A program made the position numbers and the translations under genes. Below, in pieces: positions 1 through 64,000 of a DNA stretch of 64,000 nucleotides (within the stretch, counting starts at the first letter, position 1; each line of letters begins with the position of its first letter). This DNA is from Sphaerisporangium siamense (GTDB taxonomy: Bacteria; Actinomycetota; Actinomycetes; Streptosporangiales; Streptosporangiaceae), in contig NZ_JACHND010000001.1 in the NCBI RefSeq assembly GCF_014205275.1, positions 7,130,001 to 7,194,000 of the forward strand, read 5' to 3'. A model generated the notes under the pieces. The model ran no database searches, was not told the origin of the DNA, and worked only from the letters and a program-made list of their open reading frames with translations.

Positions 1-35
1 TCGGGCGGCGCGCGTCCGCCCTCCTGCACACGGCG

Positions 36-1361
36 GTGGCGCGGCGCCTCGCCTGGGCCGTCTCGTCGGCCGCGGCGCTCGCGCTGGTCGCCCTCGGCGC
101 GCAGACCGGCAGGAACGCCGCCTGCGCGACCACGCTCACCGGCCCGTACGGCGGCGGGGTGCGCGGGCTCGCGGCGGGGTCCCTGCCGCCGCGAGCACGG
201 CCGGGGGACGAGTGCTCCCTGGCGGGCGCGGTGAGGGACGGCCTGCTCGCGGCGGTGTCGGCGCAGGAGTACGCGGGCTCGGCCGCCTGCGGGGCGTACC
301 TGGACGTCGCGGGCCCGCTGGGCGTGGTGCGCGTCCAGGTGGTGGGCCGGTGCCGGACGTGCGCGCCGGGCGAGGTGGACCTCAGCGGCCCGGCGTACGC
401 CCGCATCGCCTCCCCGGGGCGGCGCGTGGTGCCGGTCGGGTACCGCACGGTGCGCAACCCGGCGGTGGCGATGCCGGTGGCGTTCCGGCTCAGGCAGGGG
501 TCCTCGGCGCGCCGGCTGGCCATCCAGGTGGTCGACCACGGCAACCCGCTGGTGCGGCTGGAGGTCCTGCGCGACGGGCGCTGGGTGGAGCTGTCGCGGG
601 ACGCGGGCAACTACTGGGTCGCCGGGCGCGGCGCGGGCCCCGGCCCGTTCGTCGTGCGGATCACCGACGTGTACGGCCAGCGGCTCACGGCCTCCGGCAT
701 CCGCCTGACCGGCGGCGGGCTGCAGCGCACCCCGTACCGGTTGTACGCCCCGGCGGAGGCGTCGCCGCCTCCTCCCACGCGCACGGCCACGGGCAGGCGG
801 GCGGCGGCGGTCCCCTCGCCCGAGCCGTCGCCGCCCGCGGACGGCGACGCGGCGGCGCCCCGGGAGACCACGACCTCCCCGGCGACCGAGCCCCACGGGG
901 CCTCGCGGGATCCCGGTTCCCGGGGCGGCGCGCGGAACCCCGGATCCGGCGCGCCCGCCCAGGAACCTCGCGGGCCGTCTCAGAGGCCCCGCGTGGCTGC
1001 CGACGGGTCCGGCACGGTCGCCCAGGGGTCCGGCACGGTCGCCCAGGGGTCCGGCACGGTCGCCCAGGGGTCCGGTGCGGTCGCCCACGGGCCGGGCGCC
1101 GTCTCCCATGGGCAGGAGGGCCGTCCGGTCGCGGCGACGCCGGCCCCGCATCCTTACGGGTCCGCCGGCCGGGCGCGGGGCGAGGCCTTGAACGGCAGCA
1201 CTGACGGCGGCACGGAAGGCGGCTCGCATGGCGGCGCGGACGGCACCGCGCCGTTCCCACGGACCGGCCACCCGGGCGACCCGCGACGACCGGAGACGCT
1301 CCTGCCGGGTGGTCCCGTGCCGCTGGCGGCCCTGCCGTCCGCGCCGCCGTTCTTCTGCTGA
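36..1361 (+). CDS. Expansin-like secreted protein with repeat-rich C-terminal tail
   Basis: Probably a secreted, non-hydrolytic cell-wall-loosening protein of the bacterial expansin (EXLX1/YoaJ) type. A hydrophobic N-terminus (about residues 5-22) looks like a signal peptide. Residues 34-125 form a double-psi beta-barrel with a paired-Cys motif (GRCRTCAPGEVDLS) whose Asp matches the conserved expansin Asp. Residues 130-230 resemble expansin domain 2 (NYWVAGRGAGPGPF). The last 200 residues are Pro/Ser/Thr/Gly-rich, including five 7-residue repeats, and look disordered. The chosen GTG start is not secure: the frame is open back to base 3, so the true start may lie outside the window. The fold assignment comes from motif pattern only; wall loosening is known of the family, not shown here. 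Confidence 0.72.
   Translation: MARRLAWAVSSAAALALVALGAQTGRNAACATTLTGPYGGGVRGLAAGSLPPRARPGDECSLAGAVRDGLLAAVSAQEYAGSAACGAYLDVAGPLGVVRVQVVGRCRTCAPGEVDLSGPAYARIASPGRRVVPVGYRTVRNPAVAMPVAFRLRQGSSARRLAIQVVDHGNPLVRLEVLRDGRWVELSRDAGNYWVAGRGAGPGPFVVRITDVYGQRLTASGIRLTGGGLQRTPYRLYAPAEASPPPPTRTATGRRAAAVPSPEPSPPADGDAAAPRETTTSPATEPHGASRDPGSRGGARNPGSGAPAQEPRGPSQRPRVAADGSGTVAQGSGTVAQGSGTVAQGSGAVAHGPGAVSHGQEGRPVAATPAPHPYGSAGRARGEALNGSTDGGTEGGSHGGADGTAPFPRTGHPGDPRRPETLLPGGPVPLAALPSAPPFFC
1005..1109 (+). repeat. 21-bp tandem repeat, five copies, inside the expansin-like gene
   Basis: Five in-frame 21-bp units encode GSGTVAQ three times, then GSGAVAH and GPGAVSH. The first three DNA units are identical and the last two diverge, which suggests recent expansion by slippage in a linker. 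Confidence 0.9.
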
Positions 1362-1377
1362 GCTCCCGGCACCGCGC

Positions 1378-2343
1378 TCAGGAGCCGCAGGCCAGGGCGT
1401 CGCCGGTGGGGGTGCGGCGGTAGAGGACCTCGCGGCCGAGGCGGCGGCGGGCGACCAGGCCGTTGCCGCTGAGCACGGACAGGTGCTGCGAGACGGCGCC
1501 GGGCGTGAGCGACATGCGCCGGGCCAGCGCCGTCGTGGACGCCGGGTCGCGCAGCGAGAGCAGGAGCTGGGCGCGGGTCCTGCCGATGAGGGAGGCCAGG
1601 GCCTCGGGCGCGGGCGGCGGACCGTCGTCCCAGAGCGTGCCGATGCCGCGGGCCGGGTAGACGAGCATGGCATGGTAGGGCGCGGTCATGGTGGCGATGT
1701 CGGGCCAGCGGAACGCGCTCGGCACGAGCAGCAGGCCGTCGCCGCCCAGCCCGCCGGAGTGGCCGCAGCCGCCGGTGGTCGTGGTCAGCCGGTCGCCGTG
1801 CCAGTGGACGGCGGCGTGCAGGTCGGCGAACAGCTCGTGCGCGCCGCCGGTGGCGAGCCGCCGTGACCGCCACATCACGTCGGCCTCCAGCAGGCCGTAC
1901 ACGCGCGGCCAGAACTCGGAGAGGGCCAGCTCCCAGTACGCGTCGAGCGTGCCGGCCACCCGGCGGACCCCCGCGACCGGGTCGGCGCGGAACCGCGCGA
2001 TGGCCTGCCGGTCTGGGGTCTCCACCCGTCCCGCCTCCTCGGCGGCCTTCTCGGGGACGGCCCTTCGGACGCGGTCGAGCTCGGCGGCGAAGTCGGGAAG
2101 GGGGGTGTCCGGCGGCGGGGTGAGGAAGTCGGCCATGTAGCCGCGCGCGGGCACCAGGGCGAGCAGCTCGGACAGGTCGAGCGCGCCGAGCCGGGGCCGT
2201 ACCGCGCGCAGCCAGGGCAGGTGCACGGAGTGGCGGGCGGGGGCGTGCAGCACGCGCAGGCTGGCCACGAGCTCCCACATCGGGGAGAAGGCGAAGCGCA
2301 GCCGCGCCACGTCGCCGGCCGCGAACCGCCACTCGACGCTCAT
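1378..2343 (-). CDS. ArsR-type winged-helix transcriptional regulator with long N-terminal domain
   Basis: About 321 residues. The C-terminal 65 residues form a winged helix-turn-helix of ArsR type (STTALARRMSLTPGAVSQHL, then a wing with GREVLYRRTP). The larger N-terminal part resembles the domain annotated DUF5937 in actinomycete ArsR proteins, of unknown ligand. I start it at ATG 2343 (MSVEWRF), because an upstream in-frame start would read through the palindrome at 2364-2381. It is divergent from an MFS exporter 78 bases away, which suggests it represses that pump and itself. Its stop lies 16 bases from that of the convergent expansin gene. Confidence 0.8.
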   Translation of the reverse strand: MSVEWRFAAGDVARLRFAFSPMWELVASLRVLHAPARHSVHLPWLRAVRPRLGALDLSELLALVPARGYMADFLTPPPDTPLPDFAAELDRVRRAVPEKAAEEAGRVETPDRQAIARFRADPVAGVRRVAGTLDAYWELALSEFWPRVYGLLEADVMWRSRRLATGGAHELFADLHAAVHWHGDRLTTTTGGCGHSGGLGGDGLLLVPSAFRWPDIATMTAPYHAMLVYPARGIGTLWDDGPPPAPEALASLIGRTRAQLLLSLRDPASTTALARRMSLTPGAVSQHLSVLSGNGLVARRRLGREVLYRRTPTGDALACGS

Positions 2344-2363
2344 TACGGCACCGCCCCCCGACG

Positions 2364-2381
2364 TTTTAGTGTGCGCTAAAA
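2364..2381. promoter_or_regulatory. Candidate ArsR operator between divergent regulator and MFS gene
   Basis: An 18-bp inverted repeat, TTTTAG-n6-CTAAAA, in otherwise GC-rich DNA, 20 bases upstream of the regulator ATG and 40 bases upstream of the MFS start. Its position fits one operator controlling both genes. Binding is inferred. Confidence 0.6.
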
Positions 2382-2421
2382 GATTGGCACGGCACACGCC
2401 CGAGGCTCAACGCTTGTCCGC

Positions 2422-3633
2422 GTGACCACCCGAACCCACAGCCCCCGCCCCAAGCCGTCGTCCCTGCTCGGATCCAGGATCGGAGGGTTCCCGCGCGCCT
2501 TCTGGGTCCTGTTCGGCGGCACCTTCGTCAACCGGCTCGGCACCATGGTCGAGCCGTTCATCGGCGTCTACCTGACGCAGGCGCACGGCATGTCCCTGGC
2601 CACGGCCGGCCTGGTGTTGGCGGTGTTCGGGGTGGGGTCGCTGTTCTCGCAGCTCGTCGCGGGCTGGCTGGCCGACCATGTGGGACGCAGGGCGACCCTC
2701 ACCGGCGGCATGCTGGCGACGGCCGCGTGCATGATCCTCCTCGGGTACAGCACGTCGCTGCCGGCGATCGTGGCGGTGATGGCGGTGCTGGGCCTGGTCG
2801 TGGACGCCTACCGGCCGGCCTCACAGGCGCTGGTGGCCGACCTGATCCCGGCCCACGACCGGCCGCGCGCGTTCGGGCTGCTGTTCTGGGCCATCAACCT
2901 GGGGTTCGCGGTGGCCATGATCGCCGGAGGGTCGCTGGCCCAGGCGGGTTTCGTCTGGCTGTTCTGGATCGACGCGGTGTCCTCGCTGATCTTCGGTTTC
3001 CTGGTGTGGCGGGCGGTGCCGGAGACCCGGCCCGAACGCGCGGAGCAGGCGGGCGGGTTCCGCGAGGCGCTGAAGGACCGGCTGATGGTCGTGTTCGTGG
3101 TCACCTCGCTGCTGTACGCGTTCGTCTACCTGCAGGCGTACTCGACGCTGCCGCTGGCGGTCGCCGGGCAGGGGCTGTCCACCACCGCCTACGGGCTGGC
3201 GATCTCGGTCAACGGCATCCTGATCGTGCTGGTGCAGCCGCTGGTGGGGCCGTGGCTGAACAGGCACGACCCCGGGCGCACGCTGGCGGTGGGCATGGCC
3301 GTGGTGGGCGCGGGGTTCGCGCTGATGGCGCTGGTGTCGACGACGGCGGGGTACGCGGCGGCGGTCGCGGTGTGGACGCTCGGCGAGGTGATCACGGCGG
3401 GCATGGCGGGCGCGGTGGTGGCGGCGCTCGCCCCGCCGCACCTGCGCGGGCGCTACAGCGGGCTGTTCGGGTTCGCCTGGTCGGCGGGCGGGCTGCTCGC
3501 GCCGCTGGCGGGCACCCGCCTGCTGGCGATCGGCCATGAGGCGCTGTGGGTCTCGGTGGGCGCGGTGGGGCTGGTCGCCGCCGCGGGCCAGTTCGCGATC
3601 GCGCCCGCGATCCGCCGCCGCTCCGCCGCCTGA
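2422..3633 (+). CDS. MFS transporter (DHA1-type drug exporter)
   Basis: A 403-residue integral membrane protein with about 12 predicted transmembrane segments, the usual size for a 12-TM drug:H+ antiporter. After TM2 it carries the MFS signature loop GWLADHVGRRATL. Typical helices include FWVLFGGTFVNRLG (TM1) and FAWSAGGLLAPLAG (late C-terminal half). The GTG start has no strong ribosome site, so the mRNA may be nearly leaderless. Divergence from an ArsR-type regulator across a palindrome suggests substrate-induced efflux. The substrate cannot be told from sequence. Confidence 0.85.
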   Translation: MTTRTHSPRPKPSSLLGSRIGGFPRAFWVLFGGTFVNRLGTMVEPFIGVYLTQAHGMSLATAGLVLAVFGVGSLFSQLVAGWLADHVGRRATLTGGMLATAACMILLGYSTSLPAIVAVMAVLGLVVDAYRPASQALVADLIPAHDRPRAFGLLFWAINLGFAVAMIAGGSLAQAGFVWLFWIDAVSSLIFGFLVWRAVPETRPERAEQAGGFREALKDRLMVVFVVTSLLYAFVYLQAYSTLPLAVAGQGLSTTAYGLAISVNGILIVLVQPLVGPWLNRHDPGRTLAVGMAVVGAGFALMALVSTTAGYAAAVAVWTLGEVITAGMAGAVVAALAPPHLRGRYSGLFGFAWSAGGLLAPLAGTRLLAIGHEALWVSVGAVGLVAAAGQFAIAPAIRRRSAA

Positions 3634-3790
3634 CCGGTCCGCCCCGCCCCGGCAAAGCCGTCACCTCCCATTAAGTACCGCGTATCAGTTGAAATGCGAT
3701 ATCAACCGGTCATTGATCGGGCGTTATACGAAGTCCCATACTTTCCGGATGCCTCCCGCACGGACCTGGGAGCGCAGAGGGGGACGGGGC

Positions 3791-5845
3791 ATGCGGCGGC
3801 TTGGATGGATGGGCTGGACCGCGGTGGCGGTCGCGACCGCGTCGGCGACGATCGTCGCCGCGGGGCTGGCCGTGCGCCTGCAGATTCCGGTGGCGGACCG
3901 GATACGTCCGGGCGTGGTGACCGGCGACGACGTGGTGGGCGTGGCCTACCCGTTGCTCGGCCTGCTGCTGACGCTGCGCAGGCCCCGCCTGCTGCCGGCG
4001 TGGCTCATGCTCGGCGGCGGCCTCGCCACCGCGACGCTCTGCCTGTCCCAGGGCTTCTACGAGCAGGCGCACCTCGCGGGCGACCGGACGTCCGTGACCC
4101 TCATCGGCGACTACAACGCCGCCATGGGCGCGGTGTGCATCGTCTGCGTCGACCTGCTGATCCCCCTGCTGTTCCCGGACGGCCGCCTGCCCTCCCGCCG
4201 CTGGCGGCCGGTGGCCGTGTTCGCCGTCGGGACGATCGTCGTGCTGGCGTTCCTGCACGTCGTGCGGCCCTCGGCGCCCGGCTCCCCCAACCCCCTCGCG
4301 GTCCCCTTCCTCGCGCCGCTGGCCGAGCTGACCGCCGCGCCGGACGTGGACTGGTACCTCGTCGCCGAGGGCCTGTGCCTGCTGTCCCTGCTGGACCGTT
4401 TCCGGACCACGGACGCCGCGGGCCGGCGCCAGATCGGCTGGCTGCTGTACGCGGTCGCCGCCAACTGGGCCGTGGAGGAGTGGATGCCGTTCTCCGTGCC
4501 CGCCATGCTGACGACGGCCGCGATCCCCGTCGCCGTGGCGGTCGCCGTGACCCGCTACCGCCTGTACGGCATCGACACGCTGGTCAGCCGCACGCTGATC
4601 GCGGCCGGGCTGGTCGGCGCGGTCGGCGCCGTCTACTTCGCGGTCAGCACGCTCGGCCTGGTCGCGGCCGGGCTCGGGCAGCTCGCCGGCCTCGCCGCCG
4701 CCCTGTTCGCGGGCGCGGCGTTCCAGCCGCTGCGGCGCGCGCTGCGGCGGCTCGTCGACCTGGCCTTCTACGGGCACAGCGGCGACCCGCGCCGGCTGGC
4801 CGAGCGGCTCACCATGGAGGTGCACAGCGCCGACCCCGCGGGCGCGCTGGCGGCCGTGGTCGCGACCGCGCGCGACAGCCTGAACGTGTCCGGCGTGACC
4901 GTGGAGGTGGCCGGGGGGCGTCCCGGGCGCGTGGCGATCGGGACGGTCGGCGCCGCGCCCCGCGAGGTGCCGCTGGTCTGGCACGGCGAACCCGTCGGCC
5001 GCATGCTCATCGGCCGCCCCGGCCCGCGCCGGTTCCCCCGCGCCTACGACGAGCGGATGATCGCGACGCTCACGCCGTTCGCGGCCGACGTGGCCCACGC
5101 CGCGCGCATGGCCGCCGACCTGCAGCGCTCACGCGAGCGCATCCTCGCCGCGCGTGAGGAGGAGCGCCGCCGCCTGCGCCGCGACCTGCACGACGGCCTC
5201 GGCCAGGCCCTCGGCGACATGTCCATGTCGGTCACGGTCGCCAGGAAGCTGCTGCGCGACTCGCCGGAGTCGGCCGAGCCGCTGCTCGCCCGGCTGCGCG
5301 GCGGCATGGACCGGATCACCCAGGAGATCCGCGAGCTGGTCTACGGCCTGCGCCCGCCCGCGCTGGACGACCTCGGCCTCGCCCTGGCCGTCGGACGCCT
5401 GGCCGAGCCGGACGCGCGGGTGGAGGCGCGCGGCGACCTGGGCGGGCTGCCCGCGGCGGTCGAGGTGGCGGCCTACCGGATCGCGCAGGAGGCGCTGACC
5501 AACGCCCGCCGCCACGCCCGGGCCTCCTCGATCCTGGTGGAGCTGTCCCGCTCCCCCGAGGCGCTGTGCCTGCGCGTCCGCGACGACGGCGCCGGGCTCG
5601 CGCCGGACGCGCGCGGGGGCGTGGGGCTGGCGTCCATGCGCGAGCGCGCGGCCGAGCTGGGCGGGACCTGCGCGGTCACCTCCGCGCCCGGCGAGGGGAC
5701 CGTGGTCGAGGTCGTGCTCCCCGTGTCGGAGGACTCGGCTCCCGCCCCCGAGTCCGGCGGACCAGCGGGGCCGCCGCCGGAGACGCCTCCGCGCCCGGAG
5801 ACGTTCCTCCAGGCTGCGGGGCTGGAGGCCCTCGGCCGGGCGTGA
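3791..5845 (+). CDS. Membrane sensor histidine kinase, NarL/LiaS class (HK-A of a tandem pair)
   Basis: 684 residues. The N-terminal ~300 residues hold about eight hydrophobic segments. A GAF-like linker follows, then a HisKA_3 dimerization domain with the phospho-acceptor in RRDLHDGLGQAL (His467) and a HATPase domain (EALTNARRHARA N-box, RDDGAGL G1 box, GVGLASMRERA). The start is ATG 3791; the open frame extends further upstream but overlaps the MFS gene and lacks a better start. There is no response regulator beside it. The next gene is a full-length paralogue, with shared stretches such as RYRLYGIDT and FQPLRR. The partner regulator may be an orphan elsewhere (for example 51574-52242 or the SARP fusion at 10697); that is inference. 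Confidence 0.88.
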   Translation: MRRLGWMGWTAVAVATASATIVAAGLAVRLQIPVADRIRPGVVTGDDVVGVAYPLLGLLLTLRRPRLLPAWLMLGGGLATATLCLSQGFYEQAHLAGDRTSVTLIGDYNAAMGAVCIVCVDLLIPLLFPDGRLPSRRWRPVAVFAVGTIVVLAFLHVVRPSAPGSPNPLAVPFLAPLAELTAAPDVDWYLVAEGLCLLSLLDRFRTTDAAGRRQIGWLLYAVAANWAVEEWMPFSVPAMLTTAAIPVAVAVAVTRYRLYGIDTLVSRTLIAAGLVGAVGAVYFAVSTLGLVAAGLGQLAGLAAALFAGAAFQPLRRALRRLVDLAFYGHSGDPRRLAERLTMEVHSADPAGALAAVVATARDSLNVSGVTVEVAGGRPGRVAIGTVGAAPREVPLVWHGEPVGRMLIGRPGPRRFPRAYDERMIATLTPFAADVAHAARMAADLQRSRERILAAREEERRRLRRDLHDGLGQALGDMSMSVTVARKLLRDSPESAEPLLARLRGGMDRITQEIRELVYGLRPPALDDLGLALAVGRLAEPDARVEARGDLGGLPAAVEVAAYRIAQEALTNARRHARASSILVELSRSPEALCLRVRDDGAGLAPDARGGVGLASMRERAAELGGTCAVTSAPGEGTVVEVVLPVSEDSAPAPESGGPAGPPPETPPRPETFLQAAGLEALGRA

Positions 5846-5965
5846 CCCGGACGGCCGGGGCGACCCGACACGGCTCAATGGACGAAATATCGCTTCTTGT
5901 CGGCCCATAATTCGGTGATGCCGGAAACCACGCGAACGGTACCGGCCCAGGGAAAGGTGCACGGA

Positions 5966-7933
5966 ATGGTCAGGATCACGGCGGCGCGCGCGGTGGCCGT
6001 CGTCACGGCGGTGGCGTCCCCTTTCATGGTCATCGCCGGGCTGATCATCTACATCAGGCTCCCGGGGGCATGGCGGCCCGACGTCCCGGCCAACCCCGAC
6101 TTCGCCGCCGGGCTCACGATCCCCCCGGTCGGCGCGTTCCTCGTCTTCCACCGGCCCCGGCTGATCATGGCGTGGCTGATGTGCGGCGGCGGGTTCGGCG
6201 CGGCGATGGACCAGTTCTTCGGCATGATGACCCTCCGCCTGGCCGCCGACGGCGACCTGATACTCGCCGGGTACATCCGCTACCTCTCCCTCGTCGGATG
6301 GTTCGCGGCCGGTTTCTGCCTGGCGGTCCTGCTGCCGCTCCTCTCCCCCGACGGACGGCTGCCCTCACGCCGCTGGCGGGCGGTCGTGGCCCTCGGCCTC
6401 CTCGCCACCGGCCTGGAGTTGTTCCGCGCGTTCACCAGGCCCGCGCCGATCAACACCCGGCGACCGGCCCTGGTGGCCAACCCCCTCGCCATCGAGGCGC
6501 TGCGGCCATACCAGGAACTGATCAGCCAGATCGCCTGGATCGGCATCTTCGGCGCGGTCGTGCTGGCGCTGCTCTCGCTGGTCGTGCGCTTCCGGCGCGC
6601 CGACCCGGTCACCCGGCGTCAGATCGCCTGGCCCCTCGTCGCGCTCACCGGGTACGTGGTCTTCCTGCTGATGGGCGAGCGGGCCTGGTTCCTCGCCGTG
6701 CTGTGGGCCGCGCTCATACCCGTCGCGATCGCGTTCTCCGTGATGCGCTACCGCCTGTACGGCATCGACACGATCGTCAGCCGCGCCGTCGTCGCCGGTG
6801 GCATCATCGCCGTGGTCAGCGGCATCTACTTCGGGGCCGGCGGGCTCGCCGGGCTCGTGGTGTCCGGACGCCACCAGATCGGCGGGCTGGTCGCCGCCCT
6901 GTTCGCGGGCGCGTTCTTCCAGCCGCTGCGCCGGACCTTCCAGCGCCTCGTGGACCGGGCGATGTACGGCCGGGTCGGCGATCCGCGGCTGCTGGCCGAC
7001 CGGCTCACCCAGGAGGTGAGCAGCGCCGACCCCGCCAACGCGCTGTCCTCGGTCGTCGCCGTCCTGCGCGACGGCCTCGCCGTCCAGGGCGCCGCGGTCG
7101 AGGTCGTGGGCGGCAGGCCCGCGTACGTCGAGAGCGGCCACGTCGGCGACGCGCCGCGGCGGATCCCGCTGGTCTGGCACGGCGAGACCGTCGGCCGCCT
7201 GCTGCTCGGGCCGCCGGGACCGCGCCGCTTCGCCGCCGCGCACGACGAACGGGTGATCGGCACGCTCGCCCCGTACGCCGCCGACGTGGCGCACGCCGTC
7301 CGCATGGCCGCCGACCTGCAACGCTCCCGCCACCAGATCCTCAGCGCCCGCGAGGAGGAGCGCCGCCGCCTGCGCCGCGACCTGCACGACGGGCTCGGGC
7401 AGACCCTGTCCACGATGGCGATGACGATCAACATGGCCCGCAGCAGCCTGAGGAAGTCCCCCGACTCGGCCGACACGCTTCTTCGGGACCTGCGCACCGG
7501 CATGGACGCGGTGTCCGGCGACATCCGCCAGCTCGTCTACGGCCTGCGCCCGCCCGCGCTCGACGACCTCGGCCTCGCCGGGGCCGTGCGCGCCCTGGCC
7601 GCGGAAGGGCCGCCCCCCACCCTCGTGGAGACCTTCGGCGACCTCGCCACCTTGCCCGCCGCCGTGGAGGTCGCCGCGTACCGCATCGTCCAGGAGGCCC
7701 TGACCAACGTGCGCCGGCACGCCCGCGCCGCGGGCGCCGTCATCACCTTGGACCGCGCCGCCGACGTCCTGCGCCTGCGCGTCCGCGACGACGGCGCCGG
7801 CCTCCCCGACCGTCTCCGCGCCGGAGTGGGCCTCCACTCCATGCGCGAACGCGCCGCCGAACTCGGCGGCACCTGCACCACCTCCCCCGCCCCCGGCGGC
7901 GGCACCGTCGTCGAAGCGGTCCTCCCCCTGTGA
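5966..7933 (+). CDS. Membrane sensor histidine kinase, NarL/LiaS class (HK-B of a tandem pair)
   Basis: 655 residues, collinear with the preceding kinase: several membrane helices (residues ~5-290, ending RYRLYGIDTIVSRAVVA), a GAF-like linker, HisKA_3 with LHDGLGQTL (His474), and HATPase with EALTNVRRHARAAG and GVGLHSMRERAAELGG. The start ATG 5966 is chosen because GGGAAAGG lies about 8 bases upstream; an ATG at 5918 and a TTG at 5897 are in frame. It lies 120 bases after HK-A, same strand, and looks like a tandem duplication. The sensory segments have diverged more than the kinase core, which suggests different stimuli. No cognate regulator adjoins. Confidence 0.88.
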   Translation: MVRITAARAVAVVTAVASPFMVIAGLIIYIRLPGAWRPDVPANPDFAAGLTIPPVGAFLVFHRPRLIMAWLMCGGGFGAAMDQFFGMMTLRLAADGDLILAGYIRYLSLVGWFAAGFCLAVLLPLLSPDGRLPSRRWRAVVALGLLATGLELFRAFTRPAPINTRRPALVANPLAIEALRPYQELISQIAWIGIFGAVVLALLSLVVRFRRADPVTRRQIAWPLVALTGYVVFLLMGERAWFLAVLWAALIPVAIAFSVMRYRLYGIDTIVSRAVVAGGIIAVVSGIYFGAGGLAGLVVSGRHQIGGLVAALFAGAFFQPLRRTFQRLVDRAMYGRVGDPRLLADRLTQEVSSADPANALSSVVAVLRDGLAVQGAAVEVVGGRPAYVESGHVGDAPRRIPLVWHGETVGRLLLGPPGPRRFAAAHDERVIGTLAPYAADVAHAVRMAADLQRSRHQILSAREEERRRLRRDLHDGLGQTLSTMAMTINMARSSLRKSPDSADTLLRDLRTGMDAVSGDIRQLVYGLRPPALDDLGLAGAVRALAAEGPPPTLVETFGDLATLPAAVEVAAYRIVQEALTNVRRHARAAGAVITLDRAADVLRLRVRDDGAGLPDRLRAGVGLHSMRERAAELGGTCTTSPAPGGGTVVEAVLPL

Positions 7934-7987
7934 CCGACCGCCCCGGGAGAACACGCCGAATCCTCAAGATCGGCGGCGGCCGGTCAC
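7930..7987. terminator. Inverted repeat between convergent genes, candidate bidirectional terminator
   Basis: Arms 7930-7942 and 7975-7987 pair over 12 of 13 bases with a 32-base loop. They lie exactly between the stop of HK-B and the stop of the convergent P-loop gene. There is no T-tract, as is usual in high-GC actinomycetes. Confidence 0.45.
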
Positions 7988-8019
7988 GGTGACGTCGGGT
8001 GTCGGAACGCCTCTGCCGA

Positions 8020-8715
8020 TCAGGACTTGCGATCTTGCTCTGGGAGGTAGGGGCTGAAATGGTCGGCGACGATGCCCGCGATCGCGGCGGCGTCGCCGGA
8101 ACCGTCGACTTCGATCACGCGGATGCCGAGCCGGCGGGCGGTGCGGACGGCGTCCTCCGCGACGAGGCGATCCCGGGTGAGGCGGTTGGCCTGCGCGCGG
8201 GCCGGATCGCTGAGGCGGTGCCCGAGCGAGGCGGCGCGCGGTAGTTCTCGCAGTTGGTGCCGGCGGAACTCTGGCGTGGGCACCATGACGACCATCCGGC
8301 GCGGTGAGTCGATGATGGGGGCGACGAGTTCGGGGCGCAGTCCCCAGCCTTCGGCGATGATCGGGTGGCCTGACACGAGCGCGCGCAGGTCGTCCAGGGC
8401 CCACTCGAACCGCTCCGGGAAACCGGCCAGGGTCGCGGCGGCCATCGCTTCCGGGGTGGTGTGCACCCACACCTTGTCCGGGTCGGGCTCGGCGGCGGGC
8501 TCGCCGAGCCCGACGCGACGGGCGATCCGGCGAGCGTTGTGACCGCGGGCGTCGTGGTAGTCGTAGTTATAGACGGTGACGCCGTACTCGACGGCCAAGA
8601 GCCGGGCCACGGTCGACTTCCCGGCCCACTGTCCACCCCCGATCCACAATGCCCGGCGCAACGTACCGAAGGGATCCCGGACTTCGCCGTCCGCAAGGGA
8701 GTCATGGCCGGTCAT
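8020..8715 (-). CDS. P-loop NTPase / small-molecule kinase-like protein
   Basis: 231 residues with an N-terminal Walker A motif GGGQWAGKST (about residue 27) and the overall shape of AAA_33/uridine-kinase-like P-loop kinases found beside actinomycete resistance and metabolic genes. YNYDYHDARGHN downstream resembles their substrate-lid region, and a basic HRLSDPARAQANR stretch could be a lid. The start ATG 8715 has AGGAGG about 8 bases upstream. It lies 58 bases after the Vat-like acetyltransferase on the same strand, so the two may be co-transcribed under the same TetR. The substrate is unknown; phosphorylation of a drug is possible but not supported beyond context. Confidence 0.6.
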   Translation of the reverse strand: MTGHDSLADGEVRDPFGTLRRALWIGGGQWAGKSTVARLLAVEYGVTVYNYDYHDARGHNARRIARRVGLGEPAAEPDPDKVWVHTTPEAMAAATLAGFPERFEWALDDLRALVSGHPIIAEGWGLRPELVAPIIDSPRRMVVMVPTPEFRRHQLRELPRAASLGHRLSDPARAQANRLTRDRLVAEDAVRTARRLGIRVIEVDGSGDAAAIAGIVADHFSPYLPEQDRKS

Positions 8716-8773
8716 CTGATGTCCTCCTGTGTCGTGAACGGTCTGCTCCCTGGCGGCGGGCCAACGCACCGGC

Positions 8774-9418
8774 TCACATCCGCGCGGCGGCCGCTCTCTC
8801 CAGTTCGTCGACGGTGCCGGACATGATCGTGCGGAGGTGCTCGGTGATGAGCTCCAGCGGCCAGTCCCACCAGGCCAGGGCCAGGAGGCGCTCGATGTCG
8901 GCGTCGCTGTGGCGGCGGCGGATGAGCCGGGCCGGGTTTCCGCCGACGATGCCGTAGTCGGGCACGTCCTCGACGACCACGGCGCCTGAGGCGACGATCG
9001 CGCCGTGGCCGATGCGGACGCCGGGCATCACCATGGACCGGTAGCCGAACCAGACGTCGTTGCCCACCACGGTGTCACCCCGTCCGGGCAGGCCGGCGAT
9101 GAGGTCGAAGTGCCCGGCCCAGCCCCCGCCCATGATCGGGAAAGGGAACGTCGAGGGTCCGTCCATGCGGTGGTTGGCGCCGTTCATGATGAAGCGCACG
9201 CCCTCGCCGAGCGCGCAGAACTTTCCGATGATCAGCTTTTCCGGCCCGTAGTGGTACAGCACGTTGCGGGTCTCGAAGGCGGTCGGATCATCGGGGTCGT
9301 CGTAGTAGGAGAACTCGCCGACCTCGATCAGCGGCGAGGTGACCAGCGGCTTGAGCAGCACGACTCGGGGCTGCTCGGGCATGGGGTGCACCACGGTCGG
9401 ATCGGCAGGAACGGGCAT
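8774..9418 (-). CDS. Vat-type streptogramin A / xenobiotic O-acetyltransferase
   Basis: 214 residues of left-handed beta-helix acetyltransferase. It matches the Vat family closely: VGEFSYYDD, LYHYGPEKLIIGKFC, the catalytic loop NGANHRMDG (His83, equivalent to the catalytic His of VatD), GDTVVGNDVWFG, MPGVRIGHGAIVASGAVV, GGNPA and the C-terminal WWDWPLELI. Members transfer acetyl from acetyl-CoA to a hydroxyl of streptogramin A; CatB relatives acetylate chloramphenicol. The start ATG 9418 has AAAGGAAA upstream. A TetR gene is divergent with two operators between. A resistance role fits the family; whether the drug is self-made or environmental is unknown, and no streptogramin cluster is visible here. 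Confidence 0.85.
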   Translation of the reverse strand: MPVPADPTVVHPMPEQPRVVLLKPLVTSPLIEVGEFSYYDDPDDPTAFETRNVLYHYGPEKLIIGKFCALGEGVRFIMNGANHRMDGPSTFPFPIMGGGWAGHFDLIAGLPGRGDTVVGNDVWFGYRSMVMPGVRIGHGAIVASGAVVVEDVPDYGIVGGNPARLIRRRHSDADIERLLALAWWDWPLELITEHLRTIMSGTVDELERAAAARM

Positions 9419-9560
9419 CACGAATCGTTTCCTTTCCGAAGAGATGTCGGTGGCGTTGGACCACGTCGGGCCTCGTCGCCGTGGCGCCGTGCGCCTTGGG
9501 CTGGGGCACACCGCCCTGGTGATCCGGAAGGGCGGGCTTCAGCCTGTCGGCCCTATCGGA

Positions 9561-9574
9561 ACGGAACGTTCCGT
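9561..9574. promoter_or_regulatory. Candidate TetR operator 1 (vat side)
   Basis: A perfect 14-bp palindrome ACGGAACGTTCCGT, 143 bases upstream of the acetyltransferase start. It shares the ACGGAACG core with the second repeat next to the tetR start. Confidence 0.65.
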
Positions 9575-9612
9575 GCGGATAATAGGATCCCAAGCTCGAC
9601 TTCTGATGTCAA

Positions 9613-9630
9613 GTACGGAACGAACCGTAC
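9613..9630. promoter_or_regulatory. Candidate TetR operator 2 (tetR side)
   Basis: An 18-bp inverted repeat GTACGG-n6-CCGTAC, 16 bases upstream of the tetR ATG, with the same TACGGAACG core as operator 1. Its position would allow autorepression. Confidence 0.65.
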
Positions 9631-9645
9631 CGATAAGGTCTCAGT

Positions 9646-10278
9646 ATGACCGGCACACCCCATCGTCGCGGCGCCGACCGGACCGAATCCATCATGCGGA
9701 CCACGCTGGAGCTCGGCCAGGAGATCGGCTACGCCAGACTGAGCATCGAAGCGGTCGCCGCCCGTGCGGGCGCCAGCAAGCAGACCATCTACCGCCGATG
9801 GTCGTCCAAGGGGGCCCTCCTTCTCGACTCGCTGTTGTCGATGAACGGGCCCCGCCTGGACTATCCCGACACCGGCGACATCGTCGCCGACCTGCGCACA
9901 CAGATACACGCGGCCGTCGACCTGCTGGCCAGGCCCCCCTTCGCCCCCTTGTTCAAGGCCCTGATCGGCGAGGCCCAGCATGATCCCCAAGTCGCCGCCG
10001 CACTCAACGAGCGCTTCATCACCCCGCAGGCGGACAAGACCGTCACCCGACTGAAGACGGCCCGTGACCAGGGCCAACTCTCACCCGCTTTCGACCTCGA
10101 CCTGGCGATGGCGATCCTGTCCGGCCCGCTGTACTTCCAACTCCTGATCACTCAGGAACAACTGACCCACGAGTACGTCGACCGAATCCTCGACGCGCTT
10201 TTCGCCGGTATGGGCCCCCGGCCACACACTCCGACATCCCATGCCAGGCCGCCAAGCCCGTCGGTGCCTCCTGCCTGA
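9646..10278 (+). CDS. TetR family transcriptional regulator, likely repressor of the vat gene
   Basis: 210 residues with an N-terminal TetR helix-turn-helix at about residues 32-55 (LSIEAVAARAGASKQTIYRR, then WSSKGALLLDSL) and a C-terminal ligand domain of the TetR_C_16/11 kind. The ATG at 9646 lies just downstream of an inverted repeat. Divergence from the acetyltransferase and two related operators suggest drug-inducible control of resistance. The C-terminus is Pro-rich and runs into DNA that looks like a degraded transposase, so the last ~20 residues may be acquired sequence. Confidence 0.87.
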   Translation: MTGTPHRRGADRTESIMRTTLELGQEIGYARLSIEAVAARAGASKQTIYRRWSSKGALLLDSLLSMNGPRLDYPDTGDIVADLRTQIHAAVDLLARPPFAPLFKALIGEAQHDPQVAAALNERFITPQADKTVTRLKTARDQGQLSPAFDLDLAMAILSGPLYFQLLITQEQLTHEYVDRILDALFAGMGPRPHTPTSHARPPSPSVPPA

Positions 10279-10435
10279 TCGTGATGCCGCGTCCGGGAAG
10301 CCAATACAGATAGACGAGAAACTTGCCGATTGACCAGCGGTTGCACGGCCGGCCGAGCTTGACGGGTCGCGCGCCGGCCTTCGGATCTGACACGGCAATG
10401 ACCGCCACCACGGACTCGGCCGCGCCTGATCGCAG
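10265..10435 (-). pseudogene. Degraded IS630-family transposase fragment
   Basis: Read on the minus strand, about 57 codons resemble the helix-turn-helix region of IS630 transposases (PVKLGRPCNRWSIGKF, where family members have versions of LGxPxTRWSxRKLxxYL). The similarity stops on both sides, and there is no catalytic DDE region or terminal repeat. It overlaps the end of the TetR gene by 14 bases. Recognised from memory of the family, so moderate confidence only. Confidence 0.4.
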
Positions 10436-10696
10436 GGACCCCGACGTGAGACCAGTCCCGTTGGGTGCGTGCTCATAGGGGGTTGACGCTGGTCGGCCGG
10501 GACGGAGTCGTAGGGGTGGGAGGTGACGGCGGTGGGGGGCGAAGGGATGGGTGAGGGGTGGTGGGCGGAGGGTTGATGGGGGGTGGGAATCGAAGGGTGG
10601 GGGTGGGAGGGGATTGTGAGGGAAGCTCACGGATGGGCAACGGCGCGGGGTGGTGGCGTACGGGGAGGGGGGTTTGGCCCTACGCTATGCGCTGCG
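10279..10696. other. Intergenic region: transposase remnant plus strand-biased G-rich stretch
   Basis: 418 bases without an intact gene. The left third is the IS630-like remnant. From about 10500 to 10680 the plus strand is strikingly purine-rich, with many GGG/GGGG runs (for example GGTGGGGGGCGAAGGGATGG), capable of G-quadruplexes, directly upstream of the SARP-fusion gene. No clear promoter is visible. Confidence 0.6.
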
Positions 10697-12163
10697 ATGT
10701 TGAAATTTCGTGCTCTTGGGCCCTTTCAGGTACTTCATCATGATTCCGTGCTGGACCTGGGCGGGCAACGCCAGCAGGCCGTGCTGGCGCGGCTGCTGGT
10801 GGCGCGCGGGCGGTCCGTGCCCATGAGCGTGCTGATCGACGAGTTGTGGCCGGGCGATCCGCCGTCCCAGGCGCTCTCGACGATCCAGGGTTACGTCTCG
10901 CGGCTGCGCCGCGCGCTGGAGCCGGACCGGGCTCCGCGCGAGGAGGCCGCGGTGCTGGTCTCGGCTCCTCCGGGGTACGCGCTGCGCGCCGACACGGACA
11001 CGGTGGACAGCTGGCTGTTCGAGAACCTGGTCCGCGCCGAGCAGGGCGGCGACGCCGCCGCGGTGCTGGACCGGATGGAGCGGGCGCTCGGGCTGTGGCG
11101 CGGCCCGGCGCTGGCCGAGTTCGCCGACCTCCCCTGGGCCGCCGCCGAGGCGATGCGCCTGGACGAGCTGCGCCTGCTCGCCATCGAGCAGCGCGCGGAG
11201 GCGGCGCTGCGGCTCGGCAGGGCCTCGGCGCTGATCCCGGACCTGGAGTCGCACGCCTCGGCGCACCCGCTGCGCGAGGAGGCGTGGCGCCTGCTGGCCC
11301 TGGCCCTGTACCGGGCGGGACGGCAGGGCGACGCGCTCGGGGCGCTGCGCCGGGCACGGGCGCTGCTGCGCGAGGAGCTGGGCCTGGACCTCGGCCCGAC
11401 CCTCCAGCGGCTGGAACGTGACATCCTCTCCCAGGCGTCCCACCTGGACACTCCGGCGCCGGACGCCGCCCCCGTGGAGGCGCCGGCGCAGGAGACCTCG
11501 GTTCTCCGGGTGGTGGTGGCCGACGACCAGGCCCTCGTCCGCACCGGCCTGCGGGTGATCATGGAGAACGAGCCCGGCCTGGAGATGGTGGGCGAGGCGC
11601 AGGACGGCGAGCAGGCGATCGCGCTGATCCGGCGCGCCCGCCCGGACCTGGTGCTGATGGACATCTCCATGCCCCGGCTGGACGGCCTGGCCGCCGCCCG
11701 CCGGATCCTCTCCGACGCCGCCCCGCCGAAGGTGATCATGATGACCACCTTCGGCACCGACGAGAACCTGTACGCGGCGCTGCGGGCGGGCGTCAGCGGC
11801 TTCATCCTGAAGACCTCGCCCCCCGAGCAGCTGCTGGCCGCGATCCACGCGGCGGCGGACGGCGACGCGCTGATCGATCCCGCGGTCACCACCCGCCTGA
11901 TCGCCGGGTTCGCCGGGCGCGGCGACCCGGCCGTCCCGGCGGGGCTGAAGGGCCTGTCCGACGGCGACCTCGACCTGGTCAAGCTCGTCGCCCGCGGTCT
12001 CACCAACCAGGAGATCGCCACGACCCTGGCCGTCCCCGAGTCCGACGTGGGCGCGTCCCTGGCCCTCATCCTGGACCGCCTGGCCCTGCTCGACCGGGCC
12101 CAGCTCGTCATCCTGGCCTACGAGTCCGGTCTGATCAGCCCGGGCACCCACCTCGGCTCCTAG
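10697..12163 (+). CDS. SARP (OmpR-type HTH + BTAD) fused to a NarL-type receiver and degenerate LuxR domain
   Basis: 488 residues. Residues 1-95 are a SARP/OmpR winged helix (LGPFQVLHHDSVLDLGGQRQ, then VSRLRRALEP). Residues ~100-255 are a bacterial transcriptional activation domain (YRAGRQGDALGALRRARALL). From residue ~272 there is a complete receiver domain (VVVADDQALVRTGL; phospho-acceptor Asp322 in LVLMDISMP; TT and Lys switch residues in MMTTF and FILKTSPPEQ). The end aligns with a NarL/LuxR helix-turn-helix (LVARGLTNQEIATTLAVPES), but the recognition helix reads SDVGASL where functional members have ATVKTHV, so it is probably dead. The ATG 10697 start removes a low-complexity upstream extension. 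DNA binding is thus likely supplied by the SARP domain under control of a phosphorelay. No kinase adjoins. Confidence 0.85.
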   Translation: MLKFRALGPFQVLHHDSVLDLGGQRQQAVLARLLVARGRSVPMSVLIDELWPGDPPSQALSTIQGYVSRLRRALEPDRAPREEAAVLVSAPPGYALRADTDTVDSWLFENLVRAEQGGDAAAVLDRMERALGLWRGPALAEFADLPWAAAEAMRLDELRLLAIEQRAEAALRLGRASALIPDLESHASAHPLREEAWRLLALALYRAGRQGDALGALRRARALLREELGLDLGPTLQRLERDILSQASHLDTPAPDAAPVEAPAQETSVLRVVVADDQALVRTGLRVIMENEPGLEMVGEAQDGEQAIALIRRARPDLVLMDISMPRLDGLAAARRILSDAAPPKVIMMTTFGTDENLYAALRAGVSGFILKTSPPEQLLAAIHAAADGDALIDPAVTTRLIAGFAGRGDPAVPAGLKGLSDGDLDLVKLVARGLTNQEIATTLAVPESDVGASLALILDRLALLDRAQLVILAYESGLISPGTHLGS

Positions 12164-12302
12164 CCCGGCGGACCGTCACCGCTCCGCCCGAGCGCTCGCA
12201 GGACGGCGGCGAACTGCTGCTCACGATCATGTTGGACGGCATGCGCCCCCAGGGCTGATCCTCGGCCGGGTCCACGGGAGCGCCGCGCGTAAGGTGGAGA
12301 TC

Positions 12303-14093
12303 GTGCCACAACTGCGTATAGCCCTCGCCCAGACCAACCCGGCGGTCGGCGACCTGTCCGCCAACGCCGCCACCCTGCTGGAGTGGACGCGCCGCGCCGC
12401 GGACCGCGGCGCGCATCTGGTCGTGTTCACCGAGATGTTCCTGACCGGCTATCCCGTCGAAGACCTGGTGCTGCGCGCGTCGTTCGTGGACGCCTCGATC
12501 GCGACGCTCGAGGCCGTGGCCGCGCGGCTGGCCGCGGAAGGGCTCGGCGAGCTGCCGGTCGTCGTCGGCTACGTCGACCGCGCCGGCGTGGCGCCCCGGC
12601 CGGGTCAGCCCAAGGGCGCGCCGCTCGACGCCGCCGCGCTGCTCCACCGCGGCCGGGTCGTCGTGCGCACGGCCAAGCACCACCTGCCCAACTATGGCGT
12701 GTTCGACGAGTACCGCTATTTCGTGCGCGGCGACCGCATGCCGATCTTCCGCCTGCACGGCGTCGACGTCGCGATCGCCGTCTGCGAGGACCTGTGGCAG
12801 GACGGCGGCCCGGTGTCGGCCGCGGCGGAGGCGGGCGCCGGGCTGCTGGTGGTGCCGAACGCCTCGCCGTACGAGCGCGAGAAGGACGACGTGCGCCTGG
12901 CGCTGTGCGCCGACCGCGCCCGCGAGGCCGGGTGCGCGCTGGCGTACGTCAACCAGGTCGGCGGCCAGGACGAGCTGATCTTCGACGGCGACTCGATCGT
13001 GGTCGGCCCGGACGGCGGGCTCATCGCCCGCGCGGGCCAGTTCCGCGAAGAGCTGCTGGTCACCGATCTGGAGCTGCCCGCGGCCGACCCCACGGCCCTC
13101 CCGGGCGCCTTCCCGGTGGACGCCAAGGACGGCACCACGATCACCGTCGAGCGGGTGGAGCTCTCGGCCGAGCCGCTGCCCGCCTACACCCCCGAGCCGC
13201 CCGTCGTGGCCCCGCGCCTGGACGACCTGGAGGAGGTGTACTCGGCGCTCGTGCTCGGCGTGCGCGACTATGTCACCAAGAACGGCTTCGGCTCGGTGAT
13301 CCTCGGCCTGTCCGGCGGCATCGACTCCGCGCTGACCGCCGCCATCGCCGCCGACGCGGTGGGCCCGGACCGCGTCCACGTCGTGCTCATGCCGTCACGC
13401 CACTCCTCCGACCACTCGGTGGGCGACGCCCGCGAGCTGGTCGAGCGGCAGGGGCTGCACTCCCGGCTGGTGCCCATCGAGGGGATCGTCGACGCCTTCG
13501 AGAAAGAGATCGACCTTCACGGGCTGGCCGCGGAGAACCTGCAGGCGCGGGTGCGGGGCATGCTGCTGATGAGCCTGTCCAACGAGCACGGCCACCTGGT
13601 GCTGACCACCGGCAACAAGAGCGAGCTCGCCACCGGCTACTCCACCCTCTACGGTGACTCGGCGGGCGGGTTCGCCCCGATCAAGGACGTGCTGAAGACG
13701 ACGGTGTGGGAGCTGTCGCGGTGGCGCAACGCCCAGGCGGGCCGGGGCGGCGAGCTGCTGTACCCCTTCGCCGTGCCGCCCATCCCGGAGAACTCGATCA
13801 CCAAGGAGCCGAGCGCCGAGCTGCGCCCCGGCCAGCGCGACACCGACTCGCTGCCGCCGTACGACCTGCTGGACCGGCTGCTGGCCGACTACGTCGAGCG
13901 GGACATGGGCAAGGGCGAGCTGGTGGCCGCCGGGCACGACGCCGAGCTGGTGGCGCGGGTGATCCGGCTGGTGGACCTGGCCGAGTACAAGCGCCGCCAG
14001 TACCCCCCGGGCCCGAAGATCACCCCGAAGAACTTCGGGCGCGACCGCCGGCTGCCCATCACCAACCGCTGGCGCGAGACGCCCGCCACCTAG
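12303..14093 (+). CDS. nadE: Glutamine-dependent NAD+ synthetase
   Basis: 596 residues. Catalyses the last step of NAD synthesis, amidating nicotinate adenine dinucleotide with ammonia channelled from glutamine. The N-terminal nitrilase-type glutaminase domain shows the Glu (VFTEMFLTGYP), Lys (AKHHLPNYGVFDEYRYF) and Cys (AVCEDLW) triad. The C-terminal synthetase domain has the pyrophosphate loop LSGGIDSA at residue ~336, then TGNKSELATGYSTLYGD. GTG 12303 is preferred (GGTGGAG just upstream); another GTG lies 9 bases before. Full length for the actinobacterial two-domain form. Its stop overlaps by 4 bases the stop of the convergent TetR gene. Confidence 0.96.
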   Translation: MPQLRIALAQTNPAVGDLSANAATLLEWTRRAADRGAHLVVFTEMFLTGYPVEDLVLRASFVDASIATLEAVAARLAAEGLGELPVVVGYVDRAGVAPRPGQPKGAPLDAAALLHRGRVVVRTAKHHLPNYGVFDEYRYFVRGDRMPIFRLHGVDVAIAVCEDLWQDGGPVSAAAEAGAGLLVVPNASPYEREKDDVRLALCADRAREAGCALAYVNQVGGQDELIFDGDSIVVGPDGGLIARAGQFREELLVTDLELPAADPTALPGAFPVDAKDGTTITVERVELSAEPLPAYTPEPPVVAPRLDDLEEVYSALVLGVRDYVTKNGFGSVILGLSGGIDSALTAAIAADAVGPDRVHVVLMPSRHSSDHSVGDARELVERQGLHSRLVPIEGIVDAFEKEIDLHGLAAENLQARVRGMLLMSLSNEHGHLVLTTGNKSELATGYSTLYGDSAGGFAPIKDVLKTTVWELSRWRNAQAGRGGELLYPFAVPPIPENSITKEPSAELRPGQRDTDSLPPYDLLDRLLADYVERDMGKGELVAAGHDAELVARVIRLVDLAEYKRRQYPPGPKITPKNFGRDRRLPITNRWRETPAT

Positions 14094-14704
14094 GCGTTGA
14101 GCCCCTCCAGGACCTGGCCGGTGATGCGCTCGGCCAGGTCGGCGGGGAGGTCCTCACCGCCGTCGCGCCACTTGCTGAAGAACAGCATCGCGCCGCTGAG
14201 GGCGGCCATCGCCACCTCGACGTCGACGCCGGCGCGGAACTCGCCGGTGTCGACGCCGCGCTGGATGATGGAACGCAGCAGGTCGCGACGGGGCTTGACC
14301 GCGATCTCGCGGAACCGCTCGGCCAGGTGCGGGAAGCGGTCGGACTCGTTCAGCGCGACGGTCATGATGCAGCGCAGACGCCGGTCGTGGGTCTCCTGCA
14401 GCATCGCGCCCAGATGGCGGACGATGTCCTCGCGGGCCGACCTGCCGAGCGGCTCGGGCAGCGGCGGCTTGAGGGTGGCCAGCGCGTCCACGACGAGGTC
14501 CTCCTTGTTGGACCAGCGCCGGTAGATGGTGGTCTTGCCGACCCCCGCGCGCGCCGCCACGGCCTCGATGGACAGCTCGGCCACGCTGGTGCCCTCGGCC
14601 AGCAGGTCGATCGTCGCGTCGACGATCGACCGCTCGGCCTTCTCACTGCGGGGGCGGCCCGGCGCGCGGGCCGGTCCCGCCTGCCCCATCTGCTGCGTCA
14701 CCAT
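14090..14704 (-). CDS. TetR family regulator of the adjacent DHA2 efflux pump
   Basis: 204 residues. The N-terminal TetR domain includes ELSIEAVAARAGVGKTTIYR and WSNKEDLVVDAL; the C-terminal domain is of the TetR_C_16 kind. It lies 7 bases downstream of the DHA2 transporter on the same strand, so the two form an operon and the pair is probably autoregulated at the palindromes upstream of the transporter (16304-16370). The short spacing suggests translational coupling. Confidence 0.88.
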   Translation of the reverse strand: MVTQQMGQAGPARAPGRPRSEKAERSIVDATIDLLAEGTSVAELSIEAVAARAGVGKTTIYRRWSNKEDLVVDALATLKPPLPEPLGRSAREDIVRHLGAMLQETHDRRLRCIMTVALNESDRFPHLAERFREIAVKPRRDLLRSIIQRGVDTGEFRAGVDVEVAMAALSGAMLFFSKWRDGGEDLPADLAERITGQVLEGLNA

Positions 14705-14711
14705 GGTGCGA

Positions 14712-16271
14712 TCACACTACTGCCGGTTCCGATTTCTCGGGCCGCGCCACCGGCGGCACGGCCTTCTCCTTGCCGGGCAGCCATCTGGCCACCACCGCCG
14801 CGCCGACGAGCGCGATCGCGGCGGAGCAGAGCGCCGTCACGTGCATGCCGTCGACGAACGCCTGCTTGGCGGGGGCGACCAGCGCGGCGCCGCGCGCGCC
14901 GAGGGACTCGGCGACGCCGAGGGTGGCGGTGATCGACTCGCCCGCGGCGTGCCGGACCCCCTCGGGCAGGACGTTCAGCGTGCCGGCGACGTTCTCGCGG
15001 TAGGTCGCCGACAGCACCGAGCCGAGCAGCGCCACGCCGAGCGCGCCGCCGACCTGCCGGACAGTGTTCGTCATCGCCGAGCCCACGCCGGCCTTCTCGC
15101 GGGGCAGCGAGGACATCACGGCCTCGGTCGCCGGGGAGCCGATGTTGGCCATCGCCGCACCCTGGACGAAGGCGATGATCTCGAACACCACGATCGGGCT
15201 GTCCACCCCCACGAGCAGGTAGGCGGCGAGGGAGGCCGCGACCAGGAGCATGCTGACGGTGGCGACGATCTTGCCGCCGAAGCGCCGGACCATGCCCGCG
15301 CTGAGCGGCGAGAAGATGAGCTGGGCCGCCGCGAACGGCAGCATGAGCGCGCCCGCGGCGAGCGGCGAGTATCCCTTCACGAGCTGCAGGTAGAACGAGA
15401 TGAAGAACATCACGCCCATCATCGCGAAGAAGACCAGGCCGACGCTGGCCACCGCCGTGGAGAAGCGGGGGACGGTGAAGTAGCGCACGTCGAAGGCCGG
15501 GTGCGCCGTTCTGCGCTCGTGCAGGACGAACGCCACGAGGACGGCGATGCCGCCGAGGGCGGGCGCCCAGACCTGCGGGTCGGCGACGGTGCCCAGCTCG
15601 CCGATCTTGATGATGCCGTACACGACACCGACCAGGCCGACGATGGACAGCAGCACGCCGAGCGGGTCGAGCCGCGCCCTGTCGGGGTTGCGCGACTCGG
15701 GCACGATCACCGCGATCAGCACCGAGCTGACGACCACGATGGGGACGTTGACCAGGAAGACCGAGCCCCACCAGAAGTGCTCCAGCAGCAGGCCGCCGAC
15801 GATCGGGCCGATGGCGACGGCGAGGCCCACCCCGCCGGCCCAGACGCCGATCGCCTTGGCGCGCTCGCGGGGCGCGAAGACGTTGGAGATGATGGCGAGC
15901 GTCGCGGGCATGACGGCGGCGCCGCCGAGGCCCATGGCCGCCCGCGCGGCGATCAGCTGGCCGGGATCCTGCGCGTAGGCGCTGGCCAGGGACGCCAGGC
16001 CGAAGAGCACCATCCCGATCTGCAGCATGCGCTTGCGTCCGAATCTGTCACCGAGTACCCCGAAGGTGAACAGAAGCCCCGCGAACACAAGGGTGTAGCT
16101 GTTGATGGCCCATTCGAGCTGGCTCTGCGACGCCCCGAGCCCCGCGTCGGGGTCGGAGATGACCTTCAGAGCCACGTTGAGAATGGTGTTGTCGAGAACC
16201 ACGGCCAGCAGGCTGAACACCATCACGCCGAGGACCTGCCAACGGCGTGGGTGACCTGTCGGGTGTTCCAC
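14712..16271 (-). CDS. MFS transporter, DHA2 (EmrB/QacA) 14-TM drug efflux pump
   Basis: 519 residues with 14 predicted helices. DHA2 hallmarks include [10 protein letters not shown] in TM1 (motif D1), [14 protein letters not shown] (motif A), [19 protein letters not shown], and the TM5 antiporter motif C region [15 protein letters not shown]. The start is GTG 16271. It is first gene of a two-gene operon with its TetR regulator. The proton-coupled export role is known for the family; the substrate is unknown. Confidence 0.92.
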
Positions 16272-16303
16272 GAATCCCCCAAGTACACGTAAGAGCGAAA
16301 TTT

Positions 16304-16321
16304 CGATACGGATGCGTTTCG
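16304..16321. promoter_or_regulatory. Candidate TetR operator upstream of the DHA2 pump
   Basis: 18-bp imperfect palindrome CGATACGGATGCGTTTCG, with 14 of 18 positions symmetric, 33 bases upstream of the pump start codon. Half-sites CGATACG and CGTTTCG recur about 27 bases further upstream. Confidence 0.6.
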
Positions 16322-16347
16322 CTAGCCTACGCTACAAGGCACCGATT

Positions 16348-16370
16348 CGATACGCAACAGTCCCGTTTCG
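16348..16370. promoter_or_regulatory. Second pair of the same half-sites
   Basis: CGATACG at 16348-16354 and CGTTTCG at 16364-16370, the same half-sites as the 16304 operator but with 9 rather than 4 bases between them. Possibly a weaker or secondary site. Confidence 0.4.
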
Positions 16371-16586
16371 TAATACTACGCCGACAGGCCTCGGGATCGC
16401 GGCGCCGGCGGCCTCCGCCCACGCGCCCCGGGGAGGCGTAGGGGTCGCCGGGCGCGGGTAAAGGACGTCCCTGGACGCGTGAAGGGATGAGTAGAGGGCA
16501 GCCCGGGTGTTGTCATAACGGTCAGCCGTGCGATGATCTGACCGTCCGGGGACGCCACTGGGGCGCCTCGAGACCTGGAGGTATCC

Positions 16587-17441
16587 ATGATGTCCTCTAC
16601 GTCGAGAATCACCAGCTCGCCGACCACGCTCTATGGCGGCCAGGCTGGGCGAAGGGTGACCGTCCGCGACATCGCCGCCGCCAAGGAACGCGGCGAGAAG
16701 TGGCCCATGGTCACCGCCTACGACGCCATGACCGCCAAGGTGTTCGACGAGGCGGGTATTCCGGTCATGCTCGTCGGAGATTCGGCCGCGATGGTCGTGT
16801 ACGGCTACGACTCCACGCTCCCGGTCTCGGTGGACGATCTGCTGCCGCTGACCGCCGCCGTCGTCCGCGGCTCCTCCCGCGCGCTGGTCGTCGCGGACCT
16901 TCCGTTCGGCTCCTACCAGGCGTCCCCGGGTGACGCCCTCGCCACCGCGGCGCGCTTCATGAAGGAGGCCGGCGCGCACGCGGTCAAGCTGGAGGGCGGC
17001 CGCCGCGTCCTCCCCCAGATCGAGCTGCTCGTCTCGGCGGGCATCCCCGTGATGGGGCACCTCGGGCTCACCCCGCAGTCGGTCAACGCCTTCGGCGGCT
17101 ACCGGGTGCAGGGCCGGGGCCAGTCCGGCGACGAGCTCATGGCCGACGCCAAGGCCCTGGAGCACGCGGGCGCGTTCGCGGTCGTGCTCGAATGCGTGCC
17201 GGCCGACCTGGCCGCACGGGTCAGCGCGGCCCTGTCGGTGCCCACGATCGGCATCGGCGCCGGGCCCTCCTGTGACGCCCAGGTCCTGGTCTGGCAGGAC
17301 CTCATGGGCCTCACCCCGCACCCGGCGAAGTTCGTGAAGAAGTACGCCGACCTGGCGGGTGAGATGGACCACGCGGTCCGCGCGTTCGCCCACGACGTCG
17401 TCTCCGGCGTCTTCCCGGCCCCGGAGCACAGCTACAGCTGA
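16587..17441 (+). CDS. panB: 3-methyl-2-oxobutanoate hydroxymethyltransferase (PanB)
   Basis: 284 residues. Transfers a hydroxymethyl group from 5,10-methylene-tetrahydrofolate to 2-oxoisovalerate, giving ketopantoate, the first step of pantothenate/CoA synthesis. Family motifs: MVTAYDAMTAKVFDEAG, LVGDSAAMVVYGYDSTLPV, VADLPFGSYQ, KLEGG, GHLGLTPQSVNAFGGY, IGIGAGPSCDAQVLVWQD. A strong GGAGG lies 5 bases before ATG 16587. It stands alone, without panC or panD, and ends in two strong hairpins. Confidence 0.97.
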   Translation: MMSSTSRITSSPTTLYGGQAGRRVTVRDIAAAKERGEKWPMVTAYDAMTAKVFDEAGIPVMLVGDSAAMVVYGYDSTLPVSVDDLLPLTAAVVRGSSRALVVADLPFGSYQASPGDALATAARFMKEAGAHAVKLEGGRRVLPQIELLVSAGIPVMGHLGLTPQSVNAFGGYRVQGRGQSGDELMADAKALEHAGAFAVVLECVPADLAARVSAALSVPTIGIGAGPSCDAQVLVWQDLMGLTPHPAKFVKKYADLAGEMDHAVRAFAHDVVSGVFPAPEHSYS

Positions 17442-17453
17442 CCACCACCGCGC

Positions 17454-17480
17454 ACGGCCGTGCCCACCCGGCACGGCCGT
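17454..17480 (+). terminator. Strong hairpin after panB
   Basis: Perfect 11-bp stem ACGGCCGTGCC / GGCACGGCCGT with a 5-base loop, 13 bases after the panB stop. Confidence 0.7.
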
Positions 17481-17495
17481 CGCCCTGTCACCGCG

Positions 17496-17532
17496 CCCGC
17501 CGCCCGCCCGGACGAGACAGGCGGGCGGCGGG
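17496..17532. terminator. Hairpin abutting the threonine dehydratase stop
   Basis: Perfect 12-bp stem CCCGCCGCCCGC / GCGGGCGGCGGG with a 13-base loop. It ends one base before the stop codon of the convergent threonine dehydratase and likely terminates that minus-strand operon. Confidence 0.65.
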
Positions 17533-18462
17533 TCAGGCCAGGGTGGACGGGTCGGTGTTGCCGCCGCAGACCACGACCGCGACGCGCTCGCCCGGCCCGG
17601 GGACGTACGCGCCGGTGCGCAGCGCGGCCAGCGCGGCAGCCCCCGCGTGCTCGGCGGCCACGCGGTGGTCCCGCCACAGCTCGCGCCGGGCCTCGACGAT
17701 CGCCTCCTCCCCCACCAGCACGACGTCCACGCCGAGGGCGCGGGCGGTGTCGAAGGCGATGCGCCCGGCCCGGGTCGCGCCGAGCGCGTCGGCGCCGACC
17801 CCGCCGACCTCGACCGGCACCGGGCCTCCCCGCGCCAGCGCCTCGTGCAGGGTCGGGATGCGCTCGGGCTCCACCGCGACGACCCGCGGCCCCCCGTCCT
17901 CGCCCGACAGGGCCGCCGCGACGCCCGCGACCAGCCCGCCGCCGCCCACCGCGACGAGCACCGTGTCGACGCCGCCGATCCCGCGCGCCTGGTCCAGCAG
18001 TTCGAGGCCGAGCGTGCCCTGCCCGGCGACCACGTCGGCCTGGTCGTAGGCGTGGATCTCCAGGGCGCCGGTCTCGGCCGCCCGCTTGGCGGACGCCTCG
18101 TAGGCGTCGGCGAAGATGGCGCCGGTCTGGGTGACGTGCGCGCCGAGCGCCCGCAGCCCGGCCACCTTGACCGGCGCGCACACCTCGGGCACGAAGATCT
18201 CCGCCCGGACGCCGAGCGCGCGCGCCGCGTACGCGACCGCGACGCCGTGGTTGCCGCCGCTCGCCGCGATGACCCCCGCCTCGGGCACGGTCCCGGCGGC
18301 CAGGACGCGGTTGAAGGCGCCGCGGACCTTGAACGAGCCGGAGTGCTGCAGGGACTCCAGCTTGAGCAGCAGTCCCGGCGCGGCCTCGGCCACCGGGGTG
18401 CGCCGGACGTACCCGGCGATCCGGGAGGCGGCCCGCTCCACCTCCGCACGCGTCATGATCAT
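17533..18462 (-). CDS. Threonine/serine dehydratase-like PLP enzyme
   Basis: 309 residues, fold-type II PLP enzyme of the threonine ammonia-lyase/serine dehydratase family (no C-terminal ACT regulatory domain, so the short catabolic type). The PLP lysine lies in HSGSFKVRGAF (Lys45), followed by ASGGNHGVAVAYAA and the Gly-rich phosphate loop VAVGGGGLVAG. The reaction would be L-Thr to 2-oxobutanoate plus ammonia (or Ser to pyruvate). The start ATG 18462 has GGAG upstream and overlaps the preceding stop as ATGA, so it is translationally coupled to the trans-sulfuration enzyme. The two share 2-oxobutanoate as a possible product. Confidence 0.88.
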   Translation of the reverse strand: MIMTRAEVERAASRIAGYVRRTPVAEAAPGLLLKLESLQHSGSFKVRGAFNRVLAAGTVPEAGVIAASGGNHGVAVAYAARALGVRAEIFVPEVCAPVKVAGLRALGAHVTQTGAIFADAYEASAKRAAETGALEIHAYDQADVVAGQGTLGLELLDQARGIGGVDTVLVAVGGGGLVAGVAAALSGEDGGPRVVAVEPERIPTLHEALARGGPVPVEVGGVGADALGATRAGRIAFDTARALGVDVVLVGEEAIVEARRELWRDHRVAAEHAGAAALAALRTGAYVPGPGERVAVVVCGGNTDPSTLA

Positions 18463-19646
18463 GGGGTCTCCGCCCGGCGGAGGGCCTGGGTGAAGTCGGC
18501 CCACAGGTCCTCGGCGTGCTCGATGCCGACGGCCACGCGCACGGTGCCCTCGCCGATCCCCGAGCGCGCCAGTTCCTCGGGCGTCTGCGCGCGGTGCGAG
18601 GTGGTGGCCGGGTGCAGGACCAGGGTCTCCACCCCGCCGAGCGAGGGCGCGAGCAGCGCCAGCCCGAGGGCGGCCATGAACCGCTCCCCCGCGGCGCGCC
18701 CGCCGGCCAGGTCGAAGGAGAAGACCCCGCCGAAGTCGGGCAGGAGCTTGGCGGCCAGGGCGTGGGAAGGGTGGGAGGGCAGTCCCGGCCAGTGGACGGC
18801 CGTGACGGCGGGGTGCTCGTCGAGGCGGGTGGCGAGCACGCGGGTGTTCTCGCAGTGCCGGGCCATGCGCAGGTGCAGGGTCTGGATGCCGCGCAGGGTC
18901 AGCCACGCGGCGAAGGGGTCGAGCGTGGCGCCGAGCTCGATGGCGAAGGACCACACCTTCCGGTGCAGGGCCTGGTCGGCGAAGACGGCCACCCCGCCGA
19001 GGACGTCGCTGTGCCCGCTGAGGTACTTGGTGACCGAGTGGACGACGACGTCGGCCCCGTGCTCCAGCGGGCGGCACAGCACCGGGGAGGCGAAGGTGTT
19101 GTCGACCACCGTCACCAGGCCCGCCTCGCGGGCGGCGGCGCACATCGCGGGCAGGTCGGCGACCTGGGTCATCGGGTTGGCGATCGTCTCCAGGTACAGC
19201 AGCCGGGTGCGGGGCCGTACGGCCGCGCGCACCGCCGCCGGGTCGTCCTGGCCGACGTAGGTGACCTCGACGCCGAACCGGTGCGCCAGGTCGGCGATCA
19301 TCGACGCGGTCCCGCCGTACAGGGCCCGCTGGGCGATCACGTGGTCGCCGGGGGACAGCAGGCCGAGCAGCACGCAGTTGACGGCCCCCATGCCCGACCC
19401 GGCGGCCACGGCGGCCACGCCGCCCTCCAGGCCGGCCACCGCGTCCTCCAGCGCCCGGACCGTCGGGTTGGTCAGCCGCCCGTACACGAAGGCGCCGTCC
19501 GGCCTGGTCATGCCGTCGGCGAAGACGGCCGGGTCGTCGAAGGCGAAGCCCGAGGTCTGGTAGATGGGGGTGGCGATCGGGGTGCTGCCGTCCAGGGACG
19601 GCCGCGGCACGTGGACGGCGCGGGTATCCGGATGCAGGTCGCTCAT
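18459..19646 (-). CDS. Trans-sulfuration PLP enzyme (cystathionine gamma-synthase/lyase family)
   Basis: 395 residues, the Cys/Met metabolism PLP family. Catalytic Lys207 lies in HSVTKYLSGHSD, with the PLP-stacking RALYGGT loop, YLETIANP and VVDNTFASP. The position occupied by Cys in methionine gamma-lyases (YGCT) is Gly here (YGGT), so cystathionine gamma-synthase or gamma-lyase activity is more likely than methionine gamma-lyase. First gene of a two-gene operon with a threonine dehydratase (ATGA overlap). Exact substrate cannot be settled by eye. Confidence 0.9.
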   Translation of the reverse strand: MSDLHPDTRAVHVPRPSLDGSTPIATPIYQTSGFAFDDPAVFADGMTRPDGAFVYGRLTNPTVRALEDAVAGLEGGVAAVAAGSGMGAVNCVLLGLLSPGDHVIAQRALYGGTASMIADLAHRFGVEVTYVGQDDPAAVRAAVRPRTRLLYLETIANPMTQVADLPAMCAAAREAGLVTVVDNTFASPVLCRPLEHGADVVVHSVTKYLSGHSDVLGGVAVFADQALHRKVWSFAIELGATLDPFAAWLTLRGIQTLHLRMARHCENTRVLATRLDEHPAVTAVHWPGLPSHPSHALAAKLLPDFGGVFSFDLAGGRAAGERFMAALGLALLAPSLGGVETLVLHPATTSHRAQTPEELARSGIGEGTVRVAVGIEHAEDLWADFTQALRRAETP

Positions 19647-19706
19647 GCCGCTAAGGATGTATGGATTGAGCCGGATTTGTCAGTTTCATATCGCCCGGCC
19701 GCGGGT

Positions 19707-20378
19707 TCACACGTCCGTGACGCGGATCCCGGCGTGCGCCTTGTACCTGCGGTTGATGGAGATCAGGTTCGCCGTGAACGCCTCGACCTGATGGGCGTTG
19801 CGCAGCCGCCCGCCGTAGATGCCGCGCATGCCCGGGATGCGGGCCGCCAGCGCCTGCACGGTGTCGGTGGCCTGCCGGTCGTCGCCGAGCACGAGCACGT
19901 CCAGGTCGATCTCGGACACCTCGGGGTCGAGCAGCAGCACCGCCGAGACATGGTGGAACGCCGCGACGACCCGGCTGTCCGGCAGGATGGCCGCCGCCTG
20001 CTGGGCCGCGCTGCCCTCCTCGACGTCCAGCGGGTAGGCGCCCTGCTTGTCGAAGCCCAGGGGGTTCACACAGTTCACGACGATCTTGCCCGCCAGCGCC
20101 GGCCGGAGCGCCTCCAGCGTCGCCCGGTGTCCCTCCCAGGGGACCGCGATGACGACCACGTCGGACTCGGCCGCGACGACCGCGTTCTCCTCGCCGCGCA
20201 CCGGCAGCCCCGGGCCGAGGCTCTCGGCCGCCTCGTGCGCGCGCGACGCGCTGCGGGACCCGATCAGGACCTGGTGGCCGACCGCCGCGAAGCGGTGCGC
20301 GAGGCCCATCCCTTGGTGGCCGGTTCCGCCGAGGATTCCGATCGACAGGCCGCTGACGTCCAGACCCTCATCCCCCAT
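19707..20378 (-). CDS. npdG: NADPH-dependent F420 reductase
   Basis: 223 residues, Rossmann-type F420:NADP+ oxidoreductase (Fno/NpdG) that moves hydride between NADPH and coenzyme F420. The N-terminal dinucleotide motif GILGGTGHQGMGLAHRFA is followed by VLIGSRSASRAHEAAE, whose Arg/Ser suit NADP phosphate. VVVIAVPWEGH and NCVNPLGF are typical of the family. Three ATGs cluster at the start; ATG 20378 is chosen for spacing from GAGG. An F420 enzyme supports an actinomycete host. It stands alone between divergent and same-strand genes. Confidence 0.88.
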   Translation of the reverse strand: MGDEGLDVSGLSIGILGGTGHQGMGLAHRFAAVGHQVLIGSRSASRAHEAAESLGPGLPVRGEENAVVAAESDVVVIAVPWEGHRATLEALRPALAGKIVVNCVNPLGFDKQGAYPLDVEEGSAAQQAAAILPDSRVVAAFHHVSAVLLLDPEVSEIDLDVLVLGDDRQATDTVQALAARIPGMRGIYGGRLRNAHQVEAFTANLISINRRYKAHAGIRVTDV

Positions 20379-20464
20379 GATCATCATCCCCTCACGTGCG
20401 GTGCGATTCTCCAGATCATGCCAGGTGCCGCTATCCAGGACGGCGGCGGGGCCGGTGATGCACC

Positions 20465-21058
20465 ATGGAGCCCATGGACGCTGCGTCGGTGACCTTCCTG
20501 CGCGAGGTGCTCTCCGCGACCGGGTGGGTCGAACGCACCCGCGAGTTCGGTCGATCCCTGCGCGCGACACGCACGCCGGGCGGGCTGCTCGTGGTCGGCA
20601 CCCCCGAGGAGGAACCCTGGCACCTGGCCGCCCACCTCGGCGACGAGGCCCGGCTGTCCGGGCTCGCCCAGCTCGCCCCCACGCTGGTGCGCTGGTCCCC
20701 GCCCCCCGGCGCGCCGCCCCACCTGGCCGTCGGCGTGGACCGCATCCAGGCGGCCCGCCGCGGCGAGACCCTGTTCGTGGTCACCGAGCACAAGGCGCCC
20801 GCCCCCCTGCTGGACCGGGTGGACGACGCGCGGCGCACGGGGGCGACCATCCTCACCCTGGACGGCGGCGACCCCGACCTCGAAGGGCTCGCCCACGACG
20901 CGCTGGCCGTGCCGCCGGAGGAGGGCCTGTTCACCTTCGACGCCGCCCAGCATCTGGTGAGCATGGCGGCGGGCGAGGCGCCGAGGTCGCGCTCCCGTTT
21001 CCTGGACCGTCTGGCCCGCCTGGCCGAGCGCGTCAGCGGCCCGCGGGTCCCCGAGTGA
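20465..21058 (+). CDS. Conserved actinobacterial protein, possible SIS-like fold
   Basis: 197 residues, not assigned to a named family. The C-terminal half (DARRTGATILTLDGGDPDLE, LAHDALAVPPEEG, FDAAQHLVS) resembles the second half of SIS phosphosugar-binding domains, where a Thr/Ser loop is followed by a segment scoring a partner's status. No catalytic residues are evident. It is divergent from the F420 reductase with 86 bases between; two ATGs (20465, 20474) are possible starts. Function unknown. Confidence 0.6.
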   Translation: MEPMDAASVTFLREVLSATGWVERTREFGRSLRATRTPGGLLVVGTPEEEPWHLAAHLGDEARLSGLAQLAPTLVRWSPPPGAPPHLAVGVDRIQAARRGETLFVVTEHKAPAPLLDRVDDARRTGATILTLDGGDPDLEGLAHDALAVPPEEGLFTFDAAQHLVSMAAGEAPRSRSRFLDRLARLAERVSGPRVPE

Positions 21059-21342
21059 CCATCTGTCGCCATATCGCGAGCTTTATGGGGAGCAAAACCT
21101 CACCCGGAATGGCAATGCGTTCCGCTCGCTTCTGAAGCCTCACCGCCCGCGTCGCATCCCTGCCCCGACGCCTCCGCGGCCCCGGGCCCGGGCGGGCGTA
21201 GCCTGGTGAACGAGCCGGTCAGCGGCATGACCGACCGGAAACCGACCTCTTCGCTGATTGGGGTGAGCTCGGTTGTACCGCAGGGTCTTGAGCCGCGACT
21301 ATGGCGCGGCGTGGGCGACCGTCCGTCTCGGGGAAGCCTGAG

Positions 21343-21639
21343 ATGGGGTCCTCGGTGGTCTCCTATCTCATCGACGCGTTCGGCATGCTCGGCGCCGCCG
21401 CGCTGCTGTACGCCTACGCGATGCTCTCCATGGCGAAGATGTCGGGGGGCGGCCTGACCTACCAGCTCATCAACCTGGGCGGCGCGGTCGCGCTGATGGT
21501 CAACTCCGCCTACCACTTCGCCTGGCCGTCGGCCGTGCTCAACCTGGTCTGGTGCGGGATCGGCGTGCTCGCGGTGACGCGGATCATCGCGGCCAGGCCC
21601 TGGAAGCGGCGGCAGCCCTCGGGAGGAGGTCCGGGCTGA
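21343..21639 (+). CDS. Small membrane protein, CBU_0592 type
   Basis: 98 residues with three hydrophobic helices: LIDAFGMLGAAALLYAYAML, a second ending in NSAYHFAWPSAVLN, and WCGIGVLAVTRII. The pattern matches the CBU_0592 family of small membrane proteins. ATG 21343 has GGGGAAG about 8 bases upstream and removes a non-hydrophobic leader; ATG 21301 is an in-frame alternative. Function unknown; convergent with the 60-residue protein that follows. Confidence 0.68.
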   Translation: MGSSVVSYLIDAFGMLGAAALLYAYAMLSMAKMSGGGLTYQLINLGGAVALMVNSAYHFAWPSAVLNLVWCGIGVLAVTRIIAARPWKRRQPSGGGPG

Positions 21640-21654
21640 GCGCCCGGTCCCGCT

Positions 21655-21837
21655 CTAGTCGCCGTTCCACTCCTTGTCGTCCTCGCGCCACGAGGCGTTG
21701 CGAGCGGCGGCGGTCTCCAGCGCCGCGGCCGCCTCGCCCTCGGTGGCGTAGGGGCCCATCCGGTGCTTGTCGGGGCATCCCTTGTCCGACTCGACCCTCA
21801 TGTGCTTGAGGCAGAACCACCATTGGCCGCCGCTCAT
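21655..21837 (-). CDS. Small conserved actinobacterial protein (60 residues)
   Basis: WWFCLKHMRVESDKGCPDKH is followed by GPYATEGEAAAALETAAARN. The pattern of a WFCLKH start, a second Cys and a GPY-T-xEAxxAL helix is one I recognise from small actinobacterial hypothetical proteins, usually beside the methionine aminopeptidase gene, as here (divergent, 74 bases). The two Cys and two His could bind metal. Function unknown. Confidence 0.65.
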   Translation of the reverse strand: MSGGQWWFCLKHMRVESDKGCPDKHRMGPYATEGEAAAALETAAARNASWREDDKEWNGD

Positions 21838-21911
21838 GTGCCCTCCTCAGCCGCTGCGCGCCCGCCGTCCACACAGATCCTGCCCTACGGGGGCGGAACT
21901 AGACTTGCCGC

Positions 21912-22760
21912 ATGACGACAACGCTCCGGCCAGGACGGCTCTCGCCCACCCGCAAGGTTCCCGCCCACATCGAGCGCCCGGAGTATGTCGGCCGCAAGCA
22001 GCCCCGCCGGGGAGAGACCGACGTCCAGACGCCCGAGACGATCGAGCGCATGCGCGTCGCCGGCCGCATCGCCGCCCAGGCCCTGGAGGAGGTCGGCCGG
22101 CACGTCGCGCCCGGCGTGACCACCGACGAGCTGGACCGCGTCGGGCACGAGTTCCTCTGCGACCACGACGCCTACCCCTCCACGCTCGGGTACCGCGGGT
22201 ACCCCAAGTCCCTGTGCACCTCGATCAACGAGGTGATCTGCCACGGCATCCCCGACGACACCGTCCTGCGCGACGGCGACATCGTCAACGTGGACATCAC
22301 CGCCTACATCGGCGGCGTGCACGGCGACACCGACGCCACCTTCCTGGTCGGCGAGGTGGACGAGGAGTCCCGGCTGCTGGTCGAGCGCACCCGCGAGGCC
22401 ATGATGCGCGCGATCAAGGCCGTCGCGCCCGGACGGCAGCTCAACATCGTCGGCCGGGTGATCTCCGCCTACGCCAAGCGGTTCGGCTACGGCGTCGTGC
22501 GCGACTTCACCGGCCACGGCATCTCGACCTCGTTCCACTCCGGCCTCATCGTGCCCCACTACGACGACCCCTCGCTGGCCGTGACGCTCGTGCCGGGCAT
22601 GACCTTCACGATCGAGCCGATGCTCACGCTCGGCACCATCGAGTACGACCTGTGGCCCGACGGCTGGACCGCCGTCACCAAGGACCGCAGGCGCACCGCC
22701 CAGTTCGAGCACACCATCGTCGTCACCGACAGCGGAAGCGAGATCCTCACGCTGCCCTGA
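21912..22760 (+). CDS. map: Type I methionine aminopeptidase
   Basis: 282 residues. Removes the N-terminal Met from nascent proteins in the cytosol. The pita-bread fold is evident, with catalytic His in VICHGIPDD and metal ligands in [20 protein letters not shown] (two Asp), GHGIS (His), FTIEPML (Glu) and QFEHTI (Glu). The ~40-residue N-terminal extension ([11 protein letters not shown]) is typical of actinobacterial MetAP1c. A near-perfect hairpin follows the stop. Confidence 0.96.
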
Positions 22761-22798
22761 CGCCGCGCGGGGTGTGGTTTTCCGCAGGGCCTCGATGC

Positions 22799-22828
22799 GG
22801 AGCACCGCCGGAAGGCCGGTGGTGCTCC
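22799..22828 (+). terminator. Hairpin terminator after map
   Basis: 13-bp arms 22799-22811 and 22816-22828 pair at 12 of 13 positions with a 4-base loop, 39 bases after the map stop and before the next gene's start. Confidence 0.75.
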
Positions 22829-22868
22829 TCATGCCCGCATATGTCCGATGTTGCATAGCCTCTCGGGC

Positions 22869-23507
22869 ATGAACACGACGACCGTTGACGGGGTCGCCGG
22901 ATGGGCGATCGGACTCATGGAACAGCTCGGCGCGCCGGGAGCGGGGCTCGCCATAGCGCTGGAGAACCTGTTCCCACCGCTGCCGAGCGAGGTGATCCTG
23001 CCGCTGGCGGGGTTCACCGCGAGCCAGGGCCGGATGGACCTGCTCGACGCGGTGGTGTGGACGACGCTGGGCTCGGTCATCGGCGCGCTGGCCCTGTACG
23101 CCGTCGGGGCGCTGCTCGGGCGCGACCGCGTGGTGGCCATCGCGAGCCGGCTGCCGCTGATCAAGGTGTCCGACGTCGAGAAGTCCGAGGCGTGGTTCGC
23201 CAGACACGGCCGTAAGACGGTGTTCTTCGGGCGGATGATCCCGATCTTCCGCAGCCTGATCTCGATTCCCGCGGGCGTCGAACGCATGCCGATCGTGTCG
23301 TTCACCCTGCTCACCACCTGCGGAAGCCTCATCTGGAACACCGCGTTCGTCCTGGCCGGATACCTGCTGGGCGAGAACTGGTCGCTGGTGGAGACCTACG
23401 CGGGCATCCTGAGCAAGATCGTCCTCGGGCTGGTGGCGCTGACCGTGATCGTGTTCGTGTGGATGCGGCTGGCCGAGCGGCGCAAAGGCAGGCATGGCTC
23501 TCGCTGA
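22869..23507 (+). CDS. DedA family membrane protein
   Basis: 212 residues of the DedA/VTT family, now linked to lipid scrambling or undecaprenyl-phosphate handling and envelope stress in other bacteria. Seen here: the re-entrant loop LENLFPPLPSEVILPLAGF, FFGRMIPIFRSLISIPAG (the conserved Arg/Pro motif) and a C-terminal helix VLGLVALTVIVFVWMRL. The gene overlaps the following histidine kinase by 14 bases, forming an operon DedA-HK-RR, which suggests an envelope-sensing unit. Confidence 0.9.
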   Translation: MNTTTVDGVAGWAIGLMEQLGAPGAGLAIALENLFPPLPSEVILPLAGFTASQGRMDLLDAVVWTTLGSVIGALALYAVGALLGRDRVVAIASRLPLIKVSDVEKSEAWFARHGRKTVFFGRMIPIFRSLISIPAGVERMPIVSFTLLTTCGSLIWNTAFVLAGYLLGENWSLVETYAGILSKIVLGLVALTVIVFVWMRLAERRKGRHGSR

Positions 23508-24696
23508 GGAGGCGACCGGCGCGGTCCCGGGGACGACGTGGCGCGGGCGTGCGGTCCGGCGTGCCGTGCGGCTGCTCGCCGGACTGGCGCTCGGCACGGT
23601 GACCGCGCCCGCGGAGCTGGCCTGCGCGGTGGCCGGGGCCGCCGCCCTCCCGTTCCGGGCGGGCGGCCCGCGGGGACGACACGCGGGGCGGGCGGTGGAA
23701 GGGGCGGCCCGGTGGCTGGCCGCGCTGGAGCTGCGGCGCCTGCGCTTCTGCGGCGCGCGCGGCCTGCCGGAGTCGCCGGCCCGGGGCTCCCGGCCGCTGG
23801 CCTACGTGGCGGCGCGCTGGCCGGTGGGCCTGCTCGGCGGCGCCGTGCTGCTGTTGCTGGCGATCGGCGCGGGCACGATGGGACAGGTCGCGGCGGCCTG
23901 GCTGACCCGCGGCACCTTCGACGACATCCCGCCCACGCCCTGGATCGTCCTGTACATCGGCACCGGCGCGGCCCTGCTGCTGTTCCTGGACGTGATGGGC
24001 ATGATCGGGGTGCTCAACCTGGACCGCGCGCTGGCCGTCCGCCTGCTCGGCCCGAGCCCGACCGAGCGGCTGGAACGGCGGATCACCGAGCTGGCCGAGA
24101 CCCGCGCCGGGGTGGTCGCGGCCGTGGACCAGGAGCGGCGCCGCATCGAGCGCGACCTGCACGACGGGCTGCAGCAGCGCCTGGTCGCCCTCGCGGTGCT
24201 GATCGGGCGGGCGCGCCGGGGCCGCTCGCCCGAGCTGCTGGACGCGCTTCTCGCGCAGGCGCACCAGGAGGCGCGGGCCGCGATCGGCGACCTGCGCGAG
24301 GTGGCCTGGCGCGCCTACCCGAGCGGACTGGACTCGCTGGGGCTGCAGGAGGCGCTGGCGACGCTCGCCGAACGCGCGGCCGTCCCCGTGCGGGTCGAGT
24401 ACGGGCTGGAGGAGCGGCCCGCGCCGCACCTGGAGACGGCGGCGTACTTCGTGGCGTGCGAGGCGGTCACCAACGCCGCCAAGCACGCCGGGGCCGGGCT
24501 CGTCACCGTCCGCCTGGCCCGTGCGGGCACAATGCTGGTCGTGCGCGTCCATGACGACGGACGGGGCGGGGCCGACCCGGCGGGCGGCGGCCTGTCCGGG
24601 CTCGCGCGCCGGGTGGCGGCGCTGGACGGGCGCCTCGCCGTCCACAGCCCTCCCGGGGGGCCGACGAGCGTGACCGCGGAGCTGCCATGCGGGTGA
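23494..24696 (+). CDS. Sensor histidine kinase, NarL class
   Basis: 400 residues. The N-terminal ~180 residues contain about four hydrophobic segments. Then comes HisKA_3 with the acceptor in IERDLHDGLQQRLVAL (His223) and a HATPase domain with CEAVTNAAKHAGA and VHDDGRGGAD. Overlap with DedA upstream (14 bases) and with the response regulator downstream (10 bases) makes this a tightly coupled two-component operon, likely sensing membrane or envelope state. Confidence 0.93.
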   Translation: MALAEEATGAVPGTTWRGRAVRRAVRLLAGLALGTVTAPAELACAVAGAAALPFRAGGPRGRHAGRAVEGAARWLAALELRRLRFCGARGLPESPARGSRPLAYVAARWPVGLLGGAVLLLLAIGAGTMGQVAAAWLTRGTFDDIPPTPWIVLYIGTGAALLLFLDVMGMIGVLNLDRALAVRLLGPSPTERLERRITELAETRAGVVAAVDQERRRIERDLHDGLQQRLVALAVLIGRARRGRSPELLDALLAQAHQEARAAIGDLREVAWRAYPSGLDSLGLQEALATLAERAAVPVRVEYGLEERPAPHLETAAYFVACEAVTNAAKHAGAGLVTVRLARAGTMLVVRVHDDGRGGADPAGGGLSGLARRVAALDGRLAVHSPPGGPTSVTAELPCG

Positions 24697-25331
24697 TCCT
24701 GGCCGAGGACTCGGCGCTGTTGCGCGAGGGGCTGGTGCGCCTGCTCGCCGAGGAGGGCCACGAGGTGCAGGCCGCCGTCGGGGACGCCGCCGCGCTGCTC
24801 GCGGCCGTCGCCGAACGCCGTCCCGACATCGTGGTGGCCGACGTGCGGATGCCGCCGACCCACACCGACGAGGGGCTGCGGGCGGCCCTGGAGATCCGGC
24901 GGCGCTGGCCGGGCACGCCGGTGCTGATGCTGTCGCAGTACGTCGAGCGCAAGTACGCCACCGAGCTGATGGGCGGCGACGTGGCGGGCGTGGGCTACCT
25001 GCTGAAGGACCGGGTGGCCGAGGTGTCGGACTTCCTGGACGCGCTGGAGCGGGTGGGGGCCGGCGGCGCGGCGTTCGACCCGGAGGTCGTGCGGCGGCTG
25101 CTGGCCCGCACCACGCACGCCGACCCGCTGGCCACGCTGACGCCCCGCGAGCGCGACGTGCTCGGGCACATGGCGCAGGGCTACACCAACGCCTCGATCG
25201 CCGCGCAGTTGCACGTCTCGCAGAGCGCGGTCGAGAAGCACGTCAACGCGATCTTCGACAAGCTGGCGCTGTCCCACGTCACCGGGTACAGCCGCCGGGT
25301 GCTGGCCGTCCTGCGTTTCATCGGGACATGA
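24687..25331 (+). CDS. Response regulator, NarL/LuxR type
   Basis: 214 residues. Receiver domain with acidic pair AEDSALLREG and phospho-acceptor Asp52 (VVADVRMPP), Lys in YLLKDRVAE, then a C-terminal LuxR HTH (LTPRERDVLGHMAQGYTNAS, then VEKHVNAIFDKL). Start overlaps the kinase stop by 10 bases, making it the cognate partner of the kinase at 23494. Target genes may include dedA itself. Confidence 0.95.
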   Translation: MRVILAEDSALLREGLVRLLAEEGHEVQAAVGDAAALLAAVAERRPDIVVADVRMPPTHTDEGLRAALEIRRRWPGTPVLMLSQYVERKYATELMGGDVAGVGYLLKDRVAEVSDFLDALERVGAGGAAFDPEVVRRLLARTTHADPLATLTPRERDVLGHMAQGYTNASIAAQLHVSQSAVEKHVNAIFDKLALSHVTGYSRRVLAVLRFIGT

Positions 25332-25438
25332 CGCCGCCGGCGCCGCGGGCCTGACGGGCGGGGTACCGATCACATACGATCGGATTTCCTATATGTCAAC
25401 GCCGGCGACGGACGCCGCCTAGCACGAGGAGACACCGC

Positions 25439-27151
25439 GTGGACGACTTCCGGCCGGCGACGACCGCGGAGCACCTGCTGTGGCTGCTGGCGCAGCACGG
25501 CGTCGAGCACCTGTTCCTGAACCCGGGAACGGACTCGGCCCCGCTGCAGGAGGCCGCGGCCACGCTGGCGAAGGCGGGCGTGGTGATCCCCAACATCGTG
25601 ACCTGCTCCTTCGAGTCGGTCGCGCTGGCGGCCGCGCACGGGTACTGGCAGGTCACCCGCCGCCCGCAGTGCGTGTTCGTACACGTGGACGTCGGCACGC
25701 AGAACCTCGGCGCGATGATGCACAACGCGCTGCGCGACCGGGCCGGCGTGATCGTCATCGCCGGCAAGACGCCGTACGGCGAGGAGCCCGACGCCCCGGG
25801 CGGGCGCTCCACCCCGATCCACTGGCTGCAGGACGTGCCCGACCAGGCCGGGACCGTCCGCGCGTACACCAAATGGGTGACCGAGATCACCCGCCCCCAG
25901 ATGCTGGCCCGCGCGATCGGGCGCGCCGCGCAGGTCGCGGCGGGCGGCCTGCCCGGCCCCGCCTACCTCATGGTCTCGCGCGACGTGCTGATGGACCCGC
26001 CCGCGCCCGAGCTCGGCCGCACCACCGGCTACGCCGTCCCCCGGCCTCCCGCGGCGGACGCCGAGACCGTGCGGTGGATCGCCGAGCGGCTGGTCGCGGC
26101 CGAGCGCCCGCTGCTGATCACCGCCAAGACGGGCAGGCGCCCCGACGGCTTCCGCGCCGTCACCCGGCTCGCGGACCTGGCGGGCGTGCGGGTCGTCGAC
26201 CTGGCCGAGAGCGGCTGCGTCAACATCTCCACCTCCCACCCGATGAACGTCCTCTCGGCCGCGGACGCGCGGCGGGCCGTCGAGGAGGCCGACCTGATCC
26301 TCGTCGCGGACGCCGACGTGCCGTGGATCCCCAAGGTCACCCGTCCCCGCGACAACGCCACGATCGTGCACATCGACGCCGACCCGCTGAAGACCGACAT
26401 GCCGCTGTGGACGTTCCCGGTGGACCTCGCGGTGACCGCCGACGGCGCCACCGCCCTCGACCAGATCGCCGTGCGGCTGGAGGAGCTCGGGCTCACCCCG
26501 GCCGACGACCGGCCCGGCCTCGCCGCGGACGCGCCGTCCGGCGCCGGCGCGCCCCCGCCGCCCGCCGCCCGCCCGGCCGGCGACCACATCACCGTCGAGG
26601 AGGTGTTCACGGCGCTCAACAAGGTGCTCGTCCCCCAGGATCTGGTGGTCGAGGAGGCCGTGACCAGCGCGGGGGCCCTGCACGAGACCCTGCACCGCAC
26701 CCTGCCCGGCACGATGTACGGCGCGGGGACCCCCGGGCTGGGCTGGGGCCTGGCCGGGGCGGTCGGCGTGCGCATGGCCTCGCCGGGCAGCCGGGTCGTG
26801 ACCGTGGTCGGCGACGGCAGCTTCATGTTCGGCGTGCCCACGGCGGCGCTGTGCCTGGCCGCCGAGGCGAACGCCCCGATCATGGCCGTGGTGGTGAACA
26901 ACAACGGGTACCGCGCGAGCAGGCTGCCGGTCTTCGAACTGTTCCCCGACGGCCTGTCCGCCGCCCGGGGCGACGCCGAGGGCACCCGGTTCGCCGCGCC
27001 GCCGGACTTCGCGGCGGTCGCCCGCGCCTGCCACGCCCACGGCGAGACCGTCACGGCCCTCGCCGCGCTGGTCCCGGCGCTGCGCCGGGGACTGCAGTCG
27101 GTGGAGTCCGGCCGCTCCGCGGTGATCGACGTCCGCGTCCTGCCCGACTAG
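25439..27151 (+). CDS. Thiamine-diphosphate-dependent enzyme (acetolactate synthase / 2-oxoacid decarboxylase-like)
   Basis: 570 residues with the three-domain layout of the pyruvate-decarboxylase/acetohydroxyacid-synthase superfamily: N-terminal Pyr domain with a conserved Glu (CSFESVALAAAHGY, Glu59), a central Rossmann-like domain, and a C-terminal PP domain with the GDGSFMF-n22-NNNGY thiamine-diphosphate motif. It lacks a partner regulatory subunit and has unusual features (GTQNLGAMMHNALRDRAGV) of the paralogues annotated as acetolactate-synthase-like in actinomycetes, so it is probably not the biosynthetic IlvB. GTG 25439 has GAGGAG upstream. Substrate unknown. A hairpin follows the stop. 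Confidence 0.85.
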   Translation: MDDFRPATTAEHLLWLLAQHGVEHLFLNPGTDSAPLQEAAATLAKAGVVIPNIVTCSFESVALAAAHGYWQVTRRPQCVFVHVDVGTQNLGAMMHNALRDRAGVIVIAGKTPYGEEPDAPGGRSTPIHWLQDVPDQAGTVRAYTKWVTEITRPQMLARAIGRAAQVAAGGLPGPAYLMVSRDVLMDPPAPELGRTTGYAVPRPPAADAETVRWIAERLVAAERPLLITAKTGRRPDGFRAVTRLADLAGVRVVDLAESGCVNISTSHPMNVLSAADARRAVEEADLILVADADVPWIPKVTRPRDNATIVHIDADPLKTDMPLWTFPVDLAVTADGATALDQIAVRLEELGLTPADDRPGLAADAPSGAGAPPPPAARPAGDHITVEEVFTALNKVLVPQDLVVEEAVTSAGALHETLHRTLPGTMYGAGTPGLGWGLAGAVGVRMASPGSRVVTVVGDGSFMFGVPTAALCLAAEANAPIMAVVVNNNGYRASRLPVFELFPDGLSAARGDAEGTRFAAPPDFAAVARACHAHGETVTALAALVPALRRGLQSVESGRSAVIDVRVLPD

Positions 27152-27156
27152 GACGG

Positions 27157-27198
27157 CGGGGCGCGCGCCCGGGACCTGACGTCCGGACACGCGCCCCG
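27157..27198. terminator. Candidate bidirectional terminator
   Basis: CGGGGCGCG at 27157-27165 pairs perfectly with CGCGCCCCG at 27190-27198 across a 24-base loop, between two convergent genes. Confidence 0.4.
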
Positions 27199-27206
27199 TC
27201 GCGCTG

Positions 27207-27743
27207 TCACCTCATCTGCGACCGGCCTCCCACGTCGACGCGTCTCCCCACGCGCCCGTCGTCCGCGAGGTCGTCCTGCCGTCGCGCCGCCCGCTCCAGC
27301 GCGCGGAAGACGCGCTCGCGCCGGCGGAGCAGCCTGGCGGGGTTCCTCGCCAGGCTTCCCTTCAGGTACACCACGTTCGTCGCCGACGCCCCGAGGCCCC
27401 CCACCTCCGGCAGCCGGATGACGGCCAGATCCTCGGCGTGCGCGAGCACCCGGCTTCCCGCCGCGTGACCGAGCCCGCTGATCTCGAAGCTCATCACTCC
27501 CGCCCGGCAGGCGAACGCGACCTTCATCCCCTTTCCTGTGCAGTGCACGGGCACGGCCTTCCCCAAGAGCCTTTCCCGCGTCGTCAGACCCGCCTCCAAC
27601 GTGATCCGCATCGCCCGGTCCGGAGCGAGGGGGAACTCCCCGCAGACGCGCTCGCGCGCCGCCATCCCCTGGCGGTGAAGCCAGGAGACCAGGACTCCGA
27701 AGACGAGCGTGACCAGGAGGATGGCGATGGTCAACCCCTCCAT
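27207..27743 (-). CDS. Membrane-anchored protein of unknown function
   Basis: 178 residues. One N-terminal transmembrane segment (LTIAILLVTLVFGVLVSWLH) and then a soluble, presumably cytoplasmic domain rich in Val/Gly with Cys at CGEFPLAP, HCTGKG and ACRAG. The C-terminus is highly basic (RRRERVFRALERAARRQ). I do not recognise the family; the size and single anchor are reminiscent of DUF2550-like proteins but I cannot support that. ATG 27743 has AAGGAG about 8 bases upstream. Two inverted repeats lie in its upstream region. Confidence 0.6.
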   Translation of the reverse strand: MEGLTIAILLVTLVFGVLVSWLHRQGMAARERVCGEFPLAPDRAMRITLEAGLTTRERLLGKAVPVHCTGKGMKVAFACRAGVMSFEISGLGHAAGSRVLAHAEDLAVIRLPEVGGLGASATNVVYLKGSLARNPARLLRRRERVFRALERAARRQDDLADDGRVGRRVDVGGRSQMR

Positions 27744-27780
27744 AGCCGGCTCCTTGCCTGTGTCCGCGCCGTCCGGCCCC

Positions 27781-27803
27781 GGCATACGGCTCGTACGTAT
27801 GCC
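27781..27803. promoter_or_regulatory. Inverted repeat upstream of the membrane-anchored gene
   Basis: GGCATACG-n7-CGTATGCC, perfect 8-bp arms, 38-60 bases before the start at 27743. A plausible operator for an unknown regulator. Confidence 0.45.
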
Positions 27804-27910
27804 AAGAAAACCGGCAGGTTCGGACAAACCCTCCCTTTAGACATAAGGACCATATCCCCACGGATCATCTCCGGCGTCCACATCCACGGCGGGTTTTCCG
27901 GCGAAGCTCT

Positions 27911-27925
27911 CAGTACTAAGTACTG
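27911..27925. promoter_or_regulatory. Short perfect inverted repeat CAGTACT-A-AGTACTG
   Basis: 15-bp palindrome in the 285-base gap between the membrane-anchored gene and the GAF-LuxR gene (both minus strand). Could be an operator; no regulator can be assigned. Confidence 0.35.
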
Positions 27926-28028
27926 CCGGCGCCCGGCGCGTGAACACCGGTGAACGCCACGTGCGGAAACACGCGCGGGCCACGCGGCCCGGCCGGATCC
28001 TGACCGCGGCGTCCGACGGTAAGAAGCC

Positions 28029-29036
28029 TTACCAGTGAGGTTCTTCGCTGAAATGCCCGAGCCTGGCGGCGATGCCCGACCGCTGTTCGACGCCGAGTTT
28101 CCGCAGTATCCGCGAGACGTGGCCTTTGATGGTGGATTCGGTGACGAAAACACGGGCGGCGATCTCCTTGTTCGTCATCCCTCCCCTGGCGATGAGGAAG
28201 GCGATCTCCCGCTCCTTGGAGGACAGCGAGTTGAGCAGGTTCTCCTCGCGCAGCGAGGGGCGGGCGATGATGTCCATCGTCGCGGTCTGCCCCTGCTCGC
28301 ACCGCCGCCTGAGCCTGCGGACCCGACCGAGCAGCGGCGACCCCTCCAGTGCGGCGGCCTCCTCCAGCTCGCAGATCCCGGCGTGCAGGGCGGCGAGGAT
28401 GGCGGACACGTCCTGCACGACCTCCATGACGGTGGGCGGGTCCGTCTCGGAACCCGCCCCCGGTGGAGCCAGCTCCTCGCGGTCCAGGGCGTCCTCGCGC
28501 TCCCGGGCGAGCACGGTCGCCACCGACCGCGCCGTCCACTCGAACGCGCGCGCGTGCTCGCCGGTGTAGACCCCGGCCTTGTACGACTGCATCGACGCGA
28601 GCCCGATCACGACCTGCCCGGCGTCGCGCCGCTCGAAGACGGGGATCGTGACGGCGTCCGCCGAGGGGCGCTTCTCGTCGCCGAACGCGGCCCCGTTGTG
28701 CAGCAGCGCGCCGTTGTCGTCGGCGAAGGTGTACGCGCGCCGGTGCCGGAGGATCCAGGCCGCCTGCCCCTTCGGCCCGTAGCCGGACACCTCCGGGGGG
28801 ATGTACTGCTTCACGGGCAGCGTCACGTCGAAGGTGTAAGGATATACGATTTTCCGGTCGTCCCGGTAAAAGCCAACATAGAACGCGTCCACGGCGCAGA
28901 GCGTGCTCATGGCGAAGCGCCAGTAGTCGAACAGCGCGTAGTGATCGCCCACACGCGCCCGGATTCCGCGGTCGGCCTGGCTCAGCGCCGCGGCGACCTC
29001 CGGTGAGAACCCGGAGCGCGAACGAGGCACGGACAC
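28029..29036 (-). CDS. GAF domain-containing LuxR family transcriptional regulator
   Basis: About 335 residues. The N-terminal ~170 residues look like a GAF sensor domain (YALFDYWRFAMSTLCAVDAF; VTIPVFERRDAGQVVIGLAS). A coiled-coil-like middle follows, then a C-terminal LuxR helix-turn-helix (SSKEREIAFLIARGGMTNKE; RVFVTESTIKGHVSRILRKL). No receiver domain, so it probably binds a small ligand. The start is uncertain: GTG 29036 follows GGAGG by 4 bases, GTG 29030 follows it by 10, and ATGs exist at 29048 and 29129. It stands alone. Target unknown. Confidence 0.82.
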   Translation of the reverse strand: MSVPRSRSGFSPEVAAALSQADRGIRARVGDHYALFDYWRFAMSTLCAVDAFYVGFYRDDRKIVYPYTFDVTLPVKQYIPPEVSGYGPKGQAAWILRHRRAYTFADDNGALLHNGAAFGDEKRPSADAVTIPVFERRDAGQVVIGLASMQSYKAGVYTGEHARAFEWTARSVATVLAREREDALDREELAPPGAGSETDPPTVMEVVQDVSAILAALHAGICELEEAAALEGSPLLGRVRRLRRRCEQGQTATMDIIARPSLREENLLNSLSSKEREIAFLIARGGMTNKEIAARVFVTESTIKGHVSRILRKLGVEQRSGIAARLGHFSEEPHW

Positions 29037-29543
29037 GCGTCCTCCCATGACTGACTGCGGCGCCGGCGAAACACTCGGTGCCCGCGAAGATCGGACCCGG
29101 AGTGAGCCTTCCTGACTGGCACCTGCCATGTCATCATTTCACTGAATTTGGTTGCCATTAAGATATCCTTCACCTTCACCGCCGGCACACCGCAGACACC
29201 CCTCAAAGCCGTCACCATGCCCCCTGCCTGCGGATATATGACAGTGGCATGGATTAGAACGCGCCAATTCGCTCCGGAAACGAAAGGCTACGCTCCGCAT
29301 GCGCTGACTCGATATTGCCGGTCACCAGTCAAGTCCGGCGGAGACCGGTCGACACGCCCGATCACGCCGTTCGTGAAGGGCGTGTTCTCGTCTTCCGTCC
29401 GGCCCTCCCCCGGCGCCCGCGCGCCGGCGGCCCGCCCAGGGCCGGCACCGTGCCGGCACCGTGCCGCCGCCGGGCGGCCTCCGGGTGACAGGGCAGTGGA
29501 TATATCGCTGTTCAGCCGACCTCACTCCCGCCACAATGATCCG
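29037..29543. other. Divergent intergenic region, partly AT-rich
   Basis: About 500 bases between the GAF-LuxR gene and the acetyltransferase. The stretch around 29130-29175 is notably AT-rich for this genome (TTTCACTGAATTTGG, then ATTAAGATATCC) and probably holds promoters for the minus-strand gene. The plus-strand reading frame is open through much of it but lacks codon bias and a start signal, so I do not call it coding. Confidence 0.5.
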
Positions 29544-30050
29544 GTGAGCATTCGCGTGGCCGCCGTCGGCGAACTCCCCGTGCTGCAGGACATCGAACGC
29601 GCCGCCGGGCGGCTCTTCCGCGAGATCGGCATGCCGTCGGTCGCCGACGAGGAGCCGCTCTCCCTGGAGGTCCTCGCCGGGTACCAGGGGGCGGGGCGGG
29701 CGTGGGTGACGACCGACGCCGAGGAGCGTCCCCTCGCCTATCTCATCGCCGAGGTCGTGGACGGCAACCTCCACCTGGCGCAGGTCTCCGTCCACCCGGA
29801 CGCGGCGCGCCGGGGCCTCGGGCGGGCGCTCATCGACCACGCCGCCGCCTACGCGCGGGCCGGGCGGTTCCCGGCGCTCACGCTGATCACGTTCGCGCGG
29901 GTGCCGTGGAACGCGCCCTATTACGAGCGCTGCGGGTTCTGGTCCCTGGACGACGGCGAGCTGACGCCGGGCCTGCGGGCGCTGCGCCGCGAGGAGGCCG
30001 CGCAGGGGCTGGACCGGTGGCCGCGCGTGTGCATGCGCCGCGACCTCTGA
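29544..30050 (+). CDS. GNAT family N-acetyltransferase
   Basis: 168 residues. The GNAT core includes an N-terminal helix (ELPVLQDIERAAGRLFREIG), beta-4 (LHLAQVSVHPDAARRG) and the acetyl-CoA pyrophosphate loop RRGLGRALIDHAA, ending with YYERCGFWSLDDGE. GTG 29544 is chosen because the domain begins at the next residues; the frame stays open upstream without support. Substrate unknown; amines or N-termini are typical of the family. Confidence 0.85.
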   Translation: MSIRVAAVGELPVLQDIERAAGRLFREIGMPSVADEEPLSLEVLAGYQGAGRAWVTTDAEERPLAYLIAEVVDGNLHLAQVSVHPDAARRGLGRALIDHAAAYARAGRFPALTLITFARVPWNAPYYERCGFWSLDDGELTPGLRALRREEAAQGLDRWPRVCMRRDL

Positions 30051-30319
30051 CGGACCCTCTGAATTTCAGCCCGCAATATACCGATTTTCAGTGTTTTTCA
30101 TTACTGCATCGAACCCGTCCACCCCACGGATCGAACGGCCGCGCATATGCCCCCCGCCGCGCGACGCCCCGCACGCACGCCTTTTCGCCCGCGAAGCCGC
30201 TGATCACCCCCACGCCGCACGCTCCGGCCGCATATGCTGGACCCCGTGAGAAATCGTTCACGGTCGCGTATTAAATAGCGGTTCCCCCTCGGCGCCCCCC
30301 GTCGACCCGGAGGAGATCC

Positions 30320-33154
30320 GTGTCCTCAGCACTCCCCTCCGCCACCCCGGAAGGCCCGCGTCCCGTGCCGTCGCCCGGCCGGGCCCCCGCCGAGCCCGCC
30401 CACACCCCGCAGTCGCGGCGCGAGGGCCTGCAGGAGTTCCTCCGCGTCTTCGACCGGATCCGCATCCGCCCCACCCGGCGCGGCGGCGACATCCCTCTGC
30501 CGATCCTGTGGGTGACCGGCCCCTGGGAGGCGACCTCCGCGCTGGCCGACGCCTTCGAAGAGCGGTGCGCGGGCACCCCGCACACCGTGGTCGCCCCGGC
30601 CCAGGACCCGCCGGACGAGCGCTCCGCTCCCCCGTACGCCGCGCTGGCCGCCCAGCTCTGGGACGCCACCAGGCACCTCGCCGAGCACGCCGCGCCCGGC
30701 GAGGCCCACCTGCGCTTCCCGCTGTTCGCGCAGGTCCAGTGGCTGCTCGGCCTGCACGTGACCGAGGAGGGCCACGAGCTGCGCGACGGGGTGCGGCGGG
30801 CGATGAACCAGCGGCGCAGGCAGATCAAGACGGGCACCGAGCAGGAGCGCAGGTCGTTCTGGAAGAACGTCCGGGCGTACGCGGAGGGGCCGCTGCCGGC
30901 GTGGGCCGCCGCCACGGCGATCCTGAGCGCGGGCTGGGCCGACCAGCTCACCACCCTGTTCGGCCTGTGCGCCCTGCTGGCGGGCCCGGTCATCGGCTCC
31001 CTCCACGTCCTGCTGCTGTCGCGCACGTGGGCGGGGCGGCGGCGGTACATGTGGTTCCTGCGCCAGCCGTACCTCATGCCGGAGAACCGCCGCAACCAGC
31101 CCCGCGACCTGACCGGCTTCGCCGTGCGCCTGCTGTCCGCGCGCGACGACGCGGCAGCGGCCGAGCCGCGCCGGTCGCGCGAGGCCGCGCAGGCCAACGA
31201 CGAGATCGAGCGCCTGCTGGTGAACGCCTTCCTGGAGGATCTGCGCCAGGGGTTCGAGCGGCGGCTGTGGAAGGTCTGGCGGCGGGTGGCCTGGGCCCGC
31301 ACGTCCTATCCGGTGATGCTGGTGAACGGCGGCGACCCGCGCCTGGTGTCGCGCATAGAAGAGGTGCGCGGGGCCGCCCGCCTGGCCGATCCCCTGCTGG
31401 TGGTCGTGACCGGTCCGGGCGAGCGGCCCGGACCGGCTTCCCGGCCCGGCGTGCTGGCCGGGCGTCCCGACACCGCCGAGGAGCTGTGGGACCGGTGGGG
31501 CGCCGAGCTGGCCAGGGACCGCGCCCTCGGATCCGTCCGCGACCTGCGGATCGAGCTGGAGGCCGAGGACGAGCAGGCCGTGGCCAAGGCCAACTCCCTG
31601 CCCGTGTACCGCAGGCCGCGTCCCCTGCTCGCCCATCCGCTCATCCCCTGGATCGCGGTCACGGCGCTGGTCGCCGTCTCGCTGGTGCGGGTGCTGGCGA
31701 CCGCCACCGCGACCTGCGGCCCCGGCATCTGGCGGACCTCCACGGGCGAGTGCGTGGGGGTGAGCGAGGGCGGGTTCGAGTTCGCGCCCCACCTGGCGCC
31801 CGTGCTCGGGCTGATCGACCGGCAGAACCGGGCGATCCTCACGTCCGGCCATCCGTACGCGACCGTGGTCTACTTCGGCAAGCTGACCACCTCGGGCACC
31901 TCGCAGGCCGGGGCCTACGATCCGCTGACCGACATCCACGGCGAGCTCGCCGGGATCGCCCTGGCCCAGGGCCGGCTCATCGAGAACAACACCGACGGAA
32001 GCCTGCTGCAGATGCGGGTGGTCCTGGCGAACGCGGGCGCCGACTTCCGGTACGCGCAGGACGTCGCCCGCGAGACGGTGCGCAGGGCCGAGGAGGATCC
32101 GACGATCATCGGCGTGATCGGGCTCGGCGAGAGCAGGACGCACGTCCGCGCGGCGATCGAGGAGCTGGGCAGGAAGGCGCTGCCCGTGATCAGCACGACG
32201 GCGACGTTCGACGACCTGGACGTGCGGGTGCGGGACGGCAGGCGCGTGCCGTCGTTCTTCCCGCTGGCCCCGCCCAACAGCAGGCTCGCCGCCGTCGCGG
32301 CGGGCTGGGCGCGCGCGGGCGTCCCCGAGCGGAAGGTGCGCGGGGCCAGGACGGCGAAGGTGTTCATCGACAGCACCTCGACCGACCTGATCGGCACGGA
32401 TCTCGGCGCGAAGTTCACCGCCGCCTTCGGGCGGGAGGCCGAGCCCGTCCCGTACCGTCACGCGCGGGACTTTCCCGCGCTGGTCACCAAGGCCTGCGGC
32501 CAGAAGACGCAGCCGGACCTGATGTACTACGCGGGGCGGACGGCGCAGTTCGGCGCGTTCGTCACGGCGATCGAACAGTCCCAGTGCCAGGGACTGACCA
32601 TCATGGCCAACGACGACGTCACCCAGTACGTCAACGACCATGCCCCTGAACTGGGCGGCAACCAGCGCGTGCGGGTGATGTACGTCGCGCTCGCGCCGCC
32701 GAGCGCCACCCGCGACCAGCAGCGGGTCTTCCCCGCGAAGTTCAAGACGGACTTCTACCGGCGGCTGGACGCGCTCACCGCCTCGCTGGGCATGACCCGC
32801 CTTCCGCGGACGCATCTGCCCTCGCCCGAGTACGCGGTGCAGGCCCAGGACGCCGCGGTGGCGCTCATGGCCGCCGCCCAGGAGGCCTTCGCCGGGCAGG
32901 GCGTCACCGCCGCGCCGGACGGCCCGCCTCCCGTGGTGGACCGGGGCGGCGTGCTGCTGGCGCTGGAGAACCTCCAGGAGATCGACGGCGACAGCGGTCT
33001 GGTCAAGCTGCACGGCGCCGCCGACCGGCGGCACGCCAAGGACCGTCCGATCCTGCTGGTGGCGCTGGACCCCGACGGCCGCCAGGTGGTGATACGCCAG
33101 TGCGGCAAGCTGTACGCCAAGCAGCCGGCGACGGCGGACTGCCGCGAGCCCTGA
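30320..33154 (+). CDS. Large membrane receptor: cytoplasmic domains fused to an extracellular type-1 periplasmic-binding domain
   Basis: 944 residues. Residues 1-190 are cytoplasmic and look like a degenerate NTPase-type fold (WVTGPWEATSALADAFEERC; no Walker A lysine). Two adjacent membrane helices follow at about 192-238, then a ~200-residue basic cytoplasmic domain, a third helix at about 441-460 (LIPWIAVTALVAVSLVRVL), then an extracellular region. Residues ~485-880 resemble the branched-chain amino acid/urea type-1 binding fold (DPTIIGVIGLGES, KALPVISTTATFDDL, PDLMYYAGRTAQFGAFV). Paired Cys occur in it. Start GTG 30320 with GGAGGAGATCC directly upstream. There are no ABC permease or ATPase genes beside it, so it is likely a ligand sensor rather than a transporter part. 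Similar proteins occur in Streptomyces as unnamed substrate-binding proteins. Confidence 0.75.
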   Translation: MSSALPSATPEGPRPVPSPGRAPAEPAHTPQSRREGLQEFLRVFDRIRIRPTRRGGDIPLPILWVTGPWEATSALADAFEERCAGTPHTVVAPAQDPPDERSAPPYAALAAQLWDATRHLAEHAAPGEAHLRFPLFAQVQWLLGLHVTEEGHELRDGVRRAMNQRRRQIKTGTEQERRSFWKNVRAYAEGPLPAWAAATAILSAGWADQLTTLFGLCALLAGPVIGSLHVLLLSRTWAGRRRYMWFLRQPYLMPENRRNQPRDLTGFAVRLLSARDDAAAAEPRRSREAAQANDEIERLLVNAFLEDLRQGFERRLWKVWRRVAWARTSYPVMLVNGGDPRLVSRIEEVRGAARLADPLLVVVTGPGERPGPASRPGVLAGRPDTAEELWDRWGAELARDRALGSVRDLRIELEAEDEQAVAKANSLPVYRRPRPLLAHPLIPWIAVTALVAVSLVRVLATATATCGPGIWRTSTGECVGVSEGGFEFAPHLAPVLGLIDRQNRAILTSGHPYATVVYFGKLTTSGTSQAGAYDPLTDIHGELAGIALAQGRLIENNTDGSLLQMRVVLANAGADFRYAQDVARETVRRAEEDPTIIGVIGLGESRTHVRAAIEELGRKALPVISTTATFDDLDVRVRDGRRVPSFFPLAPPNSRLAAVAAGWARAGVPERKVRGARTAKVFIDSTSTDLIGTDLGAKFTAAFGREAEPVPYRHARDFPALVTKACGQKTQPDLMYYAGRTAQFGAFVTAIEQSQCQGLTIMANDDVTQYVNDHAPELGGNQRVRVMYVALAPPSATRDQQRVFPAKFKTDFYRRLDALTASLGMTRLPRTHLPSPEYAVQAQDAAVALMAAAQEAFAGQGVTAAPDGPPPVVDRGGVLLALENLQEIDGDSGLVKLHGAADRRHAKDRPILLVALDPDGRQVVIRQCGKLYAKQPATADCREP

Positions 33155-33165
33155 CGTGGACGCGG

Positions 33166-33543
33166 TCAGATCCGGCCGCTGACGGTGGTGCCCTCTCCCA
33201 CCACGCTGTTGATCGTCAGGACGCCGCCGACCTGGCTGAACCGCAGCTTCATGAGGTCCATGCCCCGGCCGGTGCGCCCGGGAGGGAAGCCGATGCCGTT
33301 GTCGCTGACGGTGAGCCGGAGCCCGGCCCCGCCGGTGGTCAGCGCGATCGACACGGTGTGAGCGCCGCTGTGCCGCTCGACGTTGGTCAGGGCCTCGGTC
33401 ACCACCGCGTAGACGGCGTCGGCGACCGGCCCGGTGACGCGGTCCTTGGGCATCGCCCAGACCTCGACGGTGATCCCGGTGCGCTCCGACCACTCCGTCA
33501 GGTAGTCCTCTATCGCCCGCGCCAGACTTCGCTTTCCGCGCAT
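33166..33543 (-). CDS. Stand-alone HATPase fragment of a NarL-class sensor kinase
   Basis: 125 residues from ATG 33543. HATPase_c hallmarks are present: EALTNVERHSGAHTVSIAL (N-box), VSDNGIGFPPGR (G1) and GRGMDLMKLRFSQVGG (G2), plus GEGTTVSG. Upstream residues EDYLTEWSERTGI resemble the end of the HisKA_3 domain, but no acceptor His or membrane segment is seen. A TTG at 33561 preceded by GGAGG is an alternative start. It may be a remnant of a kinase or a true split protein; similar short proteins are annotated in related genomes. It converges on the receptor gene with 11 bases between. Confidence 0.65.
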   Translation of the reverse strand: MRGKRSLARAIEDYLTEWSERTGITVEVWAMPKDRVTGPVADAVYAVVTEALTNVERHSGAHTVSIALTTGGAGLRLTVSDNGIGFPPGRTGRGMDLMKLRFSQVGGVLTINSVVGEGTTVSGRI

Positions 33544-33852
33544 GGCCAGCTCTTCGTACAACTCCCCACCCTCCGTCCCGGCGCACCGCTCAGCCGACGT
33601 GAATCCGGTCCCCACCCGTACGCCCCGCTCATTGATCGGGGCGACGCTACCGGCGCGTGCTTGAAAAGCGGTTGTACCTGAATGGGACAGTGATGGGACG
33701 ACCCCGGGCGAGGCGTCCGACCCAAGCCCACCCATTGTGTATATGCCCGAAACCCTCACCTGCCACGCTACCCGCAGGTAGGAGGCGGCGCGTTCAGTGA
33801 CCGGGGGTACCTGGTTTGCCCGGGATCGCCATAGGGAAACCGGGGTGAAACG

Positions 33853-35862
33853 TCATTCTTTGCCAGTCTTGTCCAGACTGTCCATTTTATTGAGCTTGGC
33901 AAGGTAGGCGTTATAGGCGTCCAACGCGGCGTCCCCGGTGCCGCCCACCCGCGCGGCGCGCGCGTCGGCGCGGCGGTCGGCGCGCCGGGCCGTGCGGTCC
34001 TCGGCCCGGTACCACTGGAAGGCCAGCGCGATCAGGACGATCAGCGTGGGGATCTCGCCGAAGGCCCAGGCGATGCCGCCGCCGGTGCTCTGGTCGGCCA
34101 GCCCCGACGCCCCCCAGGTGCGGCCGAGCTGGTCGTACCACTCGGCGGCGATCACGGTGCCCATGTTCATCAGCGCGATGCCGAAGAACGCGTGGAACGG
34201 CATGGTCACGAACAACAGCAGCAGCCGCCCGACGTAGGGCAGCCGGGTGGGCGCCGGGTCCACGCCGATGATCACCCAGAAGAACAGGCAGCCGCTGAGC
34301 AGGAAGTGCAGCGTCATCGCGATGTGGCCGAGGTGCTCCTCCATGGCCGCGGTGAACAGCGGCGTGAAGTACAGCATGTAGGTGGAGGTCACGAAGAGGA
34401 TCGTGGCCACGGCCGGGTGGGTGACGACCTTGGTGATCCTGCTGTGGAGGATCGCCGTGATCCACTCGCGGGGGCCGCGGTCGCCGCGCCGCGCGGCGGG
34501 CTTCAGCGCGCGCAGCGCGAGCGTCACCGGGGCGCCGAGCACCAGGAAGATCGGCACCAGCATCGACAGAACCATGTGCTCGGCCATGTGCACGCTGAAC
34601 AGCACCGGCGCGTACCGGGCGACGCCGCTCTGCGTGACCAGCACCAGCAGGAGCACGCCCACGCCCCAGCTGATCGTGCGGCCCACCGGCCAGCGGTCGC
34701 CGCGGCGGGCCAGCCGGACCACCCCCGCGCCGTACAGCCCGGCCAGGACGGCGGCGATCACGCCGAAGAACAGGTCGAACCACCACAGGGACGCGAGGTT
34801 GGCCACCGAGACCGGCGGCGGGACGACGTAGCCGAGCAGCTCGAACGCCCGGTCCAGAGGCTGGTCCAGCAGCGGCGGCGGCGCGGTGCGCGAGAGGGCG
34901 ACCGCCAGGCCCACGGCCAGCAGCATGACGAGGCCCTCGGCCCCCGCGAGCCGGACGAACGCGCCGGGCCTGCCCGCGGACAGCTCGGGCAGCGTACGGC
35001 GGCGGTGCCACCATCCGAGCACCCCGAGGGCGGTGAAGGCGACGGCCTTGGCCACGAGGATCAGCCCGTAGGAGGTGGTGAACAGCTCCGCGACGGAGGT
35101 CAGGCGGGCCAGCGCGCTGAACATGCCGGAGAGGCCGGTGCCGATGAAGCACCACAGCGCCATGCGGGAGAAGCGGTCGGCGGCGAGGTCCAGGTGCGGC
35201 CCGCCGCGCAGGGCGTGGGCGCACAGCAACAGCAGCCCGCCCACCCACAGCGACAGCACCGCCAGGTGCAGGGCGACGCCGGTCGTGGCGAGGCTGTGGT
35301 TGGGCGCGGAGGAGGAGTGGCCGGTGAGCGCCGGCGGCATGAGCGTGGCCAAAGCCAGCACCAGCAGGCCGCCTGAGGCGCCTGTGGTGATCGCGCCGCG
35401 CGAGAACAGCGCGATGGCGGTGCCGAACAGCACCACGAGCGTGAGCGAGATGCCCTGCGGGACCTGGCTGGCGTAGCTGGTGAGCTCGTTGCCGCCGAGC
35501 GCCTCGGCGACGGGGATGCCGAGGGTCTCCGACAGGCTGAACACCAGCGACGAGGCGGCGGCGAGCGCCCAGAGCAGCGCCGTCCACGCCGCGGCCCGCA
35601 CGTAGACCTGGGCGGGCTTGCCCAGCAGGCCCTTGTCGCTGGGCAGGAAGACGGTGGCGGTGAGCAGCAGGCCGACGGTCAGCACGCCGGCGACGTCCAT
35701 GGTCAGCTTGGAGACGGGCAACGCCCACCGGGTGAGAGTGCCCTCGTCGGGCAGGCCGGGGATGATGCGGGGGGTGGCCGCGCCGCCCGCGACCATGGCG
35801 GCGACCAGGCCCGCGAGCGCCGCGCACACCCCCGCGACGGCGAGACGGACCGCCCTGCTCAC
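33853..35862 (-). CDS. Copper resistance protein D fused to a CtaG-like domain
   Basis: 669 residues with about 13-14 transmembrane segments. The N-terminal half is CopD (TGVALHLAVLSLWVGGLLLL, FSRMALWCFIGTGLSG), proposed in the family to move copper across the membrane. The C-terminal half is a caa3_CtaG-type domain (FSVHMAEHMVLSMLVPIFLV, with its His/Met cluster). The C-terminal tail is cytoplasmic, Arg/Asp-rich. GTG 35862 overlaps the copC stop as GTGA, so the two genes are translationally coupled. Role: copper acquisition or delivery to cytochrome oxidase; inferred from family. Confidence 0.92.
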   Translation of the reverse strand: MSRAVRLAVAGVCAALAGLVAAMVAGGAATPRIIPGLPDEGTLTRWALPVSKLTMDVAGVLTVGLLLTATVFLPSDKGLLGKPAQVYVRAAAWTALLWALAAASSLVFSLSETLGIPVAEALGGNELTSYASQVPQGISLTLVVLFGTAIALFSRGAITTGASGGLLVLALATLMPPALTGHSSSAPNHSLATTGVALHLAVLSLWVGGLLLLCAHALRGGPHLDLAADRFSRMALWCFIGTGLSGMFSALARLTSVAELFTTSYGLILVAKAVAFTALGVLGWWHRRRTLPELSAGRPGAFVRLAGAEGLVMLLAVGLAVALSRTAPPPLLDQPLDRAFELLGYVVPPPVSVANLASLWWFDLFFGVIAAVLAGLYGAGVVRLARRGDRWPVGRTISWGVGVLLLVLVTQSGVARYAPVLFSVHMAEHMVLSMLVPIFLVLGAPVTLALRALKPAARRGDRGPREWITAILHSRITKVVTHPAVATILFVTSTYMLYFTPLFTAAMEEHLGHIAMTLHFLLSGCLFFWVIIGVDPAPTRLPYVGRLLLLFVTMPFHAFFGIALMNMGTVIAAEWYDQLGRTWGASGLADQSTGGGIAWAFGEIPTLIVLIALAFQWYRAEDRTARRADRRADARAARVGGTGDAALDAYNAYLAKLNKMDSLDKTGKE

Positions 35863-36455
35863 GACTTCTTCCGCAGGCTGATCGCCGTGCCGATGCCGAT
35901 GCCGGCGATGCCGAAGACGGCGATCCACAGCCAGGCGGGGATGCCGGAGCCCTCGTCCTGCTGGTCGGCCTGGCCGGCCACCGGGGTCGGGGTGAAGGGC
36001 GGCGGCGAGCTCGTCACGGGCGCGGGCTGCTCGGGCGAGGCCGGCGCCGAGGACGTCTCCGAGGTGGTGGGCGTCGGCGAGGCGGCGGTGGGGGCCTTCA
36101 CGGTGAAGGGGATCTCCCCCTCGATGGGGTGGCCGTCGACCGAGACCACGCGCCAGGCGATGACGTACTTGCCGGACGGCAGCGCGCCGGAGACCTTCTG
36201 CGTGACCGTCGCGCCGTCGAGCTTCGCCTTGCCGTCCTGGTGGGCGCGGCCGTCGGCGTCACGGACCAGGACGACGGGGAACTTCACGCTCTCGGTGAAG
36301 GTCAGCGTCACCCCCTCCAGGGTCTCGACCGTGGAGCCCTTCTTGGGGTCGCTGCTCTTCAGGGCCGTGTGGGCCAGCGCCGGCGAGGCCAGGGCGGTGC
36401 CGAGCACAAGGGCGGCGAGGAGCGCGAGCGCGGCGGCGAGCGGAGAAGTCCTCAT
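35859..36455 (-). CDS. copC: CopC copper-binding protein
   Basis: 198 residues. Signal peptide ends at ALA, so the mature protein starts AHTALKSSDPKKGST, putting His at the Cu(II) site near the N-terminus typical of CopC. The CopC beta-barrel is followed by a Pro/Thr/Ser linker and a C-terminal membrane anchor (IPAWLWIAVFGIAGIGIGTA) ending in RKKS. Coupled with the copD-ctaG fusion (GTGA overlap). Expected to bind copper outside the membrane and hand it to CopD. Confidence 0.92.
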   Translation of the reverse strand: MRTSPLAAALALLAALVLGTALASPALAHTALKSSDPKKGSTVETLEGVTLTFTESVKFPVVLVRDADGRAHQDGKAKLDGATVTQKVSGALPSGKYVIAWRVVSVDGHPIEGEIPFTVKAPTAASPTPTTSETSSAPASPEQPAPVTSSPPPFTPTPVAGQADQQDEGSGIPAWLWIAVFGIAGIGIGTAISLRKKS

Positions 36456-36547
36456 AATGCCCTAAGGCTACTCAGGGGTCAGGCCGGTCCCTACCACAAC
36501 TCACCCCTACCGGGGGAGGGCGGCGTGGGACCGGCTCCGGAAACACG

Positions 36548-36581
36548 ACGTCCTCGCGGGGACGGCGCCCCGCGAGGACGT
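36548..36581 (-). terminator. Strong hairpin terminator after the XRE-TPR gene
   Basis: Perfect 14-bp stem ACGTCCTCGCGGGG / CCCCGCGAGGACGT with a 6-base loop, 28 bases past the stop of the XRE-TPR regulator and before copC. Separates the two minus-strand units. Confidence 0.8.
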
Positions 36582-36609
36582 GAGGGACCCGCTCAGCGGG
36601 CCCGGTGGA

Positions 36610-37905
36610 TCACAGGCCGACGCAGGCCAGGGCCTGCTGGTAGGCGGCCACGCTGGCCTCGCCGTCGTCCATCCGCTCCAGGGCGGTGGCGGCGGTCAGC
36701 CAGCCCTCGGCCGTCTTGCGCGTGACCGGCGAGGAGGACAGCAGGTCCTCGGCGGCGACGAGCTCGGCGGCGGCCTCCTCCGTGCGCCCGAGCGAGAGCA
36801 GGGCGTTGCCGAGCACGAGGTGGGCGTCCGCGCGCACGGAACGGGGACGCTCCTGGGCCAGTTCGTTGGCCCGGCGGGCGTACCCGGCGGCCTTGTCGGG
36901 GTTGTGGAGGGCCATCTCGACCTTGGCCAGCTCGACGGCGCACCGGGCGCGGTCGGCGACGCTGCCGGAGCTCTCGGTCAGCTCGCGCTCGCCGCGCAGG
37001 AACAGGTCGCGGCACGCCTCGGCCTCCGCCGGGCTGGCCCGGAACCGCAGGACGGCGACGGCCAGCCGCAGCCGGGCCAGGTTGCGCGGCTCGGCGCCGT
37101 TCTCCGACTGGATGGCGAGGGCGCGTTCGCCGAAGGCCAGGGCCTCGGCGATGCGGCCGGTGCGCTCGGCGACGATGGCGGCGTTCCAGCAGGCGGCGAC
37201 GGTGGCACGGGGGGTGCCGAGCATCTCGGCGGCCGACAGCAGCTCGGCGGCGAACTGCTCGGCCCTGAGCATGTCGTTGCGCAGCTCGTAGGCGGACAGC
37301 AGCGTGGCCCCGAGCTCGACGAGGTCGTCGGTCCAGGCGGGGCGGGCCGGGCCGATGATGGCCTCTTCGCCGACGCGCACGGCGGCGGCGAGGTCGCCCG
37401 ACTCGCGGTAGCACCGGGAGAGCGCGATGGCGACGGCGATGGAACGGTCCGGAGGCAGCGGATCGCTACCGGGCTCGCGCAGCCGGCACAGGACGGAGAT
37501 CGCCTCGTCGAGGTCCCCGCACGCCTCGCTGGCCAGGGCGTAGCCGTATTCGGCCTCCTGGCGCAGGGAGATGAGGCCGGCGAGGCTGCCGTCCTCCAGC
37601 AGCTCGGCGTAGCGCCGCCGCGCCTCGGTGACCTCACCGTTGTTGAGGGCGAGGCTGGCGTACCGCAGGCCGAGCTCCAGCTCCTGCATCTGCTCGGCGG
37701 TGACACCGTTGATCAGATATGTCAGCGAGCAATCGAGCTTGGCCGCCAGCAGTTCCAGAACCGCCGCCGTCGGCGTACGCTTGCCACTCTCAATGAGTGA
37801 CACATAACTGTCTGAGAGTTCAGGGTGCGCCAGTTGTGCTTGCGAAAGACCACGCTGGCGACGAATCGTCTTGATTCGCTGGCCTATGAGATCTTGACCA
37901 GTCAC
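36610..37905 (-). CDS. XRE helix-turn-helix regulator with C-terminal TPR repeats (RRNPP-like)
   Basis: 431 residues. Residues ~6-65 are an XRE DNA-binding domain (IKTIRRQRGLSQAQLAHPEL, SDSYVSLIESGKRTPTAAVL). Residues ~75-425 are a run of tetratricopeptide-like helix pairs (for example ARRRYAELLEDGSLAGLISL; AVRVGEEAIIGPARPAWTDD; AAGYARRANELAQERPRSVR). This is the domain order of RRNPP peptide-pheromone receptors (PlcR, NprR), where the TPRs bind a short peptide. GTG 37905 has AAGGAG 5 bases upstream. Fifty-four bases away and divergent is a 44-codon gene for a secreted small peptide (37960-38094). Peptide control is inferred from architecture and context, not shown. Confidence 0.82.
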   Translation of the reverse strand: MTGQDLIGQRIKTIRRQRGLSQAQLAHPELSDSYVSLIESGKRTPTAAVLELLAAKLDCSLTYLINGVTAEQMQELELGLRYASLALNNGEVTEARRRYAELLEDGSLAGLISLRQEAEYGYALASEACGDLDEAISVLCRLREPGSDPLPPDRSIAVAIALSRCYRESGDLAAAVRVGEEAIIGPARPAWTDDLVELGATLLSAYELRNDMLRAEQFAAELLSAAEMLGTPRATVAACWNAAIVAERTGRIAEALAFGERALAIQSENGAEPRNLARLRLAVAVLRFRASPAEAEACRDLFLRGERELTESSGSVADRARCAVELAKVEMALHNPDKAAGYARRANELAQERPRSVRADAHLVLGNALLSLGRTEEAAAELVAAEDLLSSSPVTRKTAEGWLTAATALERMDDGEASVAAYQQALACVGL

Positions 37906-37959
37906 TGGCACTCCTTGAAGATGTAAAGCCCCGACAACTGCCACGAACGGGAGTTCTCC

Positions 37960-38094
37960 ATGCGTCGTCGCCGTCTCGCCCTCTCGGCCCTGAGCGTATG
38001 CTTCCTCGCCCTGCTGGGCGTCGGAGCCAATGCTATGACTGCCGAAGCTTCCACGTCTTCCCATCTCATGGCAAACGACTTCCCTTGCTGCTGA
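37960..38094 (+). CDS. Small secreted peptide precursor, candidate cognate pheromone of the XRE-TPR regulator
   Basis: 44 codons. ATG 37960 has GGGAG 6 bases upstream. The product begins MRRRRLALSALSVCFLALLG: a positive N-terminus then a hydrophobic core, a good Sec signal peptide. Cleavage is plausible after ANA or after AEA, leaving a tail of about 14-19 residues ending ANDFPCC. Codon use is less GC-biased than in neighbours, common in tiny genes. It is divergent from the XRE-TPR regulator (54-base gap) and convergent with pucR (8-base gap). This is the layout of PapR- or NprX-type pheromone genes. I am fairly sure it is translated (ribosome site plus signal peptide); the signalling role is inference. 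Confidence 0.6.
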   Translation: MRRRRLALSALSVCFLALLGVGANAMTAEASTSSHLMANDFPCC

Positions 38095-38102
38095 TTTGTG
38101 AC

Positions 38103-39752
38103 TCAACAGGCACGTAGCGCGAGAAACAGGTCAACCCTGTCCGCCATAGAGGACAGGTTCCGTCCTGTGAGCTCCTCGACCCGCTGAATGCGGTAGCGCA
38201 CCGTGTTGACATGCACGTGCAGCCGCGCCGCGCATCCGTTCCAGGAGCCGGCGCAGTCGAGAAACTCCTCAAGGGTACGGACCAGCTCCGACCGGTGACG
38301 CCGGTCGTACTCGAAAAGCGGTTCCAAGATCCGCTGCGCGAACGATCGCCGCACCTCGTCGGGCACGGTGGCCAGCAGAAGATCACAGGTGTAGATCTCA
38401 TCGCTGGTCACCACCCCTCCACCTCGCGCCTCCGCAAGACGCCGCGCGTGAGCCGCCTCTTCCGCGCCCCCGCGGACGGCTCCGGGCCCGGTCAGGACGG
38501 CGCTCACGCCGACTGACACCCGCACCTGCCGGTGACCGGCCTGGAGCGTCGCCACTCCGTCCCTCAGCAGGCCCAAAACCGCGTGCACACTACGGTGCAC
38601 ATGCGTTCGGTCTTGCAATTGCACGGTAAGTCGCACGGGCACCTCTGCGCCAGGCCTGTCTTCCCATTTTTCTTTCTTCTCTCGTGCCGTGTTCGGTTCG
38701 TCCTCGCGCGCCCCGGAGCCGGAAAACGCCCGCAGAGGGACGATCGCGACGGCTCCCGCCATGTCTCCGGCCTGCACGGCGGCCACCACGCGGCGGGCCA
38801 GCGACTCCTCCAGCACCCGCCCGCCCAGCTCGGCCGGGCCCGGCCCGGCCGCCGCGCCGGGCGGCGCGGCCGTCGCGGCGACCATGACGTACGGCTCCGC
38901 GGCGCCGATGCCGCAGGTGCGCAGCCGCGCCGCCAACTCGGCCGCGTCCGGGGCCGCTGAGCGGGCGAGCGCGACGAGCTGCCCCGCCAGCCGTCGCTCC
39001 ACCCGTCGCCCCTCCTCGGCCCGGCCCCGCGCGAGCGCCGCGCAGGCCGCCAGTTCGAAGCCTACGTCCGCACGGTCCAGCAGGTCGGACCCGAGCACCA
39101 GCGCCCAGCCCGCCGCCCGGTGCGTGCGATCCACCGCGAACAACGTGTACGGCCCGTCCGGGGTGCGGGCCACGTGCGGCAGCCGGGGCGCGGCGAGGAA
39201 CTCGCGGGCCAGCCGCGCCGCGAGACCGCCGTCCAGGTCGCCGGCCACCACCGTGCCGGTGGCCGACACGACCGCGCCCTCGACGCCCAGCTCACGGCGG
39301 GTCAGCGCGCACAGCTCCTCCAGGCCGCCGCCCTCGGCGACGGCGGCGACGATGCGGCGGTGCAGGCCGAGCGCGCCGCGCGGGTCGGCCAGGCGCGCCT
39401 CCACCTTCTCCCCCAGCGTGCGGAAGGAGGTCTCCTCCGGCACGTCGAGCAGCGGAAGGTCATGCGCGCGGCACGCCTCGGCCAGGTCGCGCGGCACATC
39501 GCCGAGCAGCGCGCGCCCGGCGCCGAGCGCGGCGACCCCGGCGGCGGCGAGGGCCTCGACGAAGCGGCGCGAGTCGCCCGGCTCGCGCCGCCACATGAGC
39601 CCGGTGAGCACCAGCTCGCCGCCGGACAGGTACCTGCCGGGGTCGGGCAGGTCGGTGATGTGCACCCCGGAGAACGGCCGGTCCAGATGGGCGGGATCCG
39701 ACAACAGGGTCAGCCCAAGCTCCCCCATGGCGATCAGCTCGCGTATCCGCAT
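38103..39752 (-). CDS. PucR family transcriptional regulator
   Basis: 549 residues. An N-terminal PucR domain (about 1-120: GVHITDLPDPGRYLSGGELV; LPLLDVPEETSFRTLGEKV), a GGDEF-like middle region and a C-terminal HTH_30 (CAARLHVHVNTVRYRIQRVE). PucR activates purine-degradation genes in Bacillus. Here it is divergent from a xanthine-dehydrogenase-type subunit 115 bases away, supporting control of that gene. A low-complexity insert (REKKEKWEDRPG) lies mid-protein. The start ATG 39752 is supported by MRIRELIAM, typical of the family N-terminus. Confidence 0.88.
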   Translation of the reverse strand: MRIRELIAMGELGLTLLSDPAHLDRPFSGVHITDLPDPGRYLSGGELVLTGLMWRREPGDSRRFVEALAAAGVAALGAGRALLGDVPRDLAEACRAHDLPLLDVPEETSFRTLGEKVEARLADPRGALGLHRRIVAAVAEGGGLEELCALTRRELGVEGAVVSATGTVVAGDLDGGLAARLAREFLAAPRLPHVARTPDGPYTLFAVDRTHRAAGWALVLGSDLLDRADVGFELAACAALARGRAEEGRRVERRLAGQLVALARSAAPDAAELAARLRTCGIGAAEPYVMVAATAAPPGAAAGPGPAELGGRVLEESLARRVVAAVQAGDMAGAVAIVPLRAFSGSGAREDEPNTAREKKEKWEDRPGAEVPVRLTVQLQDRTHVHRSVHAVLGLLRDGVATLQAGHRQVRVSVGVSAVLTGPGAVRGGAEEAAHARRLAEARGGGVVTSDEIYTCDLLLATVPDEVRRSFAQRILEPLFEYDRRHRSELVRTLEEFLDCAGSWNGCAARLHVHVNTVRYRIQRVEELTGRNLSSMADRVDLFLALRAC

Positions 39753-39867
39753 CTCTCCAGGCTAACCAGGATCTTTTGGAGGAACCTCCAAGTGGCCCGC
39801 CCACCCACCCGGGCGTTTCGCGGTCCGGCGCATAGGACCGTCACCGCCCGGCTGATGTACTGCCGTT

Positions 39868-42108
39868 GTGACGCACACCGCCAGCGGCCGCGGCCAGGAC
39901 CAGGGCGTCGGGACGAGCGCGCCCCGGCCGGACGGCGCGCTCAAGGTCACCGGCGAGTTCGCCTACGCGTCGGATCTCTACCTGGCCGGCATGCTCTGGG
40001 GTGCGACGCTGCGCTCCCCGCACCCGTCGGCGTGGATCCGCGCGATCGACCCCGGCCCCGCGCTGGCGATGCCCGGCGTGCGCGCGGTGCTCACCCACGA
40101 GGACGTCCCCGGGCTCAAGTTCTACGGCCTGGAGCACAGGGACCAGCCCGTGCTGGCCGTCGACCAGGTCCGCTACCAGGGCGAACCTGTCGTGATCGTC
40201 GCCGCCGACCACCCGGAGACCGCCCGGCGCGCGGCGGCGGCCGTCCGCGTGGAGTACGCGCCGCGCGAGGCCGTCACCGACGCGCGGCGCGCGCTGTTCG
40301 ACCCGGACTGCCCGGCGGTGGGGCCGGACGGCAACGTCGTGCGCCACCAGCCCGTGCGGGTCGGCCGCGTGCCCGAGCCCGGGACGCCCGGGGCCGCGGA
40401 GGTCGTCGTGACCGGCGAGTACGAGGTCGGCATGCAGGACCAGGCGTTCCTCGGCCCCGAGTCCGGCCTCGCCGTGCCCGCCGAGGACGGCGGGGTGGAC
40501 CTCTATGTCGCGACGCAGTGGCTGCACGTCGACCAGGACCAGATCGCGCCGTGCCTGGGGCTGCCCAAGGAGAAGGTGCGGCTGGCGCTCTCCGGGGTGG
40601 GCGGCGCGTTCGGCGCCCGCGAGGACCTGTCCATGCAGGTCCACGCCGCCATGCTGGCCCTGCGCACCGGCCGGCCGGTCAAGATGGTGTACGGCCGCGA
40701 GGAGTCGTTCTTCGGGCACGTCCACCGGCACCCCGCGCGCATGCGCTACGAGCACGGCGCCACCCGCGACGGCAGGCTGGTGCACGTCAGGGCCGAGATC
40801 GTCCTGGACGGGGGCGCGTACCGCTCCTCCTCCCCCGCCGTCGTCGGCAACGCCGCCTCGCTCGGCGTGGGCCCGTACGAGGTGCCCAACATCGAGATCG
40901 ACGCCTACGGCGCCTACACCAACAACCCGCCGTGCGGCGCGATGCGCGGATTCGGCGCGGTGCAGGCGTGCTACGCCTACGAGTCGCAGATGGACAGGCT
41001 CGCCGAGGCGTGCGGCCTGGACCCGGTGGAGATCCGGGTGCGCAACGCGGTGTCCCAGGGGTCGAGGCTGGCGACCGGCCAGGTCATCGACTCCCCCGCG
41101 CCGCTGGCCGCCATGCTGCGCGAGCTGGCCGCGATGCCCCTGCCCGCCGCGGACCGGCCCGCCGACCTGCGGGCGCTGCCCGGCGGGGTGGCCCAGACGA
41201 CGCACGGCGAGGGGGTGCGGCGCGGCGTCGGGTACGGGGTGGGCATCAAGAACATCTGCTTCTCCGAGGGGTTCGACGACCACTCGACCGCGCGGGTGCG
41301 GCTGGAGCTGGCCGGCGACTCGCTGCACGTGCATGTGCACACCGCGGCGGCGGAGGTGGGGCAGGGACTGGTGACGCTGCAGGCGCAGATCGCCCGCACC
41401 GAGCTCGGCGTCGAGCTGGTGACCGTCGCCCCCGCCGACACCTCGGTCGGCTCGGCGGGCTCCACCTCGGCCTCCCGGCAGTCGTACGTGACCGGCGGGG
41501 CGGTCAAGGCCGCGTGCGAGGCGGTGCGCGAACGACTGGACGCGCTGCGCGCCGGACGTCCCGGGCTCACGGCCGAGGAACTGGTGGCGCGGTACGGGCC
41601 CATCGAGGAGACGCGCGAGTACCGCCACCGGCCCACCTTCCCCATGGACCCGGTCACCGGGCAGGGCGACTCCCACACCCAGCTCGCCCTGTGCGCGCAC
41701 CGCGCCGTGGTGGACGTCGACGTGGAACTGGGGCTGGTCAAGGTGGTCGAGCTGACCGCCGTCCAGGACGTGGGCAAGATCCTCAACCGGTCGGCGCTGG
41801 AGGGGCAGATCCACGGCGGGTCGGCCCAGGGGCTCGGGCTCGCGCTCATGGAGGAGATCCAGGTCCGCGACGGGCGGGTGCTCAACCCGTCCTTCACCGA
41901 CTACCTGATCCCCACCATCCTCGACATGCCGCCCATGCGCCTGTCGATCCTGGAGAACCCCGACCCGCACGCGCCGTACGGCCTGCGCGGGGCCGGCGAG
42001 CCGCCCACCCTGTCCTCGACCCCGGCCATCGTCGCCGCCGTCCGCGCCGCCACCGGCCTGCCCCTCGCCCGCGTCCCGATCCGCCCCCACGACATCGCCC
42101 TGACCTGA
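39868..42108 (+). CDS. pucD: Molybdenum-binding subunit of a xanthine dehydrogenase-family enzyme
   Basis: 746 residues, aldehyde oxidase/xanthine dehydrogenase a/b-hammerhead plus MoCo-binding domains. Seen: GVGGAFGAREDLSMQVHAAM (Moco loop), CGAMRGFGAVQACYAYE, AEVGQGLVTLQAQIA and the catalytic Glu711 in LRGAGEPPTLSS, the base that activates the Mo hydroxide. The usual FAD and 2Fe-2S subunits and maturation factors are not adjacent. Divergent PucR suggests purine (hypoxanthine/xanthine) oxidation, but aldehyde or other hydroxylations are possible. Start GTG 39868. Confidence 0.88.
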   Translation: MTHTASGRGQDQGVGTSAPRPDGALKVTGEFAYASDLYLAGMLWGATLRSPHPSAWIRAIDPGPALAMPGVRAVLTHEDVPGLKFYGLEHRDQPVLAVDQVRYQGEPVVIVAADHPETARRAAAAVRVEYAPREAVTDARRALFDPDCPAVGPDGNVVRHQPVRVGRVPEPGTPGAAEVVVTGEYEVGMQDQAFLGPESGLAVPAEDGGVDLYVATQWLHVDQDQIAPCLGLPKEKVRLALSGVGGAFGAREDLSMQVHAAMLALRTGRPVKMVYGREESFFGHVHRHPARMRYEHGATRDGRLVHVRAEIVLDGGAYRSSSPAVVGNAASLGVGPYEVPNIEIDAYGAYTNNPPCGAMRGFGAVQACYAYESQMDRLAEACGLDPVEIRVRNAVSQGSRLATGQVIDSPAPLAAMLRELAAMPLPAADRPADLRALPGGVAQTTHGEGVRRGVGYGVGIKNICFSEGFDDHSTARVRLELAGDSLHVHVHTAAAEVGQGLVTLQAQIARTELGVELVTVAPADTSVGSAGSTSASRQSYVTGGAVKAACEAVRERLDALRAGRPGLTAEELVARYGPIEETREYRHRPTFPMDPVTGQGDSHTQLALCAHRAVVDVDVELGLVKVVELTAVQDVGKILNRSALEGQIHGGSAQGLGLALMEEIQVRDGRVLNPSFTDYLIPTILDMPPMRLSILENPDPHAPYGLRGAGEPPTLSSTPAIVAAVRAATGLPLARVPIRPHDIALT

Positions 42109-42188
42109 ACCCGGCCCTCCCGCCGCCCCACCATCGCCGCAGGCTCGGGCATTCCGGGTGTGGGAGGTCGGGGTCCGGGAGTTCGGGG

Positions 42189-43730
42189 TCAGCCGTCGCC
42201 GCGCTCGCAGGCGACGCCGTCGCCGTCCCGGTCGGGGTACCAGGCGTACTCCTCGTGGACGCCCTTGGTGTAGGGGCCGTAGCCCGCGGCGTTGGCGGCC
42301 TGGCAGGTCGGGAAACGCGGGTCGGCGGTGCGGCGGCTCGTCGGAAGGGCGCCCGAGGACTTCGCGTCGGGCGTCCGCCCGCCGGACTCGCTCAAGGTCG
42401 GCGTCCGCCCGCCCGTGGCCGCCGGGCCACCGACGGGCTGCGTGCCCGTGGCCTGCGCGGACGGCGCGCCGAGGTACGGGGTGCCACTGGAGGTCGGCGC
42501 GATCGGCACCCGGCCGCCGGAGGACGGCTGCCCGGACGGGACGGTCGCCCCGGGCGAGGCGGCGGGGTCGGCCGGACCGGTGGGCGCGCCGGTGGCGCCC
42601 GAGCCGGGCGCGCAGGTCGCGGCGGCCCCGGGCGCGCCGGTCGCCGCGGGGTCGGTGACCCCGCCCCCTGGGGACGTCCCCTGACCGGTGCCGTTCTGCG
42701 GATCCTGCTGCCCGGTCCCGTTCAACGGCCCCTGCCCCGTGCCGTTCTGGGAACCCTGGCCGCTGCCGTTCTGAGAGCCCTGACCTGTGCCGTTCTGAGA
42801 GCCCTGACCTGTGCCGTTCTGGGAACCCTGGCCCGTGCCGTTCTGGGAGCCCTGCTGGCCGGTGGTGCCGGGTGGGGGGACCTGGCCGGTGCCTCCGGAC
42901 GGGGTGGTCTGGCCGGGGGCGTCCGGGGGCAGCGTGTAGGGCCGGCCGGTGTCCGGGGCGCTGGGCGGGCAGGTGGTGGCGGGGGCGCTGGGGGTGGCGC
43001 CGTGGCCGAAGAGGCGGGCCACCATCACGTCGGCGGCCTCCTTGGTCAGGCCGGAGATGCTGAAACTGTCGCCGGTGAGCTTCTGGGCGACCCGCGGCGC
43101 CGTCACGACCCTGTCGCTCACCACGACGGCGAGCAGTTCGTTCAACGAGTCCTCGGTGAGGGAGGCCAGCCGGTCGCGGCTCTCGGGCACGGGGACGACG
43201 CGGACGGAGTAGGAACCGTCGGCGTCACCGACGGCCTCGACCTTCAGCACGGAGGTGACGGTGACCCCGGGGGCGAGCTGGTAGCAGGTGGTGCCCGCGT
43301 CGTCGAGCACGGCGTCCCCTCCGGGGCTCGGGCAGGGGGCGGGCCGGGTGCCGGTCACCGGGGCGAAGTGGATCGTGGCGGCCAGGCGGCTCGGCGCGGG
43401 CGCGCCTAAAGGACGGTCGGGCTGGCGGGTCATGAGCACGGCGATGGTGGCGACGACGCCGGTGACGATGACGACCACGATGAGCCCAGCGAGCAGGGCG
43501 ACGGTGGTCGAGCGCGAGGCGCGCGGCGGCCCCTGCGGGCCGGCGGGGGTCGAGGGGTCGCCGGGCCCGGCCGGCCCTCCGGGGCCGGAGCGGCCGCCGG
43601 GCGGCCGAGCGCCGTGCCCCCCGGGGGGACCGCCCGCGCCGGGCACGCCCGTGCCGCCGGTGGGCACGCCGTGAGGATCCAGCGGCGCCTGTGACCGATC
43701 ACCGTGATCGCCCGCCGACGGATTACGCAT
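42189..43730 (-). CDS. Membrane-anchored repeat protein with SecD-P1-like domain and C-terminal excalibur domain
   Basis: 513 residues. A Gly/Pro-rich cytoplasmic head is followed by one transmembrane helix (TVALLAGLIVVVIVTGVVATIAVLM), then an extracellular segment of ~130 residues resembling the SecD P1 head (SVLKVEAVGDADGSYSVRVV, LAVVVSDRVVTAPRVAQKL). A long Gly/Gln/Asn/Thr region with GSQNGTGQ repeats comes next, and a C-terminal excalibur calcium-binding motif (YPDRDGDGVACERGDG, with Cys at CQAANAAG). Start ATG 43730 (AGGGG upstream); ATG 43751 is an alternative. I do not know a described protein with this exact combination. Surface/wall-spanning role inferred. Confidence 0.75.
   Translation of the reverse strand: MRNPSAGDHGDRSQAPLDPHGVPTGGTGVPGAGGPPGGHGARPPGGRSGPGGPAGPGDPSTPAGPQGPPRASRSTTVALLAGLIVVVIVTGVVATIAVLMTRQPDRPLGAPAPSRLAATIHFAPVTGTRPAPCPSPGGDAVLDDAGTTCYQLAPGVTVTSVLKVEAVGDADGSYSVRVVPVPESRDRLASLTEDSLNELLAVVVSDRVVTAPRVAQKLTGDSFSISGLTKEAADVMVARLFGHGATPSAPATTCPPSAPDTGRPYTLPPDAPGQTTPSGGTGQVPPPGTTGQQGSQNGTGQGSQNGTGQGSQNGTGQGSQNGSGQGSQNGTGQGPLNGTGQQDPQNGTGQGTSPGGGVTDPAATGAPGAAATCAPGSGATGAPTGPADPAASPGATVPSGQPSSGGRVPIAPTSSGTPYLGAPSAQATGTQPVGGPAATGGRTPTLSESGGRTPDAKSSGALPTSRRTADPRFPTCQAANAAGYGPYTKGVHEEYAWYPDRDGDGVACERGDG
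42737..42856 (-). repeat. 24-bp tandem repeats encoding GSQNGTGQ
   Basis: About five near-identical 24-bp units inside the excalibur gene (unit close to TGCCGTTCTGAGAGCCCTGA on the plus strand, plus 4 bases). The central units differ by one or two bases, and degenerate units flank them. Likely length-variable between strains. Direct, contiguous repeats, so not CRISPR. Confidence 0.88.
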
Positions 43731-44140
43731 CCACACCCCTGTGCCAGACATCGCAGGGCCGAGCCTATCGAGGGTCCCGGCTTCGGGCTAACCGAGCACG
43801 AAAGATCCCGAAGCCCGTTCTAGGCTGGAGGCGTCCTGACAATCTGCCACGTACCTGGGCTGATTCCTGCCAACCTGCTCCGTGGTCGGCGCCCGGCAGG
43901 GCACGCAAAGTAGGAGAGGACAGGCCGAAAGGGTCACCCCCCGCCCCCGCGGACGTTCATGGCGCCGCCGGGACGGGCGGCACCGGGGGTCACGGCGGGA
44001 AGACGGCGCGAGCCGGGGCCGGATCCCGCGATGGTCGCGAGGGCAGCACCAGGCGAATCCCACAGGGAGACAGGGCTCCCGGCGGCGGGCCGCGCGACCG
44101 GTCCCGCCGCCACGGGCGGCCACCGAGTCAAGGAGGACTC
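43731..44140. other. Leader region upstream of ald
   Basis: About 410 bases of divergent intergenic DNA. It contains an inverted repeat, GGCTTCGGG (43779-43787) and CCCGAAGCC (43807-43815), and several GC-rich potential stems. The ribosome site AAGGAGGA ends 3 bases before ald. No riboswitch consensus is convincing. Confidence 0.4.
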
Positions 44141-45256
44141 ATGAAAGTCGGCGTTCCCCGAGAGGTGAAGGATCAGGAGCACCGCGTGGCGCTCACGCCC
44201 GCGGGGGCGAACGAGCTGGTCAGGCACGGCCACCAGGTGTTCGTCGAGCAGGGCGCGGGCGAGGGCTCGTCCATCCACGACGGCGACTTCCGCGCCGCGG
44301 GCGCCGCGATCCTCGGTTCGGCCGAGGAGGTCTGGCGCGAGGGCGACCTCATCCTCAAGGTCAAGGAGCCCGTCCCTTCCGAGTACTCGCTGCTGCGCGA
44401 GGGCCAGGTCCTGTTCACCTACCTGCACCTGGCCGCGTCGCGGAAGCTGACCCTGGCCATGGTGGAGTCCGGGGTGACCGGCATCGCCTACGAGACCGTG
44501 CAGCTCGCCAACGGCGCGCTGCCGCTGCTCGCGCCCATGTCGGAGGTGGCCGGGCGCCTCGCCCCGCAGGTGGGGGCCTACCACCTGATGCGGCAGGGCG
44601 GCGGCAGAGGGGTGCTCATGGGGGGTGTGCCGGGGGTGTACCCGGCCAAGGTGGTCGTGCTGGGCGCCGGGGTGACCGGCATGAACGCGGCGACCATCGC
44701 GCTCGGCATGCAGGCCGAGGTGCTGCTGCTGGACAAGAACATCGAGCGGCTGCGCCAGATCGACACGATCTACCGGGGGCACCTGCGGACCGTCGCGTCC
44801 AACGCCTACGAGATCGAGCGCGCCGTGCTGGACGCCGACCTGGTCATCGGGGCCGTGCTCGTGCCGGGGGCGCGGGCGCCGAAGCTGGTGACCAACGACC
44901 TGGTCTCGCGGATGAAGGACGGGGCCGTGCTGGTGGACATCTCGATCGACCAGGGCGGCTGCTTCGAGGACTCGCGCCCCACCACGCACGCGCACCCGAC
45001 CTACCGGGTGCACGAGACGGTGTTCTACTGCGTGGCGAACATGCCGGGCGCGGTCCCGACGACCTCCACGTACGCGCTGACCAACGTCACCCTGCCCTAC
45101 GTCCTGGCGATCGCCGACAAGGGCTGGCGGGAGGCGCTGCGCGACGACCGGGCGCTCGGGCACGGGCTGAACACGCACGCGGGCGTCCTCACCAGCCTTC
45201 CCGTCGGCGAGGCCCACGGCCTGGAGGCCGTGGACCCGTCCGCCGTGCTGCGCTGA
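44141..45256 (+). CDS. ald: Alanine dehydrogenase
   Basis: 371 residues. NAD-dependent L-alanine to pyruvate plus ammonia, reversible; supports nitrogen balance and hypoxic metabolism in actinobacteria. Signature N-terminus [20 protein letters not shown] (substrate-binding Arg), catalytic Lys in ILKVKEP and His in [12 protein letters not shown] motif [13 protein letters not shown], and Asp in [13 protein letters not shown] 44141 with AAGGAGGACTC. It has a long 5' region, often a place for regulation. Terminates in a stem shared with the convergent DUF3105 gene. Confidence 0.96.
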
Positions 45257-45258
45257 CC

Positions 45259-45277
45259 CCGGGGCGGGGCCCCGGGA
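45259..45277. terminator. Hairpin between ald and the DUF3105 gene
   Basis: CCCGGGGC / GCCCCGGG, perfect 8-bp arms, 3-base loop, in the 22-base gap between two convergent stops. Likely bidirectional. Confidence 0.6.
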
Positions 45278-45278
45278 C

Positions 45279-45980
45279 TCAGGAGGAGGAGGGCGACGCC
45301 TGCGGCATCGAGCTCGCGGCCGGGCTCGGAACCGCGGTCGGGCTCACCGTCGGGATCGGCGCCTGCGCGGCCGTCTCGCTGGTGCTGCCCTTGCCGGTGC
45401 AGGTGGCGCCGTACTCGGGCGTGGTCTCGGGGTTCTGCTTGTACTTGGTGATGTACCTGCTCAGCTTGGGGTCGTCGACGCCCGTGAACTCCAGCTGGTG
45501 GTTCCAGGAGCTGGCCACCACGGGCGCCTTGAGGCCCGGGTAAGGGCTGAGCAGCAGGTAGTCGGTGGTGACCAGGGCCTTGAGCTTCTCGACCTGGTCC
45601 TTCGGGAGGTCGGGCCGGTAGGTGATCCACACCGCGCCGTGCTCCATGGAGTGCACGGCGTTCTCGTTGTTGAGGGCTTCGTCGTAGACGCCGCACTGCT
45701 GCCAGGTCGGGTTGTGCTCACCGCCGACGGGCGGGTTCTCCTTGTAGTTCACCTTGATCAGCGTGTGCTCGCCGTTCTTGTAGGTGAAGCTCTTGACGCC
45801 GTCGAGGGAGGTGGCGGCCCGGTCCTTGATGACGTACCAGCCGACCAGCCCGATCAGCAGGACGATGACGAAGGCCCCCGCTCCCCACATGAGCGTCGCC
45901 GTGCGCCGCTCCTTGCGCTTCTGCGCGGCACGCAGCTGGGCGAGTTGCTCTCGCCGCGCCTGCGTCCTCTCCTTGGCCAT
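45279..45980 (-). CDS. DUF3105 membrane protein
   Basis: 233 residues. A basic, Gln-rich cytoplasmic start ([19 protein letters not shown]), one transmembrane helix ([21 protein letters not shown]) and an extracellular DUF3105 domain with the diagnostic [15 protein letters not shown] and [12 protein letters not shown] (His/Met rich) and a Cys near CTGKG. The Ser/Pro tail is flexible. Divergent from a DUF305 protein (121 bases). This pairing recurs in actinobacteria and is often near copper genes; metal binding is plausible from the His/Met residues. Confidence 0.9.
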
Positions 45981-46101
45981 CAGTCCTCCAACGGCTGTTC
46001 ATGACCCTTGAATGCTCAAGCTCCGATACTTATGTGGAGGATAGTGGGTGGGTAATAAGGTTTGCGCTCAAGCGCCCTGACAATCACTACTCTGGCTGGC
46101 A

Positions 46102-46728
46102 ATGGCAACCATACGAACGCGCGTGATCCTCGTGGCCGTCATCACCTGCCTGGCCACGGTCGCGGCGATGCTGCTGATCACGGGCAGGTCCGGTCCCCCC
46201 GGAGACGCCTCCGCCGAGGCGGGGTTCGCCCGCGACATGGCGGTCCACCACGCGCAGGCGGTGGAGATGAGCTTCGCGGTCTACGACAAGACCGCGGACA
46301 CGGCCCTGCGGGGCCTGAGCTACGACATCATCACCACGCAGACGGCCCAGCGCGGCATCTTCATGGGATGGCTCCAGCAGTGGGGCCTGACCCAGGCGAC
46401 CACCCGGCCGGCGATGGCGTGGATGGCCGGCCACGGGCACGTGGCGCCCGGCACGCCCGCCACGATGCCGGGCATGGCGAACGACCAGGAGATGAAGAAG
46501 CTGCAGGCCGCCGGGGGCAAGGACGCCGAAATCCTGTTCCTGCAGCTCATGATCCGTCACCACGAGGGCGGCGTGCAGATGGCCAGGGCCGCGCTGAACC
46601 TGTCCAAGCGCTCCGAGGTCCGCTCGATCGCGCAGAACATCGTGGACACCCAGGACAGCGAGATCGGCTACATGACCGAGCTGCTCCAGGCGCGCGGCGC
46701 CAAGCCGTACCCCTCGATCCTCAACTGA
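46102..46728 (+). CDS. DUF305 family secreted/membrane-anchored protein
   Basis: 208 residues. An N-terminal anchor/signal helix (RVILVAVITCLATVAAMLLI), then two ferritin-like DUF305 helices with paired His: FARDMAVHHAQAVEMS and LQLMIRHHEGGVQMA. The intervening HGHVAPGTPATMPGM is His/Met-rich. The histidine pattern suggests metal binding (copper has been proposed). ATG 46102. Divergent from DUF3105, so the two extracytoplasmic proteins are likely a functional pair. Confidence 0.9.
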   Translation: MATIRTRVILVAVITCLATVAAMLLITGRSGPPGDASAEAGFARDMAVHHAQAVEMSFAVYDKTADTALRGLSYDIITTQTAQRGIFMGWLQQWGLTQATTRPAMAWMAGHGHVAPGTPATMPGMANDQEMKKLQAAGGKDAEILFLQLMIRHHEGGVQMARAALNLSKRSEVRSIAQNIVDTQDSEIGYMTELLQARGAKPYPSILN

Positions 46729-46747
46729 TCACCGGCCTGGAGCGCTC

Positions 46748-47809
46748 TCAGCGCTGGGCCATCTCCTCCGCGAGCGCGGCGGCGAAGGCGTCCACGTCCG
46801 CCTCGGTGGTGTCGAAGGCGGTCATCCAGCGCACCTCGCCCGTGGACTCGTCCCAGGTGTAGAAGCGGAAGCGCTTGCGCAGGCGGTCGGCGACGTCGCG
46901 CGGCAGCACGGCGAAGACGGCGTTGGCCCGGACCTCCCGGGTGACGGTCACCCCGGGCACGTCGCGGACGGCCGCGGCCAGCCGCGCCGCCATGGCGTTG
47001 GCGTTCCTGGCGTTGCGCAGCCACAGGTCGCCCGCGAGCAGCGCCTCGAACTGCACCGAGACGAAGCGCATCTTCGAGGCGAGCTGCATCGCGGTCTTGC
47101 GCAGGTAGACCAGCCCCCGCACGGCCGCGGGGTCGAGCACCACCACGACCTCGCCGAACATCAGGCCGGCCTTGGTGCCGCCGAAGGACAGGACGTCCAC
47201 GCCGGCGTCGGTGGTGAGCGCGCGCAGCGGCACGTCCAGGGCGGCGGCGGCGTTGGTCAGGCGGGCGCCGTCCAGGTGGACCAGCATGCCGAGGTCGTGG
47301 CAGTGCGCGGCGATGGCGGCGATCTCACCGGGCGTGTAGAGCGTGCCGAGCTCGGTGCTCTGCGAGATCGACACCACGCGCGGCTGGGCGCGGTGCTCGT
47401 CGCCGAAGCCCCACGCCTGGCGGTCGATCAGGGCCGGGGTGAGCTTGCCGTCGGGGGTGGGGACGGTGAGCAGCTTGAGCCCGGCCGTACGCTCGGGCGC
47501 CCCGCCCTCGTCGGTGTTGATGTGGGCCGTCTCCGCGCAGACGACGGCCTCCCAGGGGGCGGTCATCGCGCGCAGGCCGACGACGTTGGCGCCGGTGCCG
47601 TTGAACACCGGCCACGCCTCGGCCCGCTCCCCGAAGTGCCGCCGGAACACCTTCTGCAGGTGGGCGGTGTAGGCGTCCTCGCCGTAGGCGACCTGGTGGC
47701 CGCCGTTGGCGAGGGCCAGCGCCTCCAGGACCTCCGGGTGGACTCCCGCGTAGTTGTCGCTGGCGAAGCCCTTGACCGCGGGGTCGTGGTGCCGTCGCGC
47801 CTGGGTCAC
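46748..47809 (-). CDS. Low-specificity L-threonine aldolase-like PLP enzyme
   Basis: 353 residues, fold-type I threonine aldolase family: KGFASDNYAGVHPEVLEALA, GTGANVVGLRAM (cofactor phosphate), AETAHINTDEGGAPE, HLDGARLTNAAAAL (Asp for PLP nitrogen) and SFGGTKAGLM with the PLP Lys. Family members cleave L-Thr/L-allo-Thr to glycine and acetaldehyde. GTG 47809 overlaps the SDR stop as GTGA; ATG 47824 is an alternative. Last of a three-gene coupled cassette with DUF6421 and SDR, so its true substrate may be unusual. Confidence 0.9.
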   Translation of the reverse strand: MTQARRHHDPAVKGFASDNYAGVHPEVLEALALANGGHQVAYGEDAYTAHLQKVFRRHFGERAEAWPVFNGTGANVVGLRAMTAPWEAVVCAETAHINTDEGGAPERTAGLKLLTVPTPDGKLTPALIDRQAWGFGDEHRAQPRVVSISQSTELGTLYTPGEIAAIAAHCHDLGMLVHLDGARLTNAAAALDVPLRALTTDAGVDVLSFGGTKAGLMFGEVVVVLDPAAVRGLVYLRKTAMQLASKMRFVSVQFEALLAGDLWLRNARNANAMAARLAAAVRDVPGVTVTREVRANAVFAVLPRDVADRLRKRFRFYTWDESTGEVRWMTAFDTTEADVDAFAAALAEEMAQR

Positions 47810-48504
47810 GAGGTCAGGTCCCATCGGAGGCCGTTGACCTCGCCGGCCGGGCGGTCCCACAGGGCGGCGACGGCCTCGGCCAGGTCCTTGACGTCGGTGT
47901 AGCCGGGGAACTTGCGCTCGGGGCTCGCGGCGCGCATGGCGTCGTTCACCAGGGCCTTGATCACCAGGATGGTGGCCGCGGCGGGGGTGTCGCGCAACGC
48001 GTCGGCGAACGCGAGCGTCCACGCCTCGGCGGCGGCCTTGGCCGCGGCGTAGGCCGCGTTGCCCTGGGTGGGGCGCGCGGCGGCCGTGGCCGAGACGATG
48101 GCGAACCGGGCGTCGGGGCTGTCCCGCAGCAGCGGCTCGAAGGCGAGCGTGACGTGCTGCAGCGTGCGGACGAGCTGCCGGTGCAGGAAGTCCCAGTCGG
48201 CGAGGTCGGTCTCGGCGAAGGTCTTGGACCCCCGCCAGCCGCCGACCAGATGGACGACGCCGTCGGCCCGCCCGTGCTCCTCGGCCACGCGGGCGGCGAA
48301 CGCGCGCACGGCCTCGGGGTCGGCGAGGTCGACGGCGTGGACGCCGGGGGCCTCGTCCAGCCCGGCGCCGATCACGGTGTCGCCGCGGGCGGCCAGGCGG
48401 GCGGCGACGGCCTCGCCCGTGGGGCCGCCCGCGCCGGTGACGACGACGACCCTGCCGGACGTGCTGGGCAACCCGTACGGTCCTGCCTGCTCGGTGGTGC
48501 TCAC
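47806..48504 (-). CDS. Short-chain dehydrogenase/reductase
   Basis: 232 residues. Classical SDR with an N-terminal cofactor motif VVVVTGAGGPTGEAVAARLA (TGxxxGxG-like), VVHLVGGW in place of NNAG, and active-site Ser (FAIVSATAAA) with YAAAKAAAEAW (Tyr-xxx-Lys). The start overlaps the DUF6421 stop (ATGA) and its own stop overlaps the aldolase start (GTGA). Substrate unknown; context points to a shared pathway with the aldolase and DUF6421. Confidence 0.92.
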   Translation of the reverse strand: MSTTEQAGPYGLPSTSGRVVVVTGAGGPTGEAVAARLAARGDTVIGAGLDEAPGVHAVDLADPEAVRAFAARVAEEHGRADGVVHLVGGWRGSKTFAETDLADWDFLHRQLVRTLQHVTLAFEPLLRDSPDARFAIVSATAAARPTQGNAAYAAAKAAAEAWTLAFADALRDTPAAATILVIKALVNDAMRAASPERKFPGYTDVKDLAEAVAALWDRPAGEVNGLRWDLTS

Positions 48505-50573
48505 CCGCGGATTCCCTTCGTGGCCTCGACGACGCCGGACAGCTTACGGCGCAGGGCCTCGTAGAACATGCTCAGGGGGAACTCGTCGGGCAGGACCGCG
48601 TCCACGACCGCCTTCGGGAAGCCCTCGACGGGCAGGGCCTCCACGCCCTGGTGCCACACCGAGGCCGGGTGCGGGGCGACGTAGGCGGCGACGAGCTGGT
48701 GCGCGGCGAGCCAGTGCGCCAGCTTGGAGCGGTCGATGCCGTCGCGGTAGAGCTTCTCGACCTCGCCGCGCAGGTCGGCGACGCCGTCCGCCACGCGGTC
48801 CCAGTCGACGGCGAGCCTGTTGTCGGTCCAGCGCACGATGTCGTTGCGGTGCAGGTAGGCGAACAGGAGCTGCCCGCCGAGGCCGTCGTAGTTGCGCACC
48901 CGGTCGCCGGTGATCGGGAAGCGGAACAGCCGGTCGAACAGGATGGCGTACTGGACGTAGCGGGCGTGCGGCACGCCTTCCTCCTCCAGCTTCACCGCCT
49001 CGCCGAAGGCCGTCAGGTCGCAGCGCAGCTCCTCCAGCGAGTACAGCCAGTACGGCATGCGCTGCTTGATCATGAACGGGTCGAAGGGCAGGTCGCCGTG
49101 GCTGTGGGTCCTGTCGTGCACCAGGTCCCAGAGCACGAAGGTGTCCTGGGCCAGCTCCTGGCTGTCCAGCAGGCGGGCGGCGTCCGGCGGGAGCGCCAGC
49201 TTGAGCGTCTCGGCGGCGGCGCGGCTGACGGCGCGGAAGCGGGCGGCCTCGCGGTCACAGAAGATGGCGCCCCAGGTGAACCGCGGCGGGACCTCGCGCA
49301 CGGCGACGGTCTCGGGGAACAGCACGGCGGAGTTGGTGTCGTACCCGGCGGTGAAGTCGACGAACTCGATCGGCACGAACATGGGGTTGTCGTAGCGCTC
49401 GCGCTCCAGGTCGGCCAGCCAGCCCGGCCAGACCGTGCGGATCCAGACGGCCTCCAGGTCGCGGTCGGGGTTGCCGTTCTGGGTGTACATCGGGAAGACG
49501 ACCAGGTGCTCCAGGCCGTCGACGCGCTGGGCGTCGGGGTGGAAGGCGTTGAGCGAGTCGAGGAAGTCGGGCTTGCCGAAGCCCTCCGCCTCCCACTTGC
49601 GCAGGTCGGCGAGCACGGCGGCCAGGTACTCGGCGTCGTGGGGGTAGTTCGGGGCGAGCTTCTCGACCCCTTCGGCGACGCGGGCCACGATCGGGGCGGC
49701 CGCGGCGGCGTCCTCGATGGAGCCGTCCTTGGCGGTGAGCGGGCGCAGCTCCTCGACGGCCCGCTTGAGCGCGTCGGTGAGCGCGGCCACGCCGGGGTCG
49801 GCGGCGGCGCGCGCTCCGGCGGCCTCGGGGACGCGGGCGGCCCAGGTGACGACGTTGCCCCACAGGCGGGCGTGCCGGAGATCGCCGATGGAGTCGTCGC
49901 CGAACAGGTCGGAGTCGGCGAACACCACCACGCGTCCCTGCCCGTGGCGCAGCGCCACGGCCAGCGCGCGGCCGGCGGGGTCGGCGGCGGGCGAGGTCTC
50001 GAACAGCACGGCGGCGCCGGCGGACGGGGTGAGCACGCCCGCGCGGTAGAAGCACGCCTCGCGCGCCCCGGCGGTGAGGTTCTCGCCCTCGGTCGCGACC
50101 GGGCGGCCGAGCACCCAGGTGGCGACGCCGTTGTGGCAGTTGGCCGGGTCCTGCACGGTGGTGTGCTCGATCTCCACGCCGAACCGGGCGAGCAGGTCGG
50201 CGAGGTTGTTGCCGTACTTCTCCTGCTCGCACTCGGCGAGGACGATCAGGCCGCCGCCGCCCGCGACGTACCGCTCGATGGCGTCGATCTCCTCGACGGG
50301 CAGCGCGGGGCTGCCGCGCCCGATGGTGCGCTCCCAGCGGTCGCCGGAGGGGTGGGCGATGACGAACACGTCGTGGCCGGCCAGGAGGGCGGGCGTCACG
50401 GGGCCCTCGGTGTGCGCGGCGACGGCGTGTCCGAGACGACGCAGGACCTCCGCCGCGCGGGCGTAGCTGTTGTCGTCGGGATGAGCCGGGTTCATCGTCT
50501 CGGCGACCTCGCGCCGGATCGTCCACGACTCGTTGTGCGCCTCGTCGAACAGCACCCGCGGGAAAGCCCTCAT
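48501..50573 (-). CDS. DUF6421 family protein with N-terminal glutamine-amidotransferase-like fold
   Basis: 690 residues. The first ~230 residues resemble the class-I-GATase-like/IFT52-GIFT fold (RVLFDEAHNESW; HDVFVIAHPSGD; YVAGGGGLIVLAECEQEKYG; VVVFADSDLFGDDSIGD), without the Cys of a glutaminase. The rest (for example DSQELAQDTFVLWDLVHDRT, PFMIKQRMPYWLYSLEELRC) matches what I remember as DUF6421, an actinomycete family of unknown function. Many His/Asp/Tyr residues (HDRTHSHGD) could form a metal site. ATG 50573 follows GGGATGG. First gene of a coupled operon with SDR and threonine aldolase. Confidence 0.8.
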   Translation of the reverse strand: MRAFPRVLFDEAHNESWTIRREVAETMNPAHPDDNSYARAAEVLRRLGHAVAAHTEGPVTPALLAGHDVFVIAHPSGDRWERTIGRGSPALPVEEIDAIERYVAGGGGLIVLAECEQEKYGNNLADLLARFGVEIEHTTVQDPANCHNGVATWVLGRPVATEGENLTAGAREACFYRAGVLTPSAGAAVLFETSPAADPAGRALAVALRHGQGRVVVFADSDLFGDDSIGDLRHARLWGNVVTWAARVPEAAGARAAADPGVAALTDALKRAVEELRPLTAKDGSIEDAAAAAPIVARVAEGVEKLAPNYPHDAEYLAAVLADLRKWEAEGFGKPDFLDSLNAFHPDAQRVDGLEHLVVFPMYTQNGNPDRDLEAVWIRTVWPGWLADLERERYDNPMFVPIEFVDFTAGYDTNSAVLFPETVAVREVPPRFTWGAIFCDREAARFRAVSRAAAETLKLALPPDAARLLDSQELAQDTFVLWDLVHDRTHSHGDLPFDPFMIKQRMPYWLYSLEELRCDLTAFGEAVKLEEEGVPHARYVQYAILFDRLFRFPITGDRVRNYDGLGGQLLFAYLHRNDIVRWTDNRLAVDWDRVADGVADLRGEVEKLYRDGIDRSKLAHWLAAHQLVAAYVAPHPASVWHQGVEALPVEGFPKAVVDAVLPDEFPLSMFYEALRRKLSGVVEATKGIRG

Positions 50574-50914
50574 GCCATCCCATCCCTTCGCTAGCGTAAT
50601 TTCTCCAGCAACGCTGGGATCTATACGGAAAATATACACACAACATGGCTCATCACGGGAAACCTGTCGTCGCGGTGACCGCCCTCCACGGGCCCGGCCG
50701 GTGCGGAAACCCCTGTGGCGACGGGGTTTCCGGCGTGACGGCCGCGGTCCGGCTTTTCCGCCCCGCGGGGGACGGCGGGTCACCCGCCCGGCGGACGCGC
50801 CGCCCGCCCCCGCCCCCGTAGCGTCCACTCCGACACGGTGAAGAGCACCGTGCCCCCGCCCGGGGACGGTGGGCCCGCATCGGGCCGCCGTCCCCGCCTG
50901 CCCGAGAAAGCACG
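50574..50914. other. Divergent intergenic region with an AT-rich promoter-like core
   Basis: 341 bases. Between 50600 and 50645 the DNA is AT-rich for this genome, with TATACGGAAAATATA, a small symmetric element likely within the promoter of the DUF6421 operon. The rest, to the start of the next gene, is GC-rich with no clear signal. Confidence 0.45.
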
Positions 50915-51637
50915 ATGAACGTCATGCCGCGACTGTCCGACTCGATCGGCTTCCGAAGGTTCGCGACGGGCGCCGGCCTGATCCTCTCCGGCGCCTTCCA
51001 GCTCACCGCCACCCTCGTCGACCCGGGCACCTGGGGCGACTCCCGCGAGACCGTCAGCTTCGGCGACAACCCCGCCCTGGCCCAGCTCCAGTCCGCGCTC
51101 TACCACTGGAGCTGGGTGCTGCTCCCGATCTCCGTCATCGGCCTGCTGCACGTGCTGCGCAAGCGCGCGGTCGTGCTCGGCCACATCGCCGGGGTGCTCA
51201 CCGTCCTCGGCTTCGTCAGCATCTCGGCGCTGCTGATGGGCGACCCCGTCGAGTGGTACTTCGGGCAGCACTACCCGCCCGACCAGGCCGACAAGATGTT
51301 CGAGGCGGTCTACGACCTGCCCGGCGTCGTGTTCGCCTTCCAGATGCCGTGGGTGTTCCTCGGCCCGATCGGCCTGGTGCTGCTGCTCGTCGCCCTGTGG
51401 CGCGGCGGGTTCGCCCACTGGTGGACGCTCGTCGTGGGAGTCGTGGCCTGGGGGTCGCCGTACGTCACCGAGTACGGCCCGATCAGCCTGATCTGGAGCG
51501 CCGGCAACCTGGCCGTCCTCGGCTACTACGGGATCAAGGTGCTGCGCATGGGGAACGCCCGCTGGGCCGAGTACTATCCCGTCCAGTCCGCGCCCGGCCG
51601 CACCACGCCCGACTCGTACGCGAACACCACCGCCTGA
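50915..51637 (+). CDS. Integral membrane protein of unknown function (six helices)
   Basis: 240 residues with about six transmembrane segments (FATGAGLILSGAFQLTATLV, SWVLLPISVIGLLHVL, VLGHIAGVLTVLGFVSISAL, WVFLGPIGLVLLLVAL, WWTLVVGVVAWGSPYV, IWSAGNLAVLGYYGIKVL). Pattern is like small DUF4386/DUF998-type proteins but not assignable. The last ~20 codons overlap, on the opposite strand, the end of the response regulator gene by 64 bases. Function unknown. Confidence 0.72.
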   Translation: MNVMPRLSDSIGFRRFATGAGLILSGAFQLTATLVDPGTWGDSRETVSFGDNPALAQLQSALYHWSWVLLPISVIGLLHVLRKRAVVLGHIAGVLTVLGFVSISALLMGDPVEWYFGQHYPPDQADKMFEAVYDLPGVVFAFQMPWVFLGPIGLVLLLVALWRGGFAHWWTLVVGVVAWGSPYVTEYGPISLIWSAGNLAVLGYYGIKVLRMGNARWAEYYPVQSAPGRTTPDSYANTTA

Positions 51638-52242
51638 GCGCGGTCGCGCAGGCGCAGCTTCATCAGGACACGCGCGACATGGGTCTTCACGGTGGCCTCG
51701 CCGACGAACAGCTCCGCGGCGATCTCGGCGTTGGTGAGGCCGCGGGCCAGGTGGCGCAGGACCTCCAGTTCCCTCGGGGTCAGCTCGTCCAGCGCCGGCG
51801 GCCGCACCGGCTCGGGCCGCCCGGCGAAGGTCGCGATGACGCGGGTGGTGACCGCCGGGTCCAGCAGGCCCTCGCCGGCGGCGACCACCCGGACGGCCTC
51901 CACGAGCTGCTCGGGCGGCGACACCTTCAGCAGGAAGCCGCTCGCCCCGGCCCGCAGCGCGGCGTACAGGTTCTCGTCGGTGTCGAAGGTCGTCAGCACG
52001 ACGATCTTCGGCGGGTCGTCCACCGCGGCGAGGATGCGCCCGGCGGCGGTCAGGCCGTCCATGACGGGCATCGTGATGTCCATGAGGACGACGTCGGGGA
52101 GCAGGCGGCGGGCCAGCGCGACGGCCTCGGCGCCGTCGGCGGCCTCGCCGACGACCTGCATGCCCGGCTCGGACTCCAGGACCATGCGCAACCCGGCGCG
52201 CACCATGGCCTGATCGTCGGCCACGACGACGCGGATGGACAT
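51574..52242 (-). CDS. Orphan NarL-type response regulator
   Basis: 222 residues. Receiver with VVVADDQAMVRAGL, acceptor Asp in VVLMDITMP, switch TT and Lys (FLLKVSPPEQ), then a complete LuxR HTH (LTPRELEVLRHLARGLTNAE; EATVKTHVARVLMKL). ATG 52242 has AAGGAG upstream. No kinase adjoins. It is closely similar to the receiver/HTH half of the SARP fusion at 10697, so it or that protein may serve the orphan kinase pair at 3791-7933. The divergent neighbour is a pseudo-protease. Confidence 0.94.
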   Translation of the reverse strand: MSIRVVVADDQAMVRAGLRMVLESEPGMQVVGEAADGAEAVALARRLLPDVVLMDITMPVMDGLTAAGRILAAVDDPPKIVVLTTFDTDENLYAALRAGASGFLLKVSPPEQLVEAVRVVAAGEGLLDPAVTTRVIATFAGRPEPVRPPALDELTPRELEVLRHLARGLTNAEIAAELFVGEATVKTHVARVLMKLRLRDRAQAVVFAYESGVVRPGADWTG

Positions 52243-52537
52243 GCGGGGCTCCTTCCGGTCGGGTACGCGGCGCGGGCCGCCGGGCCCGGCTCCGGCCCGT
52301 GGCGCTCCGCACCCCCCTGGCCTGGACCCTAACGCCCCGCCGTCCTCGCCACCACGCCGGACGGCCGCCTCGCAAGCCGTCCACAAGCGGGCTTCAAGTG
52401 ACCCCTAGATCATTGGCGCTGTCGCAGATCGTTCAACGGGCGATTGCAAGTGCGTGACGGGGGCCGAATCCGCCTTGAACGCCGCCCTCCGCACTGCGAC
52501 CCTGGAGTCACCCACGGTCCTGAATCAGGAGGCGGTA

Positions 52538-53953
52538 ATGCCCCGCCCGCACCACCTACTCGCGGGGTTAGGCGTCGTCGCGTCGCTCGGCCTCACGATG
52601 CACCCGCACCCCAGCGGCTCCACCGACCGCGTGACCCCCGGAACGGTCCGCGTGGAGTCCCGCGCGCACGTGTCGATCAACCTCTCCGACGACCGCGGCA
52701 AGATCCGCAACTTCGCCCGCGAGTACGAGACGCCGATCGGCGAGGGCAGCGGCTTCACCGTCACCCCCGACGGGGTCGTGGTCACCGCCACCGGCGTCGT
52801 CCAGGCCGGCCGCGACCCGCTGATCTACGCGGCCAACCGGGTCTTCGCCGAGTACTTCAAGGTCAAGGTGCCCGCCGACTTCGACAAGCACCGGCTGGAC
52901 GACCCCGACCTGGACGCCCGGCTGCGCGCCTGCTACCCGCCGCAGGGCCGCGACTCGATCTGCCTGGCCACGGTCACCACCAAGATCACCGTCTTCCCGT
53001 ACGCCGACCCGCCCGCGCCCGAGGGGTACCCGGCCGACCTGCTGCACCCGGGCTCCTCGGCGGGCGCCCCGGCCGTGCTGAAGATCACCAAGGGTGCCGA
53101 GGACGGCACGCTGCCGACGGTCCCGCTCGGCACCGCCCTCGCGAGCGGCGTCGAGTCCGTGGACGTCGCCGGGCTGCCGTCCCGCCCGAGCGCCAAGGCG
53201 CCGCCCAAGGTGCAGACCGCCCACCTCGACCCGCCCGGCGGGCGCACCTTCAAGGCCGCCGAGCGTGAGAAGCTCGACGCCTTCCTCGACGACGACGGCA
53301 ACGGCGCGGCGGTGGTCGACGACGCCAAGAGCGAGGTCGTGGGCCTGATCACCGGCGGCGACGGCGTCCAGACGCTGACGCCCGTGGAGGACGTGCGCGC
53401 GGCCCTGGTCGCCGCGGGCGTGACCGCGCGCAGGGGCCCGGTGGACACCGTCTACGAGACCGCGCTCGGCTCCTACCACAACAAGGCCTACACCACGGCG
53501 ATCCCCGTGCTGGAGCAGGTGCTGCGGCTGCGGCCCGACCACGCCGTCGCCCAGGACCACCTGCGCGTCGCCCGCGCCAACCGCACCGCGCCCACCACCC
53601 GCCCGGCCGCGAGCGCGCCCGCCAAGAGCGGCACGGGCGTGCCGCCCATGCTGCCCGCCGCCATCGGCGTGGTCGCCGTGGGCGTGGTCGTCGCGGTGGC
53701 CGCGCCCCTGCTGCTGCGCCGCAGACGGCGGGAGAACCTCGCGCCGGAGGAGCGTCCGCCGGACGCCGTGACCGCCGCCTTCGCCCGGCCCGCACAGGGC
53801 ACGCAGGCGATCCACGTCGCCGCGGGCGAGGGGCAGGGGGCCCCTCCCGCCGCGACCGACCCCGGGCAGACGCGGTTCTGCACGCAGTGCGGCATGCGCC
53901 TCGGCCAGGCGCACCGCTTCTGCGGCTTCTGCGGCAACCCGACCGACCAATGA
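52538..53953 (+). CDS. Membrane protein with degenerate HtrA-like protease domain and C-terminal zinc ribbon
   Basis: 471 residues. After a hydrophobic N-terminus (HHLLAGLGVVASLGLTM), residues ~30-300 follow the trypsin/HtrA layout, but the catalytic positions are lost: the His loop reads GEGSGFTVTPDGVVVTATGV (family GSGxxxxxxGxxVTNxHV), and the Ser loop reads GNGAAVVDDAKSEVVGLITG (family GNSGGPxxxxxGxVVGI). A TPR-like pair follows, then a transmembrane helix (AIGVVAVGVVVAVAAPLLLR) and a zinc ribbon CTQCGMRLGQAHRFCGFCGN. The start ATG 52538 has AGGAGG. It is 22 bases upstream of a Ser/Thr kinase. A sensor or scaffold is likely, not an active protease. Confidence 0.75.
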   Translation: MPRPHHLLAGLGVVASLGLTMHPHPSGSTDRVTPGTVRVESRAHVSINLSDDRGKIRNFAREYETPIGEGSGFTVTPDGVVVTATGVVQAGRDPLIYAANRVFAEYFKVKVPADFDKHRLDDPDLDARLRACYPPQGRDSICLATVTTKITVFPYADPPAPEGYPADLLHPGSSAGAPAVLKITKGAEDGTLPTVPLGTALASGVESVDVAGLPSRPSAKAPPKVQTAHLDPPGGRTFKAAEREKLDAFLDDDGNGAAVVDDAKSEVVGLITGGDGVQTLTPVEDVRAALVAAGVTARRGPVDTVYETALGSYHNKAYTTAIPVLEQVLRLRPDHAVAQDHLRVARANRTAPTTRPAASAPAKSGTGVPPMLPAAIGVVAVGVVVAVAAPLLLRRRRRENLAPEERPPDAVTAAFARPAQGTQAIHVAAGEGQGAPPAATDPGQTRFCTQCGMRLGQAHRFCGFCGNPTDQ

Positions 53954-53975
53954 GAAAGGCAGTCGCGGGGAACGC

Positions 53976-55994
53976 ATGAGCGATCAAGCATTCTCGATGC
54001 CGCCGCTGGTCGGCGGGCAGGTGGCCGACTACCTCGTGGAGGCGGTGATCGGCCGCGGCGGGATGGCCACGGTCTTCCGCGCCCGCGACCAGCGCCTCGG
54101 CCGCACCGTCGCGCTGAAGGTCCTGGCGCCGCAGCTCTCCCAGGACCAGCGCTTCCGCGACAGGTTCGTGCGCGAGTCGCGCCTGGTCGCCGGGATCGAC
54201 CACCCCAACATCATCCCGATCTACGAGGCGGGCGAGAGCGACGAGCTGCTCTTCATCGCCATGCGGTACGTCGAGGGCTCCGACCTGCGCAGGCTGATCC
54301 AGGCGAGCGGCCCGCTGCCGGTGGCCCGCGGCTACGCGCTGTTCTCCCAGATCGCCTCCGCACTGGACGCCGCCCACCAGCAGGGGCTCGTCCACCGGGA
54401 CGTGAAACCGGCGAACATCCTGGTCACCGACGGCTCCGACCGCGATCCCGAGCACGTCTACCTGACCGACTTCGGGCTGACCAAGAGCACGTTCTCCGAG
54501 GCGGGGCTGACCAGCCAGGGCCACTTCATGGGCACGCCGCGGTACGTGGCGCCCGAGCAGATCCGCGGCCTGCCCGTGGACGGGCGCAGCGACCTGTACG
54601 CCTTCGCGTGCGTGGTGTACGAGGCGCTGTCGGGGCTGCCGCCGTTCCAGCGGGACACCGAGCTGGCGCTGCTGTACGCGCACGTCTCGCACGACCCTCC
54701 GCCGCTGACCCCGTACCGGACCGACCTGCCGCACGCCGTCAACCGGGTGATGGCGCGGGCGCTGGCCAAGTCGCCGGGCGAGCGGTACACCACCTGCCGC
54801 GAGTTCGTGACCGCGCTCAGGGACGCGATCAGCGCCGAGGAGCCGCACAGCCCGCCGGAGGGCCGCCCGTCCTGGCCGCCGTTCCCGGGCGCGCCGTTCA
54901 CCCCTCCCCCGGGGACGCCGGCGCAGGCGTCCTCCGGCTCGCCATGGAGCGCCGCCCAGCCGGGTGGCCCCACCTCCCACCCGGACCACGGCCCCGCCCC
55001 CATCCCAGGTCATGGTTCCGCGCCCCTCCCGGGCCACGGTTCCGCCCCCGCTCCGGGCCACGGCCCTGCCCCTGTCGCGGGTCACGGGCCCGTCCCCGGC
55101 CACGGCCCCGCGCCCGCCGCGGGGCACGGTGCCGCCTCCGTCCCTGGTCAGGGCCGGGCGTCGGCCTCTCCGGGTACCGGGCACGTCCACGCGCCGCCTG
55201 ACGGGGCAGGGCACGTTCCGGCTTCGGGCTCCCTCGGGCACGTCCCCGCGTCCGTACCGCCGGGGCAGGCTCGGGGGGCGGGCACCGTGCCGCCGGGCTT
55301 CCCGGTCCCGGGCGGGTATCCGGAGACGGGCGCCTCCACCCACCCCGGCCCTCCGCCGCCGGTCAAGCGGCGCCGCCCGCCCGCCGGGCTGCTGATCGCC
55401 GCGGGCGCGGTGCTGGTCTCGCTGGCGGTGGCGGCCGCGCTGCTCCTCGCCCAGGGGTCGCCGGTGGCGCCGGGCCCCAAGCGGTATCCGGGGACCCCTG
55501 CCGCCCCCATGGCGTTCGAGTACCCGGGCACATGGGAGTCCCGCACGCACAACGACGAGTACGCCGTGTTCTCCCCGGCGGCGGCCGAGTTCGACACGTT
55601 GTTCTCGGTGCCGATCGCCTCGGACTGGACGGCCGTCAACGCGCTGCTCGCGAGCAGTCCCGAGCGGGCGACCGGCGTGTTCGCCGAGCTCAACGACACG
55701 ATCAGCACCGCCGACGCCCCCGAGACGCTGAAGCGCAGCCTGAGCTTCGTGCTGCCGGGGCCGGCCGACTTCGCCTCGGCGCCGACCTCGGCCACCGTCG
55801 GGGGCAGGCCGGCGTTCCGGCTCACGGGCGTGGTGAACGACCCGGCCCAGCAGGGACGCCTGGACCTGGTCGTCTACATCGTCAGCCGCGGCCAGGACAA
55901 GCCGGTCGCGCTGCTCGCCTTCTTCTGCCCGCCCGCGAGGTGCGACCAGACCGCCATCGACCGCATCACCTCCACCACGACGTTCCCTTCCTGA
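53976..55994 (+). CDS. Transmembrane serine/threonine protein kinase
   Basis: 672 residues. Complete Hanks-type kinase domain 14-280: P-loop GRGGMATVF, Lys48 (VALKVL), HRDVKPANIL (Asp142), DFGLTKS, activation-loop Thr/Ser (SEAGLTSQGHFMGTPRYVAPEQ region) and DLYAFACVVYEAL. Then a long Pro/Gly/His juxtamembrane region with PGHG repeats, a transmembrane helix (GLLIAAGAVLVSLAVAAALL) and an extracellular ~180-residue C-terminal domain of unknown fold. Autophosphorylation of the juxtamembrane region is typical. Partner upstream is the pseudo-protease/zinc-ribbon protein, possibly its substrate or co-receptor. Confidence 0.94.
   Translation: MSDQAFSMPPLVGGQVADYLVEAVIGRGGMATVFRARDQRLGRTVALKVLAPQLSQDQRFRDRFVRESRLVAGIDHPNIIPIYEAGESDELLFIAMRYVEGSDLRRLIQASGPLPVARGYALFSQIASALDAAHQQGLVHRDVKPANILVTDGSDRDPEHVYLTDFGLTKSTFSEAGLTSQGHFMGTPRYVAPEQIRGLPVDGRSDLYAFACVVYEALSGLPPFQRDTELALLYAHVSHDPPPLTPYRTDLPHAVNRVMARALAKSPGERYTTCREFVTALRDAISAEEPHSPPEGRPSWPPFPGAPFTPPPGTPAQASSGSPWSAAQPGGPTSHPDHGPAPIPGHGSAPLPGHGSAPAPGHGPAPVAGHGPVPGHGPAPAAGHGAASVPGQGRASASPGTGHVHAPPDGAGHVPASGSLGHVPASVPPGQARGAGTVPPGFPVPGGYPETGASTHPGPPPPVKRRRPPAGLLIAAGAVLVSLAVAAALLLAQGSPVAPGPKRYPGTPAAPMAFEYPGTWESRTHNDEYAVFSPAAAEFDTLFSVPIASDWTAVNALLASSPERATGVFAELNDTISTADAPETLKRSLSFVLPGPADFASAPTSATVGGRPAFRLTGVVNDPAQQGRLDLVVYIVSRGQDKPVALLAFFCPPARCDQTAIDRITSTTTFPS
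54990..55160 (+). repeat. Imperfect 24-bp repeats encoding a PGHG-rich linker in the kinase gene
   Basis: DNA units close to CCGGGCCACGGTTCCGCCCC repeat with drift, encoding PGHGSAPx / PGHGPAPx. A His-rich flexible juxtamembrane linker; His spacing might bind metal but that is speculation. Confidence 0.75.
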
Positions 55995-56028
55995 GCCCTC
56001 CCGGGTCCTCGCGCGGCCGGGCCGGTCG

Positions 56029-56697
56029 TCACGGCGTGATGTCGTGGGCGGCCGACCAGGCGCGCGCCCCGTCGAGGACGGCGTGGTGGACGGCGCGGGC
56101 GAGGCGGGCGCCCCAGATGGACCTGGGCCCGCCGAACGGCTCGCGCGGGCCTTCGGCGCGCACGGCCACGCACACGGCGTCGGAGGCGGTGCCGGTGCAG
56201 GCGTACCCGGCCTCGATGAGGGCCTGGGTCTTGGCCTCGGTGACGGTCATCACGGTGTTGACCAGGGCGGCGTCGGACATGGCCACGGGGAGGGCCACGA
56301 TGATGTTGACGGTGCCGGGGGCGGGGTGGAGCCGCTGCGGGCGCAGCTCGGGGTCGGGGACGCCCTCGGGCGAGGCCGCCCAGGTGGGCACGCGCAGGCC
56401 GACGGTGGCGACCGCCTCGGCTCCGCCGTCCTCGGCGCGGGTGTAGCGGTCGACGGAGGCGGCGGTCATCATGCCGACGCCCGTGCCGGGCGGGGCCAGC
56501 GCGCGCAGGTGCTCCCTCGGGTCCATGCGCGCGTACCCGGCCACCACCTGGGCGTTCAGCACCCATTCCGCGGGGGCGATGCCGCCGCCGAGCACGGCGG
56601 AGGAGATCGCGCGCCGGCCGGGGCCGAACTCCCACAGCAGCGAGGCGAGACGCGCCCCGTCCTCGTGCCGGTGGCTCAGCGACGGCGGGGGCGGCAT
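56029..56697 (-). CDS. cbiZ: Adenosylcobinamide amidohydrolase (CbiZ)
   Basis: 222 residues. Matches CbiZ: SSAVLGGGIAPAEWVLNAQV, MMTAASVDRYTR, PGTVNIIVALPVAMSDAALV, TEAKTQALIEAGYACTGTAS and PFGGPRSIWGARLARAVHHA. CbiZ removes the aminopropanol arm of adenosylcobinamide or pseudo-cobalamin precursors, giving adenosylcobyric acid so that the cell can rebuild its own cobamide. It is last in a minus-strand operon after BtuF, BtuC and BtuD-like genes (46 bases after btuD), below a cobalamin riboswitch. The context agrees strongly with salvage of imported corrinoids. Confidence 0.93.
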   Translation of the reverse strand: MPPPPSLSHRHEDGARLASLLWEFGPGRRAISSAVLGGGIAPAEWVLNAQVVAGYARMDPREHLRALAPPGTGVGMMTAASVDRYTRAEDGGAEAVATVGLRVPTWAASPEGVPDPELRPQRLHPAPGTVNIIVALPVAMSDAALVNTVMTVTEAKTQALIEAGYACTGTASDAVCVAVRAEGPREPFGGPRSIWGARLARAVHHAVLDGARAWSAAHDITP

Positions 56698-56742
56698 GGG
56701 GGACTCCTCACGGCGGGGTGCTCGCAGCGTACCCCGGGGCCC

Positions 56743-57579
56743 TCAGGCCGGCTCGGGGGCGTCCTGGCGCGGGCGGACGAGGTTGACCAGCGGGCGGCCG
56801 TCGGGGCCGGTGTCGACGCGGACGCGGGCGCCGAAGTGGCGGGCGAGCAGGGGCTCGGTGAGGACGTCGGCCACCGGGCCCGCGGCGGCGAGGGCACCGC
56901 GGGCGAGCAGCAGCATGGCGTCGGCGTACTGCCCGGCCAGGCTGAGGTCGTGGATGGTGGTGATCACGGTGAGGCCGTCGGCCAGGCGCAGCCGGTCGAC
57001 CAGTTCGAGCACCTGCTGCTGGTGGCCGAGGTCCAGGGCGGTGGTGGGTTCGTCGAGCAGCAGCACGGGGGCCTGCTGGGCGAGCGCGCGGGCCAGGACG
57101 ACCCGCTGGCGCTCGCCGCCGGACAGGTTGCCGAGCGGCCGGTCGGCGAGCGCGGCCAGGTCGAGGCGTTCGAGCACGGACCCGGTGACGCTTCTGTCGC
57201 TCCTGGACTCCCGGCCGAGGTAGGAGATGTACGGCGTGCGGCCCAGCATGGCGTACTCGAACACGGTCAGGTGCGGCGGCAGCAGAGGGTCCTGCGGGGC
57301 GTAGGCCATCAGGCGGGCGCGCCTGCGCGGGCCGAGGCCGCGCGCGGGCACGCCGTCGACGAGGACCTCGCCGCTCGCCTCCACCAGGCCCATCATCGCC
57401 CGCAGCAGCGTGGACTTGCCGGCGCCGTTCGGACCGATCACCGCCAGCCACTCGCCGCCGCGCGCCGACAGCCCCACGCCGGACAGCACGGGCCTGCCGT
57501 CCAGCGAGACGCCGAGGTCGCGCACCTCGACGGTGTTCACCGGGTTCACCGGGTTCACCGGGTTCGGCGGGGCGCTCAC
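56743..57579 (-). CDS. btuD: ABC transporter ATP-binding protein (corrinoid import, BtuD-like)
   Basis: 278 residues. Walker A GPNGAGKST, Q-loop AYAPQDPLLPP, signature LSGGERQRVVLARALAQ, Walker B VLLLDEPTTALDLGHQQQVLE and switch His (TTIHDLS). GTG 57579 overlaps the permease stop as GTGA. Its N-terminus carries a short PVN repeat (see 57535). Drives uptake with the BtuC-like permease and BtuF-like binding protein; substrate assigned from cbiZ and the riboswitch rather than from this protein. Confidence 0.94.
   Translation of the reverse strand: MSAPPNPVNPVNPVNTVEVRDLGVSLDGRPVLSGVGLSARGGEWLAVIGPNGAGKSTLLRAMMGLVEASGEVLVDGVPARGLGPRRRARLMAYAPQDPLLPPHLTVFEYAMLGRTPYISYLGRESRSDRSVTGSVLERLDLAALADRPLGNLSGGERQRVVLARALAQQAPVLLLDEPTTALDLGHQQQVLELVDRLRLADGLTVITTIHDLSLAGQYADAMLLLARGALAAAGPVADVLTEPLLARHFGARVRVDTGPDGRPLVNLVRPRQDAPEPA
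57535..57565 (-). repeat. 9-bp repeat giving a PVN-PVN-PVN N-terminus in BtuD
   Basis: Three exact GTTCACCGG units plus a partial fourth encode repeating Pro-Val-Asn near the start of the ATPase. Probably slippage-prone and without function. Confidence 0.8.
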
Positions 57580-58604
57580 ACGCTCACCGAGCGGGTGGCG
57601 CGCAGGATGCCGACGAAGAACGGCGCGCCGACGAACGCGGTGACCACGCCGATGGGCAGTTCGGCGGGGGCGAGCATCGTGCGGGCCAGCAGGTCGGCGA
57701 GCACCATGAACGCGGCGCCGCCGAGCAGCGACAGCGGGAGCACCACGCGGTAGGACCCGCCGGCGAGCCGCCGCACGGCGTGCGGGACGACCACGCCGAC
57801 GAACCCGATGAGGCCGCTGACCGCGACCGCCGAGGCCGTGGCCAGGGAGGCGGCGCACAGGACGACGAGACGGACCCGCGCGGCGTCCACGCCGAGGCTG
57901 ACGGCCTCGTCGTCGCCCACCGACATGACGTCGAGCAGGCGGCCGTGGGCCAGCAGGACGACCGCCGACACCACCGCGTAGGGGGCGACCAGCCGGACCT
58001 GCGACCAGTCGCCCGCGACGCCGCCGAGTATCCACGAGTAGATCTTCTGGAGCTGCTCGACGCGGATCTGCTGGACGAACGCCTGCAGCGCGGCGAGGAA
58101 GGAGGAGACCGCGACCCCGGCGAGCACGAGCGTGGCCGTGCCGCCGCCGCGCCCGGCCGTGCTGCCGAGCGCGTACGCCAGCAGCACCCCGCCGATCGCC
58201 CCGCCGAACGCGGCGATCGGCACCAGGCCCTGCACCTGGACCAGGACGATCATCAGCGTGGCGGTGAAGCCGGCGCCCGCGGCGGCGCCGAGCAGATAAG
58301 GGTCGGCGAGGGGGTTGCGGAACACGCCCTGGTAGCCGGCGCCGGACATGGCGAGCAGGCCGCCGACGACGGCGGCCAGCACGACCCGGGGCATGCGCAG
58401 CTCGAAGAGCAGGCCCTTCTCGACCGGCGACAGGCCCGAGTCCACCGAGACGAACGGCAGCCGGTCGAGGAGTTCGAGCAGCATGCCCTTGGCGGGGATG
58501 CCGACCGCCCCGATCGTCAGTCCCGCGAGCAGGCAGATCGCGAGCACGACCAGCGCCACCGCGAGCGCCGCCGGCCGTGCGCGCGCCGGAGACGCCGTCG
58601 CCAT
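57576..58604 (-). CDS. btuC: ABC transporter permease (FecCD/BtuC family)
   Basis: 342 residues with about 10 helices, FecCD/BtuC type: RMPRVVLAAVVGGLLAMSGA, GVFRNPLADPYLLGAAAGA, VSGLIGFVGVVVPHAVRRLA (coupling motif region) and VLADLLARTMLAPAELPIGV near the end. ATG 58604, 11 bases after the binding-protein stop; its stop overlaps the ATPase start (GTGA). The family covers iron-siderophore and cobalamin importers; the riboswitch and cbiZ favour corrinoid. Confidence 0.94.
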   Translation of the reverse strand: MATASPARARPAALAVALVVLAICLLAGLTIGAVGIPAKGMLLELLDRLPFVSVDSGLSPVEKGLLFELRMPRVVLAAVVGGLLAMSGAGYQGVFRNPLADPYLLGAAAGAGFTATLMIVLVQVQGLVPIAAFGGAIGGVLLAYALGSTAGRGGGTATLVLAGVAVSSFLAALQAFVQQIRVEQLQKIYSWILGGVAGDWSQVRLVAPYAVVSAVVLLAHGRLLDVMSVGDDEAVSLGVDAARVRLVVLCAASLATASAVAVSGLIGFVGVVVPHAVRRLAGGSYRVVLPLSLLGGAAFMVLADLLARTMLAPAELPIGVVTAFVGAPFFVGILRATRSVSV

Positions 58605-58615
58605 GGCCGCCGGTC

Positions 58616-59569
58616 TCAGCCCGCGGCCTTCTGGACGGCCTCGCCCACGACCTTGACCAGGTCGACCACGCGCGGCCCCCAGCGGGAGGCGATGTCGTCG
58701 TCGAGGGGGACGACCCGGTCGTTCTTGATGGCGGACAGGCCGGCCCAGCCGGGCCTCTTGGCGAGGGTCTCCCTGGACTGGCCGCAGCACTTGGTGTCGC
58801 CCAGGAAGATCAGGTCGGGGTCGGCCTTGACGACGAACTCGCTGGAGAGCTTGGGGTAGCCGCCGGCGGGGTCGGGGGCCTTGTCGGCGATGTTGGTCAG
58901 GCCGAACAGGCCGTAGACCTGGCCGAGGAAGGTGCTGGAGGTCACCGAGTAGGGGGTGCTGTCCAGCTCGTGGTAGTAGCTCAGCTTCTTGTCCTTGGGC
59001 GCGGCGGCGGCGATCGCGTCGATCCGGCCCTTCATCCCCTGGGCGAGCTCGGTGGCCTTGGCGGCGTTGCCGGTGGCGGCCCCGAGGTCGGCGATCTCGT
59101 CGTAGACCTCGTCGAACTTGGTGGCGGCGGGCTCCAGCAGCACCGGGACGCCGAGCTTGGTGAGCGCGCCGACGACGCCGTCGATGTCGTTGGACAGGAC
59201 GACCAGGTCGGGGCGCTTGGCGACGATGGCCTCGACGTTGGGCTTGAAGCCGGACAGGTCGGTCCTCGGCGCCTCGGCCGGTTGGTTGGACTGGTCGTCC
59301 ACGGCGACGACCTGCGGCCCCGCGCCGATCGCGAACAGCGTCTCGGTGTGGCTGGCCGACAGGGAGATGATCTTCGTGGGCCTGGCGGCGATCGTCACCG
59401 GGCCGTTGCCGGCCTGGACGGTGACGGGGAAGCCGGCGGCGCCGGCGGATGGGGCGGGGGTCGTACTGGTGACTGCGCTGGTGGCTGAGGGGGCGTCGGT
59501 CCGGCCGCACGCGGCCAGCGTCAGCGTACCCAGCAACGCGCACGCCAGGACCGTGCGTACGGGCCTCAC
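58616..59569 (-). CDS. btuF: Corrinoid-binding lipoprotein (BtuF-like)
   Basis: 317 residues. The N-terminal lipobox LTLAAC predicts a lipoprotein; the mature part is a class-III (helix-backbone) binding protein (KIISLSASHTETLFAIGAGP, PNVEAIVAKRPDLVVLSND, ADPDLIFLGDTKCCGQSRE). GTG 59569 is preferred because GGAGG lies 7 bases upstream; an ATG at 59611 is in frame but lies within the leader. First gene of the corrinoid operon, below a cobalamin riboswitch. Confidence 0.92.
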   Translation of the reverse strand: MRPVRTVLACALLGTLTLAACGRTDAPSATSAVTSTTPAPSAGAAGFPVTVQAGNGPVTIAARPTKIISLSASHTETLFAIGAGPQVVAVDDQSNQPAEAPRTDLSGFKPNVEAIVAKRPDLVVLSNDIDGVVGALTKLGVPVLLEPAATKFDEVYDEIADLGAATGNAAKATELAQGMKGRIDAIAAAAPKDKKLSYYHELDSTPYSVTSSTFLGQVYGLFGLTNIADKAPDPAGGYPKLSSEFVVKADPDLIFLGDTKCCGQSRETLAKRPGWAGLSAIKNDRVVPLDDDIASRWGPRVVDLVKVVGEAVQKAAG

Positions 59570-59654
59570 GTGGGTTCCTCCTGTTGCCGGGAAACGAGGA
59601 CCCGTGGTCATGACGGATCACCCTTTTCCACGAGGGTTGACGGCGTCGGCGCGG

Positions 59655-59765
59655 GTGGAGGCGACCTGGCTCGATCCGGGGGGATCTCACAGTTGCGGGA
59701 CAGCGCCGGAATCACACCGGACTTCGCTCCACGCCACGCGTCACACGAACCGTATCAACCAACGG
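59655..59765 (-). promoter_or_regulatory. Cobalamin riboswitch controlling btuFCD-cbiZ
   Basis: In transcript (minus) direction the region carries the conserved core: GAAGTCCGGTGTGATTCCGG, then GCTGTCCCGCAACTGTGA and finally GAGCCAGGTCGCCT, in the order and spacing of the adenosylcobalamin aptamer. Its 3' end is about 85 bases upstream of the btuF start. A CCTCC within the 3' part could pair with the btuF GGAGG, so translational control is plausible (inference). Confidence 0.9.
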
Positions 59766-59808
59766 CCAGAGGGGATACGCCAGGTCGTGACGGGCGTACC
59801 ACCGCGGG

Positions 59809-60660
59809 TCAGGCGAGCTGGGCCTCGGCCGCGGCGATGATCTCCTGGAGGCGGAGCCCGTGGCGGGCGTCCAGCGGGTGGCCGCCGCCGGCGCGCACGG
59901 TGGCGGCGAACTCGGCGGCCATGGCGGGGAAGACCTCCGGGCCGAGGGCGTCCCCGGTCAGCGTGGCGCCGCCCCGGTGGCCGTAGACGGCGACGCGGGA
60001 GACGCCGTCCTCGCCGTGCGCGGCCATGGACAGCGACGCCTCGCTGACCGCGCCGGTCTCGTGCTCCAGCAGCAGGCCCGTCCAGGCGAGCGGGTCGCCG
60101 TGGGCGCGCACGCCGATGACGGGCCCGAGCGCGGCGTCCAGCAGGTCGATCACGTGCGGGCCGACGTCGAGGATCGCGCCGCGCTCGCGCCGCCACGGGG
60201 AGTCGATCTCGTGCAGGGCGCCGGAGACGTTCACGGCGTGCCCGCCGAAGGGGTCGATCTCGGAGACCCGCCGCAGGAAGTCCTTGGTCGCGGGGGCGTA
60301 CCGGAAGGTCAGCACCATCTGGGAGGCGACGCCGGCCTCGCCCACGGCGTCGGCCAGGCGGCGCGCGGCGTCGAGGTCGGCGGCGAGCGGCTTCTCCAGC
60401 AGCAGGGCCTTGCCGGCCTTGGCGGCGAGGAGGCCGAGCTCGGCCTGCACGGCGGGCGGGACGCAGAAGGCGACGGCCTCGCAGACCTCGAACAGCTCCT
60501 CGACCCGCTCGTACACCGGGGCCCCGAGGCGGGCGGCGGCCTCGGGCCTGCGCGCCCACACCCCGGCGAGCCGCGTGTGCGGCCCGGCGGCGAGCATGGG
60601 GGCGTGTACGGCCTCCGCCCAGGGCCCGGCTCCGATGAGACCCACCGACACTGGTTCCAC
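59809..60660 (-). CDS. Gfo/Idh/MocA family oxidoreductase
   Basis: 283 residues. N-terminal Rossmann domain VGLIGAGPWAEAVHAPMLAA, the family's EKP motif (LLLEKPLAADLDAARRLAD) with the catalytic Lys, then a C-terminal alpha/beta domain with GAILDVGPHVIDLLDAALG, whose His resembles the conserved substrate His. GTG 60660 has GGAG 9 bases upstream. It is shorter than typical (330-380), but the main motifs are intact. Sugar or inositol-like substrates are usual; unknown here. Same strand as, but upstream of, the riboswitch operon and separate from it. Confidence 0.88.
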   Translation of the reverse strand: MEPVSVGLIGAGPWAEAVHAPMLAAGPHTRLAGVWARRPEAAARLGAPVYERVEELFEVCEAVAFCVPPAVQAELGLLAAKAGKALLLEKPLAADLDAARRLADAVGEAGVASQMVLTFRYAPATKDFLRRVSEIDPFGGHAVNVSGALHEIDSPWRRERGAILDVGPHVIDLLDAALGPVIGVRAHGDPLAWTGLLLEHETGAVSEASLSMAAHGEDGVSRVAVYGHRGGATLTGDALGPEVFPAMAAEFAATVRAGGGHPLDARHGLRLQEIIAAAEAQLA

Positions 60661-61047
60661 GACGCTCAGCTCCCCGGGTGTCCGACCGATCGGAGCGAGA
60701 CTAGCCCAGCCACGCGGGGTGTCCGGCGTCGGGTATCGCGCCCCTGGATTCCGGACTGTACGGAAAAGGCCATTTTCGGCGGTCTAAGTGGTTATTGACC
60801 GAAACCTTGATCGCGGTCCGCGATCGTGATACTTCATTGATCATGTGGCATTTTGCCGCACGAAATTACCAATTGTCGCGTTCGCGGTATGCGGTGAGCG
60901 GCGCTCGATAGGAGGCCCCGGAGCCGGACCTCCCCGCCGGTTCCGGGCGCCCGCCTCGTGCGGCACAACCGGTCACGGCCTTTCACGGCCTTTCACGCAT
61001 GACGCGAACGCGGCACGGCCCGCAGCACACCCTTGGAGCACCCCACG
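60661..61047. other. Divergent promoter region of the terpene operon
   Basis: 387 bases between the oxidoreductase and the P450. The centre (60770-60900) is AT-richer than its surroundings and contains the palindrome at 60809-60825 and likely promoters. Past about 60905 it is GC-rich leader up to GGAG at 61035-61038. Confidence 0.5.
60809..60825. promoter_or_regulatory. Palindrome GATCGCGG-T-CCGCGATC upstream of the terpene operon
   Basis: A perfect 8+1+8 inverted repeat about 220 bases before the P450 start, within an AT-rich promoter-like stretch. A good candidate operator for a cluster regulator not in this window. Confidence 0.55.
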
Positions 61048-62400
61048 ATGTCGGTCGCCGCTTCCCCCCGGCATGCCCGAACCGTCCCCCTCCACCGGCT
61101 CTTCCCTCAGATCGTGCGCGACCCCGTGAACACGCTGGCGGCGCTCGCCAGACGTTCCCGCGGGACGATCGTCCGTCTCCCGGCGGGATCCACGCCCGTC
61201 TACCTGGTCAGCCACCCCGACCACGTCCAGCACGTGCTGCGTGGCAACTGGGAGAACTACCAGCGCCAGGGGATGTTCTGGCGTCCCCTGCGGCGGTTGC
61301 TCGGCGCGAGCATCCTCGACGACGGCGCCGCCTGGGAGGCGAGCCGCGGCATCCTCCAGCCGCTCCTGACCGCCAGGAAGGTCGGCTCCCTGGGCGAGGA
61401 GATGGCACGTGCCATCGACGAGCGGGTCGGCGAACTGGAGGTCCACGCCGCCTCGGGACGGGCGTTCGACGCGGGCGAGGAACTGGCCGACCTCGTCAAC
61501 CAGACCGTGATCAAGGTGCTGTTCGGCGGGCGGCTCTCGCCCGAGGACGGGCGCCGCCTGTCCCCCGCCTACGACAAGGCCGCGCGCGCGGTCGCGCTCC
61601 GCATGTTCCTGCCCTCCCTGTCGTACTCGATGCGGCTGCCCGGCGACCGGGCCTACCAGGAGGCCATCGAGACGATCGACGAGGTCGTGCTGCCCATGAT
61701 CCGGCGGCGCCACCCGCGGCCCGGCGGCGACGTGCTGTCCGCCCTCTGCCACGCCCGGCGGGAGCGGGGCGAGGGCGAGCGGCAGATCCGCGACGACGTC
61801 GTCAGCGTGTACGGCGCGGCGGCGGAGTCGACCGCGACCACCCTGACCTGGCTGTGGCCGGCGCTGGACCGGCGCCCCGACGTCGCCGCCAAGCTGTACG
61901 CCGAGGTGGACCGGGTCGTCGGCGCCGGGCCCGTGCGGGCCGGTCACCTGCCGGAGCTGACCTACACCTCGATGGTGCTGCGCGAGCTGATGCGGCTGTG
62001 GCCGTCGGGGTGGCTGTTCCCTCGCATGGCCGAGAAGGCCGACCGCGTCGGCGGAGTGGCCGTCGAGGCCGGGGCGCAGGTGCTGATCACGCCGTACGCC
62101 ACCCACCGGCTGGACGAGTTCTGGGAGCGCCCGCTGGAGTTCGACCCCGAGCGCTTCGCGCCGGGCGCGCAGGAGCGCCGCCACCGCTATGCGTACTTCC
62201 CCTTCGGCGGCGGCCCGCACCTGTGCCTCGGCAGGCCGCTGTTCGAGATGGCCGCGCCGCTGATCATCGCCGCCGTCCTGAGCCGCTTCCGCCCGATCCT
62301 CCGCGGCGGCGGGCCCTTCACGCCCTTCCCCGCCGGGTCGCTGCGCCCGCGCCGGAAGGTGGAGCTGGTGCTCGTCCGCGCCCGGCGGGGCGCGGCGTGA
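61048..62400 (+). CDS. Cytochrome P450 of a terpenoid operon
   Basis: 450 residues. I-helix oxygen motif YGAAAESTATTLTW, K-helix ExxR in LRELMRLWP, and heme loop FPFGGGPHLCLGRPLFEMA with Cys393. It is longer than the usual ~400-residue bacterial P450 and its Thr-rich I-helix and PERF-like FDPERFAP resemble CYP102/eukaryote-like class members, which fits terpene hydroxylases. ATG 61048 has GGAG 9 bases upstream. Coupled by GTGA overlap to the class I terpene synthase, so it likely oxidises the cyclised diterpene. Confidence 0.93.
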   Translation: MSVAASPRHARTVPLHRLFPQIVRDPVNTLAALARRSRGTIVRLPAGSTPVYLVSHPDHVQHVLRGNWENYQRQGMFWRPLRRLLGASILDDGAAWEASRGILQPLLTARKVGSLGEEMARAIDERVGELEVHAASGRAFDAGEELADLVNQTVIKVLFGGRLSPEDGRRLSPAYDKAARAVALRMFLPSLSYSMRLPGDRAYQEAIETIDEVVLPMIRRRHPRPGGDVLSALCHARRERGEGERQIRDDVVSVYGAAAESTATTLTWLWPALDRRPDVAAKLYAEVDRVVGAGPVRAGHLPELTYTSMVLRELMRLWPSGWLFPRMAEKADRVGGVAVEAGAQVLITPYATHRLDEFWERPLEFDPERFAPGAQERRHRYAYFPFGGGPHLCLGRPLFEMAAPLIIAAVLSRFRPILRGGGPFTPFPAGSLRPRRKVELVLVRARRGAA

Positions 62401-63263
62401 GCGCGGGCCTGGACGCGCTGGAGAGCGGGCGCGTCTGCGCGGTCGCCGGACGCTCCCAGCGGCACATGCAGCAGTGGGCGGCGGCCTATCCCTCGCTGTT
62501 CTCGGCCCGGCCGTTCGACGCGGCGCTGCACGGCACCGTCTCGATGGCCATGGCCTTCAGCGGCCCGTGGTTCAGCGCGGAGGAGCTGGCGGCCACCAAC
62601 AAGGCGTGCCTGTGGGCGTTCGCCCTGGACTGGCTGGTCGACTACGTCCACACCTCGCCCGGCCAGGTGCGCGAGCTGGTCGGGGCGTGCCTCGCGGTGG
62701 CGGACGGCGCCGCGCCCGCCCTGGACGACGACCTCGCCCGCATGCTGGGGGACCTGCGCGCCGACCTGGCGGACGCCCCGGCGTTCCCCGAGCTGCGGGC
62801 CGTCTGGCGCGAGGAGCTGGCGCGGATGCTCGGCGCGATGGCCCGGGAATGGGAGTGGAAGGCCGCCGGGGCCCGGCCGTCCCTGGAGGAGTACCTCGGC
62901 AACGCCGACAACCACGGCTTCTGCTTCGTGTTCACCTGCCACTGGATCGCCACCGGCGGGCCGGGCGCGGCGCGGGACGCCGGCCGCGTGCTCCAGGCCG
63001 GCCGCGCCGTCCAGCGGGTGATGCGCCTGCTCAACGACCTCGGCTCCTACGAGCGCGACAAGAGCTGGGGAGACGTCAACGCCCTGCTCATCGGCGTGCC
63101 CCGCGAGACGGTCGCCCGGCGCGCCGCCGCGCTCACCGGCGAGGCCAGGGGCCTGATCGCCGGGCTGCGCGGCGGGCACGAGCGGCTGGCCGTCTATCTG
63201 GAGCGCCAGATGGACTTCTGCGCGGGCTTCTACGAGCTCGGCGAGTACTGGGGCCGCCTGTGA
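62397..63263 (+). CDS. Class I terpene synthase
   Basis: 288 residues, helical isoprenoid synthase fold. Mg-binding features: an aspartate-containing D78-x3-D82 motif (FALDWLVDYVHTS) in place of a canonical DDxxD, and an intact NSE-type triad N213-S217-D221 with Arg (NDLGSYERDKSWGDVN). The C-terminal helix ends with YELGEYWGRL. GTG 62397 overlaps the P450 stop; its own stop overlaps the next start, both as GTGA. With a class II cyclase immediately downstream it probably ionises the class II product (a copalyl-type diphosphate). Confidence 0.85.
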   Translation: MSAGLDALESGRVCAVAGRSQRHMQQWAAAYPSLFSARPFDAALHGTVSMAMAFSGPWFSAEELAATNKACLWAFALDWLVDYVHTSPGQVRELVGACLAVADGAAPALDDDLARMLGDLRADLADAPAFPELRAVWREELARMLGAMAREWEWKAAGARPSLEEYLGNADNHGFCFVFTCHWIATGGPGAARDAGRVLQAGRAVQRVMRLLNDLGSYERDKSWGDVNALLIGVPRETVARRAAALTGEARGLIAGLRGGHERLAVYLERQMDFCAGFYELGEYWGRL

Positions 63264-64000
63264 GCGGTCCCGACCTCGCCTTCGCCGCGCGCGGGGGCGA
63301 GGTCGGCGTGCGCGACGCCGAGCGCCTGGTCGCCGGGCTCGCCGGGCGGCCGTGGGGCGACGTCACCGTCTCGGTGTACGAGACCGGGCGCGTGGTCGCG
63401 CTGGCCCCGTGGCTGGCCGGGCACGCCGAGCGGATCGTGTACCTGACGGCGGCGCAGCGGGAGGACGGCGCCTGGGGCGTCCACGACGACTACAGCCTGG
63501 TCCCCACGCTGAGCGCCACCGAGGCGCTGCTCGCCGAGCTGGCGCGCGGCGCCCCCGAAGGGCTGGGCGAGCGGGTCGCCACCGCCGCCGCGCGCGGGCT
63601 GCGCGCGCTGTCCGCCCGCCGCACGTCCTCTTCCGCCGCCCCGGACATGCCGGCGCGCGAGCTGATCGTGGCGTACCTGACCGAGGCGATCGGGCGGCGC
63701 CTGCACGAGCTCGGCGGGCGGGCGCGGGACCTGTCCGGCGGGCACGGCGTGGAGGGCGTCGCGCTGCCCCCGCCGGACCGCGCGGGCGTGGCCAAGCTGG
63801 CCGGGATCCGGGCCGCGCTGCGGTCCGGCGCCCGGCCGCCCGAGAAGCTGACGCACGCCCTGGAGGTCGGCGGCGAGGCGGCGGCAGGAGCCAGAGGCGT
63901 GGAGCTCACGCCGTCCGGGACGATCGGGGCCTCGCCCGCCGCCACCGCCGCGTGGCTCGGCGCGCGGACCGTGCCGGGGCCCGGCCATCCGGCCCGCCGG
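63260..64000 (+). CDS. Class II diterpene cyclase (ent-CPP-synthase-like), 5' part only
   Basis: Open from GTG 63260 through the window end; 247 codons visible, no stop. The N-terminus (SVYETGRVVALAPWLAGHAE; IVYLTAAQREDGAWGVHDDY; LVPTLSATEALLAELA) and a later segment (KLTHALEVGG, then TIGASPAATAAWLG) match bacterial class II diterpene cyclases of the squalene-cyclase alpha-barrel superfamily, including a QxxDGxWG repeat. The acid motif DxDD lies beyond the visible end. Coupled by GTGA to the class I synthase. Expected to protonate geranylgeranyl diphosphate to a bicyclic diphosphate. Confidence 0.82.
   Translation, partial: MSGPDLAFAARGGEVGVRDAERLVAGLAGRPWGDVTVSVYETGRVVALAPWLAGHAERIVYLTAAQREDGAWGVHDDYSLVPTLSATEALLAELARGAPEGLGERVATAAARGLRALSARRTSSSAAPDMPARELIVAYLTEAIGRRLHELGGRARDLSGGHGVEGVALPPPDRAGVAKLAGIRAALRSGARPPEKLTHALEVGGEAAAGARGVELTPSGTIGASPAATAAWLGARTVPGPGHPARR

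Follow-up and report, generated by a model that had tools for sequence, protein, structure and literature searches.

The question raised by this locus of Sphaerisporangium siamense is whether an XRE-TPR regulator and the small gene beside it form a peptide-pheromone pair of the RRNPP type in an actinomycete. The locus lies in a window of 64,000 nucleotides (i.e. the whole stretch of DNA analysed) taken from a host genome of 8.5 Mb. RRNPP members studied to date are described in a 2016 review as coming from bacilli, streptococci or enterococci (PMC4873490), RRNPP_detector was applied to Firmicutes and viruses (PMC10075063) and quorum sensing in actinomycetes is described as small-molecule based (PMC10075063, PMC4748050). 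A 2016 review of actinobacterial quorum sensing (PMC4748050) mentions neither RRNPP, RNPP nor PlcR; its table assigns TPR-domain parts to Streptomyces, Rhodococcus, Saccharopolyspora and Thermobifida, and its text deals mostly with LuxR-type multidomain proteins, with no peptide partner named. No actinomycete RRNPP pair was found in the open-access literature searched.

The features of the locus are collected in Table 1. The initial annotation had described an XRE-TPR regulator divergent, across 54 bases, from a 44-codon gene with a ribosome site, an Arg4 signal peptide and an FPCC end. ORF, Pfam and AlphaFold2 analyses bore out the coordinates, the gap, the HTH and the TPR region, and the ORF and its sequence agreed with every element of the small gene; the FPCC end had been recorded, but the terminal Cys-Cys as a hallmark and the spread over many families had been overlooked. 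In the regulator, Pfam placed HTH_3 at residues 11-64 (3.2e-11); matches to four TPR families also exceeded their gathering scores. The AlphaFold2 model, built from 11 sequences, reached a pLDDT of 87.7 and a pTM of 0.79 and is composed of the HTH followed by nine helix pairs (assigned by reading); the HTH domain was largely invariant across 11 aligned regulator sequences.

Table 1. Features of the locus; positions are those of the window
Feature	Position	Strand	Basis
CtaG/CopD-like protein	33853-35928	-	Pfam/ORF
CopC protein	35859-36455	-	Pfam/ORF
XRE-TPR regulator, 431 aa, proposed cytoplasmic peptide receptor	36610..37905	-	ORF, start, Pfam, model
Regulator start (GTG) and stop	37903-37905 (start); 36610-36612 (stop)	-	ORF
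Regulator RBS, AAGGAG	37911..37916	-	Sequence
HTH DNA-binding domain, residues 7-66	37708..37887	-	Pfam HTH_3/HTH_19
TPR superhelix of nine helix pairs, residues 70-428	36622..37698	-	Helices in AlphaFold2 model
Proposed peptide groove, helices A of TPR4-TPR7, residues 193-332		-	Covariation and model
Ser204 codon, residue coupled to peptide position -3	37294..37296	-	Size covariation; prediction on new systems
Asn241 codon	37183..37185	-	Kept with CC tails, mostly altered in GW..P clade
Shared intergenic region, 54 bases, expected to hold both promoters and an operator (inferred)	37906..37959	.	
Small-gene RBS, GGGAG	37949..37953	+	Ends six bases ahead of ATG; similar motifs in relatives
Small gene, 44 aa, FPCC end, proposed pro-pheromone	37960..38094	+	ORF, conservation, enrichment
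Predicted signal peptide, residues 1-25	37960..38034	+	Arg4 n-region, hydrophobic core, A-N-A
Last eight residues MANDFPCC, terminal Cys-Cys, proposed recognised tail	38068..38091	+	Relatives, covariation
Candidate C-terminal tail ligands: STSSHLMANDFPCC, MANDFPCC, NDFPCC, DFPCC			
PucR-type regulator	38103-39752	-	Pfam/ORF

In most Streptosporangiaceae relatives the regulator and the small gene are 42-65 bases apart. Because the gap is so short, control of both genes by the regulator is likely. In the intergenic regions the best inverted repeats were short, with arms of 4 or 5 bases in 90 of 122, and differed by clade; no operator was established. Part of one family (f21) shares a 12-base palindrome, CTGTCATGACAG. 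In some loci the regulator start is overlapped by short repeats, for example CCAGTGACTGG or TGACCAGTCA.

The small gene runs from an ATG at 37960 to a stop at 38092-38094, which 8 bases separate from that of the convergent PucR-type gene, and encodes MRRRRLALSALSVCFLALLGVGANA-MTAEASTSSHLMANDFPCC, with a second potential site, A-E-A, at residues 28-30. Its product gave no Pfam family above cut-off and no NCBIfam match. Of 152 distinct peptides, 148 carry an [AVS]-x-A motif within residues 16-39, and the last such site is followed by a median of 13 residues; 121 of the 152 were CC-terminal, and in 107 of these 121 the last two residues were the sole Cys. Among the relatives compared, tails vary quickly and by class and the signal part retains its pattern.

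Relatives of the regulator were retrieved from all 11 genus genomes searched (its own included), 120 of 200 family genomes (E <= 1e-60, most matching genomes carrying one), 172 of 249 genomes of the order draw (1e-45), 42 of 296 (1e-45) and, with a profile, 80 of 394 (1e-40) genomes of the class draws, and 24 of 246 genomes of the phylum draw (1e-35), all these draws overlapping. In the first 40 loci (30 + 10, some of them duplicated), a CC-ended divergent ORF was present ~50-60 bases upstream in every case. For 141 distinct regulators, the divergent interval contained a small ORF ending in CC in 98 cases and a homologous one without CC in 16. Automatic rules, under which a CC peptide was a signal-peptide ORF with CC in its last eight residues, were then applied to 212 distinct regulators and gave 134 with a CC peptide, 24 with a CC-less one and 54 with none; in these counts two peptides are each assigned to two tandem regulators (L094, L177) and the last class includes at least two loci (L064, L065) having a peptide by other reading. 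The split was 87, 14 and 31 inside the family and 47, 10 and 23 for the 80 regulators outside it. A small ORF beside orthologous regulators, which the initial annotation had proposed to look for, is thus conserved.

The 134 CC partners were divergent in 122 cases, convergent downstream in 11 and co-directional in 1; the convergent downstream arrangement was seen, for instance, at L144, L238-L241, L243-L245 and L247. CC partners occur in ten family groups (f1, f11, f16, f21, f22, f27, f28, f29, f40 and f51), the last of which belongs to another class of the phylum. The partner is divergent at about 85-108 bases in f21 and further upstream in several other outside families. Tails outside the family include PGDFCC, WPGMCC, HPPTCC, GTWCC, NVWCC and GGIWCC; PWPHCC and PWPPCC come from a different class of the phylum. 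Only L221, L224 and L231 had a CC partner among the 27 phylum-draw loci (L211-L237). A divergent peptide was found in all of 41 further loci (40 from family and order searches, one from Nonomuraea gerenzanensis), of which 36 end in CC, 3 of these 36 regulators being already in the first set, and 5 in [GSN]WxxPD. Where regulators occur in tandem at L055, L059 and L084, each copy retains its own peptide. Neighbouring genes vary by family and the regulator and peptide persist: a tblastn search for the CopC, CtaG and PucR of the window gave no match in 82 other-family loci (flanks mostly of 1.5-3 kb per side), which designates the two genes as the conserved unit.

Several arrangements were recorded beside these. 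At L168, a second signal-peptide ORF (SLYCC, start near 4603, minus strand) lies downstream, a divergent CC peptide being present as well. At L094, L096 and L177, a single peptide gene stands between two consecutive regulators and its Cys pair is not quite terminal (tails GGGLCCYE, GGGACCYNV... and GGKCCYE). Among Streptomyces plasmid relatives, a CC-ended signal ORF was present in 1 of the 5 regions read, i.e. L274 (plasmid of Streptomyces sp. NBC_01707), where a PLCC-ended signal-peptide ORF lies near 5729 on the plus strand, ~1.9 kb past the regulator end, in a region annotated as hypothetical protein (5720-5884). A search of a phage collection for the regulator gave one partial unannotated match, in an unverified human-faeces phage record (L276, MT836207.1; 35.6% identity over 75%), with no CC peptide within the 3.6 kb read.

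The CC-ended ORFs are concentrated next to the regulators. In the divergent interval of 10-160 bases of the 212 regulators (31.8 kb), 101 of 134 signal-peptide ORFs end in CC, against 5 of 53 in the background more than 700 bases from regulators (1,106 kb of strand-sequence, i.e. ~35x the sequence of the divergent interval); the density of CC-ended signal-peptide ORFs was ~700x higher in the divergent interval than elsewhere in the same loci. At least one TGT Cys codon was present in 9 of 98 CC peptides, and the stops were TGA in 80, TAG in 16 and TAA in 2. Such silent variation of Cys and stop codons indicates that it is the residues that are conserved, and not the DNA. The pN/pS ratio was 0.60 for the signal part and 0.52 for the tail over 61 close, partly overlapping pairs, and at about 0.5-0.6 it shows coding constraint as far as overlapping pairs allow it to be estimated.

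A further line of evidence comes from the covariation between peptide tail and receptor. Peptide positions -3 to -10 were scanned against receptor columns in 125 CC systems; the pair -3/204 ranked first and -3/208 second, followed by -4/281 and -4/325. All four columns (204, 208, 281 and 325) are in helices A of TPR4, TPR6 and TPR7 in the model, with repeats as assigned, and altogether columns 201, 204, 208, 237, 241, 275, 281, 322 and 325 co-vary with the peptide tail or tail class. The weaker couplings outside helices A (e.g. columns 309, 340, 48 and 416) are probably noise. As many systems are close relatives, tree-based tests, which allow for kinship, have to be distinguished from raw counts, which do not. 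By independent contrasts, residue volume at -3 and at 204 was correlated with r = -0.54, first of 402 columns (next -0.31). When the set was enlarged to 158 systems and the tree built without the tested columns, the phylogenetically corrected r was -0.60, first of 404 columns and reached by 0 of 2000 permutations; that of -4 and 281 was -0.40, beyond all 2000 permutations. Position -6 was marginally coupled to 204 (+0.34, permutation p 0.02) and -7 was also marginal (p 0.05); no significant coupling to the receptor was detected for -5 and -8 in the same 158-system test.

In raw counts, Gly(-3) peptides stand opposite a bulky 204 (Leu, Met or Thr) in 15 of 15 cases, the number of changes by parsimony being 10 for Gly(-3) and, for a bulky residue at 204, 16, and a residue other than Gly/Ala/Ser at 204 was present in 21 of 24 systems with Gly/Ala/Ser(-3) vs 3 of 134 others. 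A rule set beforehand (Gly gives a bulky 204, any other residue a small one) was correct in 31 of 33 new CC systems, including 6 of 6 Gly cases, which represent only about two lineages. In both misses a small residue at -3 (Ala or Ser) faces Ile at 204, which is what size compensation would predict. Glu241 was present in 10 CC systems, all 10 with His(-3), with three changes by parsimony; L067 (FHCC, Glu241) and its close relative L066 (FMCC, Asn241) differ in this way while their peptide genes are 85% identical. Glu241 is absent from four His(-3) systems, one of which (L224) is also without Glu208. A C-terminal tail co-varying with the TPR groove, which the initial annotation had held to be supportive, was therefore found, in -3/204, in -4/281 and in the prediction on new systems. 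Groove residues can be predicted from the tail, which makes it most likely that the TPR groove binds the tail, and at the level of sequence comparison peptide and receptor evolve together as a ligand and its pocket would.

A clade of 16 CC-less systems, mostly with GW..P tails, has Leu or Trp in place of Ala237 in 16 of 16 and mostly changed Thr201, Asn241 and Asn275; 66 CC systems keep Ala237 in 66, Thr201 in 65, Asn241 in 64 and Asn275 in 63, a contrast that alone proves little since the CC-less clade is a single evolutionary event. Five new [GSN]WxxPD systems had the same groove changes as the GW..P clade. N241 and N275, conserved with CC tails, are in helices A of TPR5 and TPR6 and are candidate counterparts of RapF Asn227.

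Some regulators have no CC partner; the eight of genus g37 and the same-genome paralogue described below belong to the 54 for which the automatic rules gave no peptide. In one genus (g37; L113, L115, L117, L120-L122, L124 and L126) no peptide gene was found at 8 of 8 loci, and at L113 (3369-3449, read base by base) the PucR gene ends just ahead of the regulator with no peptide gene between; Glu241 is present in 8 of 8 receptors of this genus, as in HCC systems. We read these sequences as suggesting loss of the peptide gene. Likewise, no CC peptide was found for a same-genome paralogue of 33% identity (L158, L262) or for four relatives (L258-L261). In another family (f20), L229 (= L263), L232, L257 and L266 carry, 116-159 bases upstream of a distant XRE-TPR relative, a divergent signal-peptide ORF with an AANxGPA stretch and no Cys pair; the ORF at L230 is similar, and none was found at L265. 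These ORFs may represent a branch of the system without CC. In other classes of the phylum (L211-L214, L218 and L235), signal-peptide ORFs of 28-34 aa near the regulator end in FPWGGT, FPGP, FPWPK, NWPHVP, NWPHH or SWPHVP and resemble PWPHCC minus its cysteines. The divergent small ORF of L063 has a longer, partly repeated tail (LGWTYPE ... SAWTYAE), which looks like a duplication of the signal stretch.

Other explanations of the pair were weighed against a pheromone function. Many spurious ORFs arise in GC-rich genomes, and small ORFs ending in TGC TGC TGA could be a product of chance or composition; this reading, to which we attach next to no probability, is already refuted by the ~700-fold enrichment, the TGT and TAG/TAA variation, the coding constraint and the prediction of receptor residues. 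Toxin-antitoxin and RiPP loci commonly contain XRE regulators and small hydrophobic peptides, and the small protein could be a toxin or a precursor. This seems extremely improbable, given that Pfam scans of the neighbours (several of which had no match at all) revealed no known modifying enzyme and that neither reading predicts a hypervariable tail matched to a TPR groove.

We regard it as unlikely that the small protein acts as a co-regulator that is not secreted or stays in the membrane, its tail binding the groove within the producer to counter repression or to monitor Sec export. The covariation requires no more than contact between tail and groove, and most matching genomes of the family carry a single regulator match; against this stand the [AVS]-x-A motif in 148 of the 152 peptides and the fast, class-wise change of the tail beside a steady signal pattern, which is pherotype-like. 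The genes downstream of the regulator (copC and ctaG/copD-like, here and in many family loci) and the restriction of Cys to the last two residues in 107 of 121 CC-ended peptides could also suggest a metal or redox device, in which the Cys-Cys tail would bind copper or sense oxidation outside and the regulator would report to copC/ctaG. We consider this very unlikely: residue -3, beyond the CC alone, is tuned to the receptor, no CopC or CtaG match was obtained in the 82 other-family loci within the flanks covered (mostly 1.5-3 kb per side), and the GW..P clade keeps copC with a Cys-less tail. A copper or metal role of the CC tail was set aside on the last two grounds.

We favour the reading that the pair forms an RRNPP-like module of peptide and receptor with a di-cysteine signature, which is probably a pheromone system; that it works as a PlcR/PapR-like pheromone module appears likely to us. 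Given the signal peptide and the A-x-A sites, the simplest route would consist of export, cleavage, uptake and binding, as in PlcR/PapR. The small gene would yield a pro-peptide exported by Sec, and cleavage by signal peptidase after A-x-A would leave about 14 to 19 residues. The C-terminal Cys-Cys piece would re-enter by way of an ABC transporter for oligopeptides; for SBP_bac_5, an oligopeptide-binding family, 20 matches were counted in the genome. Once re-imported, the peptide would lie extended in the concave face of the TPR superhelix, with residue -3 packing on helix A of TPR4 (position 204), -4 reaching TPR6-TPR7 (281, 322) and T201, A237, N241 and N275 holding its CC end. Binding would alter the contact of the HTH with the short divergent promoter region, and probably with other promoters too, and autoinduction would be expected. 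The evidence, comparative throughout, demonstrates the two genes, their joint conservation, the CC signature, the likeness of fold and the covariation of tail with groove; export, cleavage, re-import, direct binding, the DNA targets, the direction of control (activation or repression) and intercellular use are all steps that we infer. More speculatively, and less likely than not, the pair may belong to an ancient signalling family of Actinomycetota predating the class split, with position 204 as its main pherotype switch and the terminal Cys-Cys as a redox switch; the cysteines would then form a vicinal disulfide outside, reduced after uptake, so that the receptor would answer only to peptide that had entered the cytoplasm.

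The recurrence of the pair across many actinomycete families points to a peptide-signalling system previously unrecognised there. If so, antibiotic-producing genera and their small-genome relatives would share a peptide language of short tails, which can be synthesised and tested directly. The covariation pinpoints the mutants to be made (204, 241 and peptide -3) and could allow pherotypes to be predicted from sequence.

The regulator was finally compared with known systems. It has the RRNPP architecture, i.e. an N-terminal HTH and a C-terminal TPR superhelix (Pfam, model), with an adjacent short pro-peptide gene, a predicted signal peptide and a variable C-terminal tail. In the A2 profile search, PlcR (E 1.6e-12 over the HTH and first TPRs) was the best natural chain among the 60 matches listed, among which engineered TPR proteins scored above it. 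Foldseek on the model gave TM values of about 0.53 by query and 0.62 by target for Rap and NprR, and of 0.39 and 0.54 for PlcR with PapR7 and DNA, generic TPR proteins equalling RRNPP receptors in E-value. The NsdA family of Streptomyces (NF053720), an actinomycete TPR-like regulator family, gave a weak partial match, and membership was rejected at a score of 15.1 vs a cut-off of 75 bits.

Helices A are described as forming most of the concave face in TPR superhelices, and in RapF the peptide is seated at TPR4-TPR7 with Asn227 holding its backbone (PMC3601957). Rap/Phr resembles the groove proposed here in its helices A at TPR4-TPR7, although repeat numbers need not correspond, and the fold matches that of Phi3T Rap. 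Rap proteins carry a 3-helix bundle where the regulator has an HTH. The ComS pheromone has a constant residue pair, Trp-Trp. ComR/ComS and Rgg/SHP, for which peptide-sensor coevolution has been described (PMC8605241), likewise combine an HTH receptor with a short pheromone having a constant residue pair, but belong to another phylum, and the pair here is Cys-Cys behind a classical A-x-A signal peptide. NprR/NprX shares an HTH-TPR receptor with a long TPR region (Foldseek 0.53/0.62 to 5dbk, weak profile match of 2.6e-5) and differs in phylum and peptide, the regulator here giving no hint of a second function beyond DNA. PlcR/PapR of the Bacillus cereus group, also from another phylum, has in common with our pair an XRE HTH with TPR, an adjacent small gene for an exported peptide and a ligand at the C-terminal end (PMC4873490, in part), while the present pair has nine helix pairs and a Cys-Cys tail. 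The likeness to the PlcR/PapR and NprR/NprX layout drawn by the initial annotation is therefore supported by the conserved pair, the PlcR profile match, Foldseek and the covariation.
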